64,000 nucleotides of DNA. Source: a bacterium HR40. GTDB lineage: Bacteria; Pseudomonadota; Alphaproteobacteria; Geminicoccales; Geminicoccaceae. Location of the stretch: the NCBI GenBank assembly GCA_002898275.1, contig BEIQ01000001.1, positions 613,899-677,898 of the forward strand, in the 5' to 3' direction. This document shows positions 1 to 64,000 of this stretch, piece after piece (position 1 is the first letter of the stretch; each line of letters begins with the position of its first letter). The translations under genes were made by a program, and so were the position numbers. The notes below the pieces were generated by a model that did not search any database, was not told the DNA's origin, and saw only the letters and a list, made by a program, of their open reading frames with translations.

Positions 1-1
1 C

Positions 2-577
2 GCCCTCGAGGCCGGCCAGCGGGTCTTCGGGGAGAATTACGTCCAGGAGGCGGCGTCCCGCTGGCCGGCGCTACGGCCGCGTTACCCCGGGATCGAACTG
101 CACCTCGTCGGTTCCCTGCAGACCAACAAGGTGCGCGAGGCGGTCCGACTGTTCGACGTGCTGCAGACTGTCGACCGACCCAAGCTCGCTCTCGCCCTCG
201 CCCGCGAGATGGCCCGCGCAGGCCGCAGGCTTCCTGTCTTCGTCGAGGTCAATCTCGGCGAGGAACCGCAGAAAGCGGGCGTTCCGCCCGCGGCTGTGGA
301 TGCCTTCGTCGCCACCTGCCGCGAGGAGTTCGGCCTCGATGTGCGGGGGCTCATGGCGATCCCGCCCGCGGGCGAGGATGTCGCTCCCTATGCCGCGCTG
401 CTCGCTCGTCTGGCGCGCCGGAACGGCCTTTCTGGAGTGAGCATCGGCATGAGCGACGACTTCGAGGTGGCGATCGCCTTCGGTGCCACCCACGTGCGCA
501 TCGGTACGGCCATTTTTGGCGAACGGACGGCCAAGCGTCAGCCGGAGAGGGGATCGGAACCCTCGAGCATCTCGTAG
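2..577 (+). CDS. yggS: YggS-family PLP homeostasis protein (5' end outside window)
   Basis: This is the C-terminal part of the YggS/PROSC family, a single-domain PLP-binding protein that keeps free pyridoxal phosphate and amino-acid pools balanced in the cytoplasm. The visible part has the family hallmarks FGENYVQEA, LHLVGSLQTNK, FVEVNLGEEPQKAG, a GLMAIPP segment, and the phosphate-binding end SIGMSDDFEVAI followed by HVRIGTAIFG. The reading frame is open from base 2, so the start and PLP-lysine region lie upstream of the window. The last 40 bases overlap the 3' end of the convergent S4 gene, and the final 13 or so residues (after FGER) are not conserved-looking. The family assignment is firm. 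Confidence 0.93.
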   Translation, partial: ALEAGQRVFGENYVQEAASRWPALRPRYPGIELHLVGSLQTNKVREAVRLFDVLQTVDRPKLALALAREMARAGRRLPVFVEVNLGEEPQKAGVPPAAVDAFVATCREEFGLDVRGLMAIPPAGEDVAPYAALLARLARRNGLSGVSIGMSDDFEVAIAFGATHVRIGTAIFGERTAKRQPERGSEPSSIS

Positions 578-825
578 AGACGGCGCGCTTCGCTCGCCGG
601 ACCGCGGCGATCGCCCAGCGCCATCACCCTGACGAGCACGAGCCGCCGACCGAGGATCAGGGTGAGCACATCGCCCGGGCGAACGGGCTGGTGGCTCTTG
701 GTCACCGGCTGCCCATTCAGGCGCACCCGGCGCTCGACGAGGAACCCCGGAACGAGCTCGCGCCGGCGCACGAAACGAGCGTGCACCAGCCAGCGGTCGA
801 TGCGGATGGCGACCCTTTCCGTCAC
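538..825 (-). CDS. S4-domain RNA-binding protein (Hsp15-like)
   Basis: This is a 95-residue protein that is essentially one S4 RNA-binding domain. The N-terminal IRIDRWLVHARFVRRREL and the following VRLNGQPVTKSHQPVRPGDVLTL match the alpha-L RNA-binding fold of Hsp15/RluA-type S4 domains. The GTG start (823-825) overlaps the TGA stop of the upstream helicase gene (822-824) as GTGA, so translation is probably coupled. Hsp15 relatives bind 50S subunits carrying nascent chains; a ribosome-rescue role here is inference. The gene ends inside the convergent yggS. Confidence 0.88.
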   Translation of the reverse strand: MTERVAIRIDRWLVHARFVRRRELVPGFLVERRVRLNGQPVTKSHQPVRPGDVLTLILGRRLVLVRVMALGDRRGPASEARRLYEMLEGSDPLSG

Positions 826-3344
826 CCGCGGACCCTGAGCCCTGCGAGGGCGGCGAATGGCCGCTCCGAATCCGGTGGCCCGTCCCTCTCTGGAGCTTTC
901 GACGACTTCGGCCGCCGCCGCGGGGACGCCAGCATCCACAAGGGCCCGGTGCCCTCTCGGAGGCTCGTCGCCGTTGGCCGGAAGCCGAGGGCGCGCGCCA
1001 TCCCCTCGAGCTCCTCGCGGGTGAGCCCGGCCTCGGCTGCCAGTTCTGGCGGGAGCGGGAAGCGACGGTGACGGCGCGCGAGAGCGCGCAGGCGCGCGGC
1101 GAGTCGCTCGCCGAGGTCGACCCTGAGCGCGAAGTCGCGGACGGGCACGAATCCGAGTTGCAGCGCCCACTCGCGGGCCGCCTGCGGGAGACCGCGCAAC
1201 ACCGTGCAGCCAGGAGAGGGCACCGGCACCGGCGCGCCGGTCCAGATGGCGAGCAGCCGCGCTCGCGCCTCGATGGCTGCCGGACGCAACAAAGGGGCGA
1301 CATAGACATGGTGGACGCCGAAGCGCACGCCGAGGCGTGTGAGGAGGCGGCGATCCGGGGTCGTGAGGCCGGCAAGAAGGCCATCGACCTGCTCCCGCGG
1401 CACCAGCCCCGCCGCCTCCGCCAGTTGGAAGGCGAGGCCGCGGGCACTGCCGCTCGCCTCTGGCGAATCCGAGAGCGCTTGCAGGGCCTCGAGGGGCGCG
1501 AGCACGCAGGCGAAATGGGTAGCGAGCCAGTTCTCGATGCGGGCCTTGAGGGCGGTGCCGCGATCGACGATCTCGGGAGCCAGCAGGAGCTCGATGAGTG
1601 GCCGCAACAGCGAGGGGCCGCGGGCGAGGCGAGCGATCGCCGCGCCCTCCCAGTGGACCTCGTGGCCCACGAGGGTGAACGCACACGGGCCGGCCTGCTC
1701 GATCGCCCCGAGGCGTCGCCGCAGTTCGCGACCCACGGCACGGCGAGCGGCTCGGGCCACCATCCGGGCCTCGAGATCGCCCGCCACCGCCTGCGGGAGA
1801 AAGCGCAGCCCCTCGATCCGCCCGACGAGGCGCCCATCCACCAGCACCTCGCCGCTTTGCCGCTCGACATGGCTCTCGAGCTCGCCGCGCTCGCGCAGCT
1901 GGCGCAACAAAGCGGTCGTCCGGCGGTCGACGAAGCGTTGGGTGAGGCGGGCGTGCAGGGCGTCCGACAGCCGGTCCTCCACCGCGCGCGTGCGCTCTTG
2001 CCAATGGGCGGCATCGACGAGCCAATCGGGACGATGGGCGAGATAGGTGAAGGTGCGGATATGGCTCAGGCGCGCCACGAGACTGTCGATGTCGCCATCG
2101 GTGCGGTCGAGGTGGTCGACCATGCGCGCCATCCAGTCGGTCGCCAGACGACCGCGCGGCCCGGTGAGCTGGTCGAAGACCGTACGGAGCAGCTCGAGAT
2201 GGGCCTCGGTCAGGGTCTTGCGGAAGTCGGGGATCTGGCAGACGTCCCAGAGCAGCCGCACGCGCTCGGGCCGATCGGCCCGCGCGCGGATCTCGGCACG
2301 GGTCGAGAGCAGGGCGAGCGAGCGGTCATCGAGGGCGTTGCGCACCTTGCGCAATCCCGGGCTTGGCGGGTCGCGGTCGAGGCTCGCGGCGAGCGCTTGC
2401 AGCGACGAGAAGTCGAGCTCGGCATTGCGCCAGCGCAGCGCCCGCAGAGGCGGGAAGTGGTGGTTCTCGACCGCCTCGACCAGGCGCGGATCGAGTTCTC
2501 CCAAGCCGTTCGTCACTCCGAAGCTGCCATCGGCCATATGGCGGCCGGCACGACCGGCGATCTGCGCCACCTCGGCGGCGGTGAGCGCGCGCACTTGCTC
2601 GCCGTCGAACTTGCGCAAGCTGGCGAAGGCGACGTGCGCCAAGTCCATATTGAGACCCATGCCGATGGCGTCGGTGGCCACCAGATGCTCGACCTCGCCC
2701 GCCTGGTACATGGCCACCTGGGCATTTCGGGTCCGCGGGCTCAGGGCGCCGAGCACCACGGCCGCCCCGCCCTTGCGGCGGCGGATGATCTCGGCGAGTG
2801 CATAGACGTCGGCTGCGGTGAAGGCGACGATGGCGCTGCGACGGGGCAGGCGATCGAGACGCGCCGGGCCGGTATAGGTGAGCGTGGAAAAACGCGGGCG
2901 GGTGACGATCTCGGCTTCCGGGACGAGGTGGCGCAGCAACGGACGGATGGTGTCGGAGCCCAAAAACATGGTCTCTTGGCTGCCTCGCGCACGGAGCAGC
3001 CGGTCGGTGAAGATGTGGCCGCGCTCCCGGTCGGCGCACAGCTGGATCTCGTCCACCGCGAGAAAGGCGAAGCGCCGGTGCATGGGCATCGCTTCCACGG
3101 TGGCGACGACATAGGGTGCGTCTGGCCGGCCGATCCGTTCTTCGCCGGTCACCAGCGCCACCAGCGAGGCGCCCTTGAGGGCGACGATGCGGTCGTAGAT
3201 CTCCCGGGCCAGCAACCGCAGCGGGAACCCCATCACCCCGCTTTCGTGGGCCAGCATGCGCTCGACAGCGAAATGCGTCTTGCCGGTGTTGGTCGGTCCC
3301 AACACCGCGACCACACGCCCGCGTTCGCGACCGCCCCCGGACAT
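822..3344 (-). CDS. Suv3-like ATP-dependent helicase
   Basis: The protein has 840 residues and is a superfamily 2 RNA helicase of the mitochondrial Suv3-like type common in alphaproteobacteria. Walker A is GPTNTGKT at residues 16-23, the DExH-like box is DEIQ at 98-101, and motif VI is visible as QIAGRAGRH near residue 280. The long C-terminal half is poorly conserved and Arg/Ala/Leu rich. The start was chosen at the ATG (3342-3344) just ahead of the P-loop; the open frame extends further upstream but enters the opposite htpG gene. Suv3 works with an exoribonuclease in RNA turnover; the bacterial role is not well defined. It forms a two-gene unit with the S4 gene. Confidence 0.85.
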   Translation of the reverse strand: MSGGGRERGRVVAVLGPTNTGKTHFAVERMLAHESGVMGFPLRLLAREIYDRIVALKGASLVALVTGEERIGRPDAPYVVATVEAMPMHRRFAFLAVDEIQLCADRERGHIFTDRLLRARGSQETMFLGSDTIRPLLRHLVPEAEIVTRPRFSTLTYTGPARLDRLPRRSAIVAFTAADVYALAEIIRRRKGGAAVVLGALSPRTRNAQVAMYQAGEVEHLVATDAIGMGLNMDLAHVAFASLRKFDGEQVRALTAAEVAQIAGRAGRHMADGSFGVTNGLGELDPRLVEAVENHHFPPLRALRWRNAELDFSSLQALAASLDRDPPSPGLRKVRNALDDRSLALLSTRAEIRARADRPERVRLLWDVCQIPDFRKTLTEAHLELLRTVFDQLTGPRGRLATDWMARMVDHLDRTDGDIDSLVARLSHIRTFTYLAHRPDWLVDAAHWQERTRAVEDRLSDALHARLTQRFVDRRTTALLRQLRERGELESHVERQSGEVLVDGRLVGRIEGLRFLPQAVAGDLEARMVARAARRAVGRELRRRLGAIEQAGPCAFTLVGHEVHWEGAAIARLARGPSLLRPLIELLLAPEIVDRGTALKARIENWLATHFACVLAPLEALQALSDSPEASGSARGLAFQLAEAAGLVPREQVDGLLAGLTTPDRRLLTRLGVRFGVHHVYVAPLLRPAAIEARARLLAIWTGAPVPVPSPGCTVLRGLPQAAREWALQLGFVPVRDFALRVDLGERLAARLRALARRHRRFPLPPELAAEAGLTREELEGMARALGFRPTATSLREGTGPLWMLASPRRRPKSSKAPERDGPPDSERPFAALAGLRVRG

Positions 3345-3393
3345 GAGCGAACAATCGGGGCGACCCCCCGACTTGGCAAGAGGGGGCACCGGC

Positions 3394-3422
3394 GTTGAAG
3401 GGGCTGCGCGCCCTTCCCACAT
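3394..3422 (+). promoter_or_regulatory. Possible heat-shock (sigma-32 type) promoter for htpG
   Basis: In the 132 bp between the divergent helicase and htpG genes, GTTGAA (3394-3399) and CCCACAT (3416-3422) resemble the -35 and -10 of RpoH promoters, 16 bases apart. The match is imperfect and rests mainly on the known heat-shock control of htpG. Confidence 0.25.
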
Positions 3423-3476
3423 CGCTGGCGACGAAGCCACTCCTTTCTCGCCGTCGATTGCGCGGAGCCACGGGTC

Positions 3477-5441
3477 ATGCTGGAGACGCTTCAGCCCTTC
3501 GCGGCCGAGGTGGGCCGCGTCCTCGACATCGTGGTGAACTCTCTCTACCGTCACCGCGAGATCTTCTTGCGCGAACTGATTTCCAATGCCTCCGATGCCT
3601 GCGACAAGTTGCGCTACCTCTCCCTTTCGCAGCCGGAGCTTCTGGGCGACCAGCCCGAGTTCGCGATCGACATCGTGCTCGATCTCGGCCGGCGACTCCT
3701 CACCGTTCGCGACAATGGCATCGGCATGAACCGCGAGGAGCTCGTCGACAATCTCGGGACGATCGCCCGCTCGGGCACGGCCCGTTTCGTGCAGGAGCTC
3801 ACCGGGGACAGAAAGCACGACCTCGATCTCATCGGCCAGTTCGGGGTTGGTTTCTATTCGGCCTTTATGGTCGCCGACCGCGTGGTCGTGGTTTCTCGCC
3901 GGGCCGGCGACGAGCGCGGCTGGGTATGGGCGTCGGACGGGAGGAGCGGGTTCGCGGTGCGCGAGGCCGACGAACTGCCGCCGCGTGGCACCGCGGTCAC
4001 CCTGTACCTCAAACAGGATGCCGAAGAATTCCTCGATCCCTGGCGCATCCGCCGGATCGTGCGGGAATATTCCGATCACATCGCTTTTCCGATCTTTCTT
4101 GAAGTCGTTCCCAAGCCCGGCGACACGAAGACCAATCTGCACGAACGTCAACAAATAAATACAGGAAGCGCGCTATGGACGCGCCCGAAGAACGAAATCA
4201 GCGAGGAACAATACCGCGAGTTTTATCACCACGTTGCGCACACGTTCGACGACCCGTTCGCTCGCGTGCATTTTACGGTCGAAGGGACGATGTCCTGGAC
4301 CGCGCTTCTTTTCGTTCCGGGCAGCCGACCGTTCGATCTCTTCGATCCGCGCCGTCGCCACGGTGTGCGGCTCTACGTGCGCCGCGTGTTCATCACCGAC
4401 GGGCTCGAGGAGTTGCTGCCGCGCTATCTGCGCTTCGTCTCGGGTGTCGTCGACAGCGACGATCTCCCGCTCAACGTCAGCCGCGAGACGTTGCAGCACA
4501 ATGCGGTCGTCGCCCGGATGCGGCGAACGCTCGCTCGCCGGATCCTCGACGAGCTCGCGGAGCGGGCGCGGCAGGATGGAGGAGGGGAGGCGAAGGAGGG
4601 TGCGGCGGCGGACAGCGCCGATGCCGGCGAGGCGGTGCGCCGCAAGAGCTTCTCCGAATGGTGGGAGGAGTTCGGTCCGATCGTCAAGGAGGGAATCTGG
4701 GAAGACGAGGAGAACCGTGAAAAACTTCTCCAAATCGCACGCTTCTCCAGCACGGCTCGTGACGGTCTCGTGTCGCTGGACGACTATATCGCTCGGATGA
4801 AACCGAACCAGAAGGCAATTTATTACATCAGCGGAGACGATCCGAAGGCGCTGCGCGGCCATCCTCAACTCGAACAGGCTCTCGCTCGCGGCGTGGAAGT
4901 CCTGCTCATGACGGATCCCGTCGACGAGTTCTGGCTGCCCGCGGTCGGGACGTATCGCGACATTCCCTTCGTGTCGCTCACCCGCGGCGAAGTGGATCTG
5001 TCGGCGATCGCGGCGGATGGCCCAGCGGAGTCCGAGGCTGGGAGCGATGATCCCGCCCTCTCGTGCTTGGTCGCCCGGATGAAAAAAGTGCTTGGGGAGG
5101 CGGTCAAGGACGTCCGTCCCTCGAAGCGACTGCGCGAGAGTCCGGTCTGTCTCGTGGCCGAGGCCGGAGGGATGGACCTCAGGCTCGAGCGGTTCCTGTG
5201 GCAGCATGCGCAGCTCAAAGAGCTCGGCAAGCGTATCCTCGAGATCAATCCCCGACACGAACTCATTCGCCGAATGGCGGAGCTCGCGGCGGATGGCGGC
5301 GAGCACCCGGAACTCGACGAGCTCGCGCGCCTATTGCTTGACCAAGCCCGCATCGTCGAGGGAGAGCCGCTGCCCGATCCTGGCGCCTGGCTTCGCAGCA
5401 TGGGGCGCTTCCTCGCTCGGGCCCTCGACGCCGGCCGCTGA
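3477..5441 (+). CDS. htpG: Molecular chaperone HtpG (Hsp90)
   Basis: The 654-residue protein is full length for bacterial Hsp90. The N-terminal GHKL ATPase shows the conserved segments SLYRHREIFLRELISNASDA, DNGIGM, GTIARSGT and GQFGVGFYSAFMVAD. The middle domain has ALWTRPKNEISEEQYREFY and LPLNVSRE, and the C-terminal dimerisation region ends in RARDAGR-like low-complexity sequence. It acts as an ATP-dependent cytosolic chaperone homodimer. The gene is alone on its strand, divergent from the helicase and convergent with the phosphatase operon. A small run of rare codons (ATA, AAT, ACA, GGA, CTA) at 4149-4175 encodes part of the very conserved INTGSALW segment and stands out from the GC-rich surroundings. 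Confidence 0.97.
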   Translation: MLETLQPFAAEVGRVLDIVVNSLYRHREIFLRELISNASDACDKLRYLSLSQPELLGDQPEFAIDIVLDLGRRLLTVRDNGIGMNREELVDNLGTIARSGTARFVQELTGDRKHDLDLIGQFGVGFYSAFMVADRVVVVSRRAGDERGWVWASDGRSGFAVREADELPPRGTAVTLYLKQDAEEFLDPWRIRRIVREYSDHIAFPIFLEVVPKPGDTKTNLHERQQINTGSALWTRPKNEISEEQYREFYHHVAHTFDDPFARVHFTVEGTMSWTALLFVPGSRPFDLFDPRRRHGVRLYVRRVFITDGLEELLPRYLRFVSGVVDSDDLPLNVSRETLQHNAVVARMRRTLARRILDELAERARQDGGGEAKEGAAADSADAGEAVRRKSFSEWWEEFGPIVKEGIWEDEENREKLLQIARFSSTARDGLVSLDDYIARMKPNQKAIYYISGDDPKALRGHPQLEQALARGVEVLLMTDPVDEFWLPAVGTYRDIPFVSLTRGEVDLSAIAADGPAESEAGSDDPALSCLVARMKKVLGEAVKDVRPSKRLRESPVCLVAEAGGMDLRLERFLWQHAQLKELGKRILEINPRHELIRRMAELAADGGEHPELDELARLLLDQARIVEGEPLPDPGAWLRSMGRFLARALDAGR

Positions 5442-5696
5442 GGCGGAGCGAAACCCCGCGACCGCGCGAGCCGCTGCGCTCTCGGCAGCCCGAGCGGGAA
5501 GCGAGGGGCGCGGACGAAAACAGGACCCGTGCACGATCGCCGAGAGAGGAGGGGCCGAGCCTGGGGAACCGGCGAGCCCCGCCAGGGGCATCTCGGAAGC
5601 CCGGGCATCGACCCAGCTGCGGCGGTCTTCCGCGCATGGCGAGTGGCGGATGGAACGACAAGAAGCGGTCCGCGGTTCCCCCGGAGACGCGGCCAC

Positions 5697-5727
5697 GAGC
5701 CACGGGGCGAGCCGTTGGGGGTGGCTC
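5697..5727. terminator. Hairpin between convergent htpG and phosphatase operons
   Basis: GAGCCAC (5697-5703) pairs perfectly with GTGGCTC (5721-5727) across a 17-base loop. There is no clear T run, so termination is inferred from position between convergent genes. Confidence 0.35.
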
Positions 5728-5769
5728 CTTGCGATGGGCTGGGTGGGCTTGGGGCCCGAGGGGTGTCGT

Positions 5770-5790
5770 GGCACGCTCGAAAGGCGTGCC
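5770..5790. terminator. Hairpin 40 bp past the phosphatase stop
   Basis: GGCACGC (5770-5776) and GCGTGCC (5784-5790) form a perfect 7-bp stem with a 7-base loop. It lies 41 bases beyond the stop of the minus-strand T1SS/phosphatase operon. No T tract follows, so it is only a plausible terminator. Confidence 0.4.
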
Positions 5791-5830
5791 GGCGGCCGCG
5801 GCTCCGGGCGAGGTCCGGGGGAGGGCGTGT

Positions 5831-6430
5831 CTACTGGCGGACTTCGCGCCTTTCCTGCTCGCCGGCCGGTTTTCCCAGCCGCGAGAGCAGGCCCTCGATC
5901 CCGCGTTCGATCAGATCGAGGGCGCGGTCGTAGTCCGCGACATCGCCGGACCAAGGGTCGGGGATGTCGAGGCTCGCGGTCTGCGGCGCAAAGGCGAGCA
6001 GCGGCAAGATACGCGCCGTCGCGGAGGGCGGCGCCAGGCGGCAGAGCTCCCGCACATGGCCCCGCGTGGCCCCGAGGACGAGATCGAAGCGGACGAAGTC
6101 CTCGCTGCGCACGCGCCGCGCCTGGCGCTCGGGCGGCAGATAGCCCCGTCGCCGGAGGACGAGACAGGCGCGCGGGTCGGGCGGGCAGCCCACCTGGACA
6201 TCGCTCGTGCCGGCACTATCGACGACGAGCGAGAGTCCGAGCTCCGCCGCTCGCCGTCGGGCCACCGCTTCGGCCATGGGCGAGCGGCAGATGTTGGCGG
6301 TGCAGACGAAGAGCACCGCCCGTACCGGGCGATCCGAAGTCGCGAGCGGGTCGGTGCCGCCCTTCGAACCGGTCTCGGCGTCCCTCACGGCCCGCTCGCT
6401 CGATCCGGCGTCAGCGCTCGGTAAGGGCAT
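5831..6430 (-). CDS. Low-molecular-weight protein tyrosine phosphatase, T1SS-linked
   Basis: The 199-residue product carries the LMW-PTP signature CTANICRS with catalytic Cys43 and Arg49 in CX5R spacing, and the DPW loop with the general acid Asp158. Family members usually have 140-160 residues; here about 38 residues (rich in Ser, Asp and Ala) precede the catalytic core, with no better start inside. Such phosphatases dephosphorylate tyrosine-phosphorylated proteins, often in exopolysaccharide regulation, but low-molecular-weight arsenate reductases share the fold. The ATG overlaps the end of the HlyD-type gene by 20 bases, making it the third gene of the ABC exporter operon. A regulatory role in secretion is inference. 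Confidence 0.88.
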   Translation of the reverse strand: MPLPSADAGSSERAVRDAETGSKGGTDPLATSDRPVRAVLFVCTANICRSPMAEAVARRRAAELGLSLVVDSAGTSDVQVGCPPDPRACLVLRRRGYLPPERQARRVRSEDFVRFDLVLGATRGHVRELCRLAPPSATARILPLLAFAPQTASLDIPDPWSGDVADYDRALDLIERGIEGLLSRLGKPAGEQERREVRQ

Positions 6431-7754
6431 TGTAGCGCGCCTTCAGGACCGGCTTGAGCAGATAGTCGAGCACGGTCTTGCGGCCGGTCAGAATGTCGAC
6501 CTCTGCTGTCATGCCGGGAATGATCTGTAGGGGATGTTCGGCCGTTCCCAGATAATTGCGATCGGTGCGCACCCGAATGATGAAGAAGCTTTCTCCGCGC
6601 TCGTTCGTGATGGTGTCAGCGGAAATGTGCTCGACCCTCCCATCGAGGCTTCCGTATATCGCATAGTCGTAGGCGGTAATCTTGACCCGTGCCGGCTGTC
6701 CCGGGCGAATGAAGGCGATGTCCGATGGTCGGATATTGGCCTCGACAAGCAGCGTGTCCTCGAGCGGGACGATCTCGACGAGGTCGGCTCCCGGCTGGAC
6801 GACCCCGCCGATGGTGTTGACATGCAGTTTCTTGACCGTCCCGCGCACGGGAGAACGCACTTCCGTCCGGCGTACCCGGTCCTCGCCGGCGAGGACGATC
6901 TCCCGCAATCCGGCGAGCTCGCTGCGCAGCGTCGCCAGCTCGCGCTGGGCCTCGCTGCGGAACTTGCTCTTCGCGCTCTCGATGCGCTCTTCCGCTTCCC
7001 GCGCCGCAGCCTCGAGCCGCGGGATGGCCATGCGCATCTGGTTGTACTCGCTGTCGAGCTCGTTGACTTGACGTTCGAGCTTGAGCCAGTCGGCCCGGGC
7101 GACGAGGCGGTCCTTGGCCAGATTGCGGGTGAGAGCGAGCTCCTCGCGCGCGAGAGCGAGCGATCGGGCGAGCTGTTCGACTCGCTGCCGTGTTTCGGCG
7201 AGCTCGCGGCGGCGTTGTTCGCTCTGGCTCGCGAGCACGGCGAGATTGTTCGCGAGGTCCTCGGCCCGGGTGTCGAACAGACGTCGCTCGGCCTCGGCGA
7301 TTTCCGGCGCTTCGGCGAGGACTTCGGCGGGAAAGGTCGGTTCGGTTCCCGCGAGCTCCGCTTCCAGTCGGGCGATGGCGGCGAGAACGCCGAGATAGCG
7401 TGCCTTCTTCTCGCGGTAGTCGCTGGCGGCGCGCATATTGTCGATGCGCATCAGCACTTCGCCCGTCTCCACCGTCGCACCCTCGCGGGTCGAGATTTCG
7501 GCGAGGATGCCGCCTTCGAGATGCTGGACCACCTGGACCTGGCGCGAAGGCACCACCCGGCCGCTGCCGCGCGTCACTTCCTCGAGGCTCGCCCGAGCGG
7601 CCCAGGCGAGGAAGGTCACGAAGAAAGCAGCGATCGTCAGCAGAAGGAGGTGGGCCAAGCCGCGCGGCCGCAGGTCCTCGGGATCGAGGAGGAGGCCCTC
7701 GGGCCAATCCTCGCCCTCGCGCGCCGTGCCGAGGTGGCGGCGACGTTGCCACAT
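6411..7754 (-). CDS. HlyD-family type I secretion adaptor (membrane fusion protein)
   Basis: The 447-residue protein is the periplasmic adaptor of a type I secretion system, linking the inner-membrane ABC exporter to a TolC channel. A single N-terminal transmembrane helix (about residues 33-52, LAHLLLLTIAAFFVTFLAWA) follows a short cytosolic arm. The lipoyl half motif VQHLEGGILAEISTREGATVETGEVL, a long coiled coil (about 125-290) and the second half SPVRGTVKKLHVNTIGGVVQPG follow. The C-terminal barrel ends with IIPGMTAEVDILTGRKTVLDYLLKPV, typical of the HlyD/LapC group. It starts two bases after the stop of the ABC gene. Confidence 0.95.
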   Translation of the reverse strand: MWQRRRHLGTAREGEDWPEGLLLDPEDLRPRGLAHLLLLTIAAFFVTFLAWAARASLEEVTRGSGRVVPSRQVQVVQHLEGGILAEISTREGATVETGEVLMRIDNMRAASDYREKKARYLGVLAAIARLEAELAGTEPTFPAEVLAEAPEIAEAERRLFDTRAEDLANNLAVLASQSEQRRRELAETRQRVEQLARSLALAREELALTRNLAKDRLVARADWLKLERQVNELDSEYNQMRMAIPRLEAAAREAEERIESAKSKFRSEAQRELATLRSELAGLREIVLAGEDRVRRTEVRSPVRGTVKKLHVNTIGGVVQPGADLVEIVPLEDTLLVEANIRPSDIAFIRPGQPARVKITAYDYAIYGSLDGRVEHISADTITNERGESFFIIRVRTDRNYLGTAEHPLQIIPGMTAEVDILTGRKTVLDYLLKPVLKARYNALTER

Positions 7755-7756
7755 GT

Positions 7757-10003
7757 TCAGCGTGCTCCTCGAATCAGGCCCTGGCGCAGGGCCTCCAGGA
7801 TGCGGTCACGCGGTCCGTCGGCGACGATCTTGCCGGCATCGAGCACGACCAGGCGATGCACGAGGGAGAGCAGGCTGCCGCGATGCGTGACGAGGAGCAG
7901 GGTGCGCCCTTCCAAAACCGGCAACAGGCGTCGGATGAGCGCATGTTCGGCAGCGTTGTCCATCGCACTCGTGGGCTCGTCGAGCACGAGTACGGGCGGA
8001 TCGAGCAATAGGGCGCGGGCGAGGGCCACGGCCTGCCGCTGGCCACCCGAAAGCGCCTCGCCGCGCTCGCCGATCGGCATATCGTAGCCGAGGGGATGGC
8101 GGCGGGCGAACTCGTCGACACCCGCCAGTCGAGCCGCCTTGAGAAGGGTGGAGTCGTCCACCGTGCCGGCACCGAGCGCGATATTCTCCCGCAAGGTGCC
8201 TTGGAACAGGACGACATCTTGCAGGACACAGCCGATGTTGCGGCGCAGATCGGCAGGATCGATTTGGCGGACATCGACCCCATCCAACAACACCGCTCCT
8301 TCCTGTGGATGGTAGAGTCCGAGGACGAGCTTCTCGATCGTCGTTTTGCCGGAACCGACGCGGCCGACGATGCCGACCCGCTCCCCCGGGCGGATCTGCA
8401 AGTCGATGCCATCGATCGCCCATTCGCTCTGTCCCGGATAGCGAAAGCGCACGCCGCGCAGTTCGATGGCGCCATCGAGCGTGGGGCGATGGAGAAAGCG
8501 CATGTGGGGCGGCCGTTCCACCGGCAGGCGCATGATCGCGTCGAGCGTGCGGTAGGCGGTCTTGGCTTGGTGGAACCGGCTGAGGACGGCGGCCGTCTGG
8601 GCGAGCGGCGCCATGGCGCGCCCGGCGATGATGGACGTTCCGACGAGGGCGCCGACGGTGAGCTCGCCCTCGGCGATGAGATGCACGCCATAGACCACGG
8701 TGGCGAGGGTCACGATATTGGAGGCGAAGGCGGTCACGTTGACGGTGATGGCCGAGAGCAGCCGCGCGCGGTTGGCCGAGGCAGCGGTCTCGGCGACATA
8801 GTGCTCGAACGCCCGCTGGGTCCTGCCCTCGGCTCCGACCGCCTTGATGGTCTCGAGGCCGTTGAGGGTCTCGACGATGAGCCCGTGTTTGGCTGCCGCT
8901 TGGCGAAAAGTGGTGCCCACCACCCGATCGAGCGGGATTTGGACCAACAGCGCAACGGCGAGCACCACCGGGACCGCCACCGCTGGCACGATAGCGAGCG
9001 GCCCGCCGATGAGGGCGATCAGGCCGATGAAAAGGAAGACGAAGGGGAGGTCGACGAGCGTGGTGATCGTCGCCGAGGCGAAGAAATCGCGCAGCGTCTC
9101 GAATTCTCGCAGATGGTTGGCAAAAGCGCCGGCGGAACGGGGCCGCGCCTCCATGCGGATACCGAGCACCTGTTCGAAGATGCGGGCGGCGAGACGAATG
9201 TCGGCGGCACGGCCGGCGGCATCGACGAAATAACCGCGGAGCATGCGCAGCAAAAAGTCGAAGACGAAGACGATGAGGGCGCCGAGCGCCAGTACCCAGA
9301 GAGTGTCGATGGCTCGGTTGGGCACCACCCGGTCGTAGACGTTCATGACGAAGAGCGGGGTGGCGAGCACGAACAGATTGATGAGGAACGCTGCCACTGC
9401 GACCTCGGCATAGAGCGGCCACTGCCGCAGCAGCACGGACCAGAACCAGTGGCCCGCTGGCGCCTGTCGCGCCTGCTCGTCGCCCCGCTCGAGCAGCGGC
9501 AGAGGCCGCGCGACGATCGCCCAACCCGAATAGCGAGCGGCGAGGTCTTCGCGGTCGATCAGGCTCTCGCCTCCCGCAGCTTCCGGTAACGCCACCCGCA
9601 GTCGGCCACTGGCGTGGCGACCGAGGAGCAGGCAAGCATCCCGTCCGTGCAGCAAGAGTACGCAGGGAACGAGACCGGCGAGCAGCGCGTCGAGGTCGCG
9701 ACGCAGGACGCGGGCGCTCAATCCAGCCCGCTGGGCGGCTCGCACCGCGAGGGCGGGAGTGAGACGACCATCGACCAGGGGCAGTCCGGCGACCGCCGCG
9801 GTCGGCGACAGCGGCCGCTCGAGCAAGCGGGCCAGCAACACCAAGCTCTCGAGCAGCGGATCGGCGGGCTCTCCCGTGGCGGCTGGGATTTCCCAGCCAG
9901 CGGGCTCCGCCGGCGCGCTTTCGCTAGCCGGCGGCGGGAGGTCGCTCGTCTCCTCCGATCGTGCGAGAGAGTCGTTGACCGGCGCGCGGCTTTCCTGGTC
10001 CAT
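7757..10003 (-). CDS. Type I secretion ABC exporter, permease/ATPase (LapB-like)
   Basis: The 748-residue protein has three parts: an N-terminal C39-like region (about 45-165) without the catalytic cysteine motif of C39 peptidases, a six-helix exporter domain beginning near YAEVAVAAFLINLFVLATPL, and a nucleotide-binding domain with Walker A GRVGSGKTT, signature LSGGQRQAVALARAL and Walker B VLVLDEPTSAMD. This layout is that of LapB/HlyB exporters that move large unprocessed RTX or adhesin proteins. The ATG at 10001-10003 was preferred; the longer open frame adds unlikely sequence. No substrate gene is visible in the window. Confidence 0.93.
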   Translation of the reverse strand: MDQESRAPVNDSLARSEETSDLPPPASESAPAEPAGWEIPAATGEPADPLLESLVLLARLLERPLSPTAAVAGLPLVDGRLTPALAVRAAQRAGLSARVLRRDLDALLAGLVPCVLLLHGRDACLLLGRHASGRLRVALPEAAGGESLIDREDLAARYSGWAIVARPLPLLERGDEQARQAPAGHWFWSVLLRQWPLYAEVAVAAFLINLFVLATPLFVMNVYDRVVPNRAIDTLWVLALGALIVFVFDFLLRMLRGYFVDAAGRAADIRLAARIFEQVLGIRMEARPRSAGAFANHLREFETLRDFFASATITTLVDLPFVFLFIGLIALIGGPLAIVPAVAVPVVLAVALLVQIPLDRVVGTTFRQAAAKHGLIVETLNGLETIKAVGAEGRTQRAFEHYVAETAASANRARLLSAITVNVTAFASNIVTLATVVYGVHLIAEGELTVGALVGTSIIAGRAMAPLAQTAAVLSRFHQAKTAYRTLDAIMRLPVERPPHMRFLHRPTLDGAIELRGVRFRYPGQSEWAIDGIDLQIRPGERVGIVGRVGSGKTTIEKLVLGLYHPQEGAVLLDGVDVRQIDPADLRRNIGCVLQDVVLFQGTLRENIALGAGTVDDSTLLKAARLAGVDEFARRHPLGYDMPIGERGEALSGGQRQAVALARALLLDPPVLVLDEPTSAMDNAAEHALIRRLLPVLEGRTLLLVTHRGSLLSLVHRLVVLDAGKIVADGPRDRILEALRQGLIRGAR

Positions 10004-10160
10004 CACGGTATCCACGAGCGGATGAGGCCACCGTGCCCAGCGACGATCGTGACGGCGGCACCTTGCGGAAGGGTTAACGCAGACGCCTGTCGGGGAAAAG
10101 GCGGCCGCAGCAAAAAAGGCACACATCGGCGGCGGCACCGCGCCCGATCGGGCCGGCGCA

Positions 10161-10189
10161 TTGACGCTCGCTGGGGCGCCGTCTATGAC
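10161..10189 (+). promoter_or_regulatory. Sigma-70 type promoter for the tolC-like gene
   Basis: TTGACG (10161-10166) and TATGAC (10184-10189) are 17 bases apart, a good housekeeping promoter, about 60 bases before the ATG of the TolC homologue. Confidence 0.55.
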
Positions 10190-10248
10190 GACCTCGCCGT
10201 ATCCGGAAGATTCCGTGTCGCTCCGCGGCCTTAAAGGCGGAAAGATCG

Positions 10249-12018
10249 ATGCTGGCCAGACCCACGAAGAGTTCGACCGCGCGGTGGTTGCTCGCCTCGC
10301 TCCTGGCTTCGGCAGCCTGGCTCGGCACGGCCGATGCCGCCGGTGCCGGAGGCATCGGCGACAGCGTGCGAGCGGCGCTGGAGACCAACCCCGAGATCGG
10401 GGTGGTCAAGCACGACCGCCGGGCCGTGGAGCAGGAGTTGCGGCAAGCGCGGGCACGGTTGCTGCCGTCGCTCGATGTGCGCGCTGGCGTGGGACCGGAA
10501 TGGTCCCACAACAACAATACCCGTTCCCTCGACGGTGACGACAGTACCACGCTTTTGCGTTCGGAGGCGGAGCTCTCGCTCACCCAGCTGCTGTTCGACG
10601 GGTTCGAGACTCAAGGCGAGATCGAACGCCAACGGGCGCGCGTCGACAGCGCCGCGCGGCGGGTGACGGAAGCGGCAGAATTCGTCGCCCTCGATGCCGT
10701 CGAGGCACATCTCGAGGTGATGCGTGCGCAGCGCATCCTGGCCCTCAACGAGGACAATGTGCGCGCCCACGAGAGCATCCTCGGCAAGGTGGCGAGGCTC
10801 GAGCGCGAGGGACGCGGCGACATCTCCGACGTGCGCCAGGCGGAGGCGCGTCTCGCCGAAGCGCGCAACAGTCTCGCCACTGCCCGCGGACGGCTGGAGG
10901 ATGCCATCGCGACCTATCTGCGGGTCGTCGGAGAGCGCCCCACGGATCTGCGGGCGACCGGGGTGGCGGAGAACGCCCTGCCTGCCAGTGCCGACGTCGC
11001 GGCACAAATCGCTTCGACCCGCAATCCGAGCGTGCTGATCGCCGCTGCCGATGTCGATGTCGCGGCTGCCGAGCTCACCAAGGCGCGGGCCGGATTCTAT
11101 CCGCAGGTCAACCTCGAGCTGGGGGCCACGGCCGGCAACAATATTTCCGGCAGTACCACGAATACGGCCAATGCCTCGGCGCTCGTGGTGCTGCGCTACA
11201 ATCTGTTTCGGGGCGGCGCCGATATGGCGCGCGAGCGCGAAGCCTTCCACCGCATCAACGAAGCTCGCACGCGGCTGGCCAAGGCGCGGCGGCAAGCCGA
11301 GGAAGAGGCGCGGCTCAGTTTCAGCGCCCGTACCACGGCGAAGGCGCGCGTCGAGGCCCTGCGGGCCAAGGCCGAGGCCCAGCGGCGGACGCGGGACGCC
11401 TATGCCGCGCAGTTCGACATCGGCCAGCGCTCGCTCCTCGACCTCCTCGATGCCGAGAACGAGCTGTTCCTCGCTCGGGTGGCGCTGACCACGGCGGAAT
11501 TCACCGAAATGTTCGCCGGCTACCGTCTCCTTGCGGTGACCGGGCAGCTCCTCGACCACTTCGATCTGGCACCGCCGCGCGAGCATATCGACATCTGGCG
11601 GACCCCGGCGGAAGAGCCGACGCCCGAGCGGATCGAGGAAAAGAGCCGCGAGGTCGTCGACCCGAAGATGGAGCCGCGGCCGCTGCGCGGCACCGAGGCT
11701 GGCGAGCCGCCGGTCGAGGACTATGACGCCGCCCCGCATGTCGGCAGACCGCCGGCCCAGCCCGTCCAGCCCGCGGCTTCCGAGGCCGCTTCCGGACAGG
11801 CCACTTACGCGAGTTTCGCCGAGTTCTGGCGGGCCGTGGCGGGAGGTGGTCCGGCACAGCCGGCAACAGCTGGAACCGGGACCCATGAGGTGGTGCCGGC
11901 GGCATCGACGAGCTCGGGCGTCGCCACGACGGCGACCATGACGGCCTCCGAAGGACCGGCGCGTTACCCGGACTTCGGGAGCTTCTGGAAGGCGCTCGTG
12001 GGAGGCGATCGAGAGTAA
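10249..12018 (+). CDS. TolC-family outer membrane channel with C-terminal repeat tail
   Basis: The 589-residue protein is an outer membrane efflux/secretion channel. It has a signal peptide (about residues 10-31, ending near ADAAGA), followed by two outer-membrane-efflux repeats (about 35-240 and 245-445; e.g. LSLTQLLFDGFETQGEIERQ and LRYNLFRGGADMAREREAF), as in LapE/AggA. It should pair with the divergent HlyD/ABC genes. The last 130 residues are unusual: a Pro/Glu/Ala-rich linker carries two copies of the motif YxxFxxFW+AxxGG at residues 520-532 and 573-585. The second copy is almost at the C-terminus. GGCGGAAAG is a good ribosome site ahead of the ATG. Confidence 0.93.
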   Translation: MLARPTKSSTARWLLASLLASAAWLGTADAAGAGGIGDSVRAALETNPEIGVVKHDRRAVEQELRQARARLLPSLDVRAGVGPEWSHNNNTRSLDGDDSTTLLRSEAELSLTQLLFDGFETQGEIERQRARVDSAARRVTEAAEFVALDAVEAHLEVMRAQRILALNEDNVRAHESILGKVARLEREGRGDISDVRQAEARLAEARNSLATARGRLEDAIATYLRVVGERPTDLRATGVAENALPASADVAAQIASTRNPSVLIAAADVDVAAAELTKARAGFYPQVNLELGATAGNNISGSTTNTANASALVVLRYNLFRGGADMAREREAFHRINEARTRLAKARRQAEEEARLSFSARTTAKARVEALRAKAEAQRRTRDAYAAQFDIGQRSLLDLLDAENELFLARVALTTAEFTEMFAGYRLLAVTGQLLDHFDLAPPREHIDIWRTPAEEPTPERIEEKSREVVDPKMEPRPLRGTEAGEPPVEDYDAAPHVGRPPAQPVQPAASEAASGQATYASFAEFWRAVAGGGPAQPATAGTGTHEVVPAASTSSGVATTATMTASEGPARYPDFGSFWKALVGGDRE

Positions 12019-12044
12019 CCGGCGTTCACGGTGGTCCGAAGGAC

Positions 12045-12077
12045 AGGGGGGCGCCAGCGGGTACGCGGCGCCCCCCT
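12045..12077 (+). terminator. Strong GC hairpin after the tolC-like gene
   Basis: AGGGGGGCGCC (12045-12055) pairs perfectly with GGCGCCCCCCT (12067-12077), and GCG/CGC inside the loop can extend the stem. It begins 27 bases after the stop codon. It has only a weak T-rich trailer (TACATTT). Confidence 0.55.
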
Positions 12078-12189
12078 ACATTTCCCGCTGGCCGAGCCCC
12101 CTTAGGGAAAAATTAACGTTCGCAGGGCACAACAGCGGTGGTTTCGAGAACGCGCGGGCGGCGAGCCCGCGCTGCGAGGGGGACGCGAG

Positions 12190-12564
12190 ATGAGCGCAGT
12201 GCGCAAGCGCCAAGCGAGGGAAGCCGGGCAGAGCAGGGTCGACGTCGGCCAGCTGGGCTTCGAACGCCTGCTGAGCGAATGGGTCGGGCAGCGCGTCGAT
12301 CATGACGAGCACCCCCTGCCGGTTCTGGCATTTGCCGACCTCGTTCCCGACGAGGGTGGCGAAGTGGTCCTCCGGCCCGGCGGGTTGGATCGGCGAGTGC
12401 GCCTGCTCGTGCCCCTGCTTCCGGTGGAGCAAGGTCGCTCGGTACCCCATGTGACGGCGGCCGGCGAAGACGTGACCGGCATGCGCTTCGTACGGTTCGC
12501 CGGCGGGCCGGTGGTCCATCTGCCGGCCGATGTGGAGTTGGAGTTCGTGCTGGTGGGCGCGTGA
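12190..12564 (+). CDS. Hypothetical protein, 124 aa
   Basis: I do not recognise the family. The product is a soluble, acidic-to-neutral protein without signal peptide or membrane segments; the C-terminal half (VPHVTAAGEDVTGMRFVRFAGGPVVHLPADVELEFVLVG) alternates hydrophobic residues as in a beta-rich domain. GAGGGGGA lies 7 bases before the ATG, a good ribosome site, and codon use looks like real coding sequence on this strand. It sits between the terminator after tolC and gpmI, so it is probably transcribed alone. An overlapping antisense frame is less likely to be real. Confidence 0.6.
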   Translation: MSAVRKRQAREAGQSRVDVGQLGFERLLSEWVGQRVDHDEHPLPVLAFADLVPDEGGEVVLRPGGLDRRVRLLVPLLPVEQGRSVPHVTAAGEDVTGMRFVRFAGGPVVHLPADVELEFVLVGA

Positions 12565-12823
12565 GGTCGGCACCCACTGGGCGGGATGGCAGCGGGGATG
12601 GGCGGGTAACGGCCGCGGTCGTCCGCTCGCGCCCGTGTGGCGACAGGCTGCGACAGGCGGTACGGTTGGCGGCGATCCGACGTCCGCGATAAGGCGGCTA
12701 CGGTCCTGTGTCGCCGGGGCCGAGGATCGCGTTGGCTCGGCACTGCCGTCCGCCGTGCCGGTCGCTTCGCCCCCGGCGGCCGCAGTGGCCGCTCCGGCCG
12801 CTGCATGCGCGAGGAAGGCTGTC

Positions 12824-14356
12824 ATGAGCGATCGCCCGCGACCCGTGGTCCTTTGCATCCTGGATGGCTGGGGTTATCGCGAGGAGCGGGAGGCCAATGC
12901 CGTGGCCCTGGCGCCCACACCGGTCTTCGACCGCTGCTGGGCGAGTCTGCCTCGCTGCTTGCTGCGCACCGACGGGCCGGCGGTCGGGCTGCCCGAGGGG
13001 CAGTTCGGCAACTCCGAGGTCGGTCACATGAACCTCGGGGCTGGCCGCATCGTCCTCCAGGATCTTCCGCGGGTCGATCGCTGGATCGAGGATCGTACGT
13101 TCGAGCGCTCGGGACGGCTCGCCGCGGCGGCCCAGCGGATCCGCGCGGCGGGAGGCCGGCTCCATCTCTTGGGCCTGCTCTCGGCAGGTGGCGTGCACGC
13201 CCATCGGCGTCACATCCTGGCGCTCGCCCGCATGTTCGCCGCCGCCGGTATCCCCGTGCTGCTCCATCTTTTTACCGACGGGCGCGACACGCCGCCGCGC
13301 TCGGCGGACAGCGAGATGGCCTGGCTGCGCAGCGGGCTGCAAGACCAGCCTCTCGTGCGGGTGGCGACCGTCTCCGGTCGCTATTACGCCATGGATCGTG
13401 ACCGCCGGTGGGAGCGGACGCAACGAGCGTGGCGGGCAATCGTCCTCGCCGAAGGCGAACGGGCGGCGGATCCGGAAGAGGCGGTGCGCCGGGCCTGGGA
13501 GCGGGATTTCGGCGACGAGTTCCTCCCGCCGACGGTGATCGGGGACTACGAAGGCATGCGCGACGGCGACGGACTGCTCTGTGCCAATTTCCGCGCCGAC
13601 CGTGTCCGCCAGCTCCTGAGCGCCCTGGTCGATCCCGGTTTTGCCGAGTTCCCTCGTCCATGCCGACCCGAGTTGTCCTGGGCCGCCGGGCTCATGAGCT
13701 ATTCCCGCGAGCTCGACCGGCTGCTCGAGGTGCTGATCCCGCCGGAGAAGCTCGAGCGCGTCATGGGGGAAGTCGTCGCCGCTGCCGGGCTCACCCAGCT
13801 GCGCATCGCCGAAACCGAGAAGTATCCGCACGTCACCTATTTCTTCAACGGCGGCCGCGAGCAGCCGTTCGCTGGCGAGGAACGCATCCTCGTCCCATCG
13901 CCCAAGGTTCCCACCTACGACCTGAAGCCGGAAATGTCGGCGGAGCCGGTCACCGATCGGCTGGTCGATGCGATCCAGAGCCATCGCTTCGATTTCGTGC
14001 TGGTCAATTACGCCAATCCCGACATGGTCGGACACACTGGCAGTCTCGAAGCCGCGATCGCCGCGGTGGAAACGGTCGACCGTTGCCTCGGGCGTCTCCT
14101 GGCGGCGGTCGAAACGACCGGGGGGATGGCGCTGGTGACCGCCGATCACGGCAACTGCGAGCTGATGCGCGATCCGGAAAGCGGCGGTCCGCACACCGCC
14201 CACACCTACAATCCGGTGCCCTGCTTCCTTTTCGGCGCTCGCCGGAGGTTACGGTTGCGCGACGGCATCCTCGCCGACGTGGCGCCCACGCTGCTGCCCT
14301 TCCTTGGCCTGGAGCAGCCGCCGGAAATGACGGGACGCAGTCTGATCGCGGAGTGA
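12824..14356 (+). CDS. gpmI: 2,3-bisphosphoglycerate-independent phosphoglycerate mutase
   Basis: The 510-residue enzyme interconverts 3- and 2-phosphoglycerate in glycolysis. Metal-binding Asp14 is in LDGWGYRE and the catalytic Ser64 in FGNSEVGHMNLG. Further landmarks are TDGRDTPP, GRYYAMDRD, CANFRADRVRQL, ETEKYPHVTYFFNGG, and the second metal cluster NYANPDMVGHTG and VTADHGNCE. The length is normal. GAGGAAGG precedes the ATG. It is the first gene of a tight run with an EnvC-like gene (TGATG overlap), ctpA and a polysaccharide deacetylase, an arrangement common in alphaproteobacteria. Confidence 0.97.
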   Translation: MSDRPRPVVLCILDGWGYREEREANAVALAPTPVFDRCWASLPRCLLRTDGPAVGLPEGQFGNSEVGHMNLGAGRIVLQDLPRVDRWIEDRTFERSGRLAAAAQRIRAAGGRLHLLGLLSAGGVHAHRRHILALARMFAAAGIPVLLHLFTDGRDTPPRSADSEMAWLRSGLQDQPLVRVATVSGRYYAMDRDRRWERTQRAWRAIVLAEGERAADPEEAVRRAWERDFGDEFLPPTVIGDYEGMRDGDGLLCANFRADRVRQLLSALVDPGFAEFPRPCRPELSWAAGLMSYSRELDRLLEVLIPPEKLERVMGEVVAAAGLTQLRIAETEKYPHVTYFFNGGREQPFAGEERILVPSPKVPTYDLKPEMSAEPVTDRLVDAIQSHRFDFVLVNYANPDMVGHTGSLEAAIAAVETVDRCLGRLLAAVETTGGMALVTADHGNCELMRDPESGGPHTAHTYNPVPCFLFGARRRLRLRDGILADVAPTLLPFLGLEQPPEMTGRSLIAE

Positions 14357-15639
14357 TGGGGCGGGGGATGCGACGGTCCTGGGCACTGCTGCTCCTCGTT
14401 CCCGTCGCCGCGGCGACGGTCGAGACCGGGTTCGCCGCACCTCCGTCTTCTCTGGTGGGCGCAATGGCGGTCGCCTTGCAGGCCTCCCGCGAGCGCGCGG
14501 CGATGGCAGCTCGTCTGGCGGCTGCCGTGGAGGCCACGGACGCTCGGGCGCGAGCGCTCGCGGTTGCGATTTCGCGCGCCACTGGCCTGCGCGAGGAGCG
14601 TCGCGCCGCCGTCGAGCGCTATGGGGAACTGGCAAAGAGCACGCGCCAACGCCTGGTCGAGCTCGCCGGGGAGCTGCAGCTTGCGGTCGACACTCGCTGG
14701 CGGGTGCTCCGGCTCGAGCGCGACCGCCGGCTGCACATGGGACCCGCGGCGGTGCGAACGGACAGCCGCCTCGCCGCCCTGCTCGCCGCGTCTTCGGCGG
14801 CGCTCGCGGCGGCAGACCAGTCCCTCGAAGCCCAGCGCGAGCTCCAGCGCCTGGTGGAACGAGCGCGGGCGTGGGCGCGTTCGGCGTCGAGCATGCTCGA
14901 CGCCGAACTCGCGGCACTCGAGGACGAGAGGAGGAAGCTCGAGACCGGTCGCGCGGCGCTCGCCCGCGAGCGGGTGGAATGGCTTCGGCGGGCTGCCGCC
15001 GCCGGGCACGTCGGGGGCCGGCTGCGCACCCTCGCCGATATCGCCGAAGGCTTGCTGGCGCGCGGATTCTCCGCCGTCGGGACGAAGGCGTCGAAGCCGG
15101 CGCGCTGGCAGGCGGCAGCCCTCCTCCCATCGCCGTCCGCCAGCTCGCCGATCGCCGTTCGCCCGTCCCTCCGCTCCCGGATCTGGCGACCCGCACGGTC
15201 AGCACCGCTGGCCGCCGGTACCGGTGGCCAGAGGAAGGCCACGGGATCCGTCGCCCTGCCCGTCGATGGCGTACCGGCGCACCTCTACGGCGATCCGGGC
15301 GCCGGTCCGCTGTCGCGCGGCGTCACCCTCCTCGTACACAATCCGCGTCTGGTGCGCTCGCCGTGGAGCGGCCGGGTGGTGTTCGCGTCGCCGTTCCGCG
15401 ACTTCGGCCCCTTGTTGATTCTCGACCGCGGCGATGGATATCATGCGTTGATTGCCGGGATGGACCGGATCGACGTCGGTCTTGGCGACGAGGTGCGGGC
15501 GGGTCAGGCGGTCGGAAGGCTTTTCGCGACACCCGACGACCCGCGGCGGATCTATGTCGAGCTGCGCCGCCGAGGCGAGCCGGTCGATCCCCTTCCGTGG
15601 CTCGCAGCGGGGCAGAGCGGGGAAGCAGGTTCGGGATGA
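14356..15639 (+). CDS. EnvC-like murein hydrolase activator (degenerate LytM/M23)
   Basis: The 427-residue protein has a signal peptide (residues 1-27), a long Ala/Arg/Glu-rich coiled coil (about 30-240), a low-complexity Pro/Ser linker, and a C-terminal LytM domain (about 310-420: GRVVFASPFRDFGPLLILDRGDGYHALIAGMDRIDVGLGDEVRAGQAVG). The zinc ligands of active M23 peptidases are not all present: the usual HxH region reads YHALIAGM, as in EnvC-type activators. Such proteins activate periplasmic amidases for septal peptidoglycan splitting. The start codon overlaps the gpmI stop. Confidence 0.88.
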   Translation: MGRGMRRSWALLLLVPVAAATVETGFAAPPSSLVGAMAVALQASRERAAMAARLAAAVEATDARARALAVAISRATGLREERRAAVERYGELAKSTRQRLVELAGELQLAVDTRWRVLRLERDRRLHMGPAAVRTDSRLAALLAASSAALAAADQSLEAQRELQRLVERARAWARSASSMLDAELAALEDERRKLETGRAALARERVEWLRRAAAAGHVGGRLRTLADIAEGLLARGFSAVGTKASKPARWQAAALLPSPSASSPIAVRPSLRSRIWRPARSAPLAAGTGGQRKATGSVALPVDGVPAHLYGDPGAGPLSRGVTLLVHNPRLVRSPWSGRVVFASPFRDFGPLLILDRGDGYHALIAGMDRIDVGLGDEVRAGQAVGRLFATPDDPRRIYVELRRRGEPVDPLPWLAAGQSGEAGSG

Positions 15640-16949
15640 GACAGGTACGGCGCTGGGCGGGTGTCGGGGTCAAGGCGGCCATCGCTCTGGTCTTGACCGT
15701 GGGTTTTCTGTTGGCCGCTACGGGTAGCGGTCCGTGGGCGCAGTCGACGAGCAGCGACACCCTGCGGGCGCTCAAGCTCTTTGGCGACGTGTTCGAGCGG
15801 GTGCGCGCCGAGTACGTCGAGGAGGTCACCGACGACAAACTCATCGAATCGGCCATCAACGGCATGCTCTCCGCTCTCGACCCCCACTCGGGCTATCTCG
15901 ACGAGAGTCGGTACCGCGATATGCAGGTGCAGACGCGGGGTGAATTCGGTGGTCTCGGCATCGAGGTGACGATGGAAAACGGCCTGGTGAAGGTCGTGTC
16001 GCCGATCGACGACACCCCCGCCTGGCGTGCCGGCATCAAGGCCGGTGATTTGATCTCGCGGATCGACGGCGAACCGGTGATGGGCATGTCCCTCAACGAG
16101 GCCGTGGAGAAAATGCGGGGTCCGGTCGGGACGAAAATCCGCCTCGAAATCCTGCGCAAAGGCGAGCAGGAACCGTTGCAGGTGGAACTGACGCGGGCGG
16201 TGATCCGCATCAGCCCTGTGCGGGGCCGGGGCGAGGGCGATGTCGGCTATTTGCGCATCACGACCTTCAACGAGCGCACCGCCGAAGCGGTCGAGGAAAC
16301 GGTGCGCCAGCTGCGTCGCGAGCTCGGTGACGGCATGAAGGGGCTCGTCCTCGATCTGCGGAACAATCCGGGTGGACTGCTCGACCAAGCGGTGGCAGTG
16401 GCGGATGCCTTCCTCGATCGCGGCGAGATCGTCTCGACGCGGGGACGCCGGCCCGACAGCATGCAGCGCTACAATGCCCGGCCTGGGGACATCCTCGACG
16501 GTCTCCCGATGGTGGTCCTGATCAACGGGGGTTCGGCCTCGGCTTCGGAAATCGTGGCCGGCGCCCTGCAGGATCACGGACGGGCGGTGGTGATGGGCAC
16601 CCAGTCCTTCGGTAAGGGATCGGTGCAAACGATCGTGCCGATTCCCGGCCACGGCGCACTGCGGCTGACCACCGCACGCTACTATACTCCCGCCGGCCGT
16701 TCCATCCAGGCGATGGGCATCACGCCTGACATCATCGTGCATCAGGCCAAGGTCGAGTTCGTCGAGGACGAGGAGGGCCGGCGCGAGTCCGACCTGCGGG
16801 GACGGCTCGAGAACGACACCGCCACGCCGGAAAACCGGCAGGCCAAGGGAACTGCCGATCTCGACGCCCAGGACTACCAGCTCGCGCGGGCTGTCGACCT
16901 GTTGCGCGGCCTTTCTTTCTTCCGTCAGGCGTCTGCCGGCGCCCGGTGA
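15636..16949 (+). CDS. ctpA: S41 C-terminal processing protease CtpA
   Basis: The 437-residue periplasmic serine protease has a signal/anchor helix at residues 12-35, a PDZ domain (about 104-190, GEFGGLGIEV and AGIKAGDLISRIDG), and an S41 core with the SASASE motif (300-305) carrying the catalytic serine and Lys327 in SFGKGSVQ. CtpA trims C-termini and degrades envelope proteins, including cell-wall hydrolases. Its ATGA overlap with the EnvC-like gene suggests coupled expression of a hydrolase activator and a protease that may control hydrolase levels, which is inference. Confidence 0.96.
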   Translation: MRQVRRWAGVGVKAAIALVLTVGFLLAATGSGPWAQSTSSDTLRALKLFGDVFERVRAEYVEEVTDDKLIESAINGMLSALDPHSGYLDESRYRDMQVQTRGEFGGLGIEVTMENGLVKVVSPIDDTPAWRAGIKAGDLISRIDGEPVMGMSLNEAVEKMRGPVGTKIRLEILRKGEQEPLQVELTRAVIRISPVRGRGEGDVGYLRITTFNERTAEAVEETVRQLRRELGDGMKGLVLDLRNNPGGLLDQAVAVADAFLDRGEIVSTRGRRPDSMQRYNARPGDILDGLPMVVLINGGSASASEIVAGALQDHGRAVVMGTQSFGKGSVQTIVPIPGHGALRLTTARYYTPAGRSIQAMGITPDIIVHQAKVEFVEDEEGRRESDLRGRLENDTATPENRQAKGTADLDAQDYQLARAVDLLRGLSFFRQASAGAR

Positions 16950-18016
16950 GCCGGGCCCAGCAGCCGGCGGCAGCCGTGGCGTCGACCCAGCGGAAGCGAG
17001 GGGTGGCGCCCCGGACTGCCCTGCTGCGGACGTTGCCGGTCCGCCTCTTGATCCTCGTGCTTTTGACCGCCGTCGCCGTCGTGACAGCCGTGCGTTTCTC
17101 GGGATGGCAAGGGGGGCTCCGCTATCGGGATCTGCCGGTGGTGACGGTGCCCTTGCCGGCTTCCGAGAAGGCAGCGGCCACCGGGGCTTCCGCCCCTGGG
17201 GAGAGGCCCGAGGTTCCTGGCGGTCCGCCGCTCGAGGTGGATCCTGCCCTGATCGCGCCGGGACCTTACGGGGCGCTGCCGAGCCGCGCCGCGGACGGCC
17301 GCACTCCCTTTGCCGTCTACCAGAGCCGCCTGCCGCCTCCCGCCGATGGCCTGCCCCAGCTGGCGATCCTGATCCTGGCACCGGGACCACACCCTGAGGC
17401 GCTCGAACCCGTCCTCGCCGCGCCGCCCCAGATCGGTCTGGTGTTTTCGGTCTACGGCGACGGGACCGCCGCGTGGCTGCGGCGCGCCCGTTCGTTCGGC
17501 CACGAGACCTTTCTCGAATTACCGGTGCATCCGCTCGACGAGGGGCGCGGCGATGCGGGTGCCCTTGCCCTCGCACCCCAACTGCCCGAGGAGGTGCGTA
17601 CCGATCGATTGTTGCGGGTGCTCGCCAAGGCCTCGGCGGTCCCCGCACTGGCGCTGCGCTCGGGCGCCTTCGCCGCCGCGCCGCAAGCCTTCAGGCCGGT
17701 GGCTGCGGTCCTCGCGGCTCGCGGCCTCGGTCTCGTCGAGCTCGACGGCGACAGCCTGCGCCCCGTCGCGGTCGAAGCGGGCATACCCTATCTCGCAGCG
17801 ATCCCCCTGGATGCCAGCGAGACCCCGGAGGGCATCGATCGCGCCTTCGGGGCACTCGAGGCGGCCGCTCTCGAGCGAGGAGGGGCCGCCGGCTATTTGC
17901 GGCCACTGCCCCTCTCCCTCGACCGCTTGCGCCAATGGCTTTCGAGCTTGCCGCACAAAGGGTTGGCGTTGGTGGCACCGAGTCGTCTGTTCGAACACGC
18001 TTCGCAGATGCCATAG
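16946..18016 (+). CDS. Divergent polysaccharide deacetylase family protein
   Basis: The 356-residue protein has an N-terminal membrane anchor (about residues 31-49, LPVRLLILVLLTAVAVVTAV), a Pro/Ala-rich linker, and a C-terminal domain of the divergent polysaccharide deacetylase family (DUF610): LPQLAILILAPGPHPEALEPVLAAPPQIGLVFSVYG and GHETFLELPVHPLD. Members lack the usual NodB metal triad and their chemistry is unproven. The GTG start overlaps the ctpA stop (GTGA). An envelope role follows from the neighbours. Confidence 0.85.
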   Translation: MSRAQQPAAAVASTQRKRGVAPRTALLRTLPVRLLILVLLTAVAVVTAVRFSGWQGGLRYRDLPVVTVPLPASEKAAATGASAPGERPEVPGGPPLEVDPALIAPGPYGALPSRAADGRTPFAVYQSRLPPPADGLPQLAILILAPGPHPEALEPVLAAPPQIGLVFSVYGDGTAAWLRRARSFGHETFLELPVHPLDEGRGDAGALALAPQLPEEVRTDRLLRVLAKASAVPALALRSGAFAAAPQAFRPVAAVLAARGLGLVELDGDSLRPVAVEAGIPYLAAIPLDASETPEGIDRAFGALEAAALERGGAAGYLRPLPLSLDRLRQWLSSLPHKGLALVAPSRLFEHASQMP

Positions 18017-18031
18017 CTGGAGACCCGCGCC

Positions 18032-18541
18032 GTGTCCTGTCTCGTCACCGACGAACCGCCTCCAGGCTATCGCCCCTGCGTCGGCCTGCTGTTGCTCGAC
18101 CGCACGAACCGCATCTTTGTCGGCCAGCGAGCCGATCTCTCCTTTCCTGCCTGGCAGATGCCTCAGGGTGGCATCGATCCCGGCGAAACTCCGCTCGCCG
18201 CGGCACTCCGGGAACTGCGCGAGGAAATCGGCACCGACCGGGTGGAGCTTCTCAAAGAGAGCCGCGTCTGGCGATCCTACGATCTCCCGCCGGAGCTCGC
18301 ACGGCGCATGTGGAATGGCCGCTACCGCGGCCAGACCCAGCGCTGGTTCGCTTTCCGATTCTTGGGCGAAGACCGCGACATCGACATCGATCAGCCGCAC
18401 CGCGAATTTCGCGCTTGGCGATGGGCCGACCCCACCCAACTGCTGAGCGAGGTGGTGCCGTTCAAGCGTGACGTCTATGCGGGCGTGTTCGAGGAGTTCC
18501 GTTGCTTGTGGATGCGGCCCGAAGACCGCAAGGAAGGCTAG
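18032..18541 (+). CDS. rppH: RNA pyrophosphohydrolase RppH
   Basis: This 169-residue Nudix hydrolase removes pyrophosphate from mRNA 5' ends and starts RNA decay. The Nudix box GGIDPGETPLAAALRELREE begins at residue 46 and runs to 68, with the REEIG core. WQMPQGG, YRGQTQRWFAFRF and EFRAWRW are typical of RppH/ApaH-type Nudix enzymes. A GTG start is used. It is the last gene of the gpmI cluster, 15 bases after the deacetylase. Confidence 0.94.
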   Translation: MSCLVTDEPPPGYRPCVGLLLLDRTNRIFVGQRADLSFPAWQMPQGGIDPGETPLAAALRELREEIGTDRVELLKESRVWRSYDLPPELARRMWNGRYRGQTQRWFAFRFLGEDRDIDIDQPHREFRAWRWADPTQLLSEVVPFKRDVYAGVFEEFRCLWMRPEDRKEG

Positions 18542-18670
18542 ATCGTCCAACCAGGCTCGTGGGCCGACGGACGAGCGGCCCTCGGCAAGCGCAGCGGTCT
18601 CGCAGCATAGGCCGACGGATGGACGGCGAGGCTGGAACCGGCCGGCTTGGCCGCAACTGAAAGCTGCCGA

Positions 18671-20323
18671 TCAGCCCTTGTCGGCGGTCGGTTCGCTCGC
18701 CGCCTTGCGGCGTTCGGCCTCGCGCAGCTCGGCCCGGCGGATCTTGCCGGTCGCGGTGCGCGGCAGGTCCTCGACGAAGGCGATGGATCGCGGATAGGCG
18801 TGGGCAGCGAGCCGCTCGCGGACGAACGCGCGGATCGAATCGGCGAGCGCTTCGTCCGGCACCACTCCCGGCTGCGGCACGATGTAGGCCTTGACGATCT
18901 CGCCGCGAACGGGATCCGGTACTCCGATGACCGCGCAGAGGGCCACTGCCGGATGGCGGGCGAGCACCGTTTCCACTTCCGTCGGGCCGATACGATAGCC
19001 AGCACTGTTGATGAGATCGTCCTCGCGGCCGAGGTAGGTGAACCAGCCCTCTTCGTCCCTGCGTCCGAGATCGCCGGTGAGCATCCAATCCCCGGCGAAC
19101 TTGGTGGCTGTCGCTTCCGGATTGCGCCAATAGCCGAGGAACATCACCGGATCGGGGCGACGCACGGCGATGACCCCGGTCTCGCCGGGCGGGAGCGGCG
19201 TGCCGTCGGGGCCGAGCACCGCGACCTCGTGGCCCGGCACCGCCATTCCCATCGATCCCGGACGGGGTGCGATCAACCCCGCCATATTGGACACCAGCAG
19301 ATTGGCCTCGGTTTGACCGTAAAACTCGTTGATGGTCACGCCGAGACGGGCCCGACCCCATTCGAGCATATCGGCACCCAGGGACTCGCCACCGCTGCCC
19401 ACCGTCCGCAGCCGGACGCCTGCAGCGTAGGGATCGACCCCTGCACGTCGCATCAGGCGAAGTGCCGTCGGAGGCATGAAGACATTGCGAATCCCCTCCC
19501 TCGCCATCACCGCGACCGCTGCCTCGGGATCGAATTTCGCCGCCCGCCAGGCGACCACGGGCACGCCGAAGAACAGGCTCGGCAGCAGCACGTCGAGCAA
19601 CCCACCGATCCAAGCCCAGTCGGCCGGCGTCCAAAAACGGTCGCCGGGCTGCGGGAAGAATTCGTGCGGCATCTGCACTCCCGGCAGATGACCGAGGAGG
19701 ACGCGGTGGGCGTGGAGCGCCCCTTTGGGCGCACCGGTGGTTCCCGAGGTGTAGATGATGAGGGCCGGATCCTCAGCTCCCGTTGCGACCTGGGGCGGCC
19801 GATCGGAGGCCCGGGCGAGGGCGGCGTGGAAGTCCTCCGCATCCTCGACCGGTCCGTCGACACAGAAGATCCGCGACAGTTCGCAGAGGCCGTCGCGGAT
19901 GGCAGCGATCTTCTCGCAACCGGCACGGTCGCTGATGACCAGCCGGGCACCGCTGTCCCGCAGCCGGAACGCCAGGGCATCGGGGCCGAAGAGGGAAAAC
20001 AACGGCACAGTGATGGCGCCGATTCGCCAAGCGCCGAGATGGGCGATCAGGGTCTCGATCCGTTGCCCGAGCAGGATGGCCAGTCGATCGCCTCGGCCGA
20101 TGCCGTGCGCGGCAAACAAGTTGGCAGCGCGACGCGAAAGCTCGGCCACTCGGTCGAAGCTCCACACCCGCCTGCCGCCACGGTCGTCCAGCTCCACCAC
20201 CGCCTCGCGCCCGCTGCCATCGGCGTAGCGGTCGACGACGGCTGCGGGGATGGCGAAATCGGCTGGCACGCGCCAGCAAAAGCGGGCACACAGTTCGGCG
20301 TAATTCGAGGCAAAGGGCAGCAT
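18671..20323 (-). CDS. AMP-dependent acyl-CoA synthetase
   Basis: The 550-residue enzyme belongs to the ANL superfamily and activates a carboxylic acid as acyl-AMP, then as acyl-CoA. The P-loop-like YTSGTTGAPKG is at residues 191-201. FYGQTEANLL, MLTGDLGRRDEEGWFTYLGREDDLINSAGYRIGPTEVE and the C-terminal PRTATGKIRR (with the catalytic lysine) are all present. Similarity to medium-chain and acetyl-like synthetases (WTPADWAWIGGL) is evident, but the substrate cannot be read from sequence. It is a single gene. Confidence 0.92.
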   Translation of the reverse strand: MLPFASNYAELCARFCWRVPADFAIPAAVVDRYADGSGREAVVELDDRGGRRVWSFDRVAELSRRAANLFAAHGIGRGDRLAILLGQRIETLIAHLGAWRIGAITVPLFSLFGPDALAFRLRDSGARLVISDRAGCEKIAAIRDGLCELSRIFCVDGPVEDAEDFHAALARASDRPPQVATGAEDPALIIYTSGTTGAPKGALHAHRVLLGHLPGVQMPHEFFPQPGDRFWTPADWAWIGGLLDVLLPSLFFGVPVVAWRAAKFDPEAAVAVMAREGIRNVFMPPTALRLMRRAGVDPYAAGVRLRTVGSGGESLGADMLEWGRARLGVTINEFYGQTEANLLVSNMAGLIAPRPGSMGMAVPGHEVAVLGPDGTPLPPGETGVIAVRRPDPVMFLGYWRNPEATATKFAGDWMLTGDLGRRDEEGWFTYLGREDDLINSAGYRIGPTEVETVLARHPAVALCAVIGVPDPVRGEIVKAYIVPQPGVVPDEALADSIRAFVRERLAAHAYPRSIAFVEDLPRTATGKIRRAELREAERRKAASEPTADKG

Positions 20324-20419
20324 CCTTCCCTCCCGGCCGCGGCCACGGGGAATTCTAGTCCCCGCCGCAGGTCGCCTGAAGCCATCGGCAAGCGCGAGTG
20401 CCCTGCGCGCCGTGCTCCC

Positions 20420-21406
20420 TCACAGCATGCTCGGCAGCACCCGATCGGGCGGGCGGTGGCCGTCGACGAAGGTCTTGATGTTGATGATCACCTTCTCGCC
20501 CATGTCGATGCGGCCCTCGAGGGTGGCCGAACCCATGTGCGGCAACAGCACCACATTGTCGAGCTCGCGCAGCCGCGGATTGATCGCCGGCTCGTGCTCG
20601 AAGACGTCGAGACCGGCACCCGCTAGCCGGCCGTCCCGCAGCATGCGGGCGAGTGCTGCCTCGTCGATGACCTCGCCGCGCGAGGTGTTGACGATGATGG
20701 CGTGGGGTCGCAGGAGGGCCAGCCTGCGGGCGGAGAGCAGGTGATAGGTGGCCGGCGTGTGGGGACAGTTGATGGACAGGATATCGATGCGGGCGAGCAT
20801 CTGATCGAGGCTCTCCCAGTAGGTCGCCTCGAGCTCTTCCTCGATGCTCTCGTGGACCCGCCGGCGGTTATGGTAGTGGATGGAAAGGCCGAAGGCCCGG
20901 GCGCGGCGGGCGACCGCGGTGCCGATACGACCCATACCCAAAATTCCCAGCCGCTTACCCCACAACCGGTGTCCCAGCATGAAGGTCGGGCTCCAGCCCT
21001 TCCACTGCCCCGACCGCGCGATGCGCTCGCCCTCGATCAGTCGCCGCGCGACCGCGAGGATCAGGGCGATGGTCATGTCGGCGGTATCCTCGGTCAGCAC
21101 GCCGGGCGTGTTGGTGACCGTGATCCCGCGCTTGTAGGCAGCTTCCACGTCGATGTTATCGACGCCGGTTCCGTAATTCGCGATGAGTTTCAAACGCGGC
21201 CCGGCATGGGCGAGGAGAGCCGCATCGATGCGGTCGGTAACGGTGGGGACGAGGACGTCCGCTGTCTGCACCGCCTCGATCAACTGGGCGCGGGTCATCG
21301 GCTCGTCGGCGTCGTTGAGGCGGGCATCGAACAGCTCTTTCATGCGCGCCTCGATGACCTCGGGCAGCCTACGGGTCACGACAACCAGCGGCCGAACGCG
21401 CGGCAT
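20420..21406 (-). CDS. D-isomer 2-hydroxyacid dehydrogenase (glyoxylate/hydroxypyruvate reductase type)
   Basis: The 328-residue NAD(P)-dependent enzyme reduces 2-oxoacids such as glyoxylate or hydroxypyruvate. The Rossmann motif is GILGMGRIGTAVA. The catalytic Arg is in NTSRGEVIDE, the Glu in DVFEHEP, and the His in LLPHMGSAT. The early YGTGVDNIDVEAA and TNTPGVLTEDTADM segments match glycerate/glyoxylate reductases (GyaR-like). The ATG at 21404-21406 gives the usual length. It is divergent from the SH3-domain gene. Confidence 0.93.
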   Translation of the reverse strand: MPRVRPLVVVTRRLPEVIEARMKELFDARLNDADEPMTRAQLIEAVQTADVLVPTVTDRIDAALLAHAGPRLKLIANYGTGVDNIDVEAAYKRGITVTNTPGVLTEDTADMTIALILAVARRLIEGERIARSGQWKGWSPTFMLGHRLWGKRLGILGMGRIGTAVARRARAFGLSIHYHNRRRVHESIEEELEATYWESLDQMLARIDILSINCPHTPATYHLLSARRLALLRPHAIIVNTSRGEVIDEAALARMLRDGRLAGAGLDVFEHEPAINPRLRELDNVVLLPHMGSATLEGRIDMGEKVIINIKTFVDGHRPPDRVLPSML

Positions 21407-21532
21407 CGCTCTCTCCCGGGAGGAAGCTTGAGTTCCGTCGCTGTCGGCCTTAGCAAAAAGCGCAGCCGCTCTCAAACTCGTTGCGCCGTGGCCGACGTCT
21501 CTGCGGCGACGCTTCGACGGAGACCAGCTCGC

Positions 21533-22081
21533 TTGCACGCCCTCCGCATCCTCCCGAGGCCGGCTGCCCACCGGTATCTCCTCGGCCTCCTTCTCTCCGT
21601 GCTGTTTCTCGCCGCTGCCGCCGCGGTCCGGGCCGAGGGCAAGCGTACCGGTCCGAGCGGTCTACCGCTGCCACGCTGGGCTTCGCTCGCCTCGGACGAG
21701 GTGAACATGCGCAAGGGACCGGGACCGGAGTATCCCATCCGTTGGGTCTACCGGCGCAAGGGCTTGCCGGTGCGGATCGTCGATGAAGCGGATGTCTGGC
21801 GCAAGGTCGAGGATCCGGACGGCGATAGCGGGTGGATTCACTCCTCCCTGTTGTCGAGCCGCCGCACCGTGCTGGTGCGCGGCGCCACCGCCGAACTGCG
21901 GCGCACTCCGAGCCTCGCGGCACGGGTGCTGCTACGGGCAGAGCCGGGGGTGCTCGGCACCCTGGCGCGCTGTCAGCCCGAATGGTGCCTCGTCGAGTTC
22001 GATGGCGTGCGCGGCTGGGTCGAACGACGCCTGCTGTGGGGTGTGGACCCGGCGGAGGCGGGATCGATGGGCGACGGCTGA
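21533..22081 (+). CDS. Secreted SH3-like domain protein
   Basis: The 182-residue product has a signal peptide (about residues 14-34, LLGLLLSVLFLAAAAAVRA) and two bacterial SH3-like repeats: SDEVNMRKGPGPEYPIRWVYRRKGLPVRIVDEADVWRKVEDPDGDSGWIHSSLLS and a second copy, ATAELRRTPSLAARVLLRAEPGVLGTL followed by GWVERRLLWG. This matches an alphaproteobacterial family of secreted SH3 proteins thought to bind cell wall. The TTG start at 21533 is preceded by GGAGA at suitable distance; a GTG at 21488 is possible but lacks a ribosome site. Confidence 0.82.
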   Translation: MHALRILPRPAAHRYLLGLLLSVLFLAAAAAVRAEGKRTGPSGLPLPRWASLASDEVNMRKGPGPEYPIRWVYRRKGLPVRIVDEADVWRKVEDPDGDSGWIHSSLLSSRRTVLVRGATAELRRTPSLAARVLLRAEPGVLGTLARCQPEWCLVEFDGVRGWVERRLLWGVDPAEAGSMGDG

Positions 22082-22102
22082 AGGCCGCTGCGGCCTGCTA
22101 CC

Positions 22103-22549
22103 TCAATCCTTGTTGGCTGGACGGCAAATGGCGGGCTGGTCGACGCGGCGAACGCGGATGACCACGTCGACCCGATCGACGATGCAGCCTTCCGGCGCCT
22201 GCGGCAGCCGCGCGAACACCACCTCGTGCTCGGGGATGTCGACGATGCGGCCGGTGGTGCGATCGTAATAGTGATAGTGGGAGGTGGTATCGGTGTCGAA
22301 ATAGCTCTGGCCGCTGCCGACCACGACCTCGCTCAGCAGACCGGCGCGCGTGAACTGGTGGAGGGTATTGTAGACGGTGGCGAGCGACACCGTTATGCCG
22401 GCATCGCGTGCCTCTTGGTACAGCTCTTCCGCCGACAAGTGACGCGGACCGTTGCGGAACAACAGGCGCGCGAGCGCGAGTCGCTGCCGAGTCGGCCGCA
22501 GGCCCCGCAACTTGAGCTGGCGGATCAGTTCCGGATCCTCGCCGCTCAT
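22103..22549 (-). CDS. irr: Fur-family iron response regulator, Irr-like
   Basis: The 148-residue repressor has the Fur winged helix (GLRPTRQRLALARLLF, HLSAEELYQEA, VSLATVYNTLHQFTRAGLL) and a C-terminal part with a histidine/tyrosine-rich segment SHYHYYDRTTGRIVDIPE in the place where Irr proteins bind heme. It lacks the CxxC zinc motifs of true Fur. In Rhizobiales and Rhodospirillales, Irr represses heme and iron-using genes under low iron and is degraded with heme. The targets here are unknown. Confidence 0.85.
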   Translation of the reverse strand: MSGEDPELIRQLKLRGLRPTRQRLALARLLFRNGPRHLSAEELYQEARDAGITVSLATVYNTLHQFTRAGLLSEVVVGSGQSYFDTDTTSHYHYYDRTTGRIVDIPEHEVVFARLPQAPEGCIVDRVDVVIRVRRVDQPAICRPANKD

Positions 22550-22720
22550 CGGTTCTCCTCATGCTCCGCCCGGCTCGACGGGCGCCACACCCATGCGGGT
22601 CCGTAAACTGGGACCAAACTGGTTCTGTTTCGGGAGGACGTCAAGGCGCGCTCGCCCCGCGCTCGCGTCCGCGAGGACCATCCGTCGGTCGGAGTAGACG
22701 TTCATCCGCGCACCTGCACC

Positions 22721-24121
22721 TCAGCCCCCGGCGGCCGCGGGACGGGCACCGGCGAGGACCTCCGCGGCCTCGTCGAGGGCCCGCTCGAGACGGTCGAAAA
22801 GTTCATCGATGTCGCTCTCGCGAATGACGAGCGGCGGACAGATGCCGACGACGTCGCCGGCAAGCGGGCGGAGCAGGAGGCCGTGTCGCTCACAGGCCTC
22901 GACGACCTTGCCTGCTGCCTTGACCGCCGGATCGAATGCCCGTCGGGTCGCCTTGTCGGCCACGATCTCGATGCCGCCGATGAGTCCTACCCCGCGCGCC
23001 TCGCCGACGAGCTCGTGATCGCCGAGACGGCGGAGGCGTTCTTGAAAGCGAGGAGCGACCTGGCGCACGTGATCGAAGACTCGATCCTCTTCGTAGATCT
23101 CGAGGGTCCGCAGGGCCACCGCCGCCGCCACGGGATGGCCACCGTAGGTATAGCCCATGCCGAGCATGCCGTGTTGGTGGGAGAAATCGGCGAGGGTCTC
23201 GTAGATCTCTTGGCTGATCAGAACTGCGCCGATGGGCAGATAGCCCGAGCTCAGCTGCTTGGCGCAAGTGAGGAGATCCGGCTCGATGCCGTAGGTGTCG
23301 CAGCCCCAGACCTGGCCGGTGCGGCCGAAGCCGCAGATCACTTCGTCGGCGATCATGAGCACACCGTAGCGGCGCAGGATCGGCTGGATCCGGGCGAAGT
23401 AGTTCGCCGGTGGCACGATCACGCCTCCCGCGCCCATCACCGGCTCGGCGATGAAGGCGGCGACCGTCTCGGGACCGAGGACCCGGATGGTGGTCTCCAG
23501 CTCGCTCGCGAGGCGATCGATAAAGTCCTCTTCGCTCTCTCCCGGCAGGCCCTCGCGGTACAGGGTGGGCGGGGTCAGATGGAAGAAGCGATCGGTCATC
23601 GGCAGATCGAACCCGGCGCGGGCATAAGCGAGGCCGGTGAGATGGCCGGCGGCAACCGTCACTCCGTGATACGCCCGGCGGCGCGCCAGGATCCGCTTTT
23701 TCTGCGGCAGGCCACGGGCATTGAAATAGTACCACACGAGCTTGATCGCCGTATCCACCGCTTCCGAACCGGAGTTGACGAACATCGCCTTGGTCAAAGG
23801 CTTCGGCGCCAGGGCGACGAGCCGGCTGGCGAGCTCGATCACCGGCTCCGACGAGCGGTGACTGAAGGTCTGGATGTAGGCGAGCCGTTGCATCTGGCGG
23901 GCAGCCGCCTCGACGAGCCGCATCTCGCCCCAGCCGAGAGAGACACACCAGAGCCCGGCGAGCCCCTCGATGTACTCGCGTCCCTCGGCATCCCGCACTC
24001 TCACTCCACGACCCTCGGCGATCACGAGCGGCCCGCGTTCCTCGTGCAGGCGCAAGTCGGTATAGGGGTGGAGGACGTGAGCGATGTCGCGGGCAGCGAG
24101 CGAATTGGGCAGAAGGGTCAT
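22721..24121 (-). CDS. Class III (omega) aminotransferase
   Basis: The 466-residue PLP enzyme has the class III signatures: YIEGLAGLWCVSLGWGE, FVNSGSEAVDTAIKLV, AFIAEPVMGAGGVIVPP, the PLP-pyridine Asp259 in MIADEVICGFGRTG, and the Schiff-base Lys288 in TCAKQLSSGYLPIGA. It resembles the pyruvate-accepting omega-aminotransferases that deaminate putrescine, beta-alanine or similar primary amines. The downstream-most gene of a minus-strand group, it lies 122 bases after a 3-hydroxyisobutyrate-type dehydrogenase. A role in amine or amino-acid catabolism is inferred. Confidence 0.92.
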   Translation of the reverse strand: MTLLPNSLAARDIAHVLHPYTDLRLHEERGPLVIAEGRGVRVRDAEGREYIEGLAGLWCVSLGWGEMRLVEAAARQMQRLAYIQTFSHRSSEPVIELASRLVALAPKPLTKAMFVNSGSEAVDTAIKLVWYYFNARGLPQKKRILARRRAYHGVTVAAGHLTGLAYARAGFDLPMTDRFFHLTPPTLYREGLPGESEEDFIDRLASELETTIRVLGPETVAAFIAEPVMGAGGVIVPPANYFARIQPILRRYGVLMIADEVICGFGRTGQVWGCDTYGIEPDLLTCAKQLSSGYLPIGAVLISQEIYETLADFSHQHGMLGMGYTYGGHPVAAAVALRTLEIYEEDRVFDHVRQVAPRFQERLRRLGDHELVGEARGVGLIGGIEIVADKATRRAFDPAVKAAGKVVEACERHGLLLRPLAGDVVGICPPLVIRESDIDELFDRLERALDEAAEVLAGARPAAAGG

Positions 24122-24243
24122 GGTCCTGGTCCGGTATGCGGGGCAGCGCGGGGAAGCGCCACCGGTGCGGGATGCGCTGCCTCTCTACCAGCCCGAGCGC
24201 CGGCCGGCAAACACCCGGCGAGCTTCCCGCGACGACGCGCCGG

Positions 24244-25149
24244 TCATCTCCGGTAGAGATCGACGAGAGCGGCATTGTCCTCGGCGCCGAGACCGACGGC
24301 TACGGCGAGTCGGTGCAGCTCGCTCGCGAGGGCGGCGAGCGGCATCGGACTGGCGGCCTCGCGCGCCAGCGAGCCCACCATGTCGAGGTCCTTGAGCAGG
24401 ATGTCGATGCGCCCGAAGAGCCGGCGGTCGCCGGCCACCATCCGCGGGAAATACTCCTGGAGCAGTCGGGAATCGCCGCGGCCGTCGGCGAGCGCTTCGG
24501 GTAGGCGGCTGGCGTCGATACCGCAGGCCAGGGCGAGCCGTGCGGTCTCGGCTAGCGCGGCAAAGCCGATGCCGACCAGCGCCTGGTTCAGGAGCTTCGT
24601 GGTCTGGCCGCTGCCCGAGGGGCCCATATGGGTGATCCTTCCGGCATAGAGGGAGAGGATCGGCCGCACCCGTTCGAGAATGCCGGCATCGCCGCCGACG
24701 AACACCACCAGGGCGCGCCGGGCGACCGCCGGTGGTCCACCGGAGACCGGCGCATCGAGCCAATGCATAGCGGCGCGCGCAGCGATCTCGCGGGCGATCG
24801 CTCGCGTCGCGGTCGGGTGGATGGTCGAGTGGTCGACGACGATGGCACCGGGTCGGCCGCCCTCGGCGAGACCGCGCGGACCGAGGGCCAGCTGCTGCAC
24901 GGCCTCGGTGTCGGTCACACAGAGGAACACCACGTCGCTCGCCGCGGCGAGCTCGGCCGGAGAGGCCGCCCGGGTGGCACCGCGGGCGAGGATGGGCGCG
25001 AGACGCATGGCATCGCGGCCGAAGACCGTGAGCGGGAAACCGCCTTCGAGCAGGGCCAGGGCGATCGGTGCGCCCATCCGCCCGAGTCCTACGAACCCGA
25101 TCCGTAGCCGTTCGCCCACTACTGCCGTCTCCGGTTCAGCCGATGACAT
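24244..25149 (-). CDS. NAD(P)-dependent 3-hydroxyisobutyrate-type dehydrogenase
   Basis: The 301-residue enzyme is a beta-hydroxyacid dehydrogenase. The Rossmann motif is GFVGLGRMGAPIA (about residues 18-30), the substrate motif is DAPVSGGPPAV (132-142), and the catalytic Lys185 is in GQTTKLLNQ. Family substrates include 3-hydroxyisobutyrate, tartronate semialdehyde and succinic semialdehyde; the exact one is not evident. The ATG at 25149 overlaps the end of the FAD oxidoreductase by 14 bases; a GTG at about 25121 would avoid overlap. Confidence 0.9.
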   Translation of the reverse strand: MSSAEPETAVVGERLRIGFVGLGRMGAPIALALLEGGFPLTVFGRDAMRLAPILARGATRAASPAELAAASDVVFLCVTDTEAVQQLALGPRGLAEGGRPGAIVVDHSTIHPTATRAIAREIAARAAMHWLDAPVSGGPPAVARRALVVFVGGDAGILERVRPILSLYAGRITHMGPSGSGQTTKLLNQALVGIGFAALAETARLALACGIDASRLPEALADGRGDSRLLQEYFPRMVAGDRRLFGRIDILLKDLDMVGSLAREAASPMPLAALASELHRLAVAVGLGAEDNAALVDLYRR

Positions 25150-26308
25150 GGCGTTCGAGCAGCCGCTCGCCGCGCCGCAGTCGCTCGGGCGCGAGCGGCG
25201 AGAGGTCGAGCGAGAGATAGCGGCCGTGGCAAATCCATTCGGCGAGTCCCCGTCCCACCGCCGGCGCCTGCTGGATGCCGTGGCCGGAAAAGCCATTCGC
25301 GCACAGCATATTGTCGAGGTCGGGGTGAGGCCCGACCAGACCATTGGCGTCGAAGGTGTTGAACTCGTAATAGCCGGCCCATGCGCCCGTTACCCGCAGG
25401 CGCTCGAACGCCGGCACGCGGTGGGCGAGGGCCGGCCAGATGATGTCCTCGAAGAGGCCATGATCGACCTCGTCGAGGGGCAAGTCCGGTCGATCGCGCT
25501 CCGGCGGCGGTGCGGCGCCACAGAGGAAACCCTCGCCCTCGGGGCGGAACCAGACACCCGAGGTGTCGATGACGAGCGGGCAGGGCCGCGGTGGCTCGGG
25601 GCAACTCACGACGAACACGCAGCGTCGGCGAGCCTCGACTGGCAAAAATACGCCGAACATCTCCGCCACCTTGCCAGCCCATGGACCGGCTGCGTTGACG
25701 AAGAGATCGCCCGCGATCCGCTCGCCATCGCGGGTGCGGACGGCTATCGCGCGCCGCCCCCGTCGTTCCGCCTCGACGACCTCGGCGGTCACGAACCGGG
25801 CTCCGAGGCGGATCGCCTTGCGTCGGAACCCCTGGAGAAGGGCCCAGCCATCGAACCAACCTTCGCCGGAAAGGCCGAGGGAGCCACCGGCGAGGCCGTC
25901 CACGGACAGCCAGGGAAAGCGTCGGCCGAGTTCCGCGGGCGACAGGAGCGCAATGTCGGCCCCGCAAGACCGCTCGACGCGAACGTTCGCCTCGAGCGAG
26001 GCAAGACGGTCGGCAGTGGCCAGGAAGAGATAGCCACCCTCGACGAAGCCGAGGGCCGGTGCCTCGCCGTCCACCGCGAGCCGAGCCCGTCCCTCCCGCA
26101 GGAAAGCCGCGCCGAAGCGACCGATGGCGATGTTGATTGAAGTCGAGAACTGCTGGCGGATCGAGCTCGCGGAGCGCGCCGAGGAGGCGAACCGATAGCT
26201 CGGATCGCGCTCCAGCACCACCACCTCGCCGGCGAACTTCGGCTCGGCCACGAGGAAATAGGCGAGTGCACTACCCATGACCCCGCCGCCGATGACCACG
26301 ATGCGCAA
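25136..26308 (-). CDS. FAD-dependent oxidoreductase (DAO family)
   Basis: The 390-residue flavoenzyme starts with the dinucleotide-binding motif RIVVIGGGVMGSALAYFL, has the FAD arm ASSARSASSIRQQFS, and ends with the DAO-family NMLCANGFSGHGIQQAPAVGRGLAEW. Relatives oxidise amines or D-/N-methyl amino acids (sarcosine, glycine, dimethylglycine). I chose the TTG at 26306-26308, because GGAG lies 9 bases upstream and an ATG at 26359 sits within 12 bases of a terminator T run and has no ribosome site; the longer form cannot be excluded. It is first in a run with a hydroxyacid dehydrogenase and an aminotransferase. Confidence 0.9.
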   Translation of the reverse strand: MRIVVIGGGVMGSALAYFLVAEPKFAGEVVVLERDPSYRFASSARSASSIRQQFSTSINIAIGRFGAAFLREGRARLAVDGEAPALGFVEGGYLFLATADRLASLEANVRVERSCGADIALLSPAELGRRFPWLSVDGLAGGSLGLSGEGWFDGWALLQGFRRKAIRLGARFVTAEVVEAERRGRRAIAVRTRDGERIAGDLFVNAAGPWAGKVAEMFGVFLPVEARRRCVFVVSCPEPPRPCPLVIDTSGVWFRPEGEGFLCGAAPPPERDRPDLPLDEVDHGLFEDIIWPALAHRVPAFERLRVTGAWAGYYEFNTFDANGLVGPHPDLDNMLCANGFSGHGIQQAPAVGRGLAEWICHGRYLSLDLSPLAPERLRRGERLLERHVIG

Positions 26309-26370
26309 GATCTCGGACTCCGGTTTCCCGGCGCTGGAAGAAAGCCGCTGCGGCGACATCGGGCAAGGCG

Positions 26371-26412
26371 GAAAAACGACCTGTGAAGGCGGGCGTCCCC
26401 CCTTCACAGGTC
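26371..26412 (-). terminator. Perfect 12-bp hairpin with T run, minus strand
   Basis: Read on the minus strand, GACCTGTGAAGG (26412-26401) is followed by an 11-base loop, then CCTTCACAGGTC (26389-26378) and GTTTTTC. This is a textbook rho-independent terminator. It lies 130 bases after the stop of the patatin-like gene and just before the FAD oxidoreductase, so it either ends the upstream transcript or acts as an attenuator in the leader of the downstream gene. Confidence 0.7.
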
Positions 26413-26541
26413 CAAGTGCTCAGCCCTCAGCGGAGCGATCCCTAGCAGCTGTCGCCGGGAGGTTCTGTGGCTTTTCTCACATCCCGACAGCGACGGGCGC
26501 GGGCCCCGATCCCCGGCGCGACCCCATCGATGCACAGCCTC
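26413..26541 (-). other. Structured 3'UTR / candidate small RNA or leader
   Basis: On the minus strand, GTCGC-TGT-CGGGA pairs with TCCCG-GCGAC (about 26496 to 26452), enclosing a smaller TGTG/CACA hairpin with an AGAAAAGC loop. This sits directly before the terminator at 26371-26412. The arrangement (structured domain plus terminator) is that of a small RNA released from a 3' end or of a riboswitch/attenuator, but no known class was recognised. Confidence 0.3.
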
Positions 26542-27639
26542 TCAGCCGGCTTGCGGCAACCCGCGCGGCGAATCCGCGGCTCGCGAGAGTTCTTCGCGAT
26601 GCAGAGCGAAAAACGCGCGCCCCGAGTCGTAGCCAATGTCCCAGAGAGCTTCGAGATTGCTGCGCGACCAATCGAGGATATGTTCCCAGCGGTCCGGAGG
26701 GATGAGGAACGGAACTCTCAGCAACTTCTTTTTGTGCTTGCGGTTGTGAACCAGTTCGAAGAGGCGAGTGTCGTCCTTGCTCATCGCCACAAGCGGCAGA
26801 ATGATGGAACGGACCCAGGCGTCGTAGAGATCGCGTGGTTCGCGAATGAGCTCCTTGCGACTGAGTACATCGAAGACGACGATGGTATCGACCTGTGCGC
26901 GTTTCTCTTCTAGCAGGCCTTCGTAGTTAAGTGTGTCGATCGCCGACCCTTCGACGTAGACTTTCCCGTTCATGCGAAATGGTTCATAGATGAACGGAAA
27001 GGCGAGGGCGGCGTGGAAATGGTCGATGGTGATCTCGTCGCGAGAGAAGATTTCCATTTTCTGGTCGGTGACGTTGTAGGCGTTGATGTAGAATTCGCCA
27101 GGAAAACGGCGCAACGCCTCGAAATCGACCACCTCCTCGACCCACGGCGCCGGTTGGCACAATCCCTTGCTGGTCGGGCCGAGGTCGCTCGGGCACAGGA
27201 GGGCCGCCCACAGCGCCAGCCAATCGTCGCGCAGTTTGGTGGCGTCGGAGCCGAAAACGGAAGCGGGAAACCACCATTGGCTCCAGGCGAGCAGCCAGCG
27301 CGCCAAGGGATGTTCCGGCACGCCGTCCTTGCCACGGCGGCCGAACGCCGCGAGGGATCGGGTATAGTCGACGGCAGCCGGCCCCGGCTTGTGGAACACC
27401 TTGTAGTTGACCGGGAAGCGTTCATAGATCGCATCCGCCACTCCCATTTCGACCGTGCGACGGAGCGCCTCGGCACGGGTGGCGTCGCGCGGGGCGGCAT
27501 AGAGCAATCCCACGAGCATGCCGGCTCCGGCGGTCGACACGACGTCGAAGGAGACGCCCTCCTCGTCGAGAGCGGCGAGAGCGCCGGCCATGAGGGTGAG
27601 GGTTGGTGCGCCGCCACCGAGCATGAGGGCGATGGCCAT
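26542..27639 (-). CDS. Patatin-like protein lacking the catalytic serine motif
   Basis: The 365-residue protein aligns with patatin-type lipases: the glycine-rich oxyanion segment LGGGAPTLTLMAGALAALDEEGV, the elbow region VVSTAGAGMLVGLLYAAP, and AALAFPFIYEP before the second motif. However, the GxSxG nucleophile motif is replaced by S35-TAGAG40, and the Asp-Gly dyad motif by E230-G-S. It may therefore be inactive as a lipase and act as a binding or regulatory protein. The C-terminal half has clearly lower GC than its neighbours. It stands between the cyclase gene and the terminator, on the same strand as the cyclase (69-base gap). Confidence 0.8.
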   Translation of the reverse strand: MAIALMLGGGAPTLTLMAGALAALDEEGVSFDVVSTAGAGMLVGLLYAAPRDATRAEALRRTVEMGVADAIYERFPVNYKVFHKPGPAAVDYTRSLAAFGRRGKDGVPEHPLARWLLAWSQWWFPASVFGSDATKLRDDWLALWAALLCPSDLGPTSKGLCQPAPWVEEVVDFEALRRFPGEFYINAYNVTDQKMEIFSRDEITIDHFHAALAFPFIYEPFRMNGKVYVEGSAIDTLNYEGLLEEKRAQVDTIVVFDVLSRKELIREPRDLYDAWVRSIILPLVAMSKDDTRLFELVHNRKHKKKLLRVPFLIPPDRWEHILDWSRSNLEALWDIGYDSGRAFFALHREELSRAADSPRGLPQAG

Positions 27640-27708
27640 GGGGTGATCTCCCGTTGTCGGGCACGGCGCGGCCGACCGACGCGATCGGCCGGTCCGGCCG
27701 CGGAGAGG

Positions 27709-30700
27709 TCAGAGGAGGAGAGTGCGCGCCTCTGCCACCCGCTCGCAGCCGCGCGGCACGCCCATTTCGGCGAACAGCGAGGCGGCGCGGGCGAGCTCGC
27801 TGGTCGCGTCCTCGCGTCTGCCGGCCGCCGCCAAGGCGTGGCTGCGGGCCAGCAGCGACCAGGCGAGATCGTAGCGGGACTGGCTCTCCTCCTGGATGGC
27901 GATGGCGCGGTCGACAGCCGCGAGGGCGGCCTCGATGGCGGGTCGGGAGCGCGCGAGCAGGGTCTCGCACGTCACCCGCAAGGCGATGGACATGCCCCAA
28001 GGCTGTCGCGACTCCTCCGCCAGCCGGACCGCGCGCTGCACGAGCTCCTCCGCTTCGGTCGCTCGTCCGCGAAGGAGGGCCAGTTTCGCCCGCAAGGCGG
28101 TGAAAGCGCCGAGATGGAAGCTCGTGCCGAGGCGCGCCGCGAGCTGCTCCGCGGTCTCGAGATCGTCCGCTGCCGCCTCGAAGGCGTGGGCGAGGAGCTG
28201 CCCCTGACCGCGCCAGCCGTGTGCCAGATAGGAGCGGAAGAGATCGCCACAGCGCTCGGCGAGCTCGATGGTGGCGGCGAAATCGGCGGTAAAGTGCTCG
28301 GCATCCCCGCGCCAGGCGTGGACCACGCCGCGATAGCAATGGGCGGCGGCGAGGGTGGGGAGGTGGCCCACCGCCGAGGCGAGTGCGACCCCGTCGTCCG
28401 CCGCGCGTGCCGCCTCTTCGAAGCGACCCAAAAGCGCCAGGCCGAAGGCCAGGACGCCGGTCATGGCGGCGGTCTCGACCCGGTCGCCCAGGCGCTGCAT
28501 CTCCGAGATATTCTGGCTCGCATAGGCCACCGCCTCGCCGCCGCGGCCGCGCAAACAGGCGAGACGGGCGAGCAGGTTGACCGGCCGGGCGCACAGGGCC
28601 CCGCTGTCGCCGGCGGTGCGAGCGAGCTCGAGGCTGGCCTCGGCCAGATGCACGGCATCGTCGAAGTGCCCGAGCACGTAGTGCAGGCGTGCCGCCCAGT
28701 AACGGAGCTCCGCGCGAAGGAGCGGGTCGGAGACGGCACGCTCGGCGACATCGAGGCGGGCGAGATCGGCGAGCACCTCTTCGCGGTTCCGCGCCACAGC
28801 GGCGAGCGCGACAGCGCAGCGGGCGAGAAGCTCGCCCTGTTCGCCACCCGCGGCTGCGGCCCGTGCCGCCGCATCGGCCAGGTGATAGTGGGCGCGGGCC
28901 TCGTTTCCGGCATAGCGGGCACGGGCCTGATCGCCGGCGGCGAGGTGCCACGGCACCGCTCGCGCCGCCAGACCGGCGGCATCGAAGTGGCTGGCGACCA
29001 GCTCCGGATGGCGCGCTGCCAGCTCGGGGAACTCTCGTTCCATGATCTCGGCCACCCGTTGGTGCAGCATTTGCCGCCGCTCCCGCAGGAGACTCTCGAC
29101 CGCCACATCCTGGATGAGGGCATGGCGAAAACTGCCGATCGCTTCGGGGGGGTCGCCTTGCACGACGGCAAGGCCGGTCTCCCGCAGTCGCGCGAGGTGG
29201 AGGGCGAGCTCCTCGGGCGATATTCCCAGCATGCGGCGAAGGAGATCCACCCGGAAATGGCGGCCGAGGACCGCTGCCGCTTGTGCCACCAGCCGGACCG
29301 ACCCGAGCGAATCGAGTCGCGCCGTGAGCAGATCGCGAAGCGTGTCCGGCACCGGGGCAGTGTGCGCATCGCCGGCGCTCGCACGGCTGAGCAGGTGACG
29401 CGTGAGCTCCTCCACGAAGAGGGGTACCCCGTCGCTGCGCGCCGCAATCTCGTCCACCATCGCGTCCGTGACCGGTGCCGGGCCGGCGACGCTGGCGATG
29501 AGCTCGCGCACTCGGAGGGGATCGAGGCGGCTGAGGGACAGCACGGCCACATGCGGCTCGTCGCGCCAAGGTGGGAGGAATTCGGGGCGGGTGGTCAGAA
29601 CGAGCAGCATCGGCAGGCGCGGCAGGGCTGCAACGACGCGGGCGAGGAAATCGCCCGTCGAGGGATCGAGCCAGTGCGCATCCTCGACCAGCATCACGAC
29701 CGGCGAACGGCTGGCCACCCGACCGAGGAGCGATAGCAGGACCTCGTGGAAGCGCTCGCGCTCGAGGGCATCCACTCCCCCTCCCACGGGCCCGTTTGCT
29801 GCACAACCGAGCATGCGGGCGCAGAGCGCCACCGCCTCCTCGTCGCCTCGGCCGAGCTCGCGCAACATTTCGCTCAGGCGGCGACGCCGCTCTTCCGCCG
29901 GCGCACTGGCCTGGATCCCGGCAGCGCGCTCGAGGTGTTCGAGCACAGGGTGAAAGGGGCTGTCGCGGTGATAGGGGACGCAGAAATAGCGGACCCGAAC
30001 GTGGGGCTCGTGCCCGATCGCGGCGAGGAAATGGGCGATGGTGCGAGATTTGCCGATTCCCGCCTCGCCGGTGAGGATGACCGCCCGGCCGTGGCCCGCC
30101 ACGGCATCGTCCCACAGACCCGCGAGCAACGCCTGTTCCCGCTCGCGGCCGACGAAGGGACACAACCCGACTGCGGTCCGGCGCGAGCCGAAGCGGTCGA
30201 CCCCGCGTCGCTCGCCCAGTACCCTCCAGGCGCGCACCGTTCCCGCGAATCCCTTGAGGCGATGCTCGCCCAGCTCCTCGAGCTCGAACTGATCGCCCAC
30301 CAGTTCGCGCGTGAGTGGCCCGATGACGATGCCATCGGCTGGTGCGAGCGACTGGAGCCGCGCGGCCATGGCGAGGGGTTCGCCGATCATGGCGAGCAGC
30401 GCCGTCCGCCCTTCGGTCTCGTCGGAGGTGACGACGAGCCCGGTCGCCACCCCGAGGCGCACGCGAAGCGGCAGCGCCTCGTGGCGGCGCCGCTCCGCGA
30501 CGGCTCGCAGCAAGGCGAGGGCCGCTCGTACGGCTCGCTCGGCGTCATCCTCGTGGGCGAGCGGGTAGCCGAAGCAGGCGAGGATGCCGTCGCCGAGGAA
30601 CTGGGTGACCACGCCATCGTACCGGTGCACGCAGTCGCTGCACAATCGTCGCAGACCGCGCAACAACTGCTGCAGGGCCTCGGGATCGTGTTCCCTGCCG

Positions 30701-30948
30701 ATGCGGGTGGAGTCCACGAGATCGCAGAAGAGCACGGTGAGTTGGCGGCGTTCGCCGCCGGAGCTGTTGCCAGCTGGACCGCCGACCTCGCCGGCCGCGG
30801 CAAGGGGCAGACCGCAGCCGCTGCAGAAGCGTGCGTCCGGGGCATTCTCGAAGCCGCAACGGGTACAGGAGCGCGGCAACGGCCGCCCGCAATGACCACA
30901 GAAGCGGTGTCCGGTGGCATTGTCCGAATCACACCAAGGGCACTTCAC
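27709..30948 (-). CDS. Zinc-ribbon / class III cyclase-like / ATPase / TPR signalling protein
   Basis: The 1079-residue protein begins with a double zinc ribbon (CxxC pairs at 3/6, 17/20, 28/31 and 42/45). A class III nucleotidyl cyclase domain follows (about 66-245), with the metal aspartates Asp76 (LFCDLVDST) and Asp120 (FLGDGIL). Then comes a P-loop ATPase (GEAGIGKS at 294-301, with MLVEDAHWLD as Walker B) and a long C-terminal array of TPR-like helices. In the NxxxR transition-state motif of cyclases, Asn is replaced by Ala193 while Arg197 remains, so catalysis may be weak or lost. The GTG start is fixed by GGAGGAG nine bases upstream. It would be cytosolic; the signal sensed is unknown. 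Confidence 0.88.
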   Translation of the reverse strand: MKCPWCDSDNATGHRFCGHCGRPLPRSCTRCGFENAPDARFCSGCGLPLAAAGEVGGPAGNSSGGERRQLTVLFCDLVDSTRIGREHDPEALQQLLRGLRRLCSDCVHRYDGVVTQFLGDGILACFGYPLAHEDDAERAVRAALALLRAVAERRRHEALPLRVRLGVATGLVVTSDETEGRTALLAMIGEPLAMAARLQSLAPADGIVIGPLTRELVGDQFELEELGEHRLKGFAGTVRAWRVLGERRGVDRFGSRRTAVGLCPFVGREREQALLAGLWDDAVAGHGRAVILTGEAGIGKSRTIAHFLAAIGHEPHVRVRYFCVPYHRDSPFHPVLEHLERAAGIQASAPAEERRRRLSEMLRELGRGDEEAVALCARMLGCAANGPVGGGVDALERERFHEVLLSLLGRVASRSPVVMLVEDAHWLDPSTGDFLARVVAALPRLPMLLVLTTRPEFLPPWRDEPHVAVLSLSRLDPLRVRELIASVAGPAPVTDAMVDEIAARSDGVPLFVEELTRHLLSRASAGDAHTAPVPDTLRDLLTARLDSLGSVRLVAQAAAVLGRHFRVDLLRRMLGISPEELALHLARLRETGLAVVQGDPPEAIGSFRHALIQDVAVESLLRERRQMLHQRVAEIMEREFPELAARHPELVASHFDAAGLAARAVPWHLAAGDQARARYAGNEARAHYHLADAAARAAAAGGEQGELLARCAVALAAVARNREEVLADLARLDVAERAVSDPLLRAELRYWAARLHYVLGHFDDAVHLAEASLELARTAGDSGALCARPVNLLARLACLRGRGGEAVAYASQNISEMQRLGDRVETAAMTGVLAFGLALLGRFEEAARAADDGVALASAVGHLPTLAAAHCYRGVVHAWRGDAEHFTADFAATIELAERCGDLFRSYLAHGWRGQGQLLAHAFEAAADDLETAEQLAARLGTSFHLGAFTALRAKLALLRGRATEAEELVQRAVRLAEESRQPWGMSIALRVTCETLLARSRPAIEAALAAVDRAIAIQEESQSRYDLAWSLLARSHALAAAGRREDATSELARAASLFAEMGVPRGCERVAEARTLLL

Positions 30949-31198
30949 CGAGCCGCACTCCTCCCCGACGCACGAGGGCGAGCCGTCATGGTGCCCAGGG
31001 AACGACCGTACCTTCCCGCCCGGGCTTCCAGGAAGCCAGACGATCTTGGCTACACCCTCGCGGTTCGCGAGGCAAGCCTCATCCTCCGGCTCGACTCGGC
31101 CCACGGCAGGCGAGCCGCGGTGTCGAGCGCATTGCGTCGCACGAGGGGCGTGCTAGAAGCCGGTGCACCCGCGCTGCTGTCGATCCTTCTGGAGAAAC

Positions 31199-32719
31199 AT
31201 GGCCTCCGAGCTGCGCCATCCGACCGCGTCCGGCGTCGCCGACACGCCGGTCTTGCGCACGGTCCCGCACAATCTGCGGGCCGAGCTCGCGGTGCTGGGC
31301 GCCATTCTGGTCAACAACGAGGTCTACCATCGCATCGGTGACTTCCTGATCGCCGACGACTTCTACGAACCGGTCCACCGGCGCATCTACGAAGCCTGTG
31401 CGGCGACGATCGCCCGCGGCCAACTCGCCGACCACACTACGCTCTATCATCTGTTCGACACCGATCCCGCTCTCGCCGAGCTGGATGGCGGCGTCTATCT
31501 CGAACGCATCGCGCGCGCCGCCGAGCTGATCGTCGATCCGGTGGAATATGCGCGGGTCGTGCACGATCTCGCGGTCCGCCGGCGGTTGATCGAGATCGGC
31601 GAGGAGGTGGTCAACGAGGCCTTCGATCCGGACAATCGCGCCTCCGCCATCGAGCAGATCGAAAAGGCCGAACAGAAGCTGTTCGAACTCGCCCAGCGGG
31701 GCGAGGCCCGCGGGGACTTCCGCGGCTTCCCGGAGGTGCTCGAGAGTGCCGTCCGCTATATCCATGCGGCCTACCACAAGGCCGGCAACGTCACCGGTGT
31801 GCCGACCGGGCTCGTCGGTCTCGACGAGAAACTGGGGGGACTGCAGCGTTCCGATCTCGTGGTGCTGGCTGCCCGCCCGAGCATGGGCAAGACGGCACTC
31901 GCCCTCACCATCGCCGCCAATGCCGCAGCGCGCAAGGCAGTCGGCCCGGAGGCCCAGGGACTGCGGCACGAGAACTATGTCGTAGGCTTGTTCTCGCTCG
32001 AGATGTCCGCAGAACAGTTGGCGATGCGGCTATTGTCGGCGGAGGCGCGGATTCCGACCGACGAATTGCGCCGCGGCCGCCTGCGGGAAGAGGATTTCGA
32101 GCGGATCGTCCGTGCCACCCGCGACCTCGCGGTGCGGCCCCTGTTCATCGACGACACACCGGCGTTATCCATCGCTGCCCTGCGCACCCGTGCCAGGCGT
32201 CTCAAGCGCACCCATGGACTGTCGCTGCTCATCGTCGATTATTTGCAGCTGTTGCGGGGCGTGAGCGGCCCCGCCCAACACAACCGGGTCCAGGAGATCA
32301 GCGAGATCAGCCAAGGGCTCAAGGCCATCGCCAAGGAACTGGACGTGCCGGTCCTCGCCCTGTCGCAGCTGTCGCGGGCGGTCGAATCGCGCGAGGACAA
32401 GCGGCCGCAGCTATCGGACCTGCGAGAAAGCGGCAGCATCGAACAGGATGCCGATGTCGTGATGTTCGTCTATCGCGACGAGTACTACCAGTCGCGTTCG
32501 GAACCCAAGCAGCGTCCAGACGAGGCCGACGAGAAGTTCCAGGAACGTTACGAACGCTGGAAGCAACGGCTCGAGGAAAGCCATAATCGCGCGGAAGTGA
32601 TCGTCGCCAAGCAGCGCAACGGCCCCATCGGTGTCGTCCACCTGCAGTTCGACGCGCGCTTCGGTCGTTTTTACGATCTCGAGATGACCCACCATCCCGA
32701 CGAGTTCGGCGGCCCCTGA
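31199..32719 (+). CDS. dnaB: Replicative DNA helicase DnaB
   Basis: The 506-residue hexameric helicase unwinds DNA at the replication fork. It has the N-terminal DnaB domain (LRAELAVLGAILVNNEVYHRIGDFL), the RecA-like core with Walker A ARPSMGKTALAL, FSLEMSAEQLAMRL, Walker B LLIVDYLQLL, the ALSQLSRAVESREDKRPQLSDLRESGSIEQDADVV segment, and KQRNGPIGVVHLQF near the end. The ATG at 31199 follows GGAG closely. It is the first gene of a long operon, 3 bases ahead of alr and divergent from the cyclase gene. Confidence 0.97.
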   Translation: MASELRHPTASGVADTPVLRTVPHNLRAELAVLGAILVNNEVYHRIGDFLIADDFYEPVHRRIYEACAATIARGQLADHTTLYHLFDTDPALAELDGGVYLERIARAAELIVDPVEYARVVHDLAVRRRLIEIGEEVVNEAFDPDNRASAIEQIEKAEQKLFELAQRGEARGDFRGFPEVLESAVRYIHAAYHKAGNVTGVPTGLVGLDEKLGGLQRSDLVVLAARPSMGKTALALTIAANAAARKAVGPEAQGLRHENYVVGLFSLEMSAEQLAMRLLSAEARIPTDELRRGRLREEDFERIVRATRDLAVRPLFIDDTPALSIAALRTRARRLKRTHGLSLLIVDYLQLLRGVSGPAQHNRVQEISEISQGLKAIAKELDVPVLALSQLSRAVESREDKRPQLSDLRESGSIEQDADVVMFVYRDEYYQSRSEPKQRPDEADEKFQERYERWKQRLEESHNRAEVIVAKQRNGPIGVVHLQFDARFGRFYDLEMTHHPDEFGGP

Positions 32720-32722
32720 AGC

Positions 32723-33811
32723 ATGCGCGCCCGACTCATCGTCGATCTCGCGGCGATCGCGGCCAACTGGCGCCGGCTCGCGGTCGCCGGTGCGCCGGCA
32801 GAAACCGCCGCCGTGGTCAAGGCCGACGCCTATGGACTCGGTCTCGCAGCCGTGGCCCCGACCCTCGCTCGCGCCGGCTGTCGGCATTTCTTCGTCGCTC
32901 GTCTGGAGGAGGGGATCGCGCTGCGCGCCCTCTTGCCCGACAGCCGGATCTTCGTCCTCGACGGTGTCGGACCCGGCGAGGCGGGGGTCTTCCGAGCCCA
33001 CCGCTTGGTGCCGGTCCTCAACCACGAAGGCCAGATCGCCCGCTGGCGGGAGGCCGCCGCCGCTGCGGGCGAGCCGCTCGAGGCGGCACTCCACGTCGAC
33101 ACCGGGATGACCCGGCTCGGGCTTGCCGACGACCGGGTCCTGGCGCTCGAGCCCGCCGACTTCGAGGGCATCCGCCTCGTCCTGATCGTGAGCCATCTCG
33201 CCTGCGCCGACGATCCCGATCATCCGCTCAACGCCCGGCAACTCTCGACCTTTCTCGGCATCCGCCAGCGGTTCGCCACGATTCCCGCCAGCCTCGCCGC
33301 ATCCTCGGGGATCTTTTTGGGTCGGGCGTTCCATTTCGACCTGCTGCGGCCGGGAGCGGCCCTCTATGGCGTGAATCCCACACCGGGACGACCCAATCCC
33401 ATGCAGCCGGTGGTGGAATTGCGGGCACCGGTGATCCAGATCCATGACATCCGGAGCGTCCGCACCGTCGGCTATGGGGCGACGCGCGAGCTCCCCTCGG
33501 GGGTCAGGGTCGCGACGATTGCCGCAGGCTATGCCGATGGCATCTTGCGGGCGGCCTCGGATCGTGCGGTGGCCCGCTATGCCGATTTCGAGCTGCCGAT
33601 CGTCGGAAGAGTGTCGATGGATCTCGTGACGTTGGACGTGAGCGCCGTGCCTCCCGAGCGGATCGGCGAGGGCTGCGAGGTGACGCTCATCGGCGGCGCC
33701 GACGGGGTGGATCGACTGGCCGCCGCTGCCGGCACCATCGGTTACGAGGTGCTCGCGCGGCTCGGGCCACGTTGCGCACGCCACTATTTGCCGGCGGAGC
33801 CCGGACCGTGA
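32723..33811 (+). CDS. alr: Alanine racemase
   Basis: This 362-residue fold III PLP enzyme makes D-alanine for peptidoglycan. The PLP Lys33 is in VVKADAYGLG. HVDTGMTRLG, SHLACADD, the LRPGAALYGV segment, TVGYGATRE with the catalytic tyrosine, and GRVSMDLVTLDVS are all present. It lies 3 bases after dnaB and its TGA overlaps the GTG of the next gene. Confidence 0.96.
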   Translation: MRARLIVDLAAIAANWRRLAVAGAPAETAAVVKADAYGLGLAAVAPTLARAGCRHFFVARLEEGIALRALLPDSRIFVLDGVGPGEAGVFRAHRLVPVLNHEGQIARWREAAAAAGEPLEAALHVDTGMTRLGLADDRVLALEPADFEGIRLVLIVSHLACADDPDHPLNARQLSTFLGIRQRFATIPASLAASSGIFLGRAFHFDLLRPGAALYGVNPTPGRPNPMQPVVELRAPVIQIHDIRSVRTVGYGATRELPSGVRVATIAAGYADGILRAASDRAVARYADFELPIVGRVSMDLVTLDVSAVPPERIGEGCEVTLIGGADGVDRLAAAAGTIGYEVLARLGPRCARHYLPAEPGP

Positions 33812-34581
33812 ACCCGCTCGCCCTCGTCGGCCGCAGCGCGCTTGCCGCCTGCGAGACGGTGGGCCACCTCGCGCTCTTCGCCCTCGACGCCGTGCTGCGA
33901 GGGCTGCGGGGCCCTTGGTATCCACGCCAGATCTTCCGCCAGATGGTGGAAATTGGCTATTTTTCCTTGCCCGTCGTCGGGCTCACGGCGATCTTTACCG
34001 GGATGGTGCTGGCGCTCCAGAGCTATACCGGATTTTCCCGCTTCGAGGCGCAGAACGCCATCCCGACGATCGTCGTGCTGTCGATGACCCGCGAACTCGG
34101 ACCGGTATTGGCTGGCCTCATGGTGGCGGGCCGGGTCGGTGCGGCCATGGCGGCAGAACTGGGCACCATGCGGGTGACGGAGCAGATCGACGCCCTCACC
34201 ACGCTCGCCACCGATCCGATGCGCTATCTCGTCTTCCCGAGATTGCTCGCAGCCGTGCTCATGTTGCCGCTGCTCGTGCTGGTCGCCGATGTCATCGGTG
34301 TGCTCGGCGGCTTCCTGGTCTCGACCCTCAAGCTCGGCTTCGGCCCCATCGAGTACATCAACCGTACCATCGACCATCTCGAGAGCGAGGACGTGGCATC
34401 GGGTCTCGTCAAGGCGGCGGTGTTCGGCTTCATCGTCGCCCTCATGGGCTGTTATCAGGGCTACCACAGCCGAGGTGGAGCCCAGGGGGTCGGTGCGGCG
34501 ACCACGCTTGCCGTGGTCTCGGCCTCGATCCTCATCCTCACCGCCGACTACATGCTCACCGAAATTTTCTTCAGCCGATGA
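33808..34581 (+). CDS. mlaE: MlaE-family ABC lipid transporter permease
   Basis: The 257-residue integral membrane protein is an MlaE (DUF140) permease: EIGYFSLPVVGLTAIFTGMVLALQ, RELGPVLAGLMVAGRVGAAMAAELGTMRVTEQIDAL and FGFIVALMGCYQGYHSRGGAQGVGAATT are family signatures. With MlaF it moves phospholipids between the membranes. The GTG start overlaps the alr stop. No MlaD/MlaC genes follow in the window, so the periplasmic partners must be elsewhere. Confidence 0.92.
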   Translation: MNPLALVGRSALAACETVGHLALFALDAVLRGLRGPWYPRQIFRQMVEIGYFSLPVVGLTAIFTGMVLALQSYTGFSRFEAQNAIPTIVVLSMTRELGPVLAGLMVAGRVGAAMAAELGTMRVTEQIDALTTLATDPMRYLVFPRLLAAVLMLPLLVLVADVIGVLGGFLVSTLKLGFGPIEYINRTIDHLESEDVASGLVKAAVFGFIVALMGCYQGYHSRGGAQGVGAATTLAVVSASILILTADYMLTEIFFSR

Positions 34582-35387
34582 ACGGCACCGCTCCCAAAAT
34601 CCGCATCCGCGGGCTCGAGAAACGCTTCGGCGGCAAGGAGGTGCTGCGCGGTCTCGACCTCGACGTCCCGGCCGGACGCTCGCTCGTGGTCATCGGCGGC
34701 TCGGGGACCGGCAAATCGGTGCTGCTCAAATGCATCCTCGGCATTCTGCCGGCGGACGGCGGTTCCATCCAGGTCGATGGCGAGGAGGTGGTGGGCGCGA
34801 ACGATGCCACTTTGAACCGCATCCGCCTCAAGTTCGGCATGTTGTTCCAGGGGTCGGCGCTGTTCGACAGCCTGCCGGTATGGGAGAATGTCGCTTTCGG
34901 TCTGCTCGCGCGCCGGCTCGCCAACCGGCGGACGGCGAAGGAGATCGCGATTCGCACCCTCGCCCGGGTGGGGCTCGGCCCGGACGTCGCCGACTTGTGG
35001 CCAGCTGAACTGTCGGGCGGCATGCAGAAGCGGGTGGGCCTCGCCCGAGCGATCGCCACCGAGCCCGAGATCCTGTTCTTCGACGAACCGACCACTGGCC
35101 TCGATCCGATCACGGCCGATGTCATCAACGAGCTCATCCGACGCTCGGTGCGCAAGCTCGGTGCCACCGCCCTGTCGATCACCCACGATATGGCGAGCGT
35201 CCGCAAGATCGCCGACCGGGTCGCCATGCTTTACGACGGCCGGATCATCTGGGAGGGCCCGGTCGGGGCGATCGACAGGAGCGGCAATCCCTATGTCGAT
35301 CAGTTCATTCACGGACGGGCGGACGGCCCGATCCGGGTCCTCCAGCTCGCCGAGCTCGACGAAGCTCCGGGGACGGCCGCAGGGTGA
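34578..35387 (+). CDS. mlaF: MlaF-family ABC transporter ATPase
   Basis: The 269-residue ATPase partner of the MlaE permease has Walker A GGSGTGKSVLLK, the Q-loop FGMLFQGSALFDSLPVWENVAF, signature ELSGGMQKRVGLARAIA, Walker B ILFFDEPTTGLDP and the H-loop ITHDMAS. The ATG overlaps the mlaE stop (ATGA) and its own stop overlaps radA, so the pair is translationally coupled within the operon. Confidence 0.93.
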   Translation: MNGTAPKIRIRGLEKRFGGKEVLRGLDLDVPAGRSLVVIGGSGTGKSVLLKCILGILPADGGSIQVDGEEVVGANDATLNRIRLKFGMLFQGSALFDSLPVWENVAFGLLARRLANRRTAKEIAIRTLARVGLGPDVADLWPAELSGGMQKRVGLARAIATEPEILFFDEPTTGLDPITADVINELIRRSVRKLGATALSITHDMASVRKIADRVAMLYDGRIIWEGPVGAIDRSGNPYVDQFIHGRADGPIRVLQLAELDEAPGTAAG

Positions 35388-36766
35388 AGATCAAGCGCCG
35401 GTTCCTGTGCACCGCTTGCGGCGGAGTCCAGCTTCGCTGGACCGGCCGCTGCGAGGCATGCGGGGCATGGAACAGTCTCGAGGAAGAGATCTCGACCGGT
35501 CGACCGCGCCAACGAGCCGCCCCCTCGAGGCTCGCCCTGGTGCCGCTGGCGGCCGAGGTGGAACCGCCGCCGCGGCTCGAGACCGGGATGGGCGAACTCG
35601 ATCGCGTATTGGGCGGCGGTTTCGTCCGCGGCTCGGCGGTCCTCATCGGAGGCGATCCCGGGATCGGCAAGTCGACGCTGATGCTGCAGGCGGCAGCGGC
35701 AGTGGCGCATACGGGCAAGAGCGTCGTCTACCTGAGCGGGGAAGAGTCGGTCGAGCAGGTGCAATTGCGCGCCCGCCGGCTGGGCCTCGCGCGGGCGCCG
35801 GTGGCGCTCGCCTGCGAGACCGACCTCTCGCAAGTGCTCCCGGCCCTCGACGGCCCGACAGCGCCGGCCTTGCTCGTCGTCGATTCGATCCAGACCGTTT
35901 CGGTTCCCGAGGTCGAGGCCGCCTCGGGTACGGTCTCCCAGATTCGCGCCGCCGCTGACCAGCTCGTGCGCTTTGCGAAGCGGCGCGGGACCGTGCTCGT
36001 GCTCGTTGGCCATGTCACCAAGGACGGTCAGATCGCCGGCCCCCGACTGCTCGAGCACATGGTGGACACGGTGCTCGACTTCGAGGGCGAGCGGGGCCTG
36101 CCATTCCGCCTCTTGCGGGCGGTGAAGAACCGCTTCGGACCGGCGGACGAGCTCGGCATTTTCGAGATGCGGGAGAGCGGTCTCGTCGCCGTCGCCGATG
36201 CCTCTGGCCTGTTCCTCGGCGAACGCAGCCTGCGGGTGCCGGGTGCCTGTGTCTTCGCCGGTATCGAGGGAACGCGACCGGTACTGGTGGAGATCCAGGT
36301 GTTGCTGGCGCCGAGCCCGTTCGCCACGCCCCGGCGCACCGTGGTCGGCTGGGACGCCGGCCGCCTGGCCACCATCCTCGCCGTGCTCGAGGCCCGCTGT
36401 GGCCTTACCTTGGCCGGCCGAGATGTCTATCTCAATGTCGCGGGCGGCCTCCAAGTCCGCGAGCCGGGTGCCGATTTGGCCGTGGCCGCAGCCATCCTGT
36501 CGTCGCTCGCTGGCCGCCCCATGCCGGAAGGCACGGTGGCGTTCGGCGAGATCGGTCTCGCCGGCGAGGTGCGTCCGGTCGGCAGGGTCGACCTCAGGCT
36601 GCGCGAGGCTGCAAAACTCGGTTTCCGTCAGGTGCTGTTGCCGGCGGCGAGCGCGGTCGAAGACAGTCCACTGACCCTGCTCCCGGTTGCGCGATTGGCC
36701 GAGCTCGTCGATCGCATCGGTGGACCGGCCGCACCGCGGCGGCGCGGGGAGCGATCCGCACCATGA
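35384..36766 (+). CDS. radA: DNA repair protein RadA
   Basis: The 460-residue protein processes branched recombination intermediates. It has the zinc motif with Cys9, Cys12, Cys23 and Cys26, the RecA-like ATPase with Walker A GDPGIGKST (90-98), the RadA-specific KNRFG motif in AVKNRFGPADELGIFEM, and a Lon-like C-terminal domain (VYLNVAGGLQVREPGADLAVAAAILSS and FGEIGLAGEVRPV). The GTG start overlaps the mlaF stop. Confidence 0.96.
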   Translation: MKIKRRFLCTACGGVQLRWTGRCEACGAWNSLEEEISTGRPRQRAAPSRLALVPLAAEVEPPPRLETGMGELDRVLGGGFVRGSAVLIGGDPGIGKSTLMLQAAAAVAHTGKSVVYLSGEESVEQVQLRARRLGLARAPVALACETDLSQVLPALDGPTAPALLVVDSIQTVSVPEVEAASGTVSQIRAAADQLVRFAKRRGTVLVLVGHVTKDGQIAGPRLLEHMVDTVLDFEGERGLPFRLLRAVKNRFGPADELGIFEMRESGLVAVADASGLFLGERSLRVPGACVFAGIEGTRPVLVEIQVLLAPSPFATPRRTVVGWDAGRLATILAVLEARCGLTLAGRDVYLNVAGGLQVREPGADLAVAAAILSSLAGRPMPEGTVAFGEIGLAGEVRPVGRVDLRLREAAKLGFRQVLLPAASAVEDSPLTLLPVARLAELVDRIGGPAAPRRRGERSAP

Positions 36767-37368
36767 CCAGTATGCCGTTCACCGTCTTCGATCTGGTCGT
36801 CGGCCTCGTCCTGCTGGTGTCGGTGGTCGCGGCCGCAAGCCGCGGGTTCGTGCGCGAACTGCTGTCGCTCGCGAGCTGGGCGGCGGCGCTGCTGGCCGCC
36901 TACTATCTCTATGCCCCGGTGCGGCCGCTGGTCTTGGAAGCGGTGCGCAACGACCTGGTCGCCGACCTGGCGACCGCGGTGGGGGTTTTCCTCGCGCCGT
37001 TCGTGCTCCTGAAGCTCCTCACCGGGGGCATCGCTCGGCGCGTGGCGGAGAGCGGCTTCGCCGGCGTCGATCGGCTCTTCGCCATCCTCTACGGAGCTGG
37101 CCGCGGCGCCTTTCTCGTCTGTGCGGCCTATCTTGCGGCGCTGGTCATGCTCGACCAGGCGCCGATGCCCGCCTGGGTGGTCCGGGCGGTCTCCCGACCC
37201 TATGTGGAAGAAGGCGCCCGCGTTCTCGCCCGGCTGCTGCCCGAGGGCTTGCTCGAGGGTACGGCTGCCGTCCCGCAGCCAGCCGGTTCGCCCATGGCGC
37301 CTCCCGGGAGCGGATACCGCGAGGACGCCAATCGGGCGCTCGAGCAGTTGATCCGCAGGGTCGAATGA
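36763..37368 (+). CDS. cvpA: CvpA family membrane protein
   Basis: The 201-residue protein has four predicted transmembrane segments (FDLVVGLVLLVSVVAAASRG, LASWAAALLAAYYL, LATAVGVFLAPFVLLKLL and GAGRGAFLVCAAYLAALVML) and the CvpA pattern SRGFVRELLSLASW. CvpA is named for colicin V production; its function is linked to envelope homeostasis. It precedes purF as in many proteobacteria, and overlaps the radA stop (ATGA). Confidence 0.92.
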   Translation: MTSMPFTVFDLVVGLVLLVSVVAAASRGFVRELLSLASWAAALLAAYYLYAPVRPLVLEAVRNDLVADLATAVGVFLAPFVLLKLLTGGIARRVAESGFAGVDRLFAILYGAGRGAFLVCAAYLAALVMLDQAPMPAWVVRAVSRPYVEEGARVLARLLPEGLLEGTAAVPQPAGSPMAPPGSGYREDANRALEQLIRRVE

Positions 37369-37381
37369 GGCGGAGGATTGC

Positions 37382-38833
37382 GTGACCACCGACCTGTTCG
37401 ACGACGACCGCCCGCGCGAGGAGTGCGGCATTTTCGCCATCTGGGGGCACGAGGATGCGGCGGCCCTCGCTGCCCTGGGTTTGCATGCGCTCCAGCATCG
37501 CGGCCAGGAGGCGGCGGGGATCGTCACCTTCGACGGTACCCATTTCCACGCCCATCGCGCGGTCGGCCTGGTCGGCGACAACTTCGGCAAGGATTCGGTG
37601 ATTGCCGGCCTTCCTGGTCATGCTGCGGTGGGGCACACGCGTTATTCCACGACCGGGGCGAGCATGCTGCGCAATGTGCAGCCGCTCTTCGCCGAACTCT
37701 CCTTCGGCGGGCTCGCCATCGCCCACAACGGCAATCTGACCAACGGCCTCGGTCTGCGCCGGCGGCTCGTGCGCGAGGGCTGCATCTTCCAGTCCACCAC
37801 CGACACCGAGGCGATCGTCCATCTGGTGGCGAAGAGCCGCGAACCGACCCCGGTCGCGCGCCTCGTCGATGCCCTTCGTCAAGTGGCGGGCGCCTGGTCG
37901 CTCGTGGCGCTGTTCGACGACGCGGTGGTCGCCGGCCGCGATCCCCTCGGGATTCGACCGCTCGTGATGGGGCGGCTCGGGGAAGTGCCGGTGTTCGCTT
38001 CCGAGAGCTGCGCCCTCGACATCTTGGGCGCCCGCTTCGAGCGCGAGGTGGAGCCGGGCGAGCTCGTGGTCGTCGACCGCCAAGGATTGCGATCCCTGCA
38101 CCCCTTCCCGTCGCGGCCGTCACGTTTTTGCATCTTCGAGTATGTGTATTTCTCGCGGCCGGACAGTGTCGCCGACGGCCGCAGCGTCTACGAGGCGCGC
38201 AAGCGCATCGGCATCGAATTGGCGCGGGAAGCCCCGGCTCGTGCCGACATCGTGGTGCCGGTGCCCGACAGTGGCGTGCCCGCAGCGATCGGCTACGCCC
38301 AGGAATCGGGCTTGCCGTTCGAGCTGGGCATCGTCCGCAACCACTACGTCGGCCGCACCTTCATCGAGCCCTCCGACCACATCCGCCACCTCGGAGTGCG
38401 CCTCAAGCACAATGCCAACCGGGGTGTGCTCGCCGGCCGGCGGGTGGTGCTGGTCGACGATAGCATCGTGCGCGGCACGACCTCGACCAAGATCGTGGCC
38501 ATGGTTCGGCAGGCCGGGGCGCGCGAAGTGCACATGCGCATCGCCTCCCCGCCCACGACCCATAGCTGCTTTTACGGTGTCGACACGCCCGAGCGCGACA
38601 AGCTTCTCGCCGCCCGTCACAGTGTGGCGGAGATGGCCCGCCTCATAGGTGTCGACAGCCTCGCCTTTCTCTCCCTCGACGGCCTCTATCGGGCGGTGGG
38701 CGAACCCGGTCGCGACCCGCTGCGCCCGGCCTTCTGTGACGCGTGTTTCAGCGGCGATTATCCGATCCGGCTGTTCGATGTGGAAGAAGGGGAGCGGGAG
38801 GATCAGCTCTCCCTGCTGCTCGAGGAGGCCTGA
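37382..38833 (+). CDS. purF: Amidophosphoribosyltransferase PurF
   Basis: The 483-residue enzyme makes phosphoribosylamine from PRPP and glutamine, the first step of purine synthesis. A 14-residue propeptide precedes the nucleophile Cys15 (REECGIFAIWG). The PRPP loop is VVLVDDSIVRGTT. Cysteines in SRFCIFEYVYF, THSCFYGVD and CDACFSGDYP fit the 4Fe-4S-containing, Bacillus-type enzyme. A GTG start lies 13 bases after cvpA. Confidence 0.97.
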   Translation: MTTDLFDDDRPREECGIFAIWGHEDAAALAALGLHALQHRGQEAAGIVTFDGTHFHAHRAVGLVGDNFGKDSVIAGLPGHAAVGHTRYSTTGASMLRNVQPLFAELSFGGLAIAHNGNLTNGLGLRRRLVREGCIFQSTTDTEAIVHLVAKSREPTPVARLVDALRQVAGAWSLVALFDDAVVAGRDPLGIRPLVMGRLGEVPVFASESCALDILGARFEREVEPGELVVVDRQGLRSLHPFPSRPSRFCIFEYVYFSRPDSVADGRSVYEARKRIGIELAREAPARADIVVPVPDSGVPAAIGYAQESGLPFELGIVRNHYVGRTFIEPSDHIRHLGVRLKHNANRGVLAGRRVVLVDDSIVRGTTSTKIVAMVRQAGAREVHMRIASPPTTHSCFYGVDTPERDKLLAARHSVAEMARLIGVDSLAFLSLDGLYRAVGEPGRDPLRPAFCDACFSGDYPIRLFDVEEGEREDQLSLLLEEA

Positions 38834-38834
38834 A

Positions 38835-39548
38835 GTGGCGGTTCTCGCCGGCCGGGTCGTGTTGGTGACCGGGGCGAGCCGCGGGCTCGGCGCTGCCGTG
38901 GCTCCGCTGCTCGCCGCTCAGGGCGCGCATCTCGTGCTGCTGGCCCGCACCCGAGGCGGCCTCGAGGAGACCGACGACGCGGTGCGACAGGTCGGCGGGC
39001 ATGCGACCCTGCTGCCGCTCGATCTCGCCGACGGTGACGCGGTCGACCGCATCGGCCCGAGTCTGTGGCGACGCTTCGGCCGTCTCGACGGGCTCGTCGC
39101 CTGTGCCGCGGTCCTCGGCCGCTCGACGCCGGTGGCACACGGCGATCCCGACTGGTTCGAGCTGCTCTGGCGGGTGAACGTCGTCGCCAATGCCCGACTC
39201 ATCCGCTCCCTCGAGCCACTCCTGCGGCGCTCGGATGCCGGCCGAGCGGTCTTCCTGACCTGCGGGTTCGCCCGCCGTCCACGCGCCTATTTCGGCCATT
39301 ACGGGGCGAGCAAGGCGGCGCTCGAGGCGCTCGTGCTGTCGTGGGCGCGCGAGATCGAACGGACGCCGATCCGAGCGGTGCTGTTCGATCCCGGACCGAT
39401 GGCGACCCGCTTGCGGGCCGAGGTGTTCCCGACCGAATCGCCAACCGCACAGCCGCATCCGGCGGCGGTGGCACCCGCACTCCTGCCCCTGCTGCGGCCC
39501 GATTCCCACAGCCACGGGGTGGTCATCGAACATCGACCCCGGGCCTGA
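38835..39548 (+). CDS. Short-chain dehydrogenase (purF-linked)
   Basis: The 237-residue SDR has TGASRGLG at the N-terminus and the active-site YGASK. The usual NNAG is replaced by ACAA, and the catalytic Ser region reads FLTCGF. It starts one base after purF, an arrangement conserved in alphaproteobacteria; its substrate is unknown. It is probably the last gene of the dnaB operon and converges on the Lrp gene with a 5-base gap. Confidence 0.9.
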   Translation: MAVLAGRVVLVTGASRGLGAAVAPLLAAQGAHLVLLARTRGGLEETDDAVRQVGGHATLLPLDLADGDAVDRIGPSLWRRFGRLDGLVACAAVLGRSTPVAHGDPDWFELLWRVNVVANARLIRSLEPLLRRSDAGRAVFLTCGFARRPRAYFGHYGASKAALEALVLSWAREIERTPIRAVLFDPGPMATRLRAEVFPTESPTAQPHPAAVAPALLPLLRPDSHSHGVVIEHRPRA

Positions 39549-39553
39549 TTGGC

Positions 39554-40108
39554 TCAGGAACGCGAGGGGTGCAACTCGGTCGGCTCGGGAAGAGGTAGAG
39601 CGGTATCGTACTTCACCTCGCGAAGGGTGAAGCTCGACTTGATGTGCTTGATGCCGGGAATGCGGAACAGCACGTCGTTGAGGAAGCGTTCGTAGCTACG
39701 GATGTCCGGCACGCGCACCTTGAGCATGAAATCGGCATCGCCGGTGATCGCGTAACATTCGACGATCTCCGGTCGGTCGCGCACCGCGTTCTCGAAGGCT
39801 TCGAGCGATTGTCGATTGTGCATCTCGAGATTGATAAGGGTGATGACACATACCGGTACCCCGACTTTCTCCGGATCGAGCAGCGCCACATAGCGCCGGA
39901 TCACCCCGTTCTCCTCGAGCTCCCGCACCCGCCGCCAGCAGGGGGAGGCGGAGAGATTGATGCGCTCCGCCAGTTCCTGATTGGTGAGCCGGCCATTGCG
40001 CTGGAGCTCGGAGAGGATCCGGTGCCGGATCCTTTCCTCGAAAAGGTCCCGCGCAGGCAAAGCCTGTCTCCCGATGGCCAGGATCGGAAACGATTTTCCT
40101 TCTAGCAT
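39554..40108 (-). CDS. Lrp/AsnC family transcriptional regulator
   Basis: The 184-residue regulator has the AsnC winged helix (RHRILSELQRNGRLTNQELAERINLSASPCWRRVRELEENGVI) and an RAM effector domain (CVITLINLEMHN to GDADFMLKVRVPDIRSYERFLNDVLFRIPGIKHIKSSFTLREVK). About 25 residues precede the HTH. It is divergent from the indolepyruvate oxidoreductase gene, which it probably controls in response to an amino acid. Confidence 0.92.
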   Translation of the reverse strand: MLEGKSFPILAIGRQALPARDLFEERIRHRILSELQRNGRLTNQELAERINLSASPCWRRVRELEENGVIRRYVALLDPEKVGVPVCVITLINLEMHNRQSLEAFENAVRDRPEIVECYAITGDADFMLKVRVPDIRSYERFLNDVLFRIPGIKHIKSSFTLREVKYDTALPLPEPTELHPSRS

Positions 40109-40130
40109 GGCCCATCGGCGGTGAAACGCA

Positions 40131-40145
40131 AGCACTTTTCGTGCT
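40131..40145. promoter_or_regulatory. Candidate Lrp-type operator between divergent lrp and ior
   Basis: AGCAC-TTTTC-GTGCT is a 15-base inverted repeat with the AGCA...TGCT layout and AT-rich centre of Lrp/AsnC sites. It lies 23 bases before the regulator start and 67 before the oxidoreductase start. Confidence 0.4.
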
Positions 40146-40211
40146 GCCCCTGCTAGTCTTGCCACCACCGGGCGATTCCGGGCCGCCCGGCATGGACGCG
40201 GAGGGCGAGGG

Positions 40212-43200
40212 ATGCAGGCAGTTGCGGCGCCCGTCGACCTGTCCTACCGGCTCGTCGACGCCTACGAGCGGACGGAAGGGCGGGTATATCTCACCGGCCT
40301 TCGGGCTCTCGTCCGGCTGCTCCTCGAGCAAAAACGCGCCGACCGCGCCCGCGGTCTCGAGACGGCGGGCTTGGTTTCCGGTTACCGTGGCTCGCCGCTC
40401 GCCGGTTTCGACAAGGAGCTCGAGCGTGCCCGTCGGCTGCTCGAGGCGGAGGACATCCGCTTCCTGCCGGCGATCAACGAGGCCCTCGCAGCGACCGCGG
40501 TGATGGGCAGCCAAGCCGTCGAGAGCGAGGGCACGGCCCGCTTCGATGGCGTCTTCGCGATGTGGTACGGCAAAGGCCCTGGTCTCGATTGGGCGGGCGA
40601 TGCCATCGAGCATGCCAACGCCTATGGCACCTCGCCCCACGGCGGGGTGCTGGCGGTGGTGGGCGACGACCATGGCGCCGTCTCCTCCAGCATGTCCCAC
40701 CAGAGCGATCTGACGCTCGCCTCCTGGTCGGTGCCGGTGCTGCATCCTGCCTCGCTGCATGACTATCTGCCCTTCGGGCTGTACGGCTATGCGCTCTCCC
40801 GCTTCTGTGGGGCGTGGGTGGCGTTCAAGGCCATCGCCGAGACGGTCGAGGGCGCGGCAAGCCTCGAACTGACACCGATCCCGCGGCCGTTCGCCGTCCC
40901 CGCGGACTTCCAGCCACCTCCCGGGGGGCTCCACTTCCGCTGGCAGGACCCGCCAGGCATGGCGATCGAGGAACGGCTCCAGCACAAGCTCGACGCCGCC
41001 GAGGCCTTCGCCCGGGTCAATCCCGGTATCGACCGCACGGTGGTGGCTGCCGATCGGGCGCGCCTCGGGATCGTGGCCGTGGGCAAGGCCTTTGGCGACG
41101 TGATGGAGGCGTTGCGGCTCATGGGCTTCGAGGAGCCGCAGGCGCTCGCGCGGCTGGGTCTGCGTCTCTACAAGGTGGGCCAGGTGTTTCCACTGGAGCG
41201 CACGCGCATCCTCGCCCTCGCGCGCGGCCTCGAGACGCTGCTCGTGGTGGAAGAAAAGCGGCCCTTTGTCGAAGCCCGCATCAAGGAGCTGCTGTACGAT
41301 CTGCCGGAAGGGTGTCGGCCGCGAGTGATCGGCAAGGCCGACCGCGACGGCCGCGAGCTCTTGCCGACGGTCGCCGAACTCAGGCCGCATCGGGTCGCCC
41401 CGGTGCTCGCGGCCGAGATCGAGCGCGTCCAGCCTGGCCTCGATCTGCGGACGCGCCTTGCGCATCTGCGCGAGCCCGAGGGGATGACCGGGTTGCGACG
41501 GACGCCGTGGTTCTGTCCGGGTTGCCCGCACAGCCGGTCGACCCAGGTGCCAGAGGGTGCGCGGGCTCTGGCCGGCATCGGTTGCCATATCATGGCGGTC
41601 TGGATGGACCGCGGCACCGCGGGCATCACCCATATGGGGGGCGAAGGGGCGAACTGGCTCGGGATCGCTCCCTTTGTCGAGCGCCGCCACGTTTTCCAGA
41701 ATCTCGGCGACGGCACCTACTTCCACTCCGGCCTGCTGGCGATCCGCCAAGCGGTAGCGGCAAAATGGCCGATCACCTACCGTATCCTGTTCAACGACGC
41801 CGTCGCCATGACCGGCGGGCAGAGGGTCGACGGCGCCCTGGACGTGCCGGCGCTGGTCCGCCAGCTGCGCGCCGAAGGGGTGGAACGCGTCGTCGTCGTC
41901 TCCGACGAACCGAAGCGCTTCCGGCGCCGAGACCTGCCGGCGGACGTTCCGGTTTTCCACCGCCGTCGTCTTCCCGCAATTCAAGAAGAGCTGCAACGAT
42001 ATCCGGGAGTCTCGGTGCTGGTCTATGACCAGACTTGCGCCGCCGAAAAGCGCCGACGGCGCAAACGCGGCGAGCGGAGGGAGACGCAGCGGCGGGCGTT
42101 CATCAACGAGCTCGTCTGCGAGAACTGCGGCGACTGCAGCCGTCAATCGAGCTGCCTAGCCTTGGTGCCGGTCGAGACGGAATTCGGGACCAAAAGGCAA
42201 GTCGACCAGTCGTCCTGCAACCATGACTTCACTTGTGTCGAGGGGTTCTGTCCGGCCATCGTGACGGTCGAGAACGCGCGAGTGCGCACCTTGGCATGGG
42301 ACTCGGAGATCGCGAGCCGACTGGCCCGACTTCCCGACCCGGAGCTGGCGGCCGCCGATGGCCGTTGCGACATCCTGGTGACGGGTGTGGGTGGCACGGG
42401 CGTGCTCACTCTCGGCGCCATTCTCGGGATGGCGGCGCATCTCGAGGGACGACCCGTCTCGGTCCTCGATTTCACCGGCCTGTCCCAGAAAGGCGGTGCG
42501 GTGCTCAGCCATGTGCGCATCGCCGATCCGGGAACCGAGCTCCATCAGGGGCGCATCGCACCCGGCGAGGCGCGAGTCGTCCTCGCCTGCGATCTCGTGG
42601 TGGCGAGCTCTTCGGAAGCGCTCCACACGATCCGTCCCGGACGAACCGTCGTCGTCGCCGACAGCACCGTGATGCCCACCGCCCAGGCCTTGCGCGATCC
42701 CGACTTCCGCATCGATGGCGCGGACCTTCTCGCCCATCTCCGGCGCCGGGCAGGTCCCCGACAAGTCATGGCCATTGCAGCGCGGCGGCTGGCGACCCGT
42801 CTTTTCGGCGACGCGATCGCGGCCAACATGATCGTGCTCGGTTACGCCTTCCAGGCCGGCCTGCTGCCCGTATCGCGGCGGGCGATCGAGCGGGCGATCG
42901 CGCTGAACGGCGTGGACGTCGAGACCAATGTGCGGGCCTTCGCCCTCGGTCGGCTAGCGGCGATCGAGCCCGGTTTCGTGGCGCGGCTATCGCCCGAGCC
43001 GGAAGCGCGTCGGGAAACCCTCGAGGCGCGCGTGGCCCGCCTCGAGAGCGAGCTCGCCGCTTGGGGGGGCCAGAAGATTGCCAGAGACTTCGCGGCCTTT
43101 GTCGCGCGTGTCGCAGCGCTCGAGCGGCGGCTTGTCGGCGAGGGCCCGCTCCAGCTCGCCGAGGCGGTGGCCGAAGGGCTCTTCCATCTGACCGCGATCA

Positions 43201-43685
43201 AGGATGAATACGAGGTGGCGCGGCTCTTCGTCGACGGCCGGTTCGACGAGCGTCTGCGCCAGAGCTTCGCCGGCGAGCCGCGGCTGACCTACCACATGGC
43301 GCCGCCGCTTTTGGGATTCCTCCGCGACGCCCGAGGGCGTCCGCGCAAGCTCGCCTTCGGCCCGTGGCTGCGACCGCTGTTGCGGCTGCTGGCTCGGCTG
43401 CGGGTTCTGCGCGGGACTCCCTTGGATCCCTTCGGCCATACCGCCGAGCGTCGACGCGAGCGGGCTCTTCTCGCCGAATACCGGATGACGATCGAGACCC
43501 TGTTGCCACGTCTCGATCTCGCCAACCTCGAACATGCGACAGCTCTCGCCCGCCTTCCCCTCACGGTGCGGGGCTTCGGTCCCGTCCGTCTGGCCGCCAT
43601 CGAACGCTACAGGGAAAAGCGACGCGAGCTGCTCGAACGTTTCGCGACGGCAAGTTCGGCGGAGCTCCCGCTTGCCGCCGAATGA
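40212..43685 (+). CDS. Indolepyruvate ferredoxin oxidoreductase, fused alpha/beta
   Basis: The 1157-residue enzyme oxidatively decarboxylates aryl or branched 2-oxoacids to acyl-CoA with ferredoxin. The N-terminal pyruvate:ferredoxin oxidoreductase domain (LVSGYRGSPLAGFDKEL, EGTARFDGVFAMWYGKGPGLDWAGDA) is followed by the TPP-binding domain (CPGCPHS, THMGGEGANWLGIAPF, FQNLGDGTYFHSG). A cluster motif CENCGDCSRQSSC with CNHDFTCVEGFCP comes next, then the gamma domain (ILVTGVGGTGVLTLGAILGMAAHLEG). The C-terminal DUF6537-like region completes the long fused form. It is divergent from an Lrp-type gene. Confidence 0.94.
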   Translation: MQAVAAPVDLSYRLVDAYERTEGRVYLTGLRALVRLLLEQKRADRARGLETAGLVSGYRGSPLAGFDKELERARRLLEAEDIRFLPAINEALAATAVMGSQAVESEGTARFDGVFAMWYGKGPGLDWAGDAIEHANAYGTSPHGGVLAVVGDDHGAVSSSMSHQSDLTLASWSVPVLHPASLHDYLPFGLYGYALSRFCGAWVAFKAIAETVEGAASLELTPIPRPFAVPADFQPPPGGLHFRWQDPPGMAIEERLQHKLDAAEAFARVNPGIDRTVVAADRARLGIVAVGKAFGDVMEALRLMGFEEPQALARLGLRLYKVGQVFPLERTRILALARGLETLLVVEEKRPFVEARIKELLYDLPEGCRPRVIGKADRDGRELLPTVAELRPHRVAPVLAAEIERVQPGLDLRTRLAHLREPEGMTGLRRTPWFCPGCPHSRSTQVPEGARALAGIGCHIMAVWMDRGTAGITHMGGEGANWLGIAPFVERRHVFQNLGDGTYFHSGLLAIRQAVAAKWPITYRILFNDAVAMTGGQRVDGALDVPALVRQLRAEGVERVVVVSDEPKRFRRRDLPADVPVFHRRRLPAIQEELQRYPGVSVLVYDQTCAAEKRRRRKRGERRETQRRAFINELVCENCGDCSRQSSCLALVPVETEFGTKRQVDQSSCNHDFTCVEGFCPAIVTVENARVRTLAWDSEIASRLARLPDPELAAADGRCDILVTGVGGTGVLTLGAILGMAAHLEGRPVSVLDFTGLSQKGGAVLSHVRIADPGTELHQGRIAPGEARVVLACDLVVASSSEALHTIRPGRTVVVADSTVMPTAQALRDPDFRIDGADLLAHLRRRAGPRQVMAIAARRLATRLFGDAIAANMIVLGYAFQAGLLPVSRRAIERAIALNGVDVETNVRAFALGRLAAIEPGFVARLSPEPEARRETLEARVARLESELAAWGGQKIARDFAAFVARVAALERRLVGEGPLQLAEAVAEGLFHLTAIKDEYEVARLFVDGRFDERLRQSFAGEPRLTYHMAPPLLGFLRDARGRPRKLAFGPWLRPLLRLLARLRVLRGTPLDPFGHTAERRRERALLAEYRMTIETLLPRLDLANLEHATALARLPLTVRGFGPVRLAAIERYREKRRELLERFATASSAELPLAAE

Positions 43686-43709
43686 TCGCGGAAGTCGCAC
43701 CCTTGCCGC

Positions 43710-44270
43710 TTACGCTTCCCGCGTGCCGCCGGGTTGCCAGAGCACGTCGCGGCGGCCGCGGTCGTTGCAGAAGCGGGCGAGAACGAACAGAAGATCGGAC
43801 AGCCGATTGAGGTAGCGCAGAGTCGTGGGCTCGACCGGCTCGCGGGCGGCGAGCGCGACGACGAGCCGTTCCGCTCGTCGTACCACCGTACGCGCGAGGT
43901 GCAGAGTCGCCGACGCTGGCGTGCCCCCCGGCAAGACGAAGGAGGCGAGGGGCTCGAGCTCACCGTTGAAACGGTCGATTTCCGATTCGAGACGGACGAT
44001 CTGCTCCGGCGTGATCCCGAGTCGTTCGCCCTCCTGGCGCGGACGGCAGAGTTCGGCCCCGAGATCGAAGAGCTCGTTCTGGATGCGCGCGAGGAGGGGA
44101 TCCACCTCCACGGGCGCGTGGAGGCGGGCGAATCCGATCGTGGCGTTCGCCTCGTCGACCGTACCTAGGGCCTCGATCCGGAGATCGCATTTGGCGACCC
44201 GCGAGCCGTCGCCGAGCGAGGTCTCGCCGCGATCGCCGCCGCGCGTATAGATGCGGGAAAGCCGCACCAT
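43710..44270 (-). CDS. Cob(I)alamin adenosyltransferase, PduO type
   Basis: The 186-residue enzyme transfers adenosyl from ATP to cob(I)alamin to make coenzyme B12. The PduO ATP-binding N-terminus YTRGGDRGETSLGDGSRV is present, along with EALGTVDEANATIGFARL and the C-terminal RTVVRRAERL and RYLNRLSDLLFVLAR motifs. It follows a HIG1-type membrane gene by 21 bases. Confidence 0.95.
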   Translation of the reverse strand: MVRLSRIYTRGGDRGETSLGDGSRVAKCDLRIEALGTVDEANATIGFARLHAPVEVDPLLARIQNELFDLGAELCRPRQEGERLGITPEQIVRLESEIDRFNGELEPLASFVLPGGTPASATLHLARTVVRRAERLVVALAAREPVEPTTLRYLNRLSDLLFVLARFCNDRGRRDVLWQPGGTREA

Positions 44271-44291
44271 CGCCTGCCTCCGCAGGCCCCT

Positions 44292-44483
44292 TCACACCTG
44301 TCCGAGAAGCATGAGGCCGAGCACGATCGCCGCACCGAGCTGCAGGGCGACGCGCAGCTGCATGAGCCGGTTGCCGTGGCGCTCGTAGAAGGGTCCTGCC
44401 GCGACGAAGCTCCACACCCCGAACAAGACGACAGCCAGGGTCGCCGCCATCAAAAGGAGAAGGAGCACACCCGAGACAGTCAT
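44292..44483 (-). CDS. HIG1-domain twin transmembrane protein
   Basis: The 63-residue product has two transmembrane helices (about 4-28 and 45-60) separated by the HIG1-like loop ERHGNRLMQLRVALQ, matching the R..M..RV..Q pattern of hypoxia-induced/cytochrome-oxidase-associated proteins. The position right before a PduO gene is common in alphaproteobacteria. Its function is unproven in bacteria. Confidence 0.82.
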   Translation of the reverse strand: MTVSGVLLLLLMAATLAVVLFGVWSFVAAGPFYERHGNRLMQLRVALQLGAAIVLGLMLLGQV

Positions 44484-44668
44484 CGTCCATCCTCCGGTCG
44501 CGGAAAGCCGCCGCCAGGGTGTCGAGCCGCGCGCAGCGCGGTTCCGACCGCCACCGCCGATGACCGCTAAGATAGACCTTTCGAGGCGATGGCGCCACGG
44601 CCGGAGTGGCGCCTGCGGCGACGCATCATCACAGGATTGAGACTTTTTTCATCTCGCGCGATTACCCC

Positions 44669-46441
44669 ATGGCTGCATCCTGGCGCGGTTGCCTGGGTCA
44701 GGCCGGCTCGGAGAAGAGGGTCTTGCGGCACGGCCAAGAGTCACGCGTGGAGCGCGGCGGGTCGGTCGACGCCGTGCGCTGTCGACTCGCGCTCGCCGCC
44801 CTGCCCTGGCAGATGCTCGGCAATTTCGGCAACCTCGCTGTCGCCGTCTTGCTGTTGCGGGACGTTTTACCAGCGTCCGTGCTCGCTTTGTGGGCGGGCG
44901 CATCGCTGGCGACGCTCGCCATTCGCGCCATGGCCGCACCGGTCCTGGGTGCCCGCGCGCCATCGAACCCCCGCCAGGTCCTGCGGCTTCTCGCCTGCGG
45001 CAGCGCCCTCACCGGCAGCTGCTGGGGTCTCCTCGCTTTCCTCGTCCCGCCGTTCGAGAGTTTTCCGACGGGTCCGGCGCTGGTCGCGGTCTTCGCCGGT
45101 ATTACCGCTGGTGCCACCGCCCTCAACGCCGGCTATCTCGCCGCAGTGGCGGCCTATGTGCTCCCCATCCTCGCGGGTGGCCTGTGGCGCTTCGCATCCT
45201 CCTTCGAACCGCCAGGACTCGCGCTCGCCGGTCTCATCGTCCTCTATGGCGCCCTCCTCCTGGGAGCGGCCCGCCGTTTCGAGCAGGTGCTCATCGACTC
45301 CCATATGATGCGTCTCGAGCGAGAGCGCTTTGCCACCGAACTCGACCGGCGGGCCCGCGAACTGGAGGCAGCCTGGCGGCAGTCGGCACTCCTCGAGGCC
45401 CGCTTCCGGGCATTGGTCGATCATGCTCCCGTCGCGGTGGTGCAATTCGATCCCGAGGGGCGAATCCTCTATGCCAACCAGGCCCTGCTCGATCTCGTCG
45501 GGCGCGATCGACCGCGCGAGGAGCTGCAGCGACTGCGCGACCGGCTCGCAACCTGTGTCAACCGCAGCGAGCCGGTGGAGCTCGATCTCGAGGTGCCGGA
45601 AGGCCAGCGGCGCGTACTCGTGCGGCCGGTGAGCCTGCCGACCGAGGGAGGCCGACATCCAGACGTCATCCTGTGGCTCCAGGACGTTACCGACGTCGCT
45701 CGGACGCTCGCCGAGCTCGACTATCTCGCCCATCACGATCCGCTCACCGGACTCGCCAACCGCGCGCGTTTGCGTCAGCGTCTCGCCCGCCTCGAACAGG
45801 AAGCGAGCTCCGGCTGGGCCCTCGTCATCCTCGACCTCGATACCTTCAAGTCGATCAACGACCGTTTCGGCCACGCCGTCGGAGATCGGCTGCTCGTGGA
45901 AATCGCGCGACGCCTGCAGCGCAGCGTCCGCGAGGGCGATCTCGTGGCCCGTCTCGGGGGCGACGAATTCATCGTGCTGCTCGAAGGAGTCGACAGGCCG
46001 GAGCAGGCTTGCGAGTTGGCCGGGCGGCTGGCCGCCACCTTCGCCGAACCGTTCGTCGTCGAAGGCCAATCGCTCTCAGTGGCTGTGAGCATCGGGGTGG
46101 CGGTGGCGCCGCTGCACGGCACGTCCTCGAGTGCGGTTCTGCGGGCTGCCGATCTCGCCTGTTATTGGGCGAAGACGCGTTCCGGGACCGCGGTCCGGCT
46201 GTACGATCCGGGCTGCGCCTGGAGCGAGGCCGAACGGAGCCGCACGCCCCTGTCGGCAGGAGCGACCGCGTCGGCTGCACCGGAGATCCCGAGCGACGAG
46301 TCCCAGCGCCGGATTGGAGGCTGCGCCGCAGCTTCCACCGCTAGCACCGACCACCTTCCCCAGGGAGTCGGCGGTCTCCCGGACCGACAGGAGGGTGAGG
46401 ACGACGCCGGCGCCGCCATGTGCCGACCGATCGGCGGCTAG
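44669..46441 (+). CDS. Membrane PAS-GGDEF diguanylate cyclase
   Basis: The 590-residue protein makes c-di-GMP. It has an N-terminal membrane domain with about six helices (from WQMLGNFGNLAVAVLLLRDV to LALAGLIVLYGALLLGA), a coiled linker, a PAS domain (FRALVDHAPVAVVQFDPEGRILYANQALLDLVGRDR) and a GGDEF domain with an intact GGDEF (ARLGGDEFIVLLEG) and an I-site RxxD (REGD) five residues before it, so feedback inhibition is expected. The last 80 residues are low complexity. The ATG at 44669 was chosen; GTG starts at 44606 and 44748 are possible. Confidence 0.9.
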   Translation: MAASWRGCLGQAGSEKRVLRHGQESRVERGGSVDAVRCRLALAALPWQMLGNFGNLAVAVLLLRDVLPASVLALWAGASLATLAIRAMAAPVLGARAPSNPRQVLRLLACGSALTGSCWGLLAFLVPPFESFPTGPALVAVFAGITAGATALNAGYLAAVAAYVLPILAGGLWRFASSFEPPGLALAGLIVLYGALLLGAARRFEQVLIDSHMMRLERERFATELDRRARELEAAWRQSALLEARFRALVDHAPVAVVQFDPEGRILYANQALLDLVGRDRPREELQRLRDRLATCVNRSEPVELDLEVPEGQRRVLVRPVSLPTEGGRHPDVILWLQDVTDVARTLAELDYLAHHDPLTGLANRARLRQRLARLEQEASSGWALVILDLDTFKSINDRFGHAVGDRLLVEIARRLQRSVREGDLVARLGGDEFIVLLEGVDRPEQACELAGRLAATFAEPFVVEGQSLSVAVSIGVAVAPLHGTSSSAVLRAADLACYWAKTRSGTAVRLYDPGCAWSEAERSRTPLSAGATASAAPEIPSDESQRRIGGCAAASTASTDHLPQGVGGLPDRQEGEDDAGAAMCRPIGG

Positions 46442-46572
46442 GAGTTGAGGGCGACGGGCGCCGCACCCGAGCCGGCGAGATCCGAGCAGGCGGCAGAACG
46501 TCTCCCGGTCCGGAAGAGGGGTTCCCGCCTCCCGCATAGCCTCCTCCCGTTGCCTCCGCGTGCGCGCGCATC

Positions 46573-47130
46573 ATGTCCTGGAGCGTTTCTCCCATGGGCA
46601 ACGGTGGCGAAGTGGCGCCGGAAAGCGACGATTGCGAGGCAGCTCTGCGAGCGGGCCTGCTGGGCTTGCCGTGGCCGCCGCCCCCAGGGCTCGCGGAAGA
46701 GCCGGCAATCTTCGCCGCCGGTCCCAACGAGCGTCTCGTACTGGGGACGCGGCGGCTCGCCGGTCTCGTCGACGCGACGGGGGCGTACGAGACCGGCAGG
46801 GTGTTGCGGTTGATCGCTCGTTTGCTCGATCGGGCGGGGGCGTCCGAGGCGGTCGGGCGGCAATTCCGCGACAATCTGGCGGCGGCGATTCTCGCCCATC
46901 GTGCACGCGGTCGGCAGCCCGCCTGGAGTGCCAGCGATACGATCGACATGTTCATGGAGCTCTACGGCCGTGTCCTCGGTCGTAGCGGGCCGGATTTCGC
47001 GCTCGTCCGCCGTCGGCTTCTCGATCATGCCCGTGCCCGACCGGACAGACGGGCTGCAGCCGAAAGGGGAGGACATGCCGGCCGGGGATGGCGCAGTCCC
47101 TTCTCGCGAAGTCCCATCCGCCGCTCGTGA
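46573..47130 (+). CDS. Hypothetical protein, 185 aa
   Basis: I do not recognise this family. The central part (GTRRLAGLVDATGAYETGRVLRLIARLLDRAG and SDTIDMFMELYGRVLGRSGPDFALVRRRLLDHA) is helical and looks coding; the last 30 residues are Arg/Gly-rich. There are no membrane segments or signal peptide. It follows the diguanylate cyclase and converges on the SYLF gene with an 18-base gap. A real gene is likely but not certain. Confidence 0.5.
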   Translation: MSWSVSPMGNGGEVAPESDDCEAALRAGLLGLPWPPPPGLAEEPAIFAAGPNERLVLGTRRLAGLVDATGAYETGRVLRLIARLLDRAGASEAVGRQFRDNLAAAILAHRARGRQPAWSASDTIDMFMELYGRVLGRSGPDFALVRRRLLDHARARPDRRAAAERGGHAGRGWRSPFSRSPIRRS

Positions 47131-47148
47131 CCCCCCAAGATCGCCAGC

Positions 47149-47850
47149 TCAGAAGGTCGACAGCGCGCTCCGCAGTCCAGCGCTCGTCGGATCGTCCGGC
47201 GGTGCGGTGAGCAGCTCCGAGACCGTCACCGACCGACCGTAGTAGGCGCGCGTCGCGTCATGGTCGGGCAGGATCGCTGTGCCATCGACGGCAAGGCCAG
47301 CGAACAGTCCCCTCGCCTTGGCGAAGAAATAGGCGTCCTCGCCAAAGTTGAGAGTGGTACCCGTGCCGAGTCCGGCACCCACCGGGCCGACGGCACCTTT
47401 CGCGCCGGCTCCCACCTTGAAGTTGGAATTCAGGACCTTGCGGACGGCCTCCTCGTTCATCAATGTCGTCACCAAATCTACCTGCTGCCCGCCGATCTGG
47501 AGGCCGACGCTGCCGCTGACGACACGAACGAAGAGGGGTGGGCTCCACTCTCCCGTGCGGCTGTTGCGCACGAGCATGACCCCGCGACCGTAAGAGCCGC
47601 CGATCACGAAGCCCCCTTCGAGCATGCCGGGCACGATCACGACGGCATAGGCATTCTCGACATAGACCCGCATCGGCGCGAAGTTGGGATCGTCCAGGAA
47701 GTCCTCGAGGACGAGGCGGGCGCGCTCGACGATGCGCTGTTCCTCGCTCGACGGGCTCTGCGCCTGTGCCACCCCCGCGGGGAACGGGGCTCGCATCGGC
47801 AAACCGATCGCCAGAAGCAAAAGCGCGGTAACGAACCGCAGCCGGGACAT
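47149..47850 (-). CDS. SYLF-domain (Ysc84-type) lipid-binding protein
   Basis: The 233-residue protein has a signal peptide (about 1-30, ending AQAQS) and a SYLF/DUF500 domain: NAYAVVIVPGMLEGGFVIGGSYGRGVMLVR, WSPPLFVRVVSGSVGLQIGGQQVDLVTTLMNEEAV and FKVGAGAKGAVGPVGAGLG. SYLF domains bind phosphoinositides in eukaryotes; the bacterial role is thought to be envelope-associated. It is a single gene. Confidence 0.9.
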   Translation of the reverse strand: MSRLRFVTALLLLAIGLPMRAPFPAGVAQAQSPSSEEQRIVERARLVLEDFLDDPNFAPMRVYVENAYAVVIVPGMLEGGFVIGGSYGRGVMLVRNSRTGEWSPPLFVRVVSGSVGLQIGGQQVDLVTTLMNEEAVRKVLNSNFKVGAGAKGAVGPVGAGLGTGTTLNFGEDAYFFAKARGLFAGLAVDGTAILPDHDATRAYYGRSVTVSELLTAPPDDPTSAGLRSALSTF

Positions 47851-48445
47851 CGCCGTTCTCCCAACAACAGGGTGGGCTCGAGCGCTATCCCAAGCATCTA
47901 AGGTCGGGCGGCACCAGGGCAAGCACCGGCAGTGCGGTGGTGCGGCGCTCTCGCCTGTCGCGTGGCCAGCGGTCGCCCTTTGACTGGCGAAGGCGAGCGG
48001 GCGAAGGGCAGAGGGGCGTGGTCGTCCCATCGAGGCGGGTCCACTCTCGGTGGCGGATCCGATTGCGGCGAAGGTCCACCTCTTCCTCGACCGCTCCCTC
48101 CTCGCTCGCCGGCGACAGGTGCGGCGAACCTCTTCCTGTACCTGCGGCGCCGAGCCGGGGGACGACAACGAACCGAGCTCCCGGGGAGCCTCGCGGCCGT
48201 GTGCCGTCTCGGGGTCGCCGAGGCTGGAGGACCCACTCGAGCCCGTTTTTGCTCGAGCGAAGCCCACACCCTCCTCACCCCGTTGCCGTCGGTGATCGCC
48301 GTTCTCCAACTTCGACCGACGCGTTCGGGACGGGGCCTGAAGCGTTCCGCCGAGGGGGACAGGTTTGCGGCCTTGGGGCGACAGCTACGCCAGGGGGAGG
48401 TCCTCGTTGGAAGGCGAAAGGTGCCCTCGGCGAGATGCTAGCGGC
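47851..48445. other. 595-bp region without recognisable gene
   Basis: The gap lies between the SYLF gene and the end of the MotE-like gene. Open frames on both strands are Arg/Ser/Pro-rich and look non-coding. A 10-base direct repeat (ACCTCTTCCT near 48085 and 48128) is the only pattern noticed. Confidence 0.5.
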
Positions 48446-49261
48446 CTATGGCAAGCTTGGCACTTCGGCCGGCTTGCTCAGGGCGGCCGTGAGCTCCTGC
48501 GCTCGCCGCGGATCCATGGCCGCCACGATCGGAGCAAGCTTGCTATCGCGCATACGGCGCGCGAGCCGGAGCAGAATGGGCAGCTCGAGCTGGTCGAAGA
48601 TCTGGGCTGCTTGCTTGGGCTTCATCGCCTGATAGAGGGCTACGAGGGCTTGCAGACGCGCTTCTTCGTCCTTCTCGACCTGATCGAGCATGGAACCGAT
48701 GCGTCCGGCGAGGTCCTCGAGTTGGCGCAGCTTCTCGTCGGCTTGGCGGATGAGCTCCGCCACTGCCCGCTCGCGCAGCTCGAGTTCCGCGCGCGCCCGT
48801 TCCAGCCGGAGTTTTTCCGCCTGCACCTCGGCGACCGCGTCGGCGAGATGCGAGGGATCGGCGGTCTGTCGCTTCGCCCCCGCATCCGACGACGTCGAGG
48901 GATCGCCTGCCTGGGGAAGCCTCGCGGATTCCGGCGGTGGCGTTGTCGTCCGTTCGGCCGGTGGAGCGGGGGAACCGGTCGGCGGAGCAGATGTCGGCCC
49001 TGCAGCAGGTTCCAGTCGCGGGACCAAGGTGGCGTTGGCGAGGAGGACGGGTGCAGGAGCCGCGAGGCGAGAAGGGAGGGTAGCGACCGCAGCCTGATCG
49101 CCTGCTGGTATCGCCGGTGACGGCGGCTGTGGGGGAAAGAGGGTCGCGAGCAACAGATGGGCAGCCGTGCCTGCCGAGGCGATGGCGACGCCGAGCGGCA
49201 ACAGACGCAGGCTGCCCGTTGCCTTTGCGAGCGACCGGCCGAGGCGGTGGAGGCGGAGCAC
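48446..49261 (-). CDS. motE: MotE-like flagellar protein (MgtE intracellular N domain)
   Basis: The 271-residue protein has an N-terminal membrane helix (about 20-42), a long Pro/Ala linker, a coiled coil (about 140-200, DAVAEVQAEKLRLERARAELELRERAVAELIRQADEKL) and a C-terminal MgtE-N-like domain (ALYQAMKPKQAAQIFDQLELPILLRLARRMRDSKLAPIVAAMDPRRAQELTAAL). This matches MotE, the periplasmic chaperone of MotC in alphaproteobacteria. It is last in the fliL-fliM-DUF6468 operon and uses a GTG start. Confidence 0.8.
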   Translation of the reverse strand: MLRLHRLGRSLAKATGSLRLLPLGVAIASAGTAAHLLLATLFPPQPPSPAIPAGDQAAVATLPSRLAAPAPVLLANATLVPRLEPAAGPTSAPPTGSPAPPAERTTTPPPESARLPQAGDPSTSSDAGAKRQTADPSHLADAVAEVQAEKLRLERARAELELRERAVAELIRQADEKLRQLEDLAGRIGSMLDQVEKDEEARLQALVALYQAMKPKQAAQIFDQLELPILLRLARRMRDSKLAPIVAAMDPRRAQELTAALSKPAEVPSLP

Positions 49262-49281
49262 CGGTGTCTCCCGCAGCGGGT

Positions 49282-49794
49282 TCAGCGCAGCCTGGCCATC
49301 AGCCGCCGCAGTTCTGCGGGCAGCTCTACCGCCGGCGCGACCGTCGGCGCCTTTTCGTCCTCTTCGCCCGCTGCCGCCGACCGACTCTCGACCTCCGCCG
49401 GAGAGCGCGGCGACGAACCGCGGCTCGAGGTCGCGGCGTCGGTGGCGCGGGCGGTCTCCATTTCGGCGCGGGTGCGGGCAGCCCGTTCGATCGCTCCCTC
49501 GAGCCGCCGGGCGAGCCGCTCACCGGCTTCGAGGAGTCGGCCGAGCTGGTCGCTGCGCAGGCGCGCGCCCTCGCCATAGCGGCGGAGCTCGGTTGCGATC
49601 CCGTCGAGTTCTCGGCGCAGCTCGCCCATGCTTTCGCGCGCCTTCGCCACCGCTTCGTCGAACTCCCGCACCAGCACTTCCAACTTCTCGCGGCCGTCGT
49701 CGATCCGCGCCAGCCGACGATAGAGGGCGACCGACCAGGCGACGTTGACGAGCAGGAGAAGGGAGAGGGCGACCGCCACCACTGGGCTCGTCAC
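49282..49794 (-). CDS. DUF6468 flagellar-operon protein
   Basis: The 170-residue protein has one N-terminal transmembrane helix (about 5-25, VVAVALSLLLLVNVAWSVALYRR) and a long charged coiled coil (about 30-120), then a Ser/Glu-rich linker and a C-terminal LPAELRRLMARLR. This is the DUF6468 type found between fliM and motE in alphaproteobacteria. The GTG start overlaps the fliM end by four bases. Confidence 0.78.
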   Translation of the reverse strand: MTSPVVAVALSLLLLVNVAWSVALYRRLARIDDGREKLEVLVREFDEAVAKARESMGELRRELDGIATELRRYGEGARLRSDQLGRLLEAGERLARRLEGAIERAARTRAEMETARATDAATSSRGSSPRSPAEVESRSAAAGEEDEKAPTVAPAVELPAELRRLMARLR

Positions 49795-50960
49795 GCGTTT
49801 TCTCCCGCCAGCAGGCGTTCCTCGATGGCAACGGCGAGGCGCGAGCGCACCCGCCCGGCGCGCCCGCGCAGCAGCGGCACACTGCCGCAGCGAATGGTGA
49901 GGAGGGAATCGGAACGGACGTTGAGAGGAAGCAACGTGCCCTCGCGGAACGCCAGCACTTCCCCGAGGGTCATCACGGTCTCGTCGAGGATCACCTCGAG
50001 CGTGACCTCGGCATTGCGGATCTCCTCGGTGAGATGACCCTCCCAGATGGTGTCGCGACCGAATTTCTCTCCGAGGAACATCTGCAGCAGGATGTCCCGC
50101 GCCGGTTCGAGGGTGGCGTAAGGTAGCAGGAACTCCACGGTACCGCCGCGATCTTCGAGTTCGATCCGCATCTTGAAAACCACGCAGGCGTTGCCCGGAC
50201 GCGCGATGGCAGCGAAACGGGGGTTGGTCTCGATCCGCTCGAAACGGAACTCGACCGGCACGATGGGCTGGAAAGCGGTTTGGAGGTCGGAGAGAACGAG
50301 CCGGACGAGGCGTTCGACCAGGGTCGTCTCGATGGTGGTATAGGGTCTCCCCTCGATGCGCATCGGGGCGGTGCCGCGCCGACCGCCGAGGAGAACGTCG
50401 ACGATCGCGTAGATCATGGAGCTATCTATTGTGATAAGTCCATAATTATCCCACTGTATCGCCCGAAACACTGCAATCATAGCTGGAAGAGGAACCGAAT
50501 TGAGATAATCGCCGAATCTTTGCGCTGTGATGTTCTCCAGGCTGATGTCGACGTTCTCGGAGGTGAAGTTGCGCAGACTCGTCGTCATGATGCGCTCGAG
50601 GCGGTCGAATACCACCTCGAGCATCGGTAGGCGTTCGTAAGTGATCTCGTTCGAGTTGACGAGGAGATGGACGCCGGAGTGGTCGCCGCGTTTCTCGCCG
50701 CTGTCAAAGCCGAGGAGGCTGTCGATTTCGTCCTGAGTGAGAACCCGGCCGCCGCCCGGCGCGGTCTCTGTTGCCGGGGGCTGAGTGCCGGCGCCGAGAT
50801 CGTCCTCGCCGATGATCGCCGCCCATTCGCTCGCCAGGGCCTGGGCGGCATCCTCGTCGGCGCCGCTCGGTGCCTCCTCTCGAGCTGTCATGGCCGCCCA
50901 TTCGGCGGCCAGCCTTTCGTTGGGATCGCCTTGCTCTTCGGGAGCTGTCGGGCTCGCCAT
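49791..50960 (-). CDS. fliM: Flagellar motor switch protein FliM
   Basis: The 389-residue C-ring protein is recognisable by NSNEITYERLPMLEVVFDRLERI, FGDYLNSVPLPAMIAVFRAI and the C-terminal SpoA domain ending VRSRLAVAIEERLLAGEN. The CheY-binding motif EIDSLLG is at residues 78-84, not near residue 6 as in E. coli: it is preceded by an acidic arm with two copies of LAxEWAAM/I (17-24 and 42-49). The ATG at 50960 follows GGGAGA. Codons at about 50415-50531 are unusually AT-rich (ATA, AGA, ACA, CTT, GGA) although the encoded protein is highly conserved. Confidence 0.96.
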   Translation of the reverse strand: MASPTAPEEQGDPNERLAAEWAAMTAREEAPSGADEDAAQALASEWAAIIGEDDLGAGTQPPATETAPGGGRVLTQDEIDSLLGFDSGEKRGDHSGVHLLVNSNEITYERLPMLEVVFDRLERIMTTSLRNFTSENVDISLENITAQRFGDYLNSVPLPAMIAVFRAIQWDNYGLITIDSSMIYAIVDVLLGGRRGTAPMRIEGRPYTTIETTLVERLVRLVLSDLQTAFQPIVPVEFRFERIETNPRFAAIARPGNACVVFKMRIELEDRGGTVEFLLPYATLEPARDILLQMFLGEKFGRDTIWEGHLTEEIRNAEVTLEVILDETVMTLGEVLAFREGTLLPLNVRSDSLLTIRCGSVPLLRGRAGRVRSRLAVAIEERLLAGENA

Positions 50961-50992
50961 CGCAGGGTCTCTCCCGCCGCCCACCGCGGTCG

Positions 50993-51586
50993 CTATTGCA
51001 CCAGCATTTCCTTGATCAGCACGCTCTCGACCCGCAGCGGTGCCACCGCGCGATTGATGCGCGCTGCCATCTCCAGCTTCAGCTTCTCCATGCCGATCGC
51101 CCCCTCCACATCGTCGACCGTGAGCGCACGCAAATAGAGCTGAATGCTGTCCATGATGCGCGGCGTGAGCCCACGCAATCGGTCGGCAGTTGCGGCATCC
51201 GCGACCTCGAGGGCGAGGGCGATCTTGAGGTAGCGGAGGCGCTTGCCCGACGACTGCAAATTGACGAGGACGGTGGGAAGCTCGAGGAAGGTGATTTGCG
51301 GAGCGCCAGAGTGGCCGCCCGCGGCATTCTCCTCGCCGTGCCCACCGCCGCTTCGGCCCTCCTCGGGCTTGCCCGTGGCCCCGGGCTCCGCCGCCGCCGG
51401 GCCGTGGTCACCGCCGGCATCCGCTGCCGTCGAAGGGGTGGAGCCGAAGAAGCCGAAAAACCAGCCGGCGCCGACTGCCGCACCCGCGAGGACGAGCAAG
51501 CCGGCCACCGCCAGGAGGACGAGCTTCAGCCGACCACCCTTGCTGGACGCGGCCGTCTCTTCCGCAGCTTCCTGCTTTTCCGCCAT
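50993..51586 (-). CDS. fliL: Flagellar basal body-associated protein FliL
   Basis: The 197-residue protein has a membrane helix (about 20-46), a Gly/His/Glu-rich linker (about 50-90) and the FliL domain (FLELPTVLVNLQSSGKRLRYLKIALALEVAD to KLKLEMAARINRAVAPLRVESVLIKEMLVQ). FliL stabilises the stator. GGGAG lies seven bases before the ATG; a GTG one codon earlier is possible. It is first in the fliL-fliM-DUF6468-motE-like operon and divergent from flgF. Confidence 0.93.
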   Translation of the reverse strand: MAEKQEAAEETAASSKGGRLKLVLLAVAGLLVLAGAAVGAGWFFGFFGSTPSTAADAGGDHGPAAAEPGATGKPEEGRSGGGHGEENAAGGHSGAPQITFLELPTVLVNLQSSGKRLRYLKIALALEVADAATADRLRGLTPRIMDSIQLYLRALTVDDVEGAIGMEKLKLEMAARINRAVAPLRVESVLIKEMLVQ

Positions 51587-51741
51587 CACGGGGCTCCCGC
51601 CTGGCTCGCTGGACGCCTCCTTTCTAGCCCTCTCCGGTTAACGTTTTCTTTCCATTCCCTGGACAAACCTGCCGGGCGACGGGGCGTTTTCGTCCCGCCA
51701 GACTCGCGCCGCGATAGGCTCGGCGGTGGTGGGCCGGGTTC

Positions 51742-51757
51742 TGGCGCGGAGCTTGCT
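51742..51757 (+). promoter_or_regulatory. Sigma-54 promoter for flgF-flgG-flgA-flgH
   Basis: TGGCGCGGAGCTTGCT differs from the consensus TGGCAC-N5-TTGCW at one base, and GG and GC are exactly 10 bases apart. It ends 37 bases before the flgF ATG, and flagellar rod/ring genes are known sigma-54 targets in alphaproteobacteria such as Caulobacter. Confidence 0.8.
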
Positions 51758-51794
51758 AGGCACGGAGAGGACGCGTACCAGGACAAGGCGGAGC

Positions 51795-52517
51795 ATGGAC
51801 ACGACGTCCTATATCGCCGTCGGCAGGCAGCTCGGGCTCGCCCATCGGCTCGAGGTGATCGCGCACAATCTCGCCAATCTCCGGACGCCCGGCTACAAAA
51901 GCGAGCAGATCGGATTCGAGACGGTTGCGGTTTCAGCTGGCCCACCGGGTCGTCTCGCTTTCGTCCAGGACGTCGGGCGCCGGGTCGATCTGTCCGAGGG
52001 GGCCCTCGAGTCCACCGGCAACCCCCTCGATTTCGCCATCTCGGGTCCCGGCTTCTTCACCTTCGGTACGCCCGAAGGGCCAGCCTATGGCCGCAACGGT
52101 CACCTGCGCCTAACCCCAGAGGGCACCCTCGTCGGGGCTTCCGGCGCACCGCTCGTCGACGAGAACGGTGCTGCCGTGGTGATCCCCGCCGGCAGCCGCG
52201 ACGTCCATTTGGCGCCCGACGGCACCCTGTCGGCCGATGGGGCGATCGTCGCCCGCCTCGGGCTCGTCACCTTCGATGACCCGCGCCTGCTCGAGCGCCT
52301 CGGCGACGGTCTGTTCCGGACGGGCGGAACGCCGCGGCCGGCGACCGGCGGGAAGTTCGTGCAGGGCATGCTCGAAGCGTCCAACGTCGAGCCGGTGCCC
52401 GAGCTCGTGCGGCTGATCGACACCACCCGCGCCTTCGAAGCGGTACAGCGGCTGATCGAAACCCGTCACGAACTCGAGCGCCAGCACCTCCGCCAGGCGA
52501 CGGGTGGCCGCGCATGA
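51795..52517 (+). CDS. flgF: Flagellar proximal rod protein FlgF
   Basis: The 240-residue rod protein has the N-terminal basal-body motif YIAVGRQLGLAHRLEVIAHNLANLRTPGYKSEQIGF and central NPLDFAISGPGFF, and ends with ASNVEPVPELVRLIDTTRAFEAVQRLIET. It is first in the flgF-flgG-flgA-flgH operon. AAGGCGGAG precedes the ATG. Confidence 0.94.
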   Translation: MDTTSYIAVGRQLGLAHRLEVIAHNLANLRTPGYKSEQIGFETVAVSAGPPGRLAFVQDVGRRVDLSEGALESTGNPLDFAISGPGFFTFGTPEGPAYGRNGHLRLTPEGTLVGASGAPLVDENGAAVVIPAGSRDVHLAPDGTLSADGAIVARLGLVTFDDPRLLERLGDGLFRTGGTPRPATGGKFVQGMLEASNVEPVPELVRLIDTTRAFEAVQRLIETRHELERQHLRQATGGRA

Positions 52518-52551
52518 TGGGGAACGATCTGCGAGACCGGGGGAAGACGCC

Positions 52552-53337
52552 ATGAGAGCGCTCGGAGTCGCTGCCACCGGTATGATGGCCCAGCAGCTCC
52601 ACGTCGAAGTGATCGCCAACAACATCGCCAATATGACGACGACCGGCTACAAGCGCCGACGACCGGAATTCCAGGATCTCCTGTACCAGAGCCAGCGTCG
52701 TATCGGCGCTGTGTCCTCGCAGGAAGGGACGGTCGTGCCGGCCGGCGTCCAGCTCGGCCTCGGTGTGAAGACCGCTGCCGTCTACCGCATCCACGAGCAG
52801 GGCAGTCTCGTGAACACGGAAAATCCGCTCGATCTCGCGATCCAGGGCGACGGGTTTTTCGTCGTGCAGCTGCCGAATGGCGACACCGCCTACACCCGCT
52901 CGGGCAACTTCCAGCTCTCGCCGAATGGCACCTTGGTCACTCCCGACGGCTACGCGGTGGCCCCTGGGATTACCGTGCCGGCCGAGGCGATCGAAGTCTC
53001 GATCAATGGCGAAGGCACTGTGAGCGTCAAGCTGCCAGGCCAGACGGAGATGGTCGAGGTCGGGCAGCTGCAGCTCGCGACCTTCGTCGATCCTGCCGGG
53101 CTCGAGGCGATCGGCGACAATCTCCTGCTCGAAACCGAAGCCTCCGGCCCGGCCATCCTCGGTACCCCTGGCAGCGACGGCTTCGGCAAGGTCCAGCAGG
53201 GCTTTCTCGAGAGCTCCAACGTCAATCCGGTGCAGGAGATTACCGCCCTGATCGCAGCCCAGCGGGCCTACGAGATGAATTCCAAGGTGATCTCCGCCTC
53301 CGACCAGATGCTCCAGACCGTGACCCAGATGCGATGA
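52552..53337 (+). CDS. flgG: Flagellar distal rod protein FlgG
   Basis: The 261-residue protein is full length. It starts with MRALGVAATGMMAQQLHVEVIANNIANMTTTGYKRRRPEFQDLLYQ, includes NPLDLAIQGDGFFVV, and ends with LESSNVNPVQEITALIAAQRAYEMNSKVISASDQMLQTVTQMR. The ribosome site GGGGGAAG is clear. Its stop overlaps the flgA ATG. Confidence 0.97.
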   Translation: MRALGVAATGMMAQQLHVEVIANNIANMTTTGYKRRRPEFQDLLYQSQRRIGAVSSQEGTVVPAGVQLGLGVKTAAVYRIHEQGSLVNTENPLDLAIQGDGFFVVQLPNGDTAYTRSGNFQLSPNGTLVTPDGYAVAPGITVPAEAIEVSINGEGTVSVKLPGQTEMVEVGQLQLATFVDPAGLEAIGDNLLLETEASGPAILGTPGSDGFGKVQQGFLESSNVNPVQEITALIAAQRAYEMNSKVISASDQMLQTVTQMR

Positions 53338-54068
53338 GCGCGCGCTGCTTGTCTCTCTGCGTCTTTTTGCTGCTCGGCGCGATCGTCCCGCGGCCGGCAA
53401 CGGGCGAAGTGCTGCTCGCTCCGGGCGAGCCGCTCGCGGCTTTCCATCTCGAGCAGCTCCTGGCGCCGCAACTGCCGCCGCTCGGCGAGGGCGAGCGCTA
53501 CGATTTCAGTTGGTCGGCTCCCCGACTCCCGCTTCCCAATCCCGCCGCCGCACCCGTTCGTCTCGAGGTGCGACGCTTCAGCCTCGAAGGAGCGCCGGCC
53601 CGCATCCTGGCGGAAGTGACCGCGAGCCTGCCCTCGGGGGAGAGCACGCAGCTGCAGGTGGTGGGAGGCCTCCGGGTGCTGGTCGCGGTGCCGACGCTGC
53701 GCGAACCGGTGCCTGCCGGGACCATTCTCACGGACGACATGGTGGAGCTCGTCTGGCTCGTGCGCGAGGCCCTGCCGGCCGGCGTCTTTCGCGACCCGCA
53801 GCAGATCGCCGGCATGGAAACCGCCCGCCGTCTACCGGCCGGTCGCCCGCTCACCGCGCGCGACCTGGTGGAGCCCCGTCTCGTCCGTCGCGGCGAGACG
53901 GTGACGGTGATTTGGCGGGCGCCTGGCCTCGAGCTCACAGGTCTCGCGCGCGCGCTCGAGGATGCGGCGCTCGGGCAAAGCGTCCGTCTCGTCAATGTCG
54001 ATAGCAATCGGCCGCTGCGCGGTGTGGTGATCGGCCGCAAACAGGTGGCAGTGGGAGACTGGCCATGA
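53334..54068 (+). CDS. flgA: P-ring assembly chaperone FlgA
   Basis: The 244-residue periplasmic protein has a signal peptide (about 5-24) and a C-terminal SAF domain: VPTLREPVPAGTILTDDMVELVWLVREALPAGVFRDPQQIAGMETARRLPAGRPL and EPRLVRRGETVTVIWRAPGLEL. FlgA chaperones FlgI. The ATG overlaps the flgG stop. Confidence 0.93.
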   Translation: MSARCLSLCVFLLLGAIVPRPATGEVLLAPGEPLAAFHLEQLLAPQLPPLGEGERYDFSWSAPRLPLPNPAAAPVRLEVRRFSLEGAPARILAEVTASLPSGESTQLQVVGGLRVLVAVPTLREPVPAGTILTDDMVELVWLVREALPAGVFRDPQQIAGMETARRLPAGRPLTARDLVEPRLVRRGETVTVIWRAPGLELTGLARALEDAALGQSVRLVNVDSNRPLRGVVIGRKQVAVGDWP

Positions 54069-54835
54069 GCACCGCAATCCGTCCGGTCGACGGAGTGCTC
54101 CTGCTGCTCCTCGCGGCGACGACCGCCGGCTGCAACACCCTCGAGCGGCTCTCCCAGGTCGGCCGCGTGCCCGAACTCGCCCCGATCGAAAATCCGGTCG
54201 AACGACCGGAATGGAAGCCCGTGCGGATGCCGATGCCCGCACCCGAACCGGAGATCGCAGCCGGTGCCAACAGCCTGTGGCGGTCGGGTGCGCGTGGCTT
54301 TTTCCGCGACCAGCGTGCCCGCCGGGTGGGGGACATCCTCACCGTCGAGGTGACGATCTCGGATCGGGCGAAGCTCAGCAACGAAACCACCCGCAAGCGC
54401 GACAATTCCGATGGTCTCGGCATTGCCGATCTGCTCGGGCTCGAGAACAAACTCCAGAAGGTGCTGCCGAGCTCCGACGGCCGTCCCCTCGATCCCGCGT
54501 CGCTCGTCGATCTCGAGAGCAGCATGGCCAACCGGGGCAGCGGCAAGGTCGACCGGGCGGAGACGGTACGGCTGCAGATCGCCGCGGTGATCGTGCAGCA
54601 GCTTCCCAACGGCAATCTGGTCATCGAAGGGCGGCAGGAAGTCCGGGTCAACTACGAGATCCGCGAGATCTACGTGGCGGGCGTCGTGCGTCCCGAGGAC
54701 ATCTCGCCGCGCAACACCATCGCCCATGACAAGATCGCCGAGCTGCGGGTGGGCTACGGTGGGCGCGGCCAACTGACCGACGTCCAGCAGCCGCGCTACG
54801 GAGCTCAGATCCTCGACATCCTCTTGCCGTACTGA
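54065..54835 (+). CDS. flgH: Flagellar L-ring lipoprotein FlgH
   Basis: The 256-residue outer-membrane ring protein has a lipobox TAGC with Cys23. NSLWRSGARGFFRDQRARRVGDILTVEVTISDRAKLSNET and GNLVIEGRQEVRVNYEIREIYVAGVVRPEDISPRNTI are FlgH signatures. It overlaps the flgA stop and closes the operon; flgI does not follow. A 9-bp inverted repeat (GACGACGCC at 54841 with GGCGTCGTC at 54906) lies just after the stop and may end transcription. Confidence 0.95.
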   Translation: MSTAIRPVDGVLLLLLAATTAGCNTLERLSQVGRVPELAPIENPVERPEWKPVRMPMPAPEPEIAAGANSLWRSGARGFFRDQRARRVGDILTVEVTISDRAKLSNETTRKRDNSDGLGIADLLGLENKLQKVLPSSDGRPLDPASLVDLESSMANRGSGKVDRAETVRLQIAAVIVQQLPNGNLVIEGRQEVRVNYEIREIYVAGVVRPEDISPRNTIAHDKIAELRVGYGGRGQLTDVQQPRYGAQILDILLPY

Positions 54836-55037
54836 GCTCGGACGACGCCCAGCGGTGGAGAAGAGGCTAGGGCGAGGCCGGCGTTCCTCTCCGCGGTCGG
54901 TGGTCGGCGTCGTCTCCTGCGGAGAAGGCGCGTCGGCAGCTGCGAGGAAAGGAACGGTTGGAAGGCCACCGAGCGGCGCTAGCTCCTCCGCTCCTCGATC
55001 CTGACCGGCCGCCGAGAGAGGCCGCAGCCAGCGGCGC

Positions 55038-55066
55038 TTGACAGCCCCCCGCTTCGCGACCATACC
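55038..55066 (+). promoter_or_regulatory. Promoter of tRNA-Ala
   Basis: A perfect TTGACA (55038-55043) is 17 bases from CATACC (55061-55066), placing the start a few bases before the tRNA. The -10 is weak. Confidence 0.55.
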
Positions 55067-55077
55067 AGAGCCCGCGT

Positions 55078-55153
55078 GGGGCCGTAGCTCAGTTGGGAGA
55101 GCGCCTGAATGGCATTCAGGAGGTCGGCGGTTCGACTCCGCTCGGCTCCACCA
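55078..55153 (+). tRNA. tRNA-Ala (anticodon GGC)
   Basis: The 76-base gene folds as a cloverleaf: acceptor GGGGCCG pairs with CGGCTCC (one G-T), the D arm is GCTCAGTTGGGAGAGC, the anticodon stem CCTGA/TCAGG has loop ATGGCAT (anticodon GGC), and the T arm is GGCGGTTCGACTCCGCT. The 3' CCA is encoded. Confidence 0.97.
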
Positions 55154-55602
55154 TTCCTCTCGGTACCGTTCGGTCGTCCGCTTTTTCGTCGCGGTCGCAG
55201 GCGGCTGCTGGTGGCGGCAGCGGGAGCGGGCGATGCGGCTCGCGCCGGTCGATGCGCAGCCCGGTTCTCGCGAGCGTTGTCCACTCGTGCTGGCGAGGGC
55301 GGAGAAGATCCGGCGAGGCGAGCCCTCTGACGGCGAACTGCCTCGCTGCCGGAACCCAGCGCGATAGGCTCCGCTATCTGCCGCTCCGCTCCCTGCGGTC
55401 CGGACCCGCAACGCAGACCGCAGGCCTCGGCACGAAGCGCCAGGAGCTTCCCGGCTCGCTCCACCCCGCTGTGGCATCGATACGGCGATTGTGGGCTCGC
55501 GCCGCCGATGGCAGACAGCAGGGCGCGCGGGCCGCGCCGCGAACCTGCGCGGTGCCGATCACAGCCTTTCAGCTGGGATCCGCGATCCTTCCAGGGTAGA
55601 AG
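55154..55602. other. 449-bp region after the tRNA, no gene seen
   Basis: Open frames that run through the tRNA into this stretch are not protein genes. A T5 run at 55182-55186 may help end the tRNA transcript. No integrase, attachment repeat or other feature was found between the tRNA and the 3' end of purA. Confidence 0.5.
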
Positions 55603-56910
<1,308 letters not shown>

Positions 56911-57071
56911 CCGGCGTTCTCTCCCGCGAAGCCATGCCTCGTGCCGGAGCGCTTCCTACACGCTCGCTGCCGTTCGCGAAAGCAGAACCCTCGGCCGCAC
57001 ATCTCACCGGTCGCTTGTCTCGCTGGCGGCGAGCCGACAATTCTCCGCGGGACAGCGGGTTGCGAGAGAGC

Positions 57072-57803
57072 ATGGAAGGAACGCGCAGAGTCGCGCTCGT
57101 GACCGGGGCCGCGCGCGGGATCGGTCGGGCGATCGCGGAAGAGCTTCTGAGGGAAGGTTTCGCGGTCGTCGCCGTGGACAACGACGGCGTAGCGCTCTCC
57201 GACACATGGCGATCGCTCGCGCCCCTCGGCCCCGTCGAACCCGAAATCGTCGATGTCGGTTGCGCCGCGGCGATCGAAGGCCTGGCCGAACGCGTGCGGC
57301 TCCGGGTCGATCGGCTCGACGCCCTGGTCAACAATGCCGGGATTGCCTGCAATCGGCCGCTCGCGCAGCTCGCCCCGAGAGAGTGGGAGCGGGTTCTCGC
57401 AGTCAATCTCACCGGGCCTTGGCTCCTCGTGCGGGCATTCGAAGCCCTGCTCCGGCGGGCGCGGGGGGCGGTCGTCAACATCGTCTCCACCCGCGCCCAT
57501 ATGTCGGAGCCCCACACCGAAGCCTACAGTGCGAGCAAGGGAGGATTGCTCGCGCTCACTCACGCCCTCGCGATCAGTCTCGCCCCCGACGTGCGGGTCA
57601 ATGCCGTCAGTCCAGGCTGGATCCACACCGCCGGACCCGAGCCCCTGCCCGCCGACCATGTCTTCCATCCGGCGGGACGTGTCGGAAAACCGAAGGACGT
57701 CGCCGCCATTGTGGCCTTTCTCGTCAGTCCGCGAGCGGAGTTCGTCACCGGTGCCGAGTTCGTGGTCGATGGCGGAGTCACCCGGAAGATGGTCTATCCA
57801 TAA
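57072..57803 (+). CDS. SDR oxidoreductase preceding choXWV
   Basis: The 243-residue classical SDR has TGAARGIG (NAD(P) binding), NNAG, a serine in NIVSTRAHMS and YSASK, and ends with the usual EFVVDGGVTRKMVYP. It lies 78 bases before choX on the same strand, so it is probably co-transcribed with the choline transporter. A role in processing a choline-like compound is inferred; the canonical betA/betB genes are absent here. Confidence 0.9.
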   Translation: MEGTRRVALVTGAARGIGRAIAEELLREGFAVVAVDNDGVALSDTWRSLAPLGPVEPEIVDVGCAAAIEGLAERVRLRVDRLDALVNNAGIACNRPLAQLAPREWERVLAVNLTGPWLLVRAFEALLRRARGAVVNIVSTRAHMSEPHTEAYSASKGGLLALTHALAISLAPDVRVNAVSPGWIHTAGPEPLPADHVFHPAGRVGKPKDVAAIVAFLVSPRAEFVTGAEFVVDGGVTRKMVYP

Positions 57804-57881
57804 ACCGGCTGCAGGTTGCACGGGCTCCACCGCGACGCTAAGCCGCTCGAGGCGGATGCATCGAAACGGGAGGGATCTGGC

Positions 57882-58838
57882 ATGAAACTCGGCCGAAGGA
57901 GCTGTCTTTCCGCGCTTTTCCTGATCGCGACGGTGGCATGTACGGGAGGGGCCGCCGCAGCCGATCCGAAGAGCTGCAGCAAGGTGCGCTTTTCCGACGT
58001 AGGCTGGACGGATATCACAGCGACGACGGCGCTCGCATCGGTGGTGCTGGAAGGGCTGGGCTACGCGCCCGAGGCGACCATCCTTTCCGTACCGGTCACC
58101 TTCGCCAGTCTCGAGAACGGCGATATCGATGTCTTCCTCGGCAACTGGATGCCGACCATGGAAGCCGACATCCGGCCGTATCTCGAGCGGGGCACGCTCG
58201 AGCAGTTGCGGATCAATCTCGAAGGTGCGAAGTACACACTCGCCGTGCCCACCTATCTCGCTGAGCAGGGGCTGCGAGACTTCGCCGACATCGCCAAATT
58301 CCGCGACAAGCTCGGTGGCAAGATCTATGGCATCGAACCGGGCAACGACGGTAACCGCCTCATCCTCAAAATGATCTCCGAAAACGCGTTCGGACTGGGC
58401 GGCTTCGAACTCGTCGAGAGCTCCGAACAGGGGATGTTGGCGCAGGTCGCACGGGCGGTCCGCAACAAAGAGCCGATCGTGTTCCTCGCCTGGGAACCCC
58501 ATCCCATGAACGCCAATTTCGACATCACCTATCTTTCGGGTGGGGATGACTGGTTCGGTCCGAACTACGGCGGCGCCACCGTCTATACGGTGGTGCGCAA
58601 GGGCTATACCCAGCAATGCCCCAACCTCGGCCGGTTCCTGTCCAATCTCTCGTTCACCCTGCAGATGGAAAACGAGGTCATGAAGGCGATCCTCGACGAG
58701 GGCAAGGAGCCAGCCAAGGCAGCCACCGAGTGGCTGGCCGGACATCCCGAGGTGCTCGAGAGCTGGCTTGCCGGAGTGACCACGATCGAGGGAAAGGACG
58801 GCCTCGCCGCGGTGCGCCGGCATCTCGGCCTGAAGTGA
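57882..58838 (+). CDS. choX: Choline ABC transporter substrate-binding protein ChoX
   Basis: The 318-residue periplasmic protein has a signal peptide (about 1-27, ending GAAAADP) and the ChoX/OpuAC fold. Aromatic segments that form the quaternary-ammonium cage in ChoX are present in FSDVGWTDI, FLGNWMPTME, KYTLAVPTYL and FLAWEPHPMN. It heads choXWV. Confidence 0.93.
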   Translation: MKLGRRSCLSALFLIATVACTGGAAAADPKSCSKVRFSDVGWTDITATTALASVVLEGLGYAPEATILSVPVTFASLENGDIDVFLGNWMPTMEADIRPYLERGTLEQLRINLEGAKYTLAVPTYLAEQGLRDFADIAKFRDKLGGKIYGIEPGNDGNRLILKMISENAFGLGGFELVESSEQGMLAQVARAVRNKEPIVFLAWEPHPMNANFDITYLSGGDDWFGPNYGGATVYTVVRKGYTQQCPNLGRFLSNLSFTLQMENEVMKAILDEGKEPAKAATEWLAGHPEVLESWLAGVTTIEGKDGLAAVRRHLGLK

Positions 58839-58869
58839 ACGCCGCGCGAGGGCAGTGGGGGAAGCGAGC

Positions 58870-59721
58870 ATGGAGCATTGGATCACCGCGTGGCGTCTTC
58901 CGCTCGGCGCTTGGATGAAGGCGTTCGTCGACTGGCTCACCGACAATGCCGCCGGTTTCTTCGACGCCGTGTCTCTCGGACTGGGCTTCGTGATCGACGG
59001 CCTCGTCCGCCTCCTACAGGCGGTGCCGCCACTGCTCCTGCTCGCGTTTTTCGCCCTCCTCGTGTGGATCTTCCACCGGTCGCTGCGTCTCGTCCTGCTG
59101 GTGCTCCTTTCCGGCCTGCTCATCGTCAATCTCGGATATTGGAAAGAGACCACCGAGACGCTGGCCCTCGTCGGCATGTCGACATTGGTGTGCATGGCGA
59201 TCGGCGTGCCCATCGGCATCGCCGCCGCCCACCGGCCGTGGCTCTATGGGGCGCTGCGGCCCCTCCTCGACCTCATGCAAACCATCCCGACCTTTGTCTA
59301 TCTCATTCCCACTCTCATCCTGTTCGGTCTGGGCATGGTCCCCGGGCTGATCTCCACCGTGATCTTCGCCATCCCGGCGCCGATCCGCCTCACCCATCTC
59401 GGGATTTCGGGTGTGCCCAAGTACTTGCTCGAGGCGGGTGACGCGTTCGGCGCGACACGGCTGCAGCGTCTGTTCAAGGTGGAGCTGCCTTATGCCATGC
59501 CGGCCATCATGGCGGGGCTCACCCAGTGCATCATGCTGTCGCTCTCGATGGTCGTGATCGCCGCCCTGGTAGGCGCCAACGGCCTCGGCAAGCCGGTGGT
59601 CCGGGCACTCAATCAGGTCAATGTCGCGATGGGCTTCGAAGCCGGCTTGGCGATCGTCTTGCTCGCCATCGTGCTCGACCGTGTCTGCAGGCGCAGCGAT
59701 GTCGACCGGCCACGCGGCTGA
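58870..59721 (+). CDS. choW: Choline ABC transporter permease ChoW
   Basis: The 283-residue permease has several transmembrane segments and the family stretch MSTLVCMAIGVPIGIAAAHRP, LLDLMQTIPTFVYLIPTLILFGLGMVPGLISTVIFAIPAPIRLTHLGI and GANGLGKPVVRALNQVNVAMGFEAGLAIVLLAIVLDR. GGGGGAAGCGAG lies before the ATG. Its last 23 bases overlap choV. Confidence 0.93.
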   Translation: MEHWITAWRLPLGAWMKAFVDWLTDNAAGFFDAVSLGLGFVIDGLVRLLQAVPPLLLLAFFALLVWIFHRSLRLVLLVLLSGLLIVNLGYWKETTETLALVGMSTLVCMAIGVPIGIAAAHRPWLYGALRPLLDLMQTIPTFVYLIPTLILFGLGMVPGLISTVIFAIPAPIRLTHLGISGVPKYLLEAGDAFGATRLQRLFKVELPYAMPAIMAGLTQCIMLSLSMVVIAALVGANGLGKPVVRALNQVNVAMGFEAGLAIVLLAIVLDRVCRRSDVDRPRG

Positions 59722-60892
59722 GCGGCGAGCGGCGATCCGCTTCGAGCGGGTCGACATCGTTTTCGGTGATCGGCCCGAGCGGGCACTGGCCCTCCTCGAT
59801 GCCGGGGCGAGCCGCGAAGAGATCCTCGCCCGCACCGGTCAGGTGGTCGGAGTGGCTGGCGCCACTCTCGCCGTGGGCGAGGGCGAGATCTGTGTCCTCA
59901 TGGGGCTCTCCGGATCCGGAAAATCCACCCTGCTGCGGGCGGTCAACCGATTGAACCCGGTGACGCGCGGCAGGGTGCTGGTGCGCGACGGCGAAACGGA
60001 CGTCGACGTCGGCCGCTGCGATGCCGCGACTCTCCGCCGTCTGCGCATGCGCCGGATCGCCATGGTCTTCCAACAGTTCGCGCTCCTCCCCTGGCGCACC
60101 GTGGCCGAGAACGTCGCCTTCGGCCTCGAGCTGCGCGGCGTGCCGCGCCAAGAGCGCGAGCGCGTGGTACGGGAGAAACTCGCCCTTGTGCACCTCGAGG
60201 CATGGGCCGACAAGCGGGTGAGTCAGCTCTCCGGAGGCATGCAGCAACGCGTCGGGCTGGCCCGCGCCCTCGCTACCGATGCCGATATCCTCCTCATGGA
60301 CGAGCCGTTCTCGGCCCTCGACCCGCTCATCCGTCACCGTCTTCAGGACGAGCTCCTCGAGCTGCAGCATCGGCTGGGCAAGACCATCCTGTTCGTGAGC
60401 CACGACCTCGACGAGGCTCTCAAGCTCGGCTCGACCATCGCCATCCTCGAGGGAGGGCGGATCGTCCAAACCGGCCGGCCCGAGGATATCGTCCTCGCCC
60501 CGGCGGACGACTATGTGCGGAGCTTCGTCGCCAACGTGAACCCGCTCAACGTCCTATCGCTCCGCGCCACCATGCGGCCGATCGACCCGTCTCCTGGCCG
60601 GATCGGCCTCGAGGACGGCCTTCGGGTCGAGACCGACGCGGAGGGACGGCTCGTGGCAGCGTGCCGTGGCGAACGGCCCCTCGCTGTGGTCGACGATCCG
60701 GCTCGACTCGTCGAGGGCAGTGGAGCCGTACTCGCCGCTTCCGATCGCGCTTCGGTACGGTTGGCGATCGAGGCGCTTGCCAAAACTCACTTGCCGCTGC
60801 TGGTGATCGATGCCGAGCGCCGACTCCTCGGCAGCGTCGGGGTGCGCGAGGTGCTCGCTGCCCTCGGACGCCGGCCGGTGTCCTCTACCTGA
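59699..60892 (+). CDS. choV: Choline ABC transporter ATPase ChoV
   Basis: The 397-residue ATPase has Walker A GLSGSGKSTLLR, Q-loop FQQFALLPWRTVAENVAFGLELRG, signature QLSGGMQQRVGLARALA, Walker B ILLMDEPFSALDP and HDLDEAL, then a C-terminal CBS-like domain (IEALAKTHLPLLVIDAERRLLGSVGVREVLAAL) that in OpuA-type importers senses osmotic state. It overlaps choW by 23 bases. Confidence 0.93.
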   Translation: MSTGHAAERRAAIRFERVDIVFGDRPERALALLDAGASREEILARTGQVVGVAGATLAVGEGEICVLMGLSGSGKSTLLRAVNRLNPVTRGRVLVRDGETDVDVGRCDAATLRRLRMRRIAMVFQQFALLPWRTVAENVAFGLELRGVPRQERERVVREKLALVHLEAWADKRVSQLSGGMQQRVGLARALATDADILLMDEPFSALDPLIRHRLQDELLELQHRLGKTILFVSHDLDEALKLGSTIAILEGGRIVQTGRPEDIVLAPADDYVRSFVANVNPLNVLSLRATMRPIDPSPGRIGLEDGLRVETDAEGRLVAACRGERPLAVVDDPARLVEGSGAVLAASDRASVRLAIEALAKTHLPLLVIDAERRLLGSVGVREVLAALGRRPVSST

Positions 60893-60924
60893 CGGGGTCG
60901 ACACCGGCTCGCCGCGATGCGAGC

Positions 60925-61125
60925 TCAGCGGGACGAGGATGTCTGCTGTTGTGCCGTCAACTGGCCTCGCATGCGCTCGAGTTGCTCCTTGATCCGCAGC
61001 TTCTCCTTCTTGAGGCGGGAAAGCCGGGCCTGATCGGGGAGCGGACGGTGCAGTTCCTCGTCGATCAGCGTTTCGAGGTGTGCGTGCTTGGCCCTGAGCG
61101 ACTCGACGTGATCCTGGAGGGCCAT
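60925..61125 (-). CDS. DUF465 (YdcH-family) small protein, copy 1
   Basis: The 66-residue helical protein matches YdcH/DUF465: ALQDHVESLRAKHAHLETLIDEELHRPLPDQARLSRLKKEKLRIKEQLERM. GGGAGGAG precedes the ATG well. It is on the same strand as glk and 97 bases downstream of it. Function unknown. Confidence 0.85.
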   Translation of the reverse strand: MALQDHVESLRAKHAHLETLIDEELHRPLPDQARLSRLKKEKLRIKEQLERMRGQLTAQQQTSSSR

Positions 61126-61222
61126 CGCCAATCTCCTCCCGGCTGCTTCGACTTCGACCTTTTCATAGCAGAATTGTGACGAGCGAAAAAGGTGGCTTGC
61201 CAGCCGGCGACGCGAACGCCCC

Positions 61223-62155
61223 TCACGGGGCGAAGGCGAAATGGGAGGCGCCGAGCAGGCCGGTATCGCTCCGTCGCACCCGGACCGTCGCCATCTCTTG
61301 CAGCAATGGACCGAGCCGACCCTTGGCGAGAAAGCGGGCGCGGAAGCGGTCGCGGTCGAAGAGGTCGCCCAGATGCTCGAGCAGGGCGCCGACGAGGAAG
61401 ACGCCGCCGCGGGCGAGCACCGCCAGTGCCAGATCCCCGGCAAAGCCGCCGAGGGCGGCCGAGAACATCCGCAGGGCTGTCTCGCAGTAGAGGCAGCGGC
61501 CAAGCCGCGCCCGCTCGATGACCTGCGCGGGATGCTGCAGCTCCAGCCGCTGGCCGGCAAGAGCGGCGAGGGCTCGCGCGCTTTGCACCAGCCCGGGGCC
61601 GGAAAGCACCCGCTCGAAGGAGACATGCCCGTGTTCCCGAGCGAGCGCAGAGAGGAGCCGGCATTCCTCCTCGTCCGCGGGTGCGAAGGACATGTGCCCG
61701 GCCTCGCTCGCCACCGGATGCGGCTGTCCATCGAGCTGCAGGAGAAAGGCGCAGCCGAGTCCGGTGCCTGGGCCGAGAACCACCGCCGGTCCAGTGGCGA
61801 TTCGCTTGCCGGCACCGATCGGCTCGAGGTCGGCCGCGGCGAGATGGGGTATGGCCAAGGCGTGGGCGACGAAGTCGTTGATCACCGCGAGCCGGCCGAT
61901 CCCGAGCTCTGAAGCGAGCGCGCGCTGCGAAAACGTCCACGAGCTGTTGGTGAAGCGGACGAGATCGCCCTCGACCGGGGTCGCCACCGCCAACACCGCT
62001 TCGCCGACCCGCCGGCCGGCGAGATAAGAATCGATCGCTTCGCTCGGCCCGGAAAAGGCTGCGACTTCGAGGACCCTGAGCTCGTGCCAACGGCCGGGCT
62101 CCTCCTGCAGGGCCAAGCGGGCGTAGGTGCCGCCGATGTCGGCGATGAGGCGCAA
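61223..62155 (-). CDS. glk: Glucokinase
   Basis: The 310-residue kinase phosphorylates glucose with ATP. It has the phosphate motif LIADIGGTYARLAL, FTNSSWTFS and VINDFVAHALAIP, GPGTGLGCAFLLQL, SEAGHMSFAP and the C-terminal GVFLVGALLEHLGDLFDRDRFRARFLAKGR. The TTG start follows the pfkA stop by 4 bases with GGAGA upstream, so the two are co-translated. Confidence 0.94.
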   Translation of the reverse strand: MRLIADIGGTYARLALQEEPGRWHELRVLEVAAFSGPSEAIDSYLAGRRVGEAVLAVATPVEGDLVRFTNSSWTFSQRALASELGIGRLAVINDFVAHALAIPHLAAADLEPIGAGKRIATGPAVVLGPGTGLGCAFLLQLDGQPHPVASEAGHMSFAPADEEECRLLSALAREHGHVSFERVLSGPGLVQSARALAALAGQRLELQHPAQVIERARLGRCLYCETALRMFSAALGGFAGDLALAVLARGGVFLVGALLEHLGDLFDRDRFRARFLAKGRLGPLLQEMATVRVRRSDTGLLGASHFAFAP

Positions 62156-62159
62156 GCCG

Positions 62160-63227
62160 TCAGTCTCCGAACGAGATCCCGAGGCCGCGGGCCGTGTGCA
62201 CGAGGGTGTCGTCGGGATCGACTCGCTGGCAGCTCGCCACGGCCTCGGCGAGGGGCACATCCACCACTCGCCGATTGCGCCAGGCGACCATACGGTCGAA
62301 CCGACCCTGGGCCACGAGATCGACCGCAGCCACCCCAAAGGCCGAGCCGATGACGCGGTCGAGCGGCACCGGCGAACCGCCCCTCTGCACATGTCCGAGG
62401 ATGGTGACCCGGGTCTCGGCACCGGTGCGGCGGGCGATCTCGTCGGCAATCAACCGGCCGATGCCACCGTAGCGCACACTGCCGTGAGCATCCGCCCAGG
62501 TGGACACCTCGCCGCTCACCGAGCGCACCGATTCGGCGACCACCACGAGGCTGAAATTCCGGCCCATCTGACGGCGCTCTTCGATCTTGGCACACACTTT
62601 GTCGATGTCGTAGGGGATTTCCGGGATGAGGATCACATCGGCGCCACCGGCCACCCCCGCGGTCAAAGCGATGTGACCGGCGTCGCGGCCCATGACTTCG
62701 AGGACCATCACCCGGTTGTGACTCGCTGCCGTCACGTGGAGCCGATCCACGGCCTCGGTGGCGACTGCCACCGCCGTGTTGAAGCCGACCGCATGCTCGG
62801 TATGGCCGAGATCGTTGTCGATGGTCTTGGGGATGCCCACGAGGTTCCAGCCGCCGAGGACGGCGAGGCGACGGAGAATGGCGAGACTGCCATCGCCTCC
62901 CACCCCGATCAGCGCGTCCAGGCCGAGGGCGCGATAGCCTTCGAGGACCTCCTGCGAGCGATCGCGGGGACCGTCCGGCGTCGGATAGGAAAAGGGATTG
63001 CCGCGATTGGTGGTGCGCAGGATGGTGCCGCCCTGAAACAGGATTCCGCGCACGCTCTCGGTGGTGAGGACCGTGGCGGCAATCGGCCGCTGCAGCAAGC
63101 CGTCGGTCGCCTCGTGGATACCCACGACTTCGAAGCCGTAGCCGCGCGCCGCTCGTAACACCACCGCCCGGATCACCGCATTGAGCCCGGCGCAATCGCC
63201 ACCGCTCGTGAGAATGCCGAGGCGCAT
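62160..63227 (-). CDS. pfkA: 6-phosphofructokinase
   Basis: The 355-residue enzyme phosphorylates fructose 6-phosphate. It has ILTSGGDCAGLNAVIRAVV, RTTNRGNPF, GVGGDGSLAIL, GIPKTIDNDLGHTEHAVGFNTAV, EVMGRDAGHIAL and TILGHVQRGGSPVPLDR. The nucleotide-site Gly in GGDGS points to ATP as donor, while the Lys in PKTIDND is the residue found in pyrophosphate-dependent and some ATP enzymes, so the donor should be tested. It forms an operon with glk. Confidence 0.93.
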   Translation of the reverse strand: MRLGILTSGGDCAGLNAVIRAVVLRAARGYGFEVVGIHEATDGLLQRPIAATVLTTESVRGILFQGGTILRTTNRGNPFSYPTPDGPRDRSQEVLEGYRALGLDALIGVGGDGSLAILRRLAVLGGWNLVGIPKTIDNDLGHTEHAVGFNTAVAVATEAVDRLHVTAASHNRVMVLEVMGRDAGHIALTAGVAGGADVILIPEIPYDIDKVCAKIEERRQMGRNFSLVVVAESVRSVSGEVSTWADAHGSVRYGGIGRLIADEIARRTGAETRVTILGHVQRGGSPVPLDRVIGSAFGVAAVDLVAQGRFDRMVAWRNRRVVDVPLAEAVASCQRVDPDDTLVHTARGLGISFGD

Positions 63228-63267
63228 GAGAGCACGCTCCGCGAGCCTGCAGTCGGCCTATCCCGGG

Positions 63268-63298
63268 TTGTCCGCCGGTCCACCGGAGTTCATATAAA
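63268..63298 (+). promoter_or_regulatory. Candidate promoter with internal palindrome before DUF465 copy 2
   Basis: TTGTCC (63268-63273) and TATAAA (63293-63298) are 19 bases apart. The spacer holds CCGGT-CC-ACCGG (63275-63286), a possible operator, in the region between divergent pfkA and the DUF465 gene. Confidence 0.35.
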
Positions 63299-63350
63299 TG
63301 CCGATTCTCCGACATCCACAACCGGCAGGCGAGGAGGGCGAATCGGGGGA

Positions 63351-63563
63351 ATGGACGACGAGGAAGCGGAGCGCGAGGCGCTGGAGCGGCAACTCGCCGA
63401 GCTCCGGGCGGCGCATCGAGCGCTCGATGCGCGTATTGCCCGGCTCGAGGCGGAAGGTGTCGTCGACCGACTGGAGCTGCAGCGGCTCAAGAAGCAGAAG
63501 CTCGCGCTGCGCGACCGCATCGCGCTGCTCGAGCGCTACCGCCTGCCCGATATCATCGCCTGA
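63351..63563 (+). CDS. DUF465 (YdcH-family) small protein, copy 2
   Basis: The 70-residue helical protein (ALERQLAELRAAHRALDARIARLEAEGVVDRLELQRLKKQKLALRDRIALLERYRLPDIIA) is the DUF465 form often found beside purE/purK in alphaproteobacteria. It converges on purK with a 3-base gap. Confidence 0.85.
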   Translation: MDDEEAEREALERQLAELRAAHRALDARIARLEAEGVVDRLELQRLKKQKLALRDRIALLERYRLPDIIA

Positions 63564-63566
63564 GCC

Positions 63567-64000
63567 TCAATTCCCGAGCGGCCGGAGCCAAGTCACGTGA
63601 CCCATCTTGCGGCCTGGCCGGACTTCGCGCTTGCCGTAGAGGTGGAGCCGCGCGTCGGGCGCATCGAGGAACGTCGGCCAATCGTCGACTTCCCCGCCGA
63701 TCAGATTGACCATGGTGGCATCGAAGAAACGGCGCACCGAACCGAGGGGCAGGCCGCAGATGGCGCGCACGAGCTGTTCGAACTGGCTCGTGGCGCAGGC
63801 ATCGAGGGTCCAGTGACCGGAATTATGGGGCCGCGGCGCGAGTTCGTTGACGAGCACTCGGCCGTCGCGGGTGACGAACATCTCGACCGCGAGCAGGCCC
63901 TCGACGGCCAGCGCCTCGGCGAGCCGCTCCGCGATCTCGCTCGCCCGCGCCGCCGTGCCCACCGGAAGTTCGGCGGGGACCACGGTGCGGTGCAGAATCC
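63567..64000 (-). CDS. purK: N5-carboxyaminoimidazole ribonucleotide synthase PurK (5' part outside window)
   Basis: The C-terminal part of the ATP-grasp enzyme that carboxylates AIR is visible: ILHRTVVPAELPVGT, LLAVEMFVTRDGRVLVNELAPRPHNSGHWTLDACATSQFEQLVRAICGLPLGS and LHLYGKREVRPGRKMGHVTWL. The frame is open to the window edge; the start lies beyond base 64000. Confidence 0.95.
   Translation of the reverse strand, partial: ILHRTVVPAELPVGTAARASEIAERLAEALAVEGLLAVEMFVTRDGRVLVNELAPRPHNSGHWTLDACATSQFEQLVRAICGLPLGSVRRFFDATMVNLIGGEVDDWPTFLDAPDARLHLYGKREVRPGRKMGHVTWLRPLGN

Follow-up and report, generated by a model that had tools for sequence, protein, structure and literature searches.

What is encoded in the short stretch of DNA that separates a patatin-like gene from a gene for a FAD-dependent oxidoreductase in the genome of bacterium HR40 (Geminicoccaceae)? 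The stretch lies in the window, that is, the 64,000 nucleotides of DNA that were analysed as a whole. An earlier sequence-only reading had placed it between these two genes, and domain matches bear this out: the patatin-like gene (26542-27639; Pfam Patatin, 1.9e-12) is upstream on the same strand, and the open reading frame 25136-26407 matches the DAO-type FAD oxidoreductases (4.7e-58), with a true start that is probably near 26309. Beyond the oxidoreductase are genes with 6-phosphogluconate/3-hydroxyisobutyrate-dehydrogenase-like and class III aminotransferase domains; further downstream of the latter, 22103-22549 on the minus strand encodes a Fur-family protein that scores above the NCBIfam cut-offs for Irr/IrrA. 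The same reading described an extended stem and a terminator on the minus strand and offered two explanations, a small RNA made from a 3′ end or a metabolite-sensing attenuator. A comparison of 31 genomes of the family, from 16 genera (the window genome is G000 in this set), points to a stand-alone gene (about 26482-26372, minus strand) for a trans-acting small RNA of about 60 nt, with a promoter activated by a member of the CRP/FNR superfamily; we put the probability of this reading at roughly 0.8. The predicted RNA is intergenic, and the genes that flank it in the window genome are unrelated to each other.

The element recurs within the family. A DNA search of 60 relatives picked out three genomes, all from one sister genus, in which strong matches lie at a different location, flanked by genes for a class I aminotransferase and a livF-like ABC ATPase. 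Alignment of the four copies revealed two conserved blocks, ATGTG-N8-CACAG and CGCTGAGGGCTGAGCA (the latter followed by a hairpin and T5-6). In each of the four, exactly 33 non-conserved bases lie between the blocks. More copies, in other genera, came to light with a covariance model built on the second block; they keep the first ten bases and the palindrome and differ in their terminator stems. Of the 31 family genomes, 15 (from 7 of the 16 genera) have exactly one occurrence of the composite pattern AGCCCTCAGC-N29-39-GTG-N8-CAC, and its reversed control had zero matches in the 31. Outside the family the pattern matched 5 of about 382 genomes (G147, G210, G259, G386 and G396), which is about the number expected by chance. 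A sequence-only model of the operator and 5′ end recovered the same 15 copies (E 8.6e-16 to 7.6e-10) and added a sixteenth, in G016, that has diverged: it has CGAGGGCTGAG and a terminator of its own. At E <= 0.001, a scan of 385 genomes of the class with this model returned only family members; the filters were stricter there, the G016 copy itself falls above the threshold, and diverged copies could thus be missed. A class-wide DNA similarity search with the g2 copy yielded, outside the family, only short matches that lack the other parts of the element, and when genome contigs were scanned with the exact pattern, the only hits were the g2 genomes, apart from one unrelated inverted repeat in a gammaproteobacterium. 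Another 15 of the 31 genomes gave no copy; several of these are incomplete assemblies.

The upstream block resembles a promoter. The palindrome TGTG-AGAAAAGC-CACA (26466-26481, minus strand), conserved as GTG-N8-CAC in 15 of 15 copies, has the shape of a CRP/FNR-superfamily operator, and an extended -10-like element, TG-C-TAGGGAT (26438-26447, minus strand), appears in most copies as TGnYA or CGnYA at this place. We infer that transcription starts at C26432 or G26431 because three features agree on it: the -10-like element, which lies about 12 bp upstream, the distance to the operator, whose centre would fall at -41.5 or -42.5, and the sharp left edge of conservation. Compared with the TGTGA-N6-TCACA-like palindrome, at about -41.5 or -61.5, of promoters under CRP/FNR-superfamily control, the outer TGTG and CACA are present and the inner A and T in some copies only, with the position counted from the putative start. 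The arrangement of operator, -10 element and 5′ end is fixed in the 15 copies: the gap from the palindrome to GCTGAGGGCT is 34-36 in every copy (29-39 was allowed), and the sequence of the spacer varies. A spacer of fixed length and free sequence is what the geometry between a bound protein and RNA polymerase would demand. The argument for an operator comes from position and conservation and not from the word itself, since the window genome should contain about 23 such 8-base palindromes by chance. No consensus sigma-70 promoter was found in a simple scan (there is no -35 and the -10 is weak), as expected for an activator-dependent promoter that works without a -35. Crp-type DNA-binding domains are encoded in 30 of the 31 family genomes, and G000 encodes four Crp-type proteins, two of which resemble cAMP-type CRP and are candidates for the role.

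The "extended stem" of the sequence-only reading (26446-26495, minus strand) contains this operator. It folds when taken in isolation, inner hairpin included (-18.3 kcal/mol, z = -2.4), and to that extent the description stands, but it is absent from the minimum-energy fold of the whole region (region z = -1.1) and its outer arms, GCTGTCG..CGACAGC, are private to the window genome. Conservation of a stem upstream of the terminator as RNA structure was not found in the relatives, and the TGTG-N8-CACA that has been kept upstream of the putative start reads as a predicted DNA operator.

Similar palindromes occur elsewhere. One near a Crp-type gene of G000 (L237) was set aside, as it apparently lies inside the upstream coding region and not in a promoter. 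Further TGTG-N8-CACA sites precede other genes (L171, L170, L175, L176 and L173, in other genomes and at G000:C2:49681), and a -10-like word that contains TA lies about 20 bp downstream of them; similar pairs of these sites are present in two g2 genomes each, and they are possibly other promoters of the same regulator. In the window, the gene upstream of the patatin-like gene (27709-31104, minus strand) has zinc ribbon, class III nucleotidyl-cyclase and AAA_16 domains, and its product could make a cyclic nucleotide; the element, with its CRP-type operator, is nearby. This proximity is probably a coincidence, because the neighbourhood is seen in the window genome only.

The most conserved part of the element escaped the sequence-only reading. 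Positions 26431-26422 on the minus strand (GCTGAGGGCT in the DNA) would form the 5′ end of the RNA, GCUGAGGGCU, a putative seed that shows no difference among the 15 copies, which come from 7 genera. The exact decamer was a requirement of the pattern search, but the sequence-only model (R2) added only one diverged copy, that of G016, with CGAGGGCU. The predicted transcript of about 60 nt would begin GCTGAGGG or GCUGAGGG. A linker follows (26413-26421, minus strand) that differs between genera in both length and sequence, and only ten conserved and mostly unpaired nucleotides precede the terminator. Any fold shared by the 5′ ends is weak or absent: a weak hairpin between GAGGG and the linker is predicted in genera g6 and g13 and not in g1 or g2. 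By eye, the copies share no ATG, GTG or TTG and no reading frame ahead of the terminator, and an attenuator with a leader peptide, or a small open reading frame, was rejected for want of a conserved start codon or frame among them.

A search for targets of the decamer gave complements at chance level only. No perfect 10-nt complement is conserved, and G001 has none besides the gene itself. Such chance-level counts imply either that targets pair over a shorter stretch or with G-U pairs, or that the decamer binds something else. The second option is the alternative that survives best: the invariant bases could be a ligand for a protein or for the ribosome, and the RNA a sponge or decoy. Ten invariant bases that lack a conserved perfect complement would suit this idea, as would the GAGGG within them, which includes the Shine-Dalgarno-like word GAGG; however, short seeds with multiple targets also keep a fixed 5′ end without perfect ten-base complements, and we consider the decoy possible but unlikely. 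A more specific version, in which selection in this family holds only the 5′ decamer of an RNA regulator, the rest is replaceable, and the decamer, instead of pairing with mRNAs, targets a protein or the ribosome, is a little more doubtful still.

The 3′ part of the element is a terminator. A hairpin with a perfect 12-bp outer stem and a 3-bp inner stem (26378-26412, minus strand) is followed, after one G, by a T5 tail that would give the 3′ end of the RNA (26372-26376, minus strand). The sequence-only reading had called both the 12-bp stem and the T5, and RNA folding agrees: the hairpin has a predicted energy of -30.1 kcal/mol (z = -6.5), and none of 200 shuffled sequences was as stable. The predicted RNA thus ends, as a trans-acting small RNA should, in an intrinsic terminator. 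A hairpin with a T-run within 85 nt of the decamer was found by script in 14 of the 15 copies and by eye in all of them; at random positions the same combination turned up in 96 of 30,000 trials (0.3%). Between genera the stems are unrelated in sequence: for example, they are CCTGTGAAGG-like in g1 and g2, CCTGTGGGGC or CCTGTGAGG in g13, GGCCCGCGC in g6 and CCGGGTGG in g16. That the stem is exchanged while its function persists would be difficult to account for if no separate short transcript were produced. Could the element be merely the transcription terminator of the patatin-like gene? It is a strong intrinsic terminator downstream of that gene on the same strand, and it probably stops the patatin-like transcript as well, but the other carriers have a different upstream gene, and a plain terminator would have no need of a conserved operator and a conserved 5′ end. 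We regard this explanation as improbable.

Gene neighbourhood separates the remaining possibilities. In four genera (g2, g8, g13 and g16) the next gene after the element encodes a class I aminotransferase. G000, g6 and G008 have the aminotransferase too, but at another place and lacking the element (the G000 ortholog, on another contig, is 81% identical to the g2 protein), and in these three the downstream neighbour of the element is the FAD oxidoreductase, a convergent aldo/keto reductase gene and no close gene, respectively. The upstream genes differ too: they are patatin-like, livF-like, or encode a short unnamed protein after aroC. The patatin-like gene is not upstream of the element in the other carriers, and the gene predicted upstream of it is oriented the opposite way in G007 and g6. 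The arrangement in g13, where aroC and then the gene for the short unnamed protein precede the element and the aminotransferase gene follows it, may be the ancestral one; G008 retains its left half. The short protein (L125 and L118, in g13 and G008) has 152-162 residues with the motif RxLPIPAL...AYRYW and no Pfam hit. Aminotransferase reading frames with one internal stop (TAG or TGA) were seen in G030, G027 and G018 (L188, L189 and L195); these stops could be assembly errors, a frame effect or real.

With such changing neighbours, the element behaves like an independent gene. The differing neighbours and the aminotransferase genes without an element speak for a small RNA that acts in trans, and against a riboswitch or attenuator. 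The attenuator that the sequence-only reading had proposed would sense a metabolite ahead of a downstream gene for amine or amino acid metabolism, and the setting is tempting: the next gene is of the amine-oxidase type here and encodes an aminotransferase in four other genera, with a strong terminator in front. However, a conserved and structured sensing domain was not found, the conserved RNA before the terminator being ten mostly unpaired bases; stems that differ in sequence between genera offer no shared aptamer or antiterminator partner; the element matches no Rfam family; and it does not stay in front of one gene that it could control, the next gene being convergent in g6. Context, lack of structure and non-homologous stems together lead us to reject the riboswitch, which is now very improbable, although the aminotransferase synteny in four genera leaves room for an extra effect in cis there. 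An absence of covarying stems, or simple termination of the upstream transcript, had been named beforehand as grounds for doubting both proposals; it tells against the riboswitch and leaves the small RNA standing. Least probable of all is a small RNA processed from the 3′ end of the upstream mRNA: the element and the gene upstream share a strand here and in several genera, but those upstream genes vary (patatin-like, livF-like, short protein after aroC) or point the other way (G007 and g6), and the promoter-like blocks are conserved, so that of the earlier "small RNA from a 3′ end" the small RNA is kept and its origin gives way to a gene with its own promoter that recurs without the patatin gene.

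For the trans-acting small RNA, the following mechanism can be proposed from the comparison. A CRP/FNR-superfamily activator would bind the palindrome centred near -41.5 and recruit RNA polymerase to an extended -10 promoter without a -35 (class II geometry). The transcript would begin with the invariant decamer and stop at its own intrinsic terminator. Its largely single-stranded 5′ end would most likely regulate mRNAs by short base pairing, and the remaining RNA would be mainly a linker and a stabilising, replaceable terminator.

The element appears to be new to the databases. In a covariance search of Rfam release 15, no family reached the gathering threshold in it, and the sole match at that level in the window is a tRNA gene (55078-55150, plus strand); even at E <= 5 nothing matched within the element in the four copies searched. 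Among the papers searched, none shows the sequence in the context of bacterial small RNAs. The element adds a predicted small-RNA family absent from Rfam in a little-studied alphaproteobacterial group, and a defined promoter architecture links the predicted RNA to a CRP/FNR-type regulator. Its likely functional parts are cleanly separated (ten fixed bases, a free linker and interchangeable terminators), which allows a direct test of a minimal 5′ seed, and a tempting riboswitch reading is corrected.

How does it compare with known systems? The Clr protein of Sinorhizobium meliloti is a cAMP/cGMP receptor with the site GTNNCNNNNGNNAC (PMC10127613). The palindrome here has the same 16-bp span, and, as for the Clr regulon, a candidate cAMP receptor is involved, since the window genome encodes a protein whose best PDB match is a cAMP-binding CRP-type protein (7pza, 2.5e-38), but the inner C..G of the Clr core is present in only 1 of the 15 operators (G015), and a Clr-type operator was rejected. 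The enterobacteria have trans-acting small RNAs activated by CRP or FNR, such as CyaR and FnrS. Like them, the element would produce a short intergenic RNA with an activator site just upstream of the promoter, an intrinsic terminator and a likely 5′ seed; unlike them, it is shorter, is conserved only in its first ten bases, is alphaproteobacterial and resembles no family in Rfam. FNR-type operators have the form TTGAT-N4-ATCAA. Closer in taxonomy is PcrZ of Rhodobacter sphaeroides, an alphaproteobacterial small RNA in the control network of photosynthesis with FnrL and PrrA (PMC4263372). The two are alike in that PcrZ, too, belongs to a network with an FNR-type regulator, and they differ in the operator, which here is TGTG-N8-CACA and not the FNR-type TTGAT-N4-ATCAA, and in that no Rfam small RNA matches the element. 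The predicted small-RNA family is new but ordinary in kind, with a promoter that is unusually clear and a conserved part that is unusually small.
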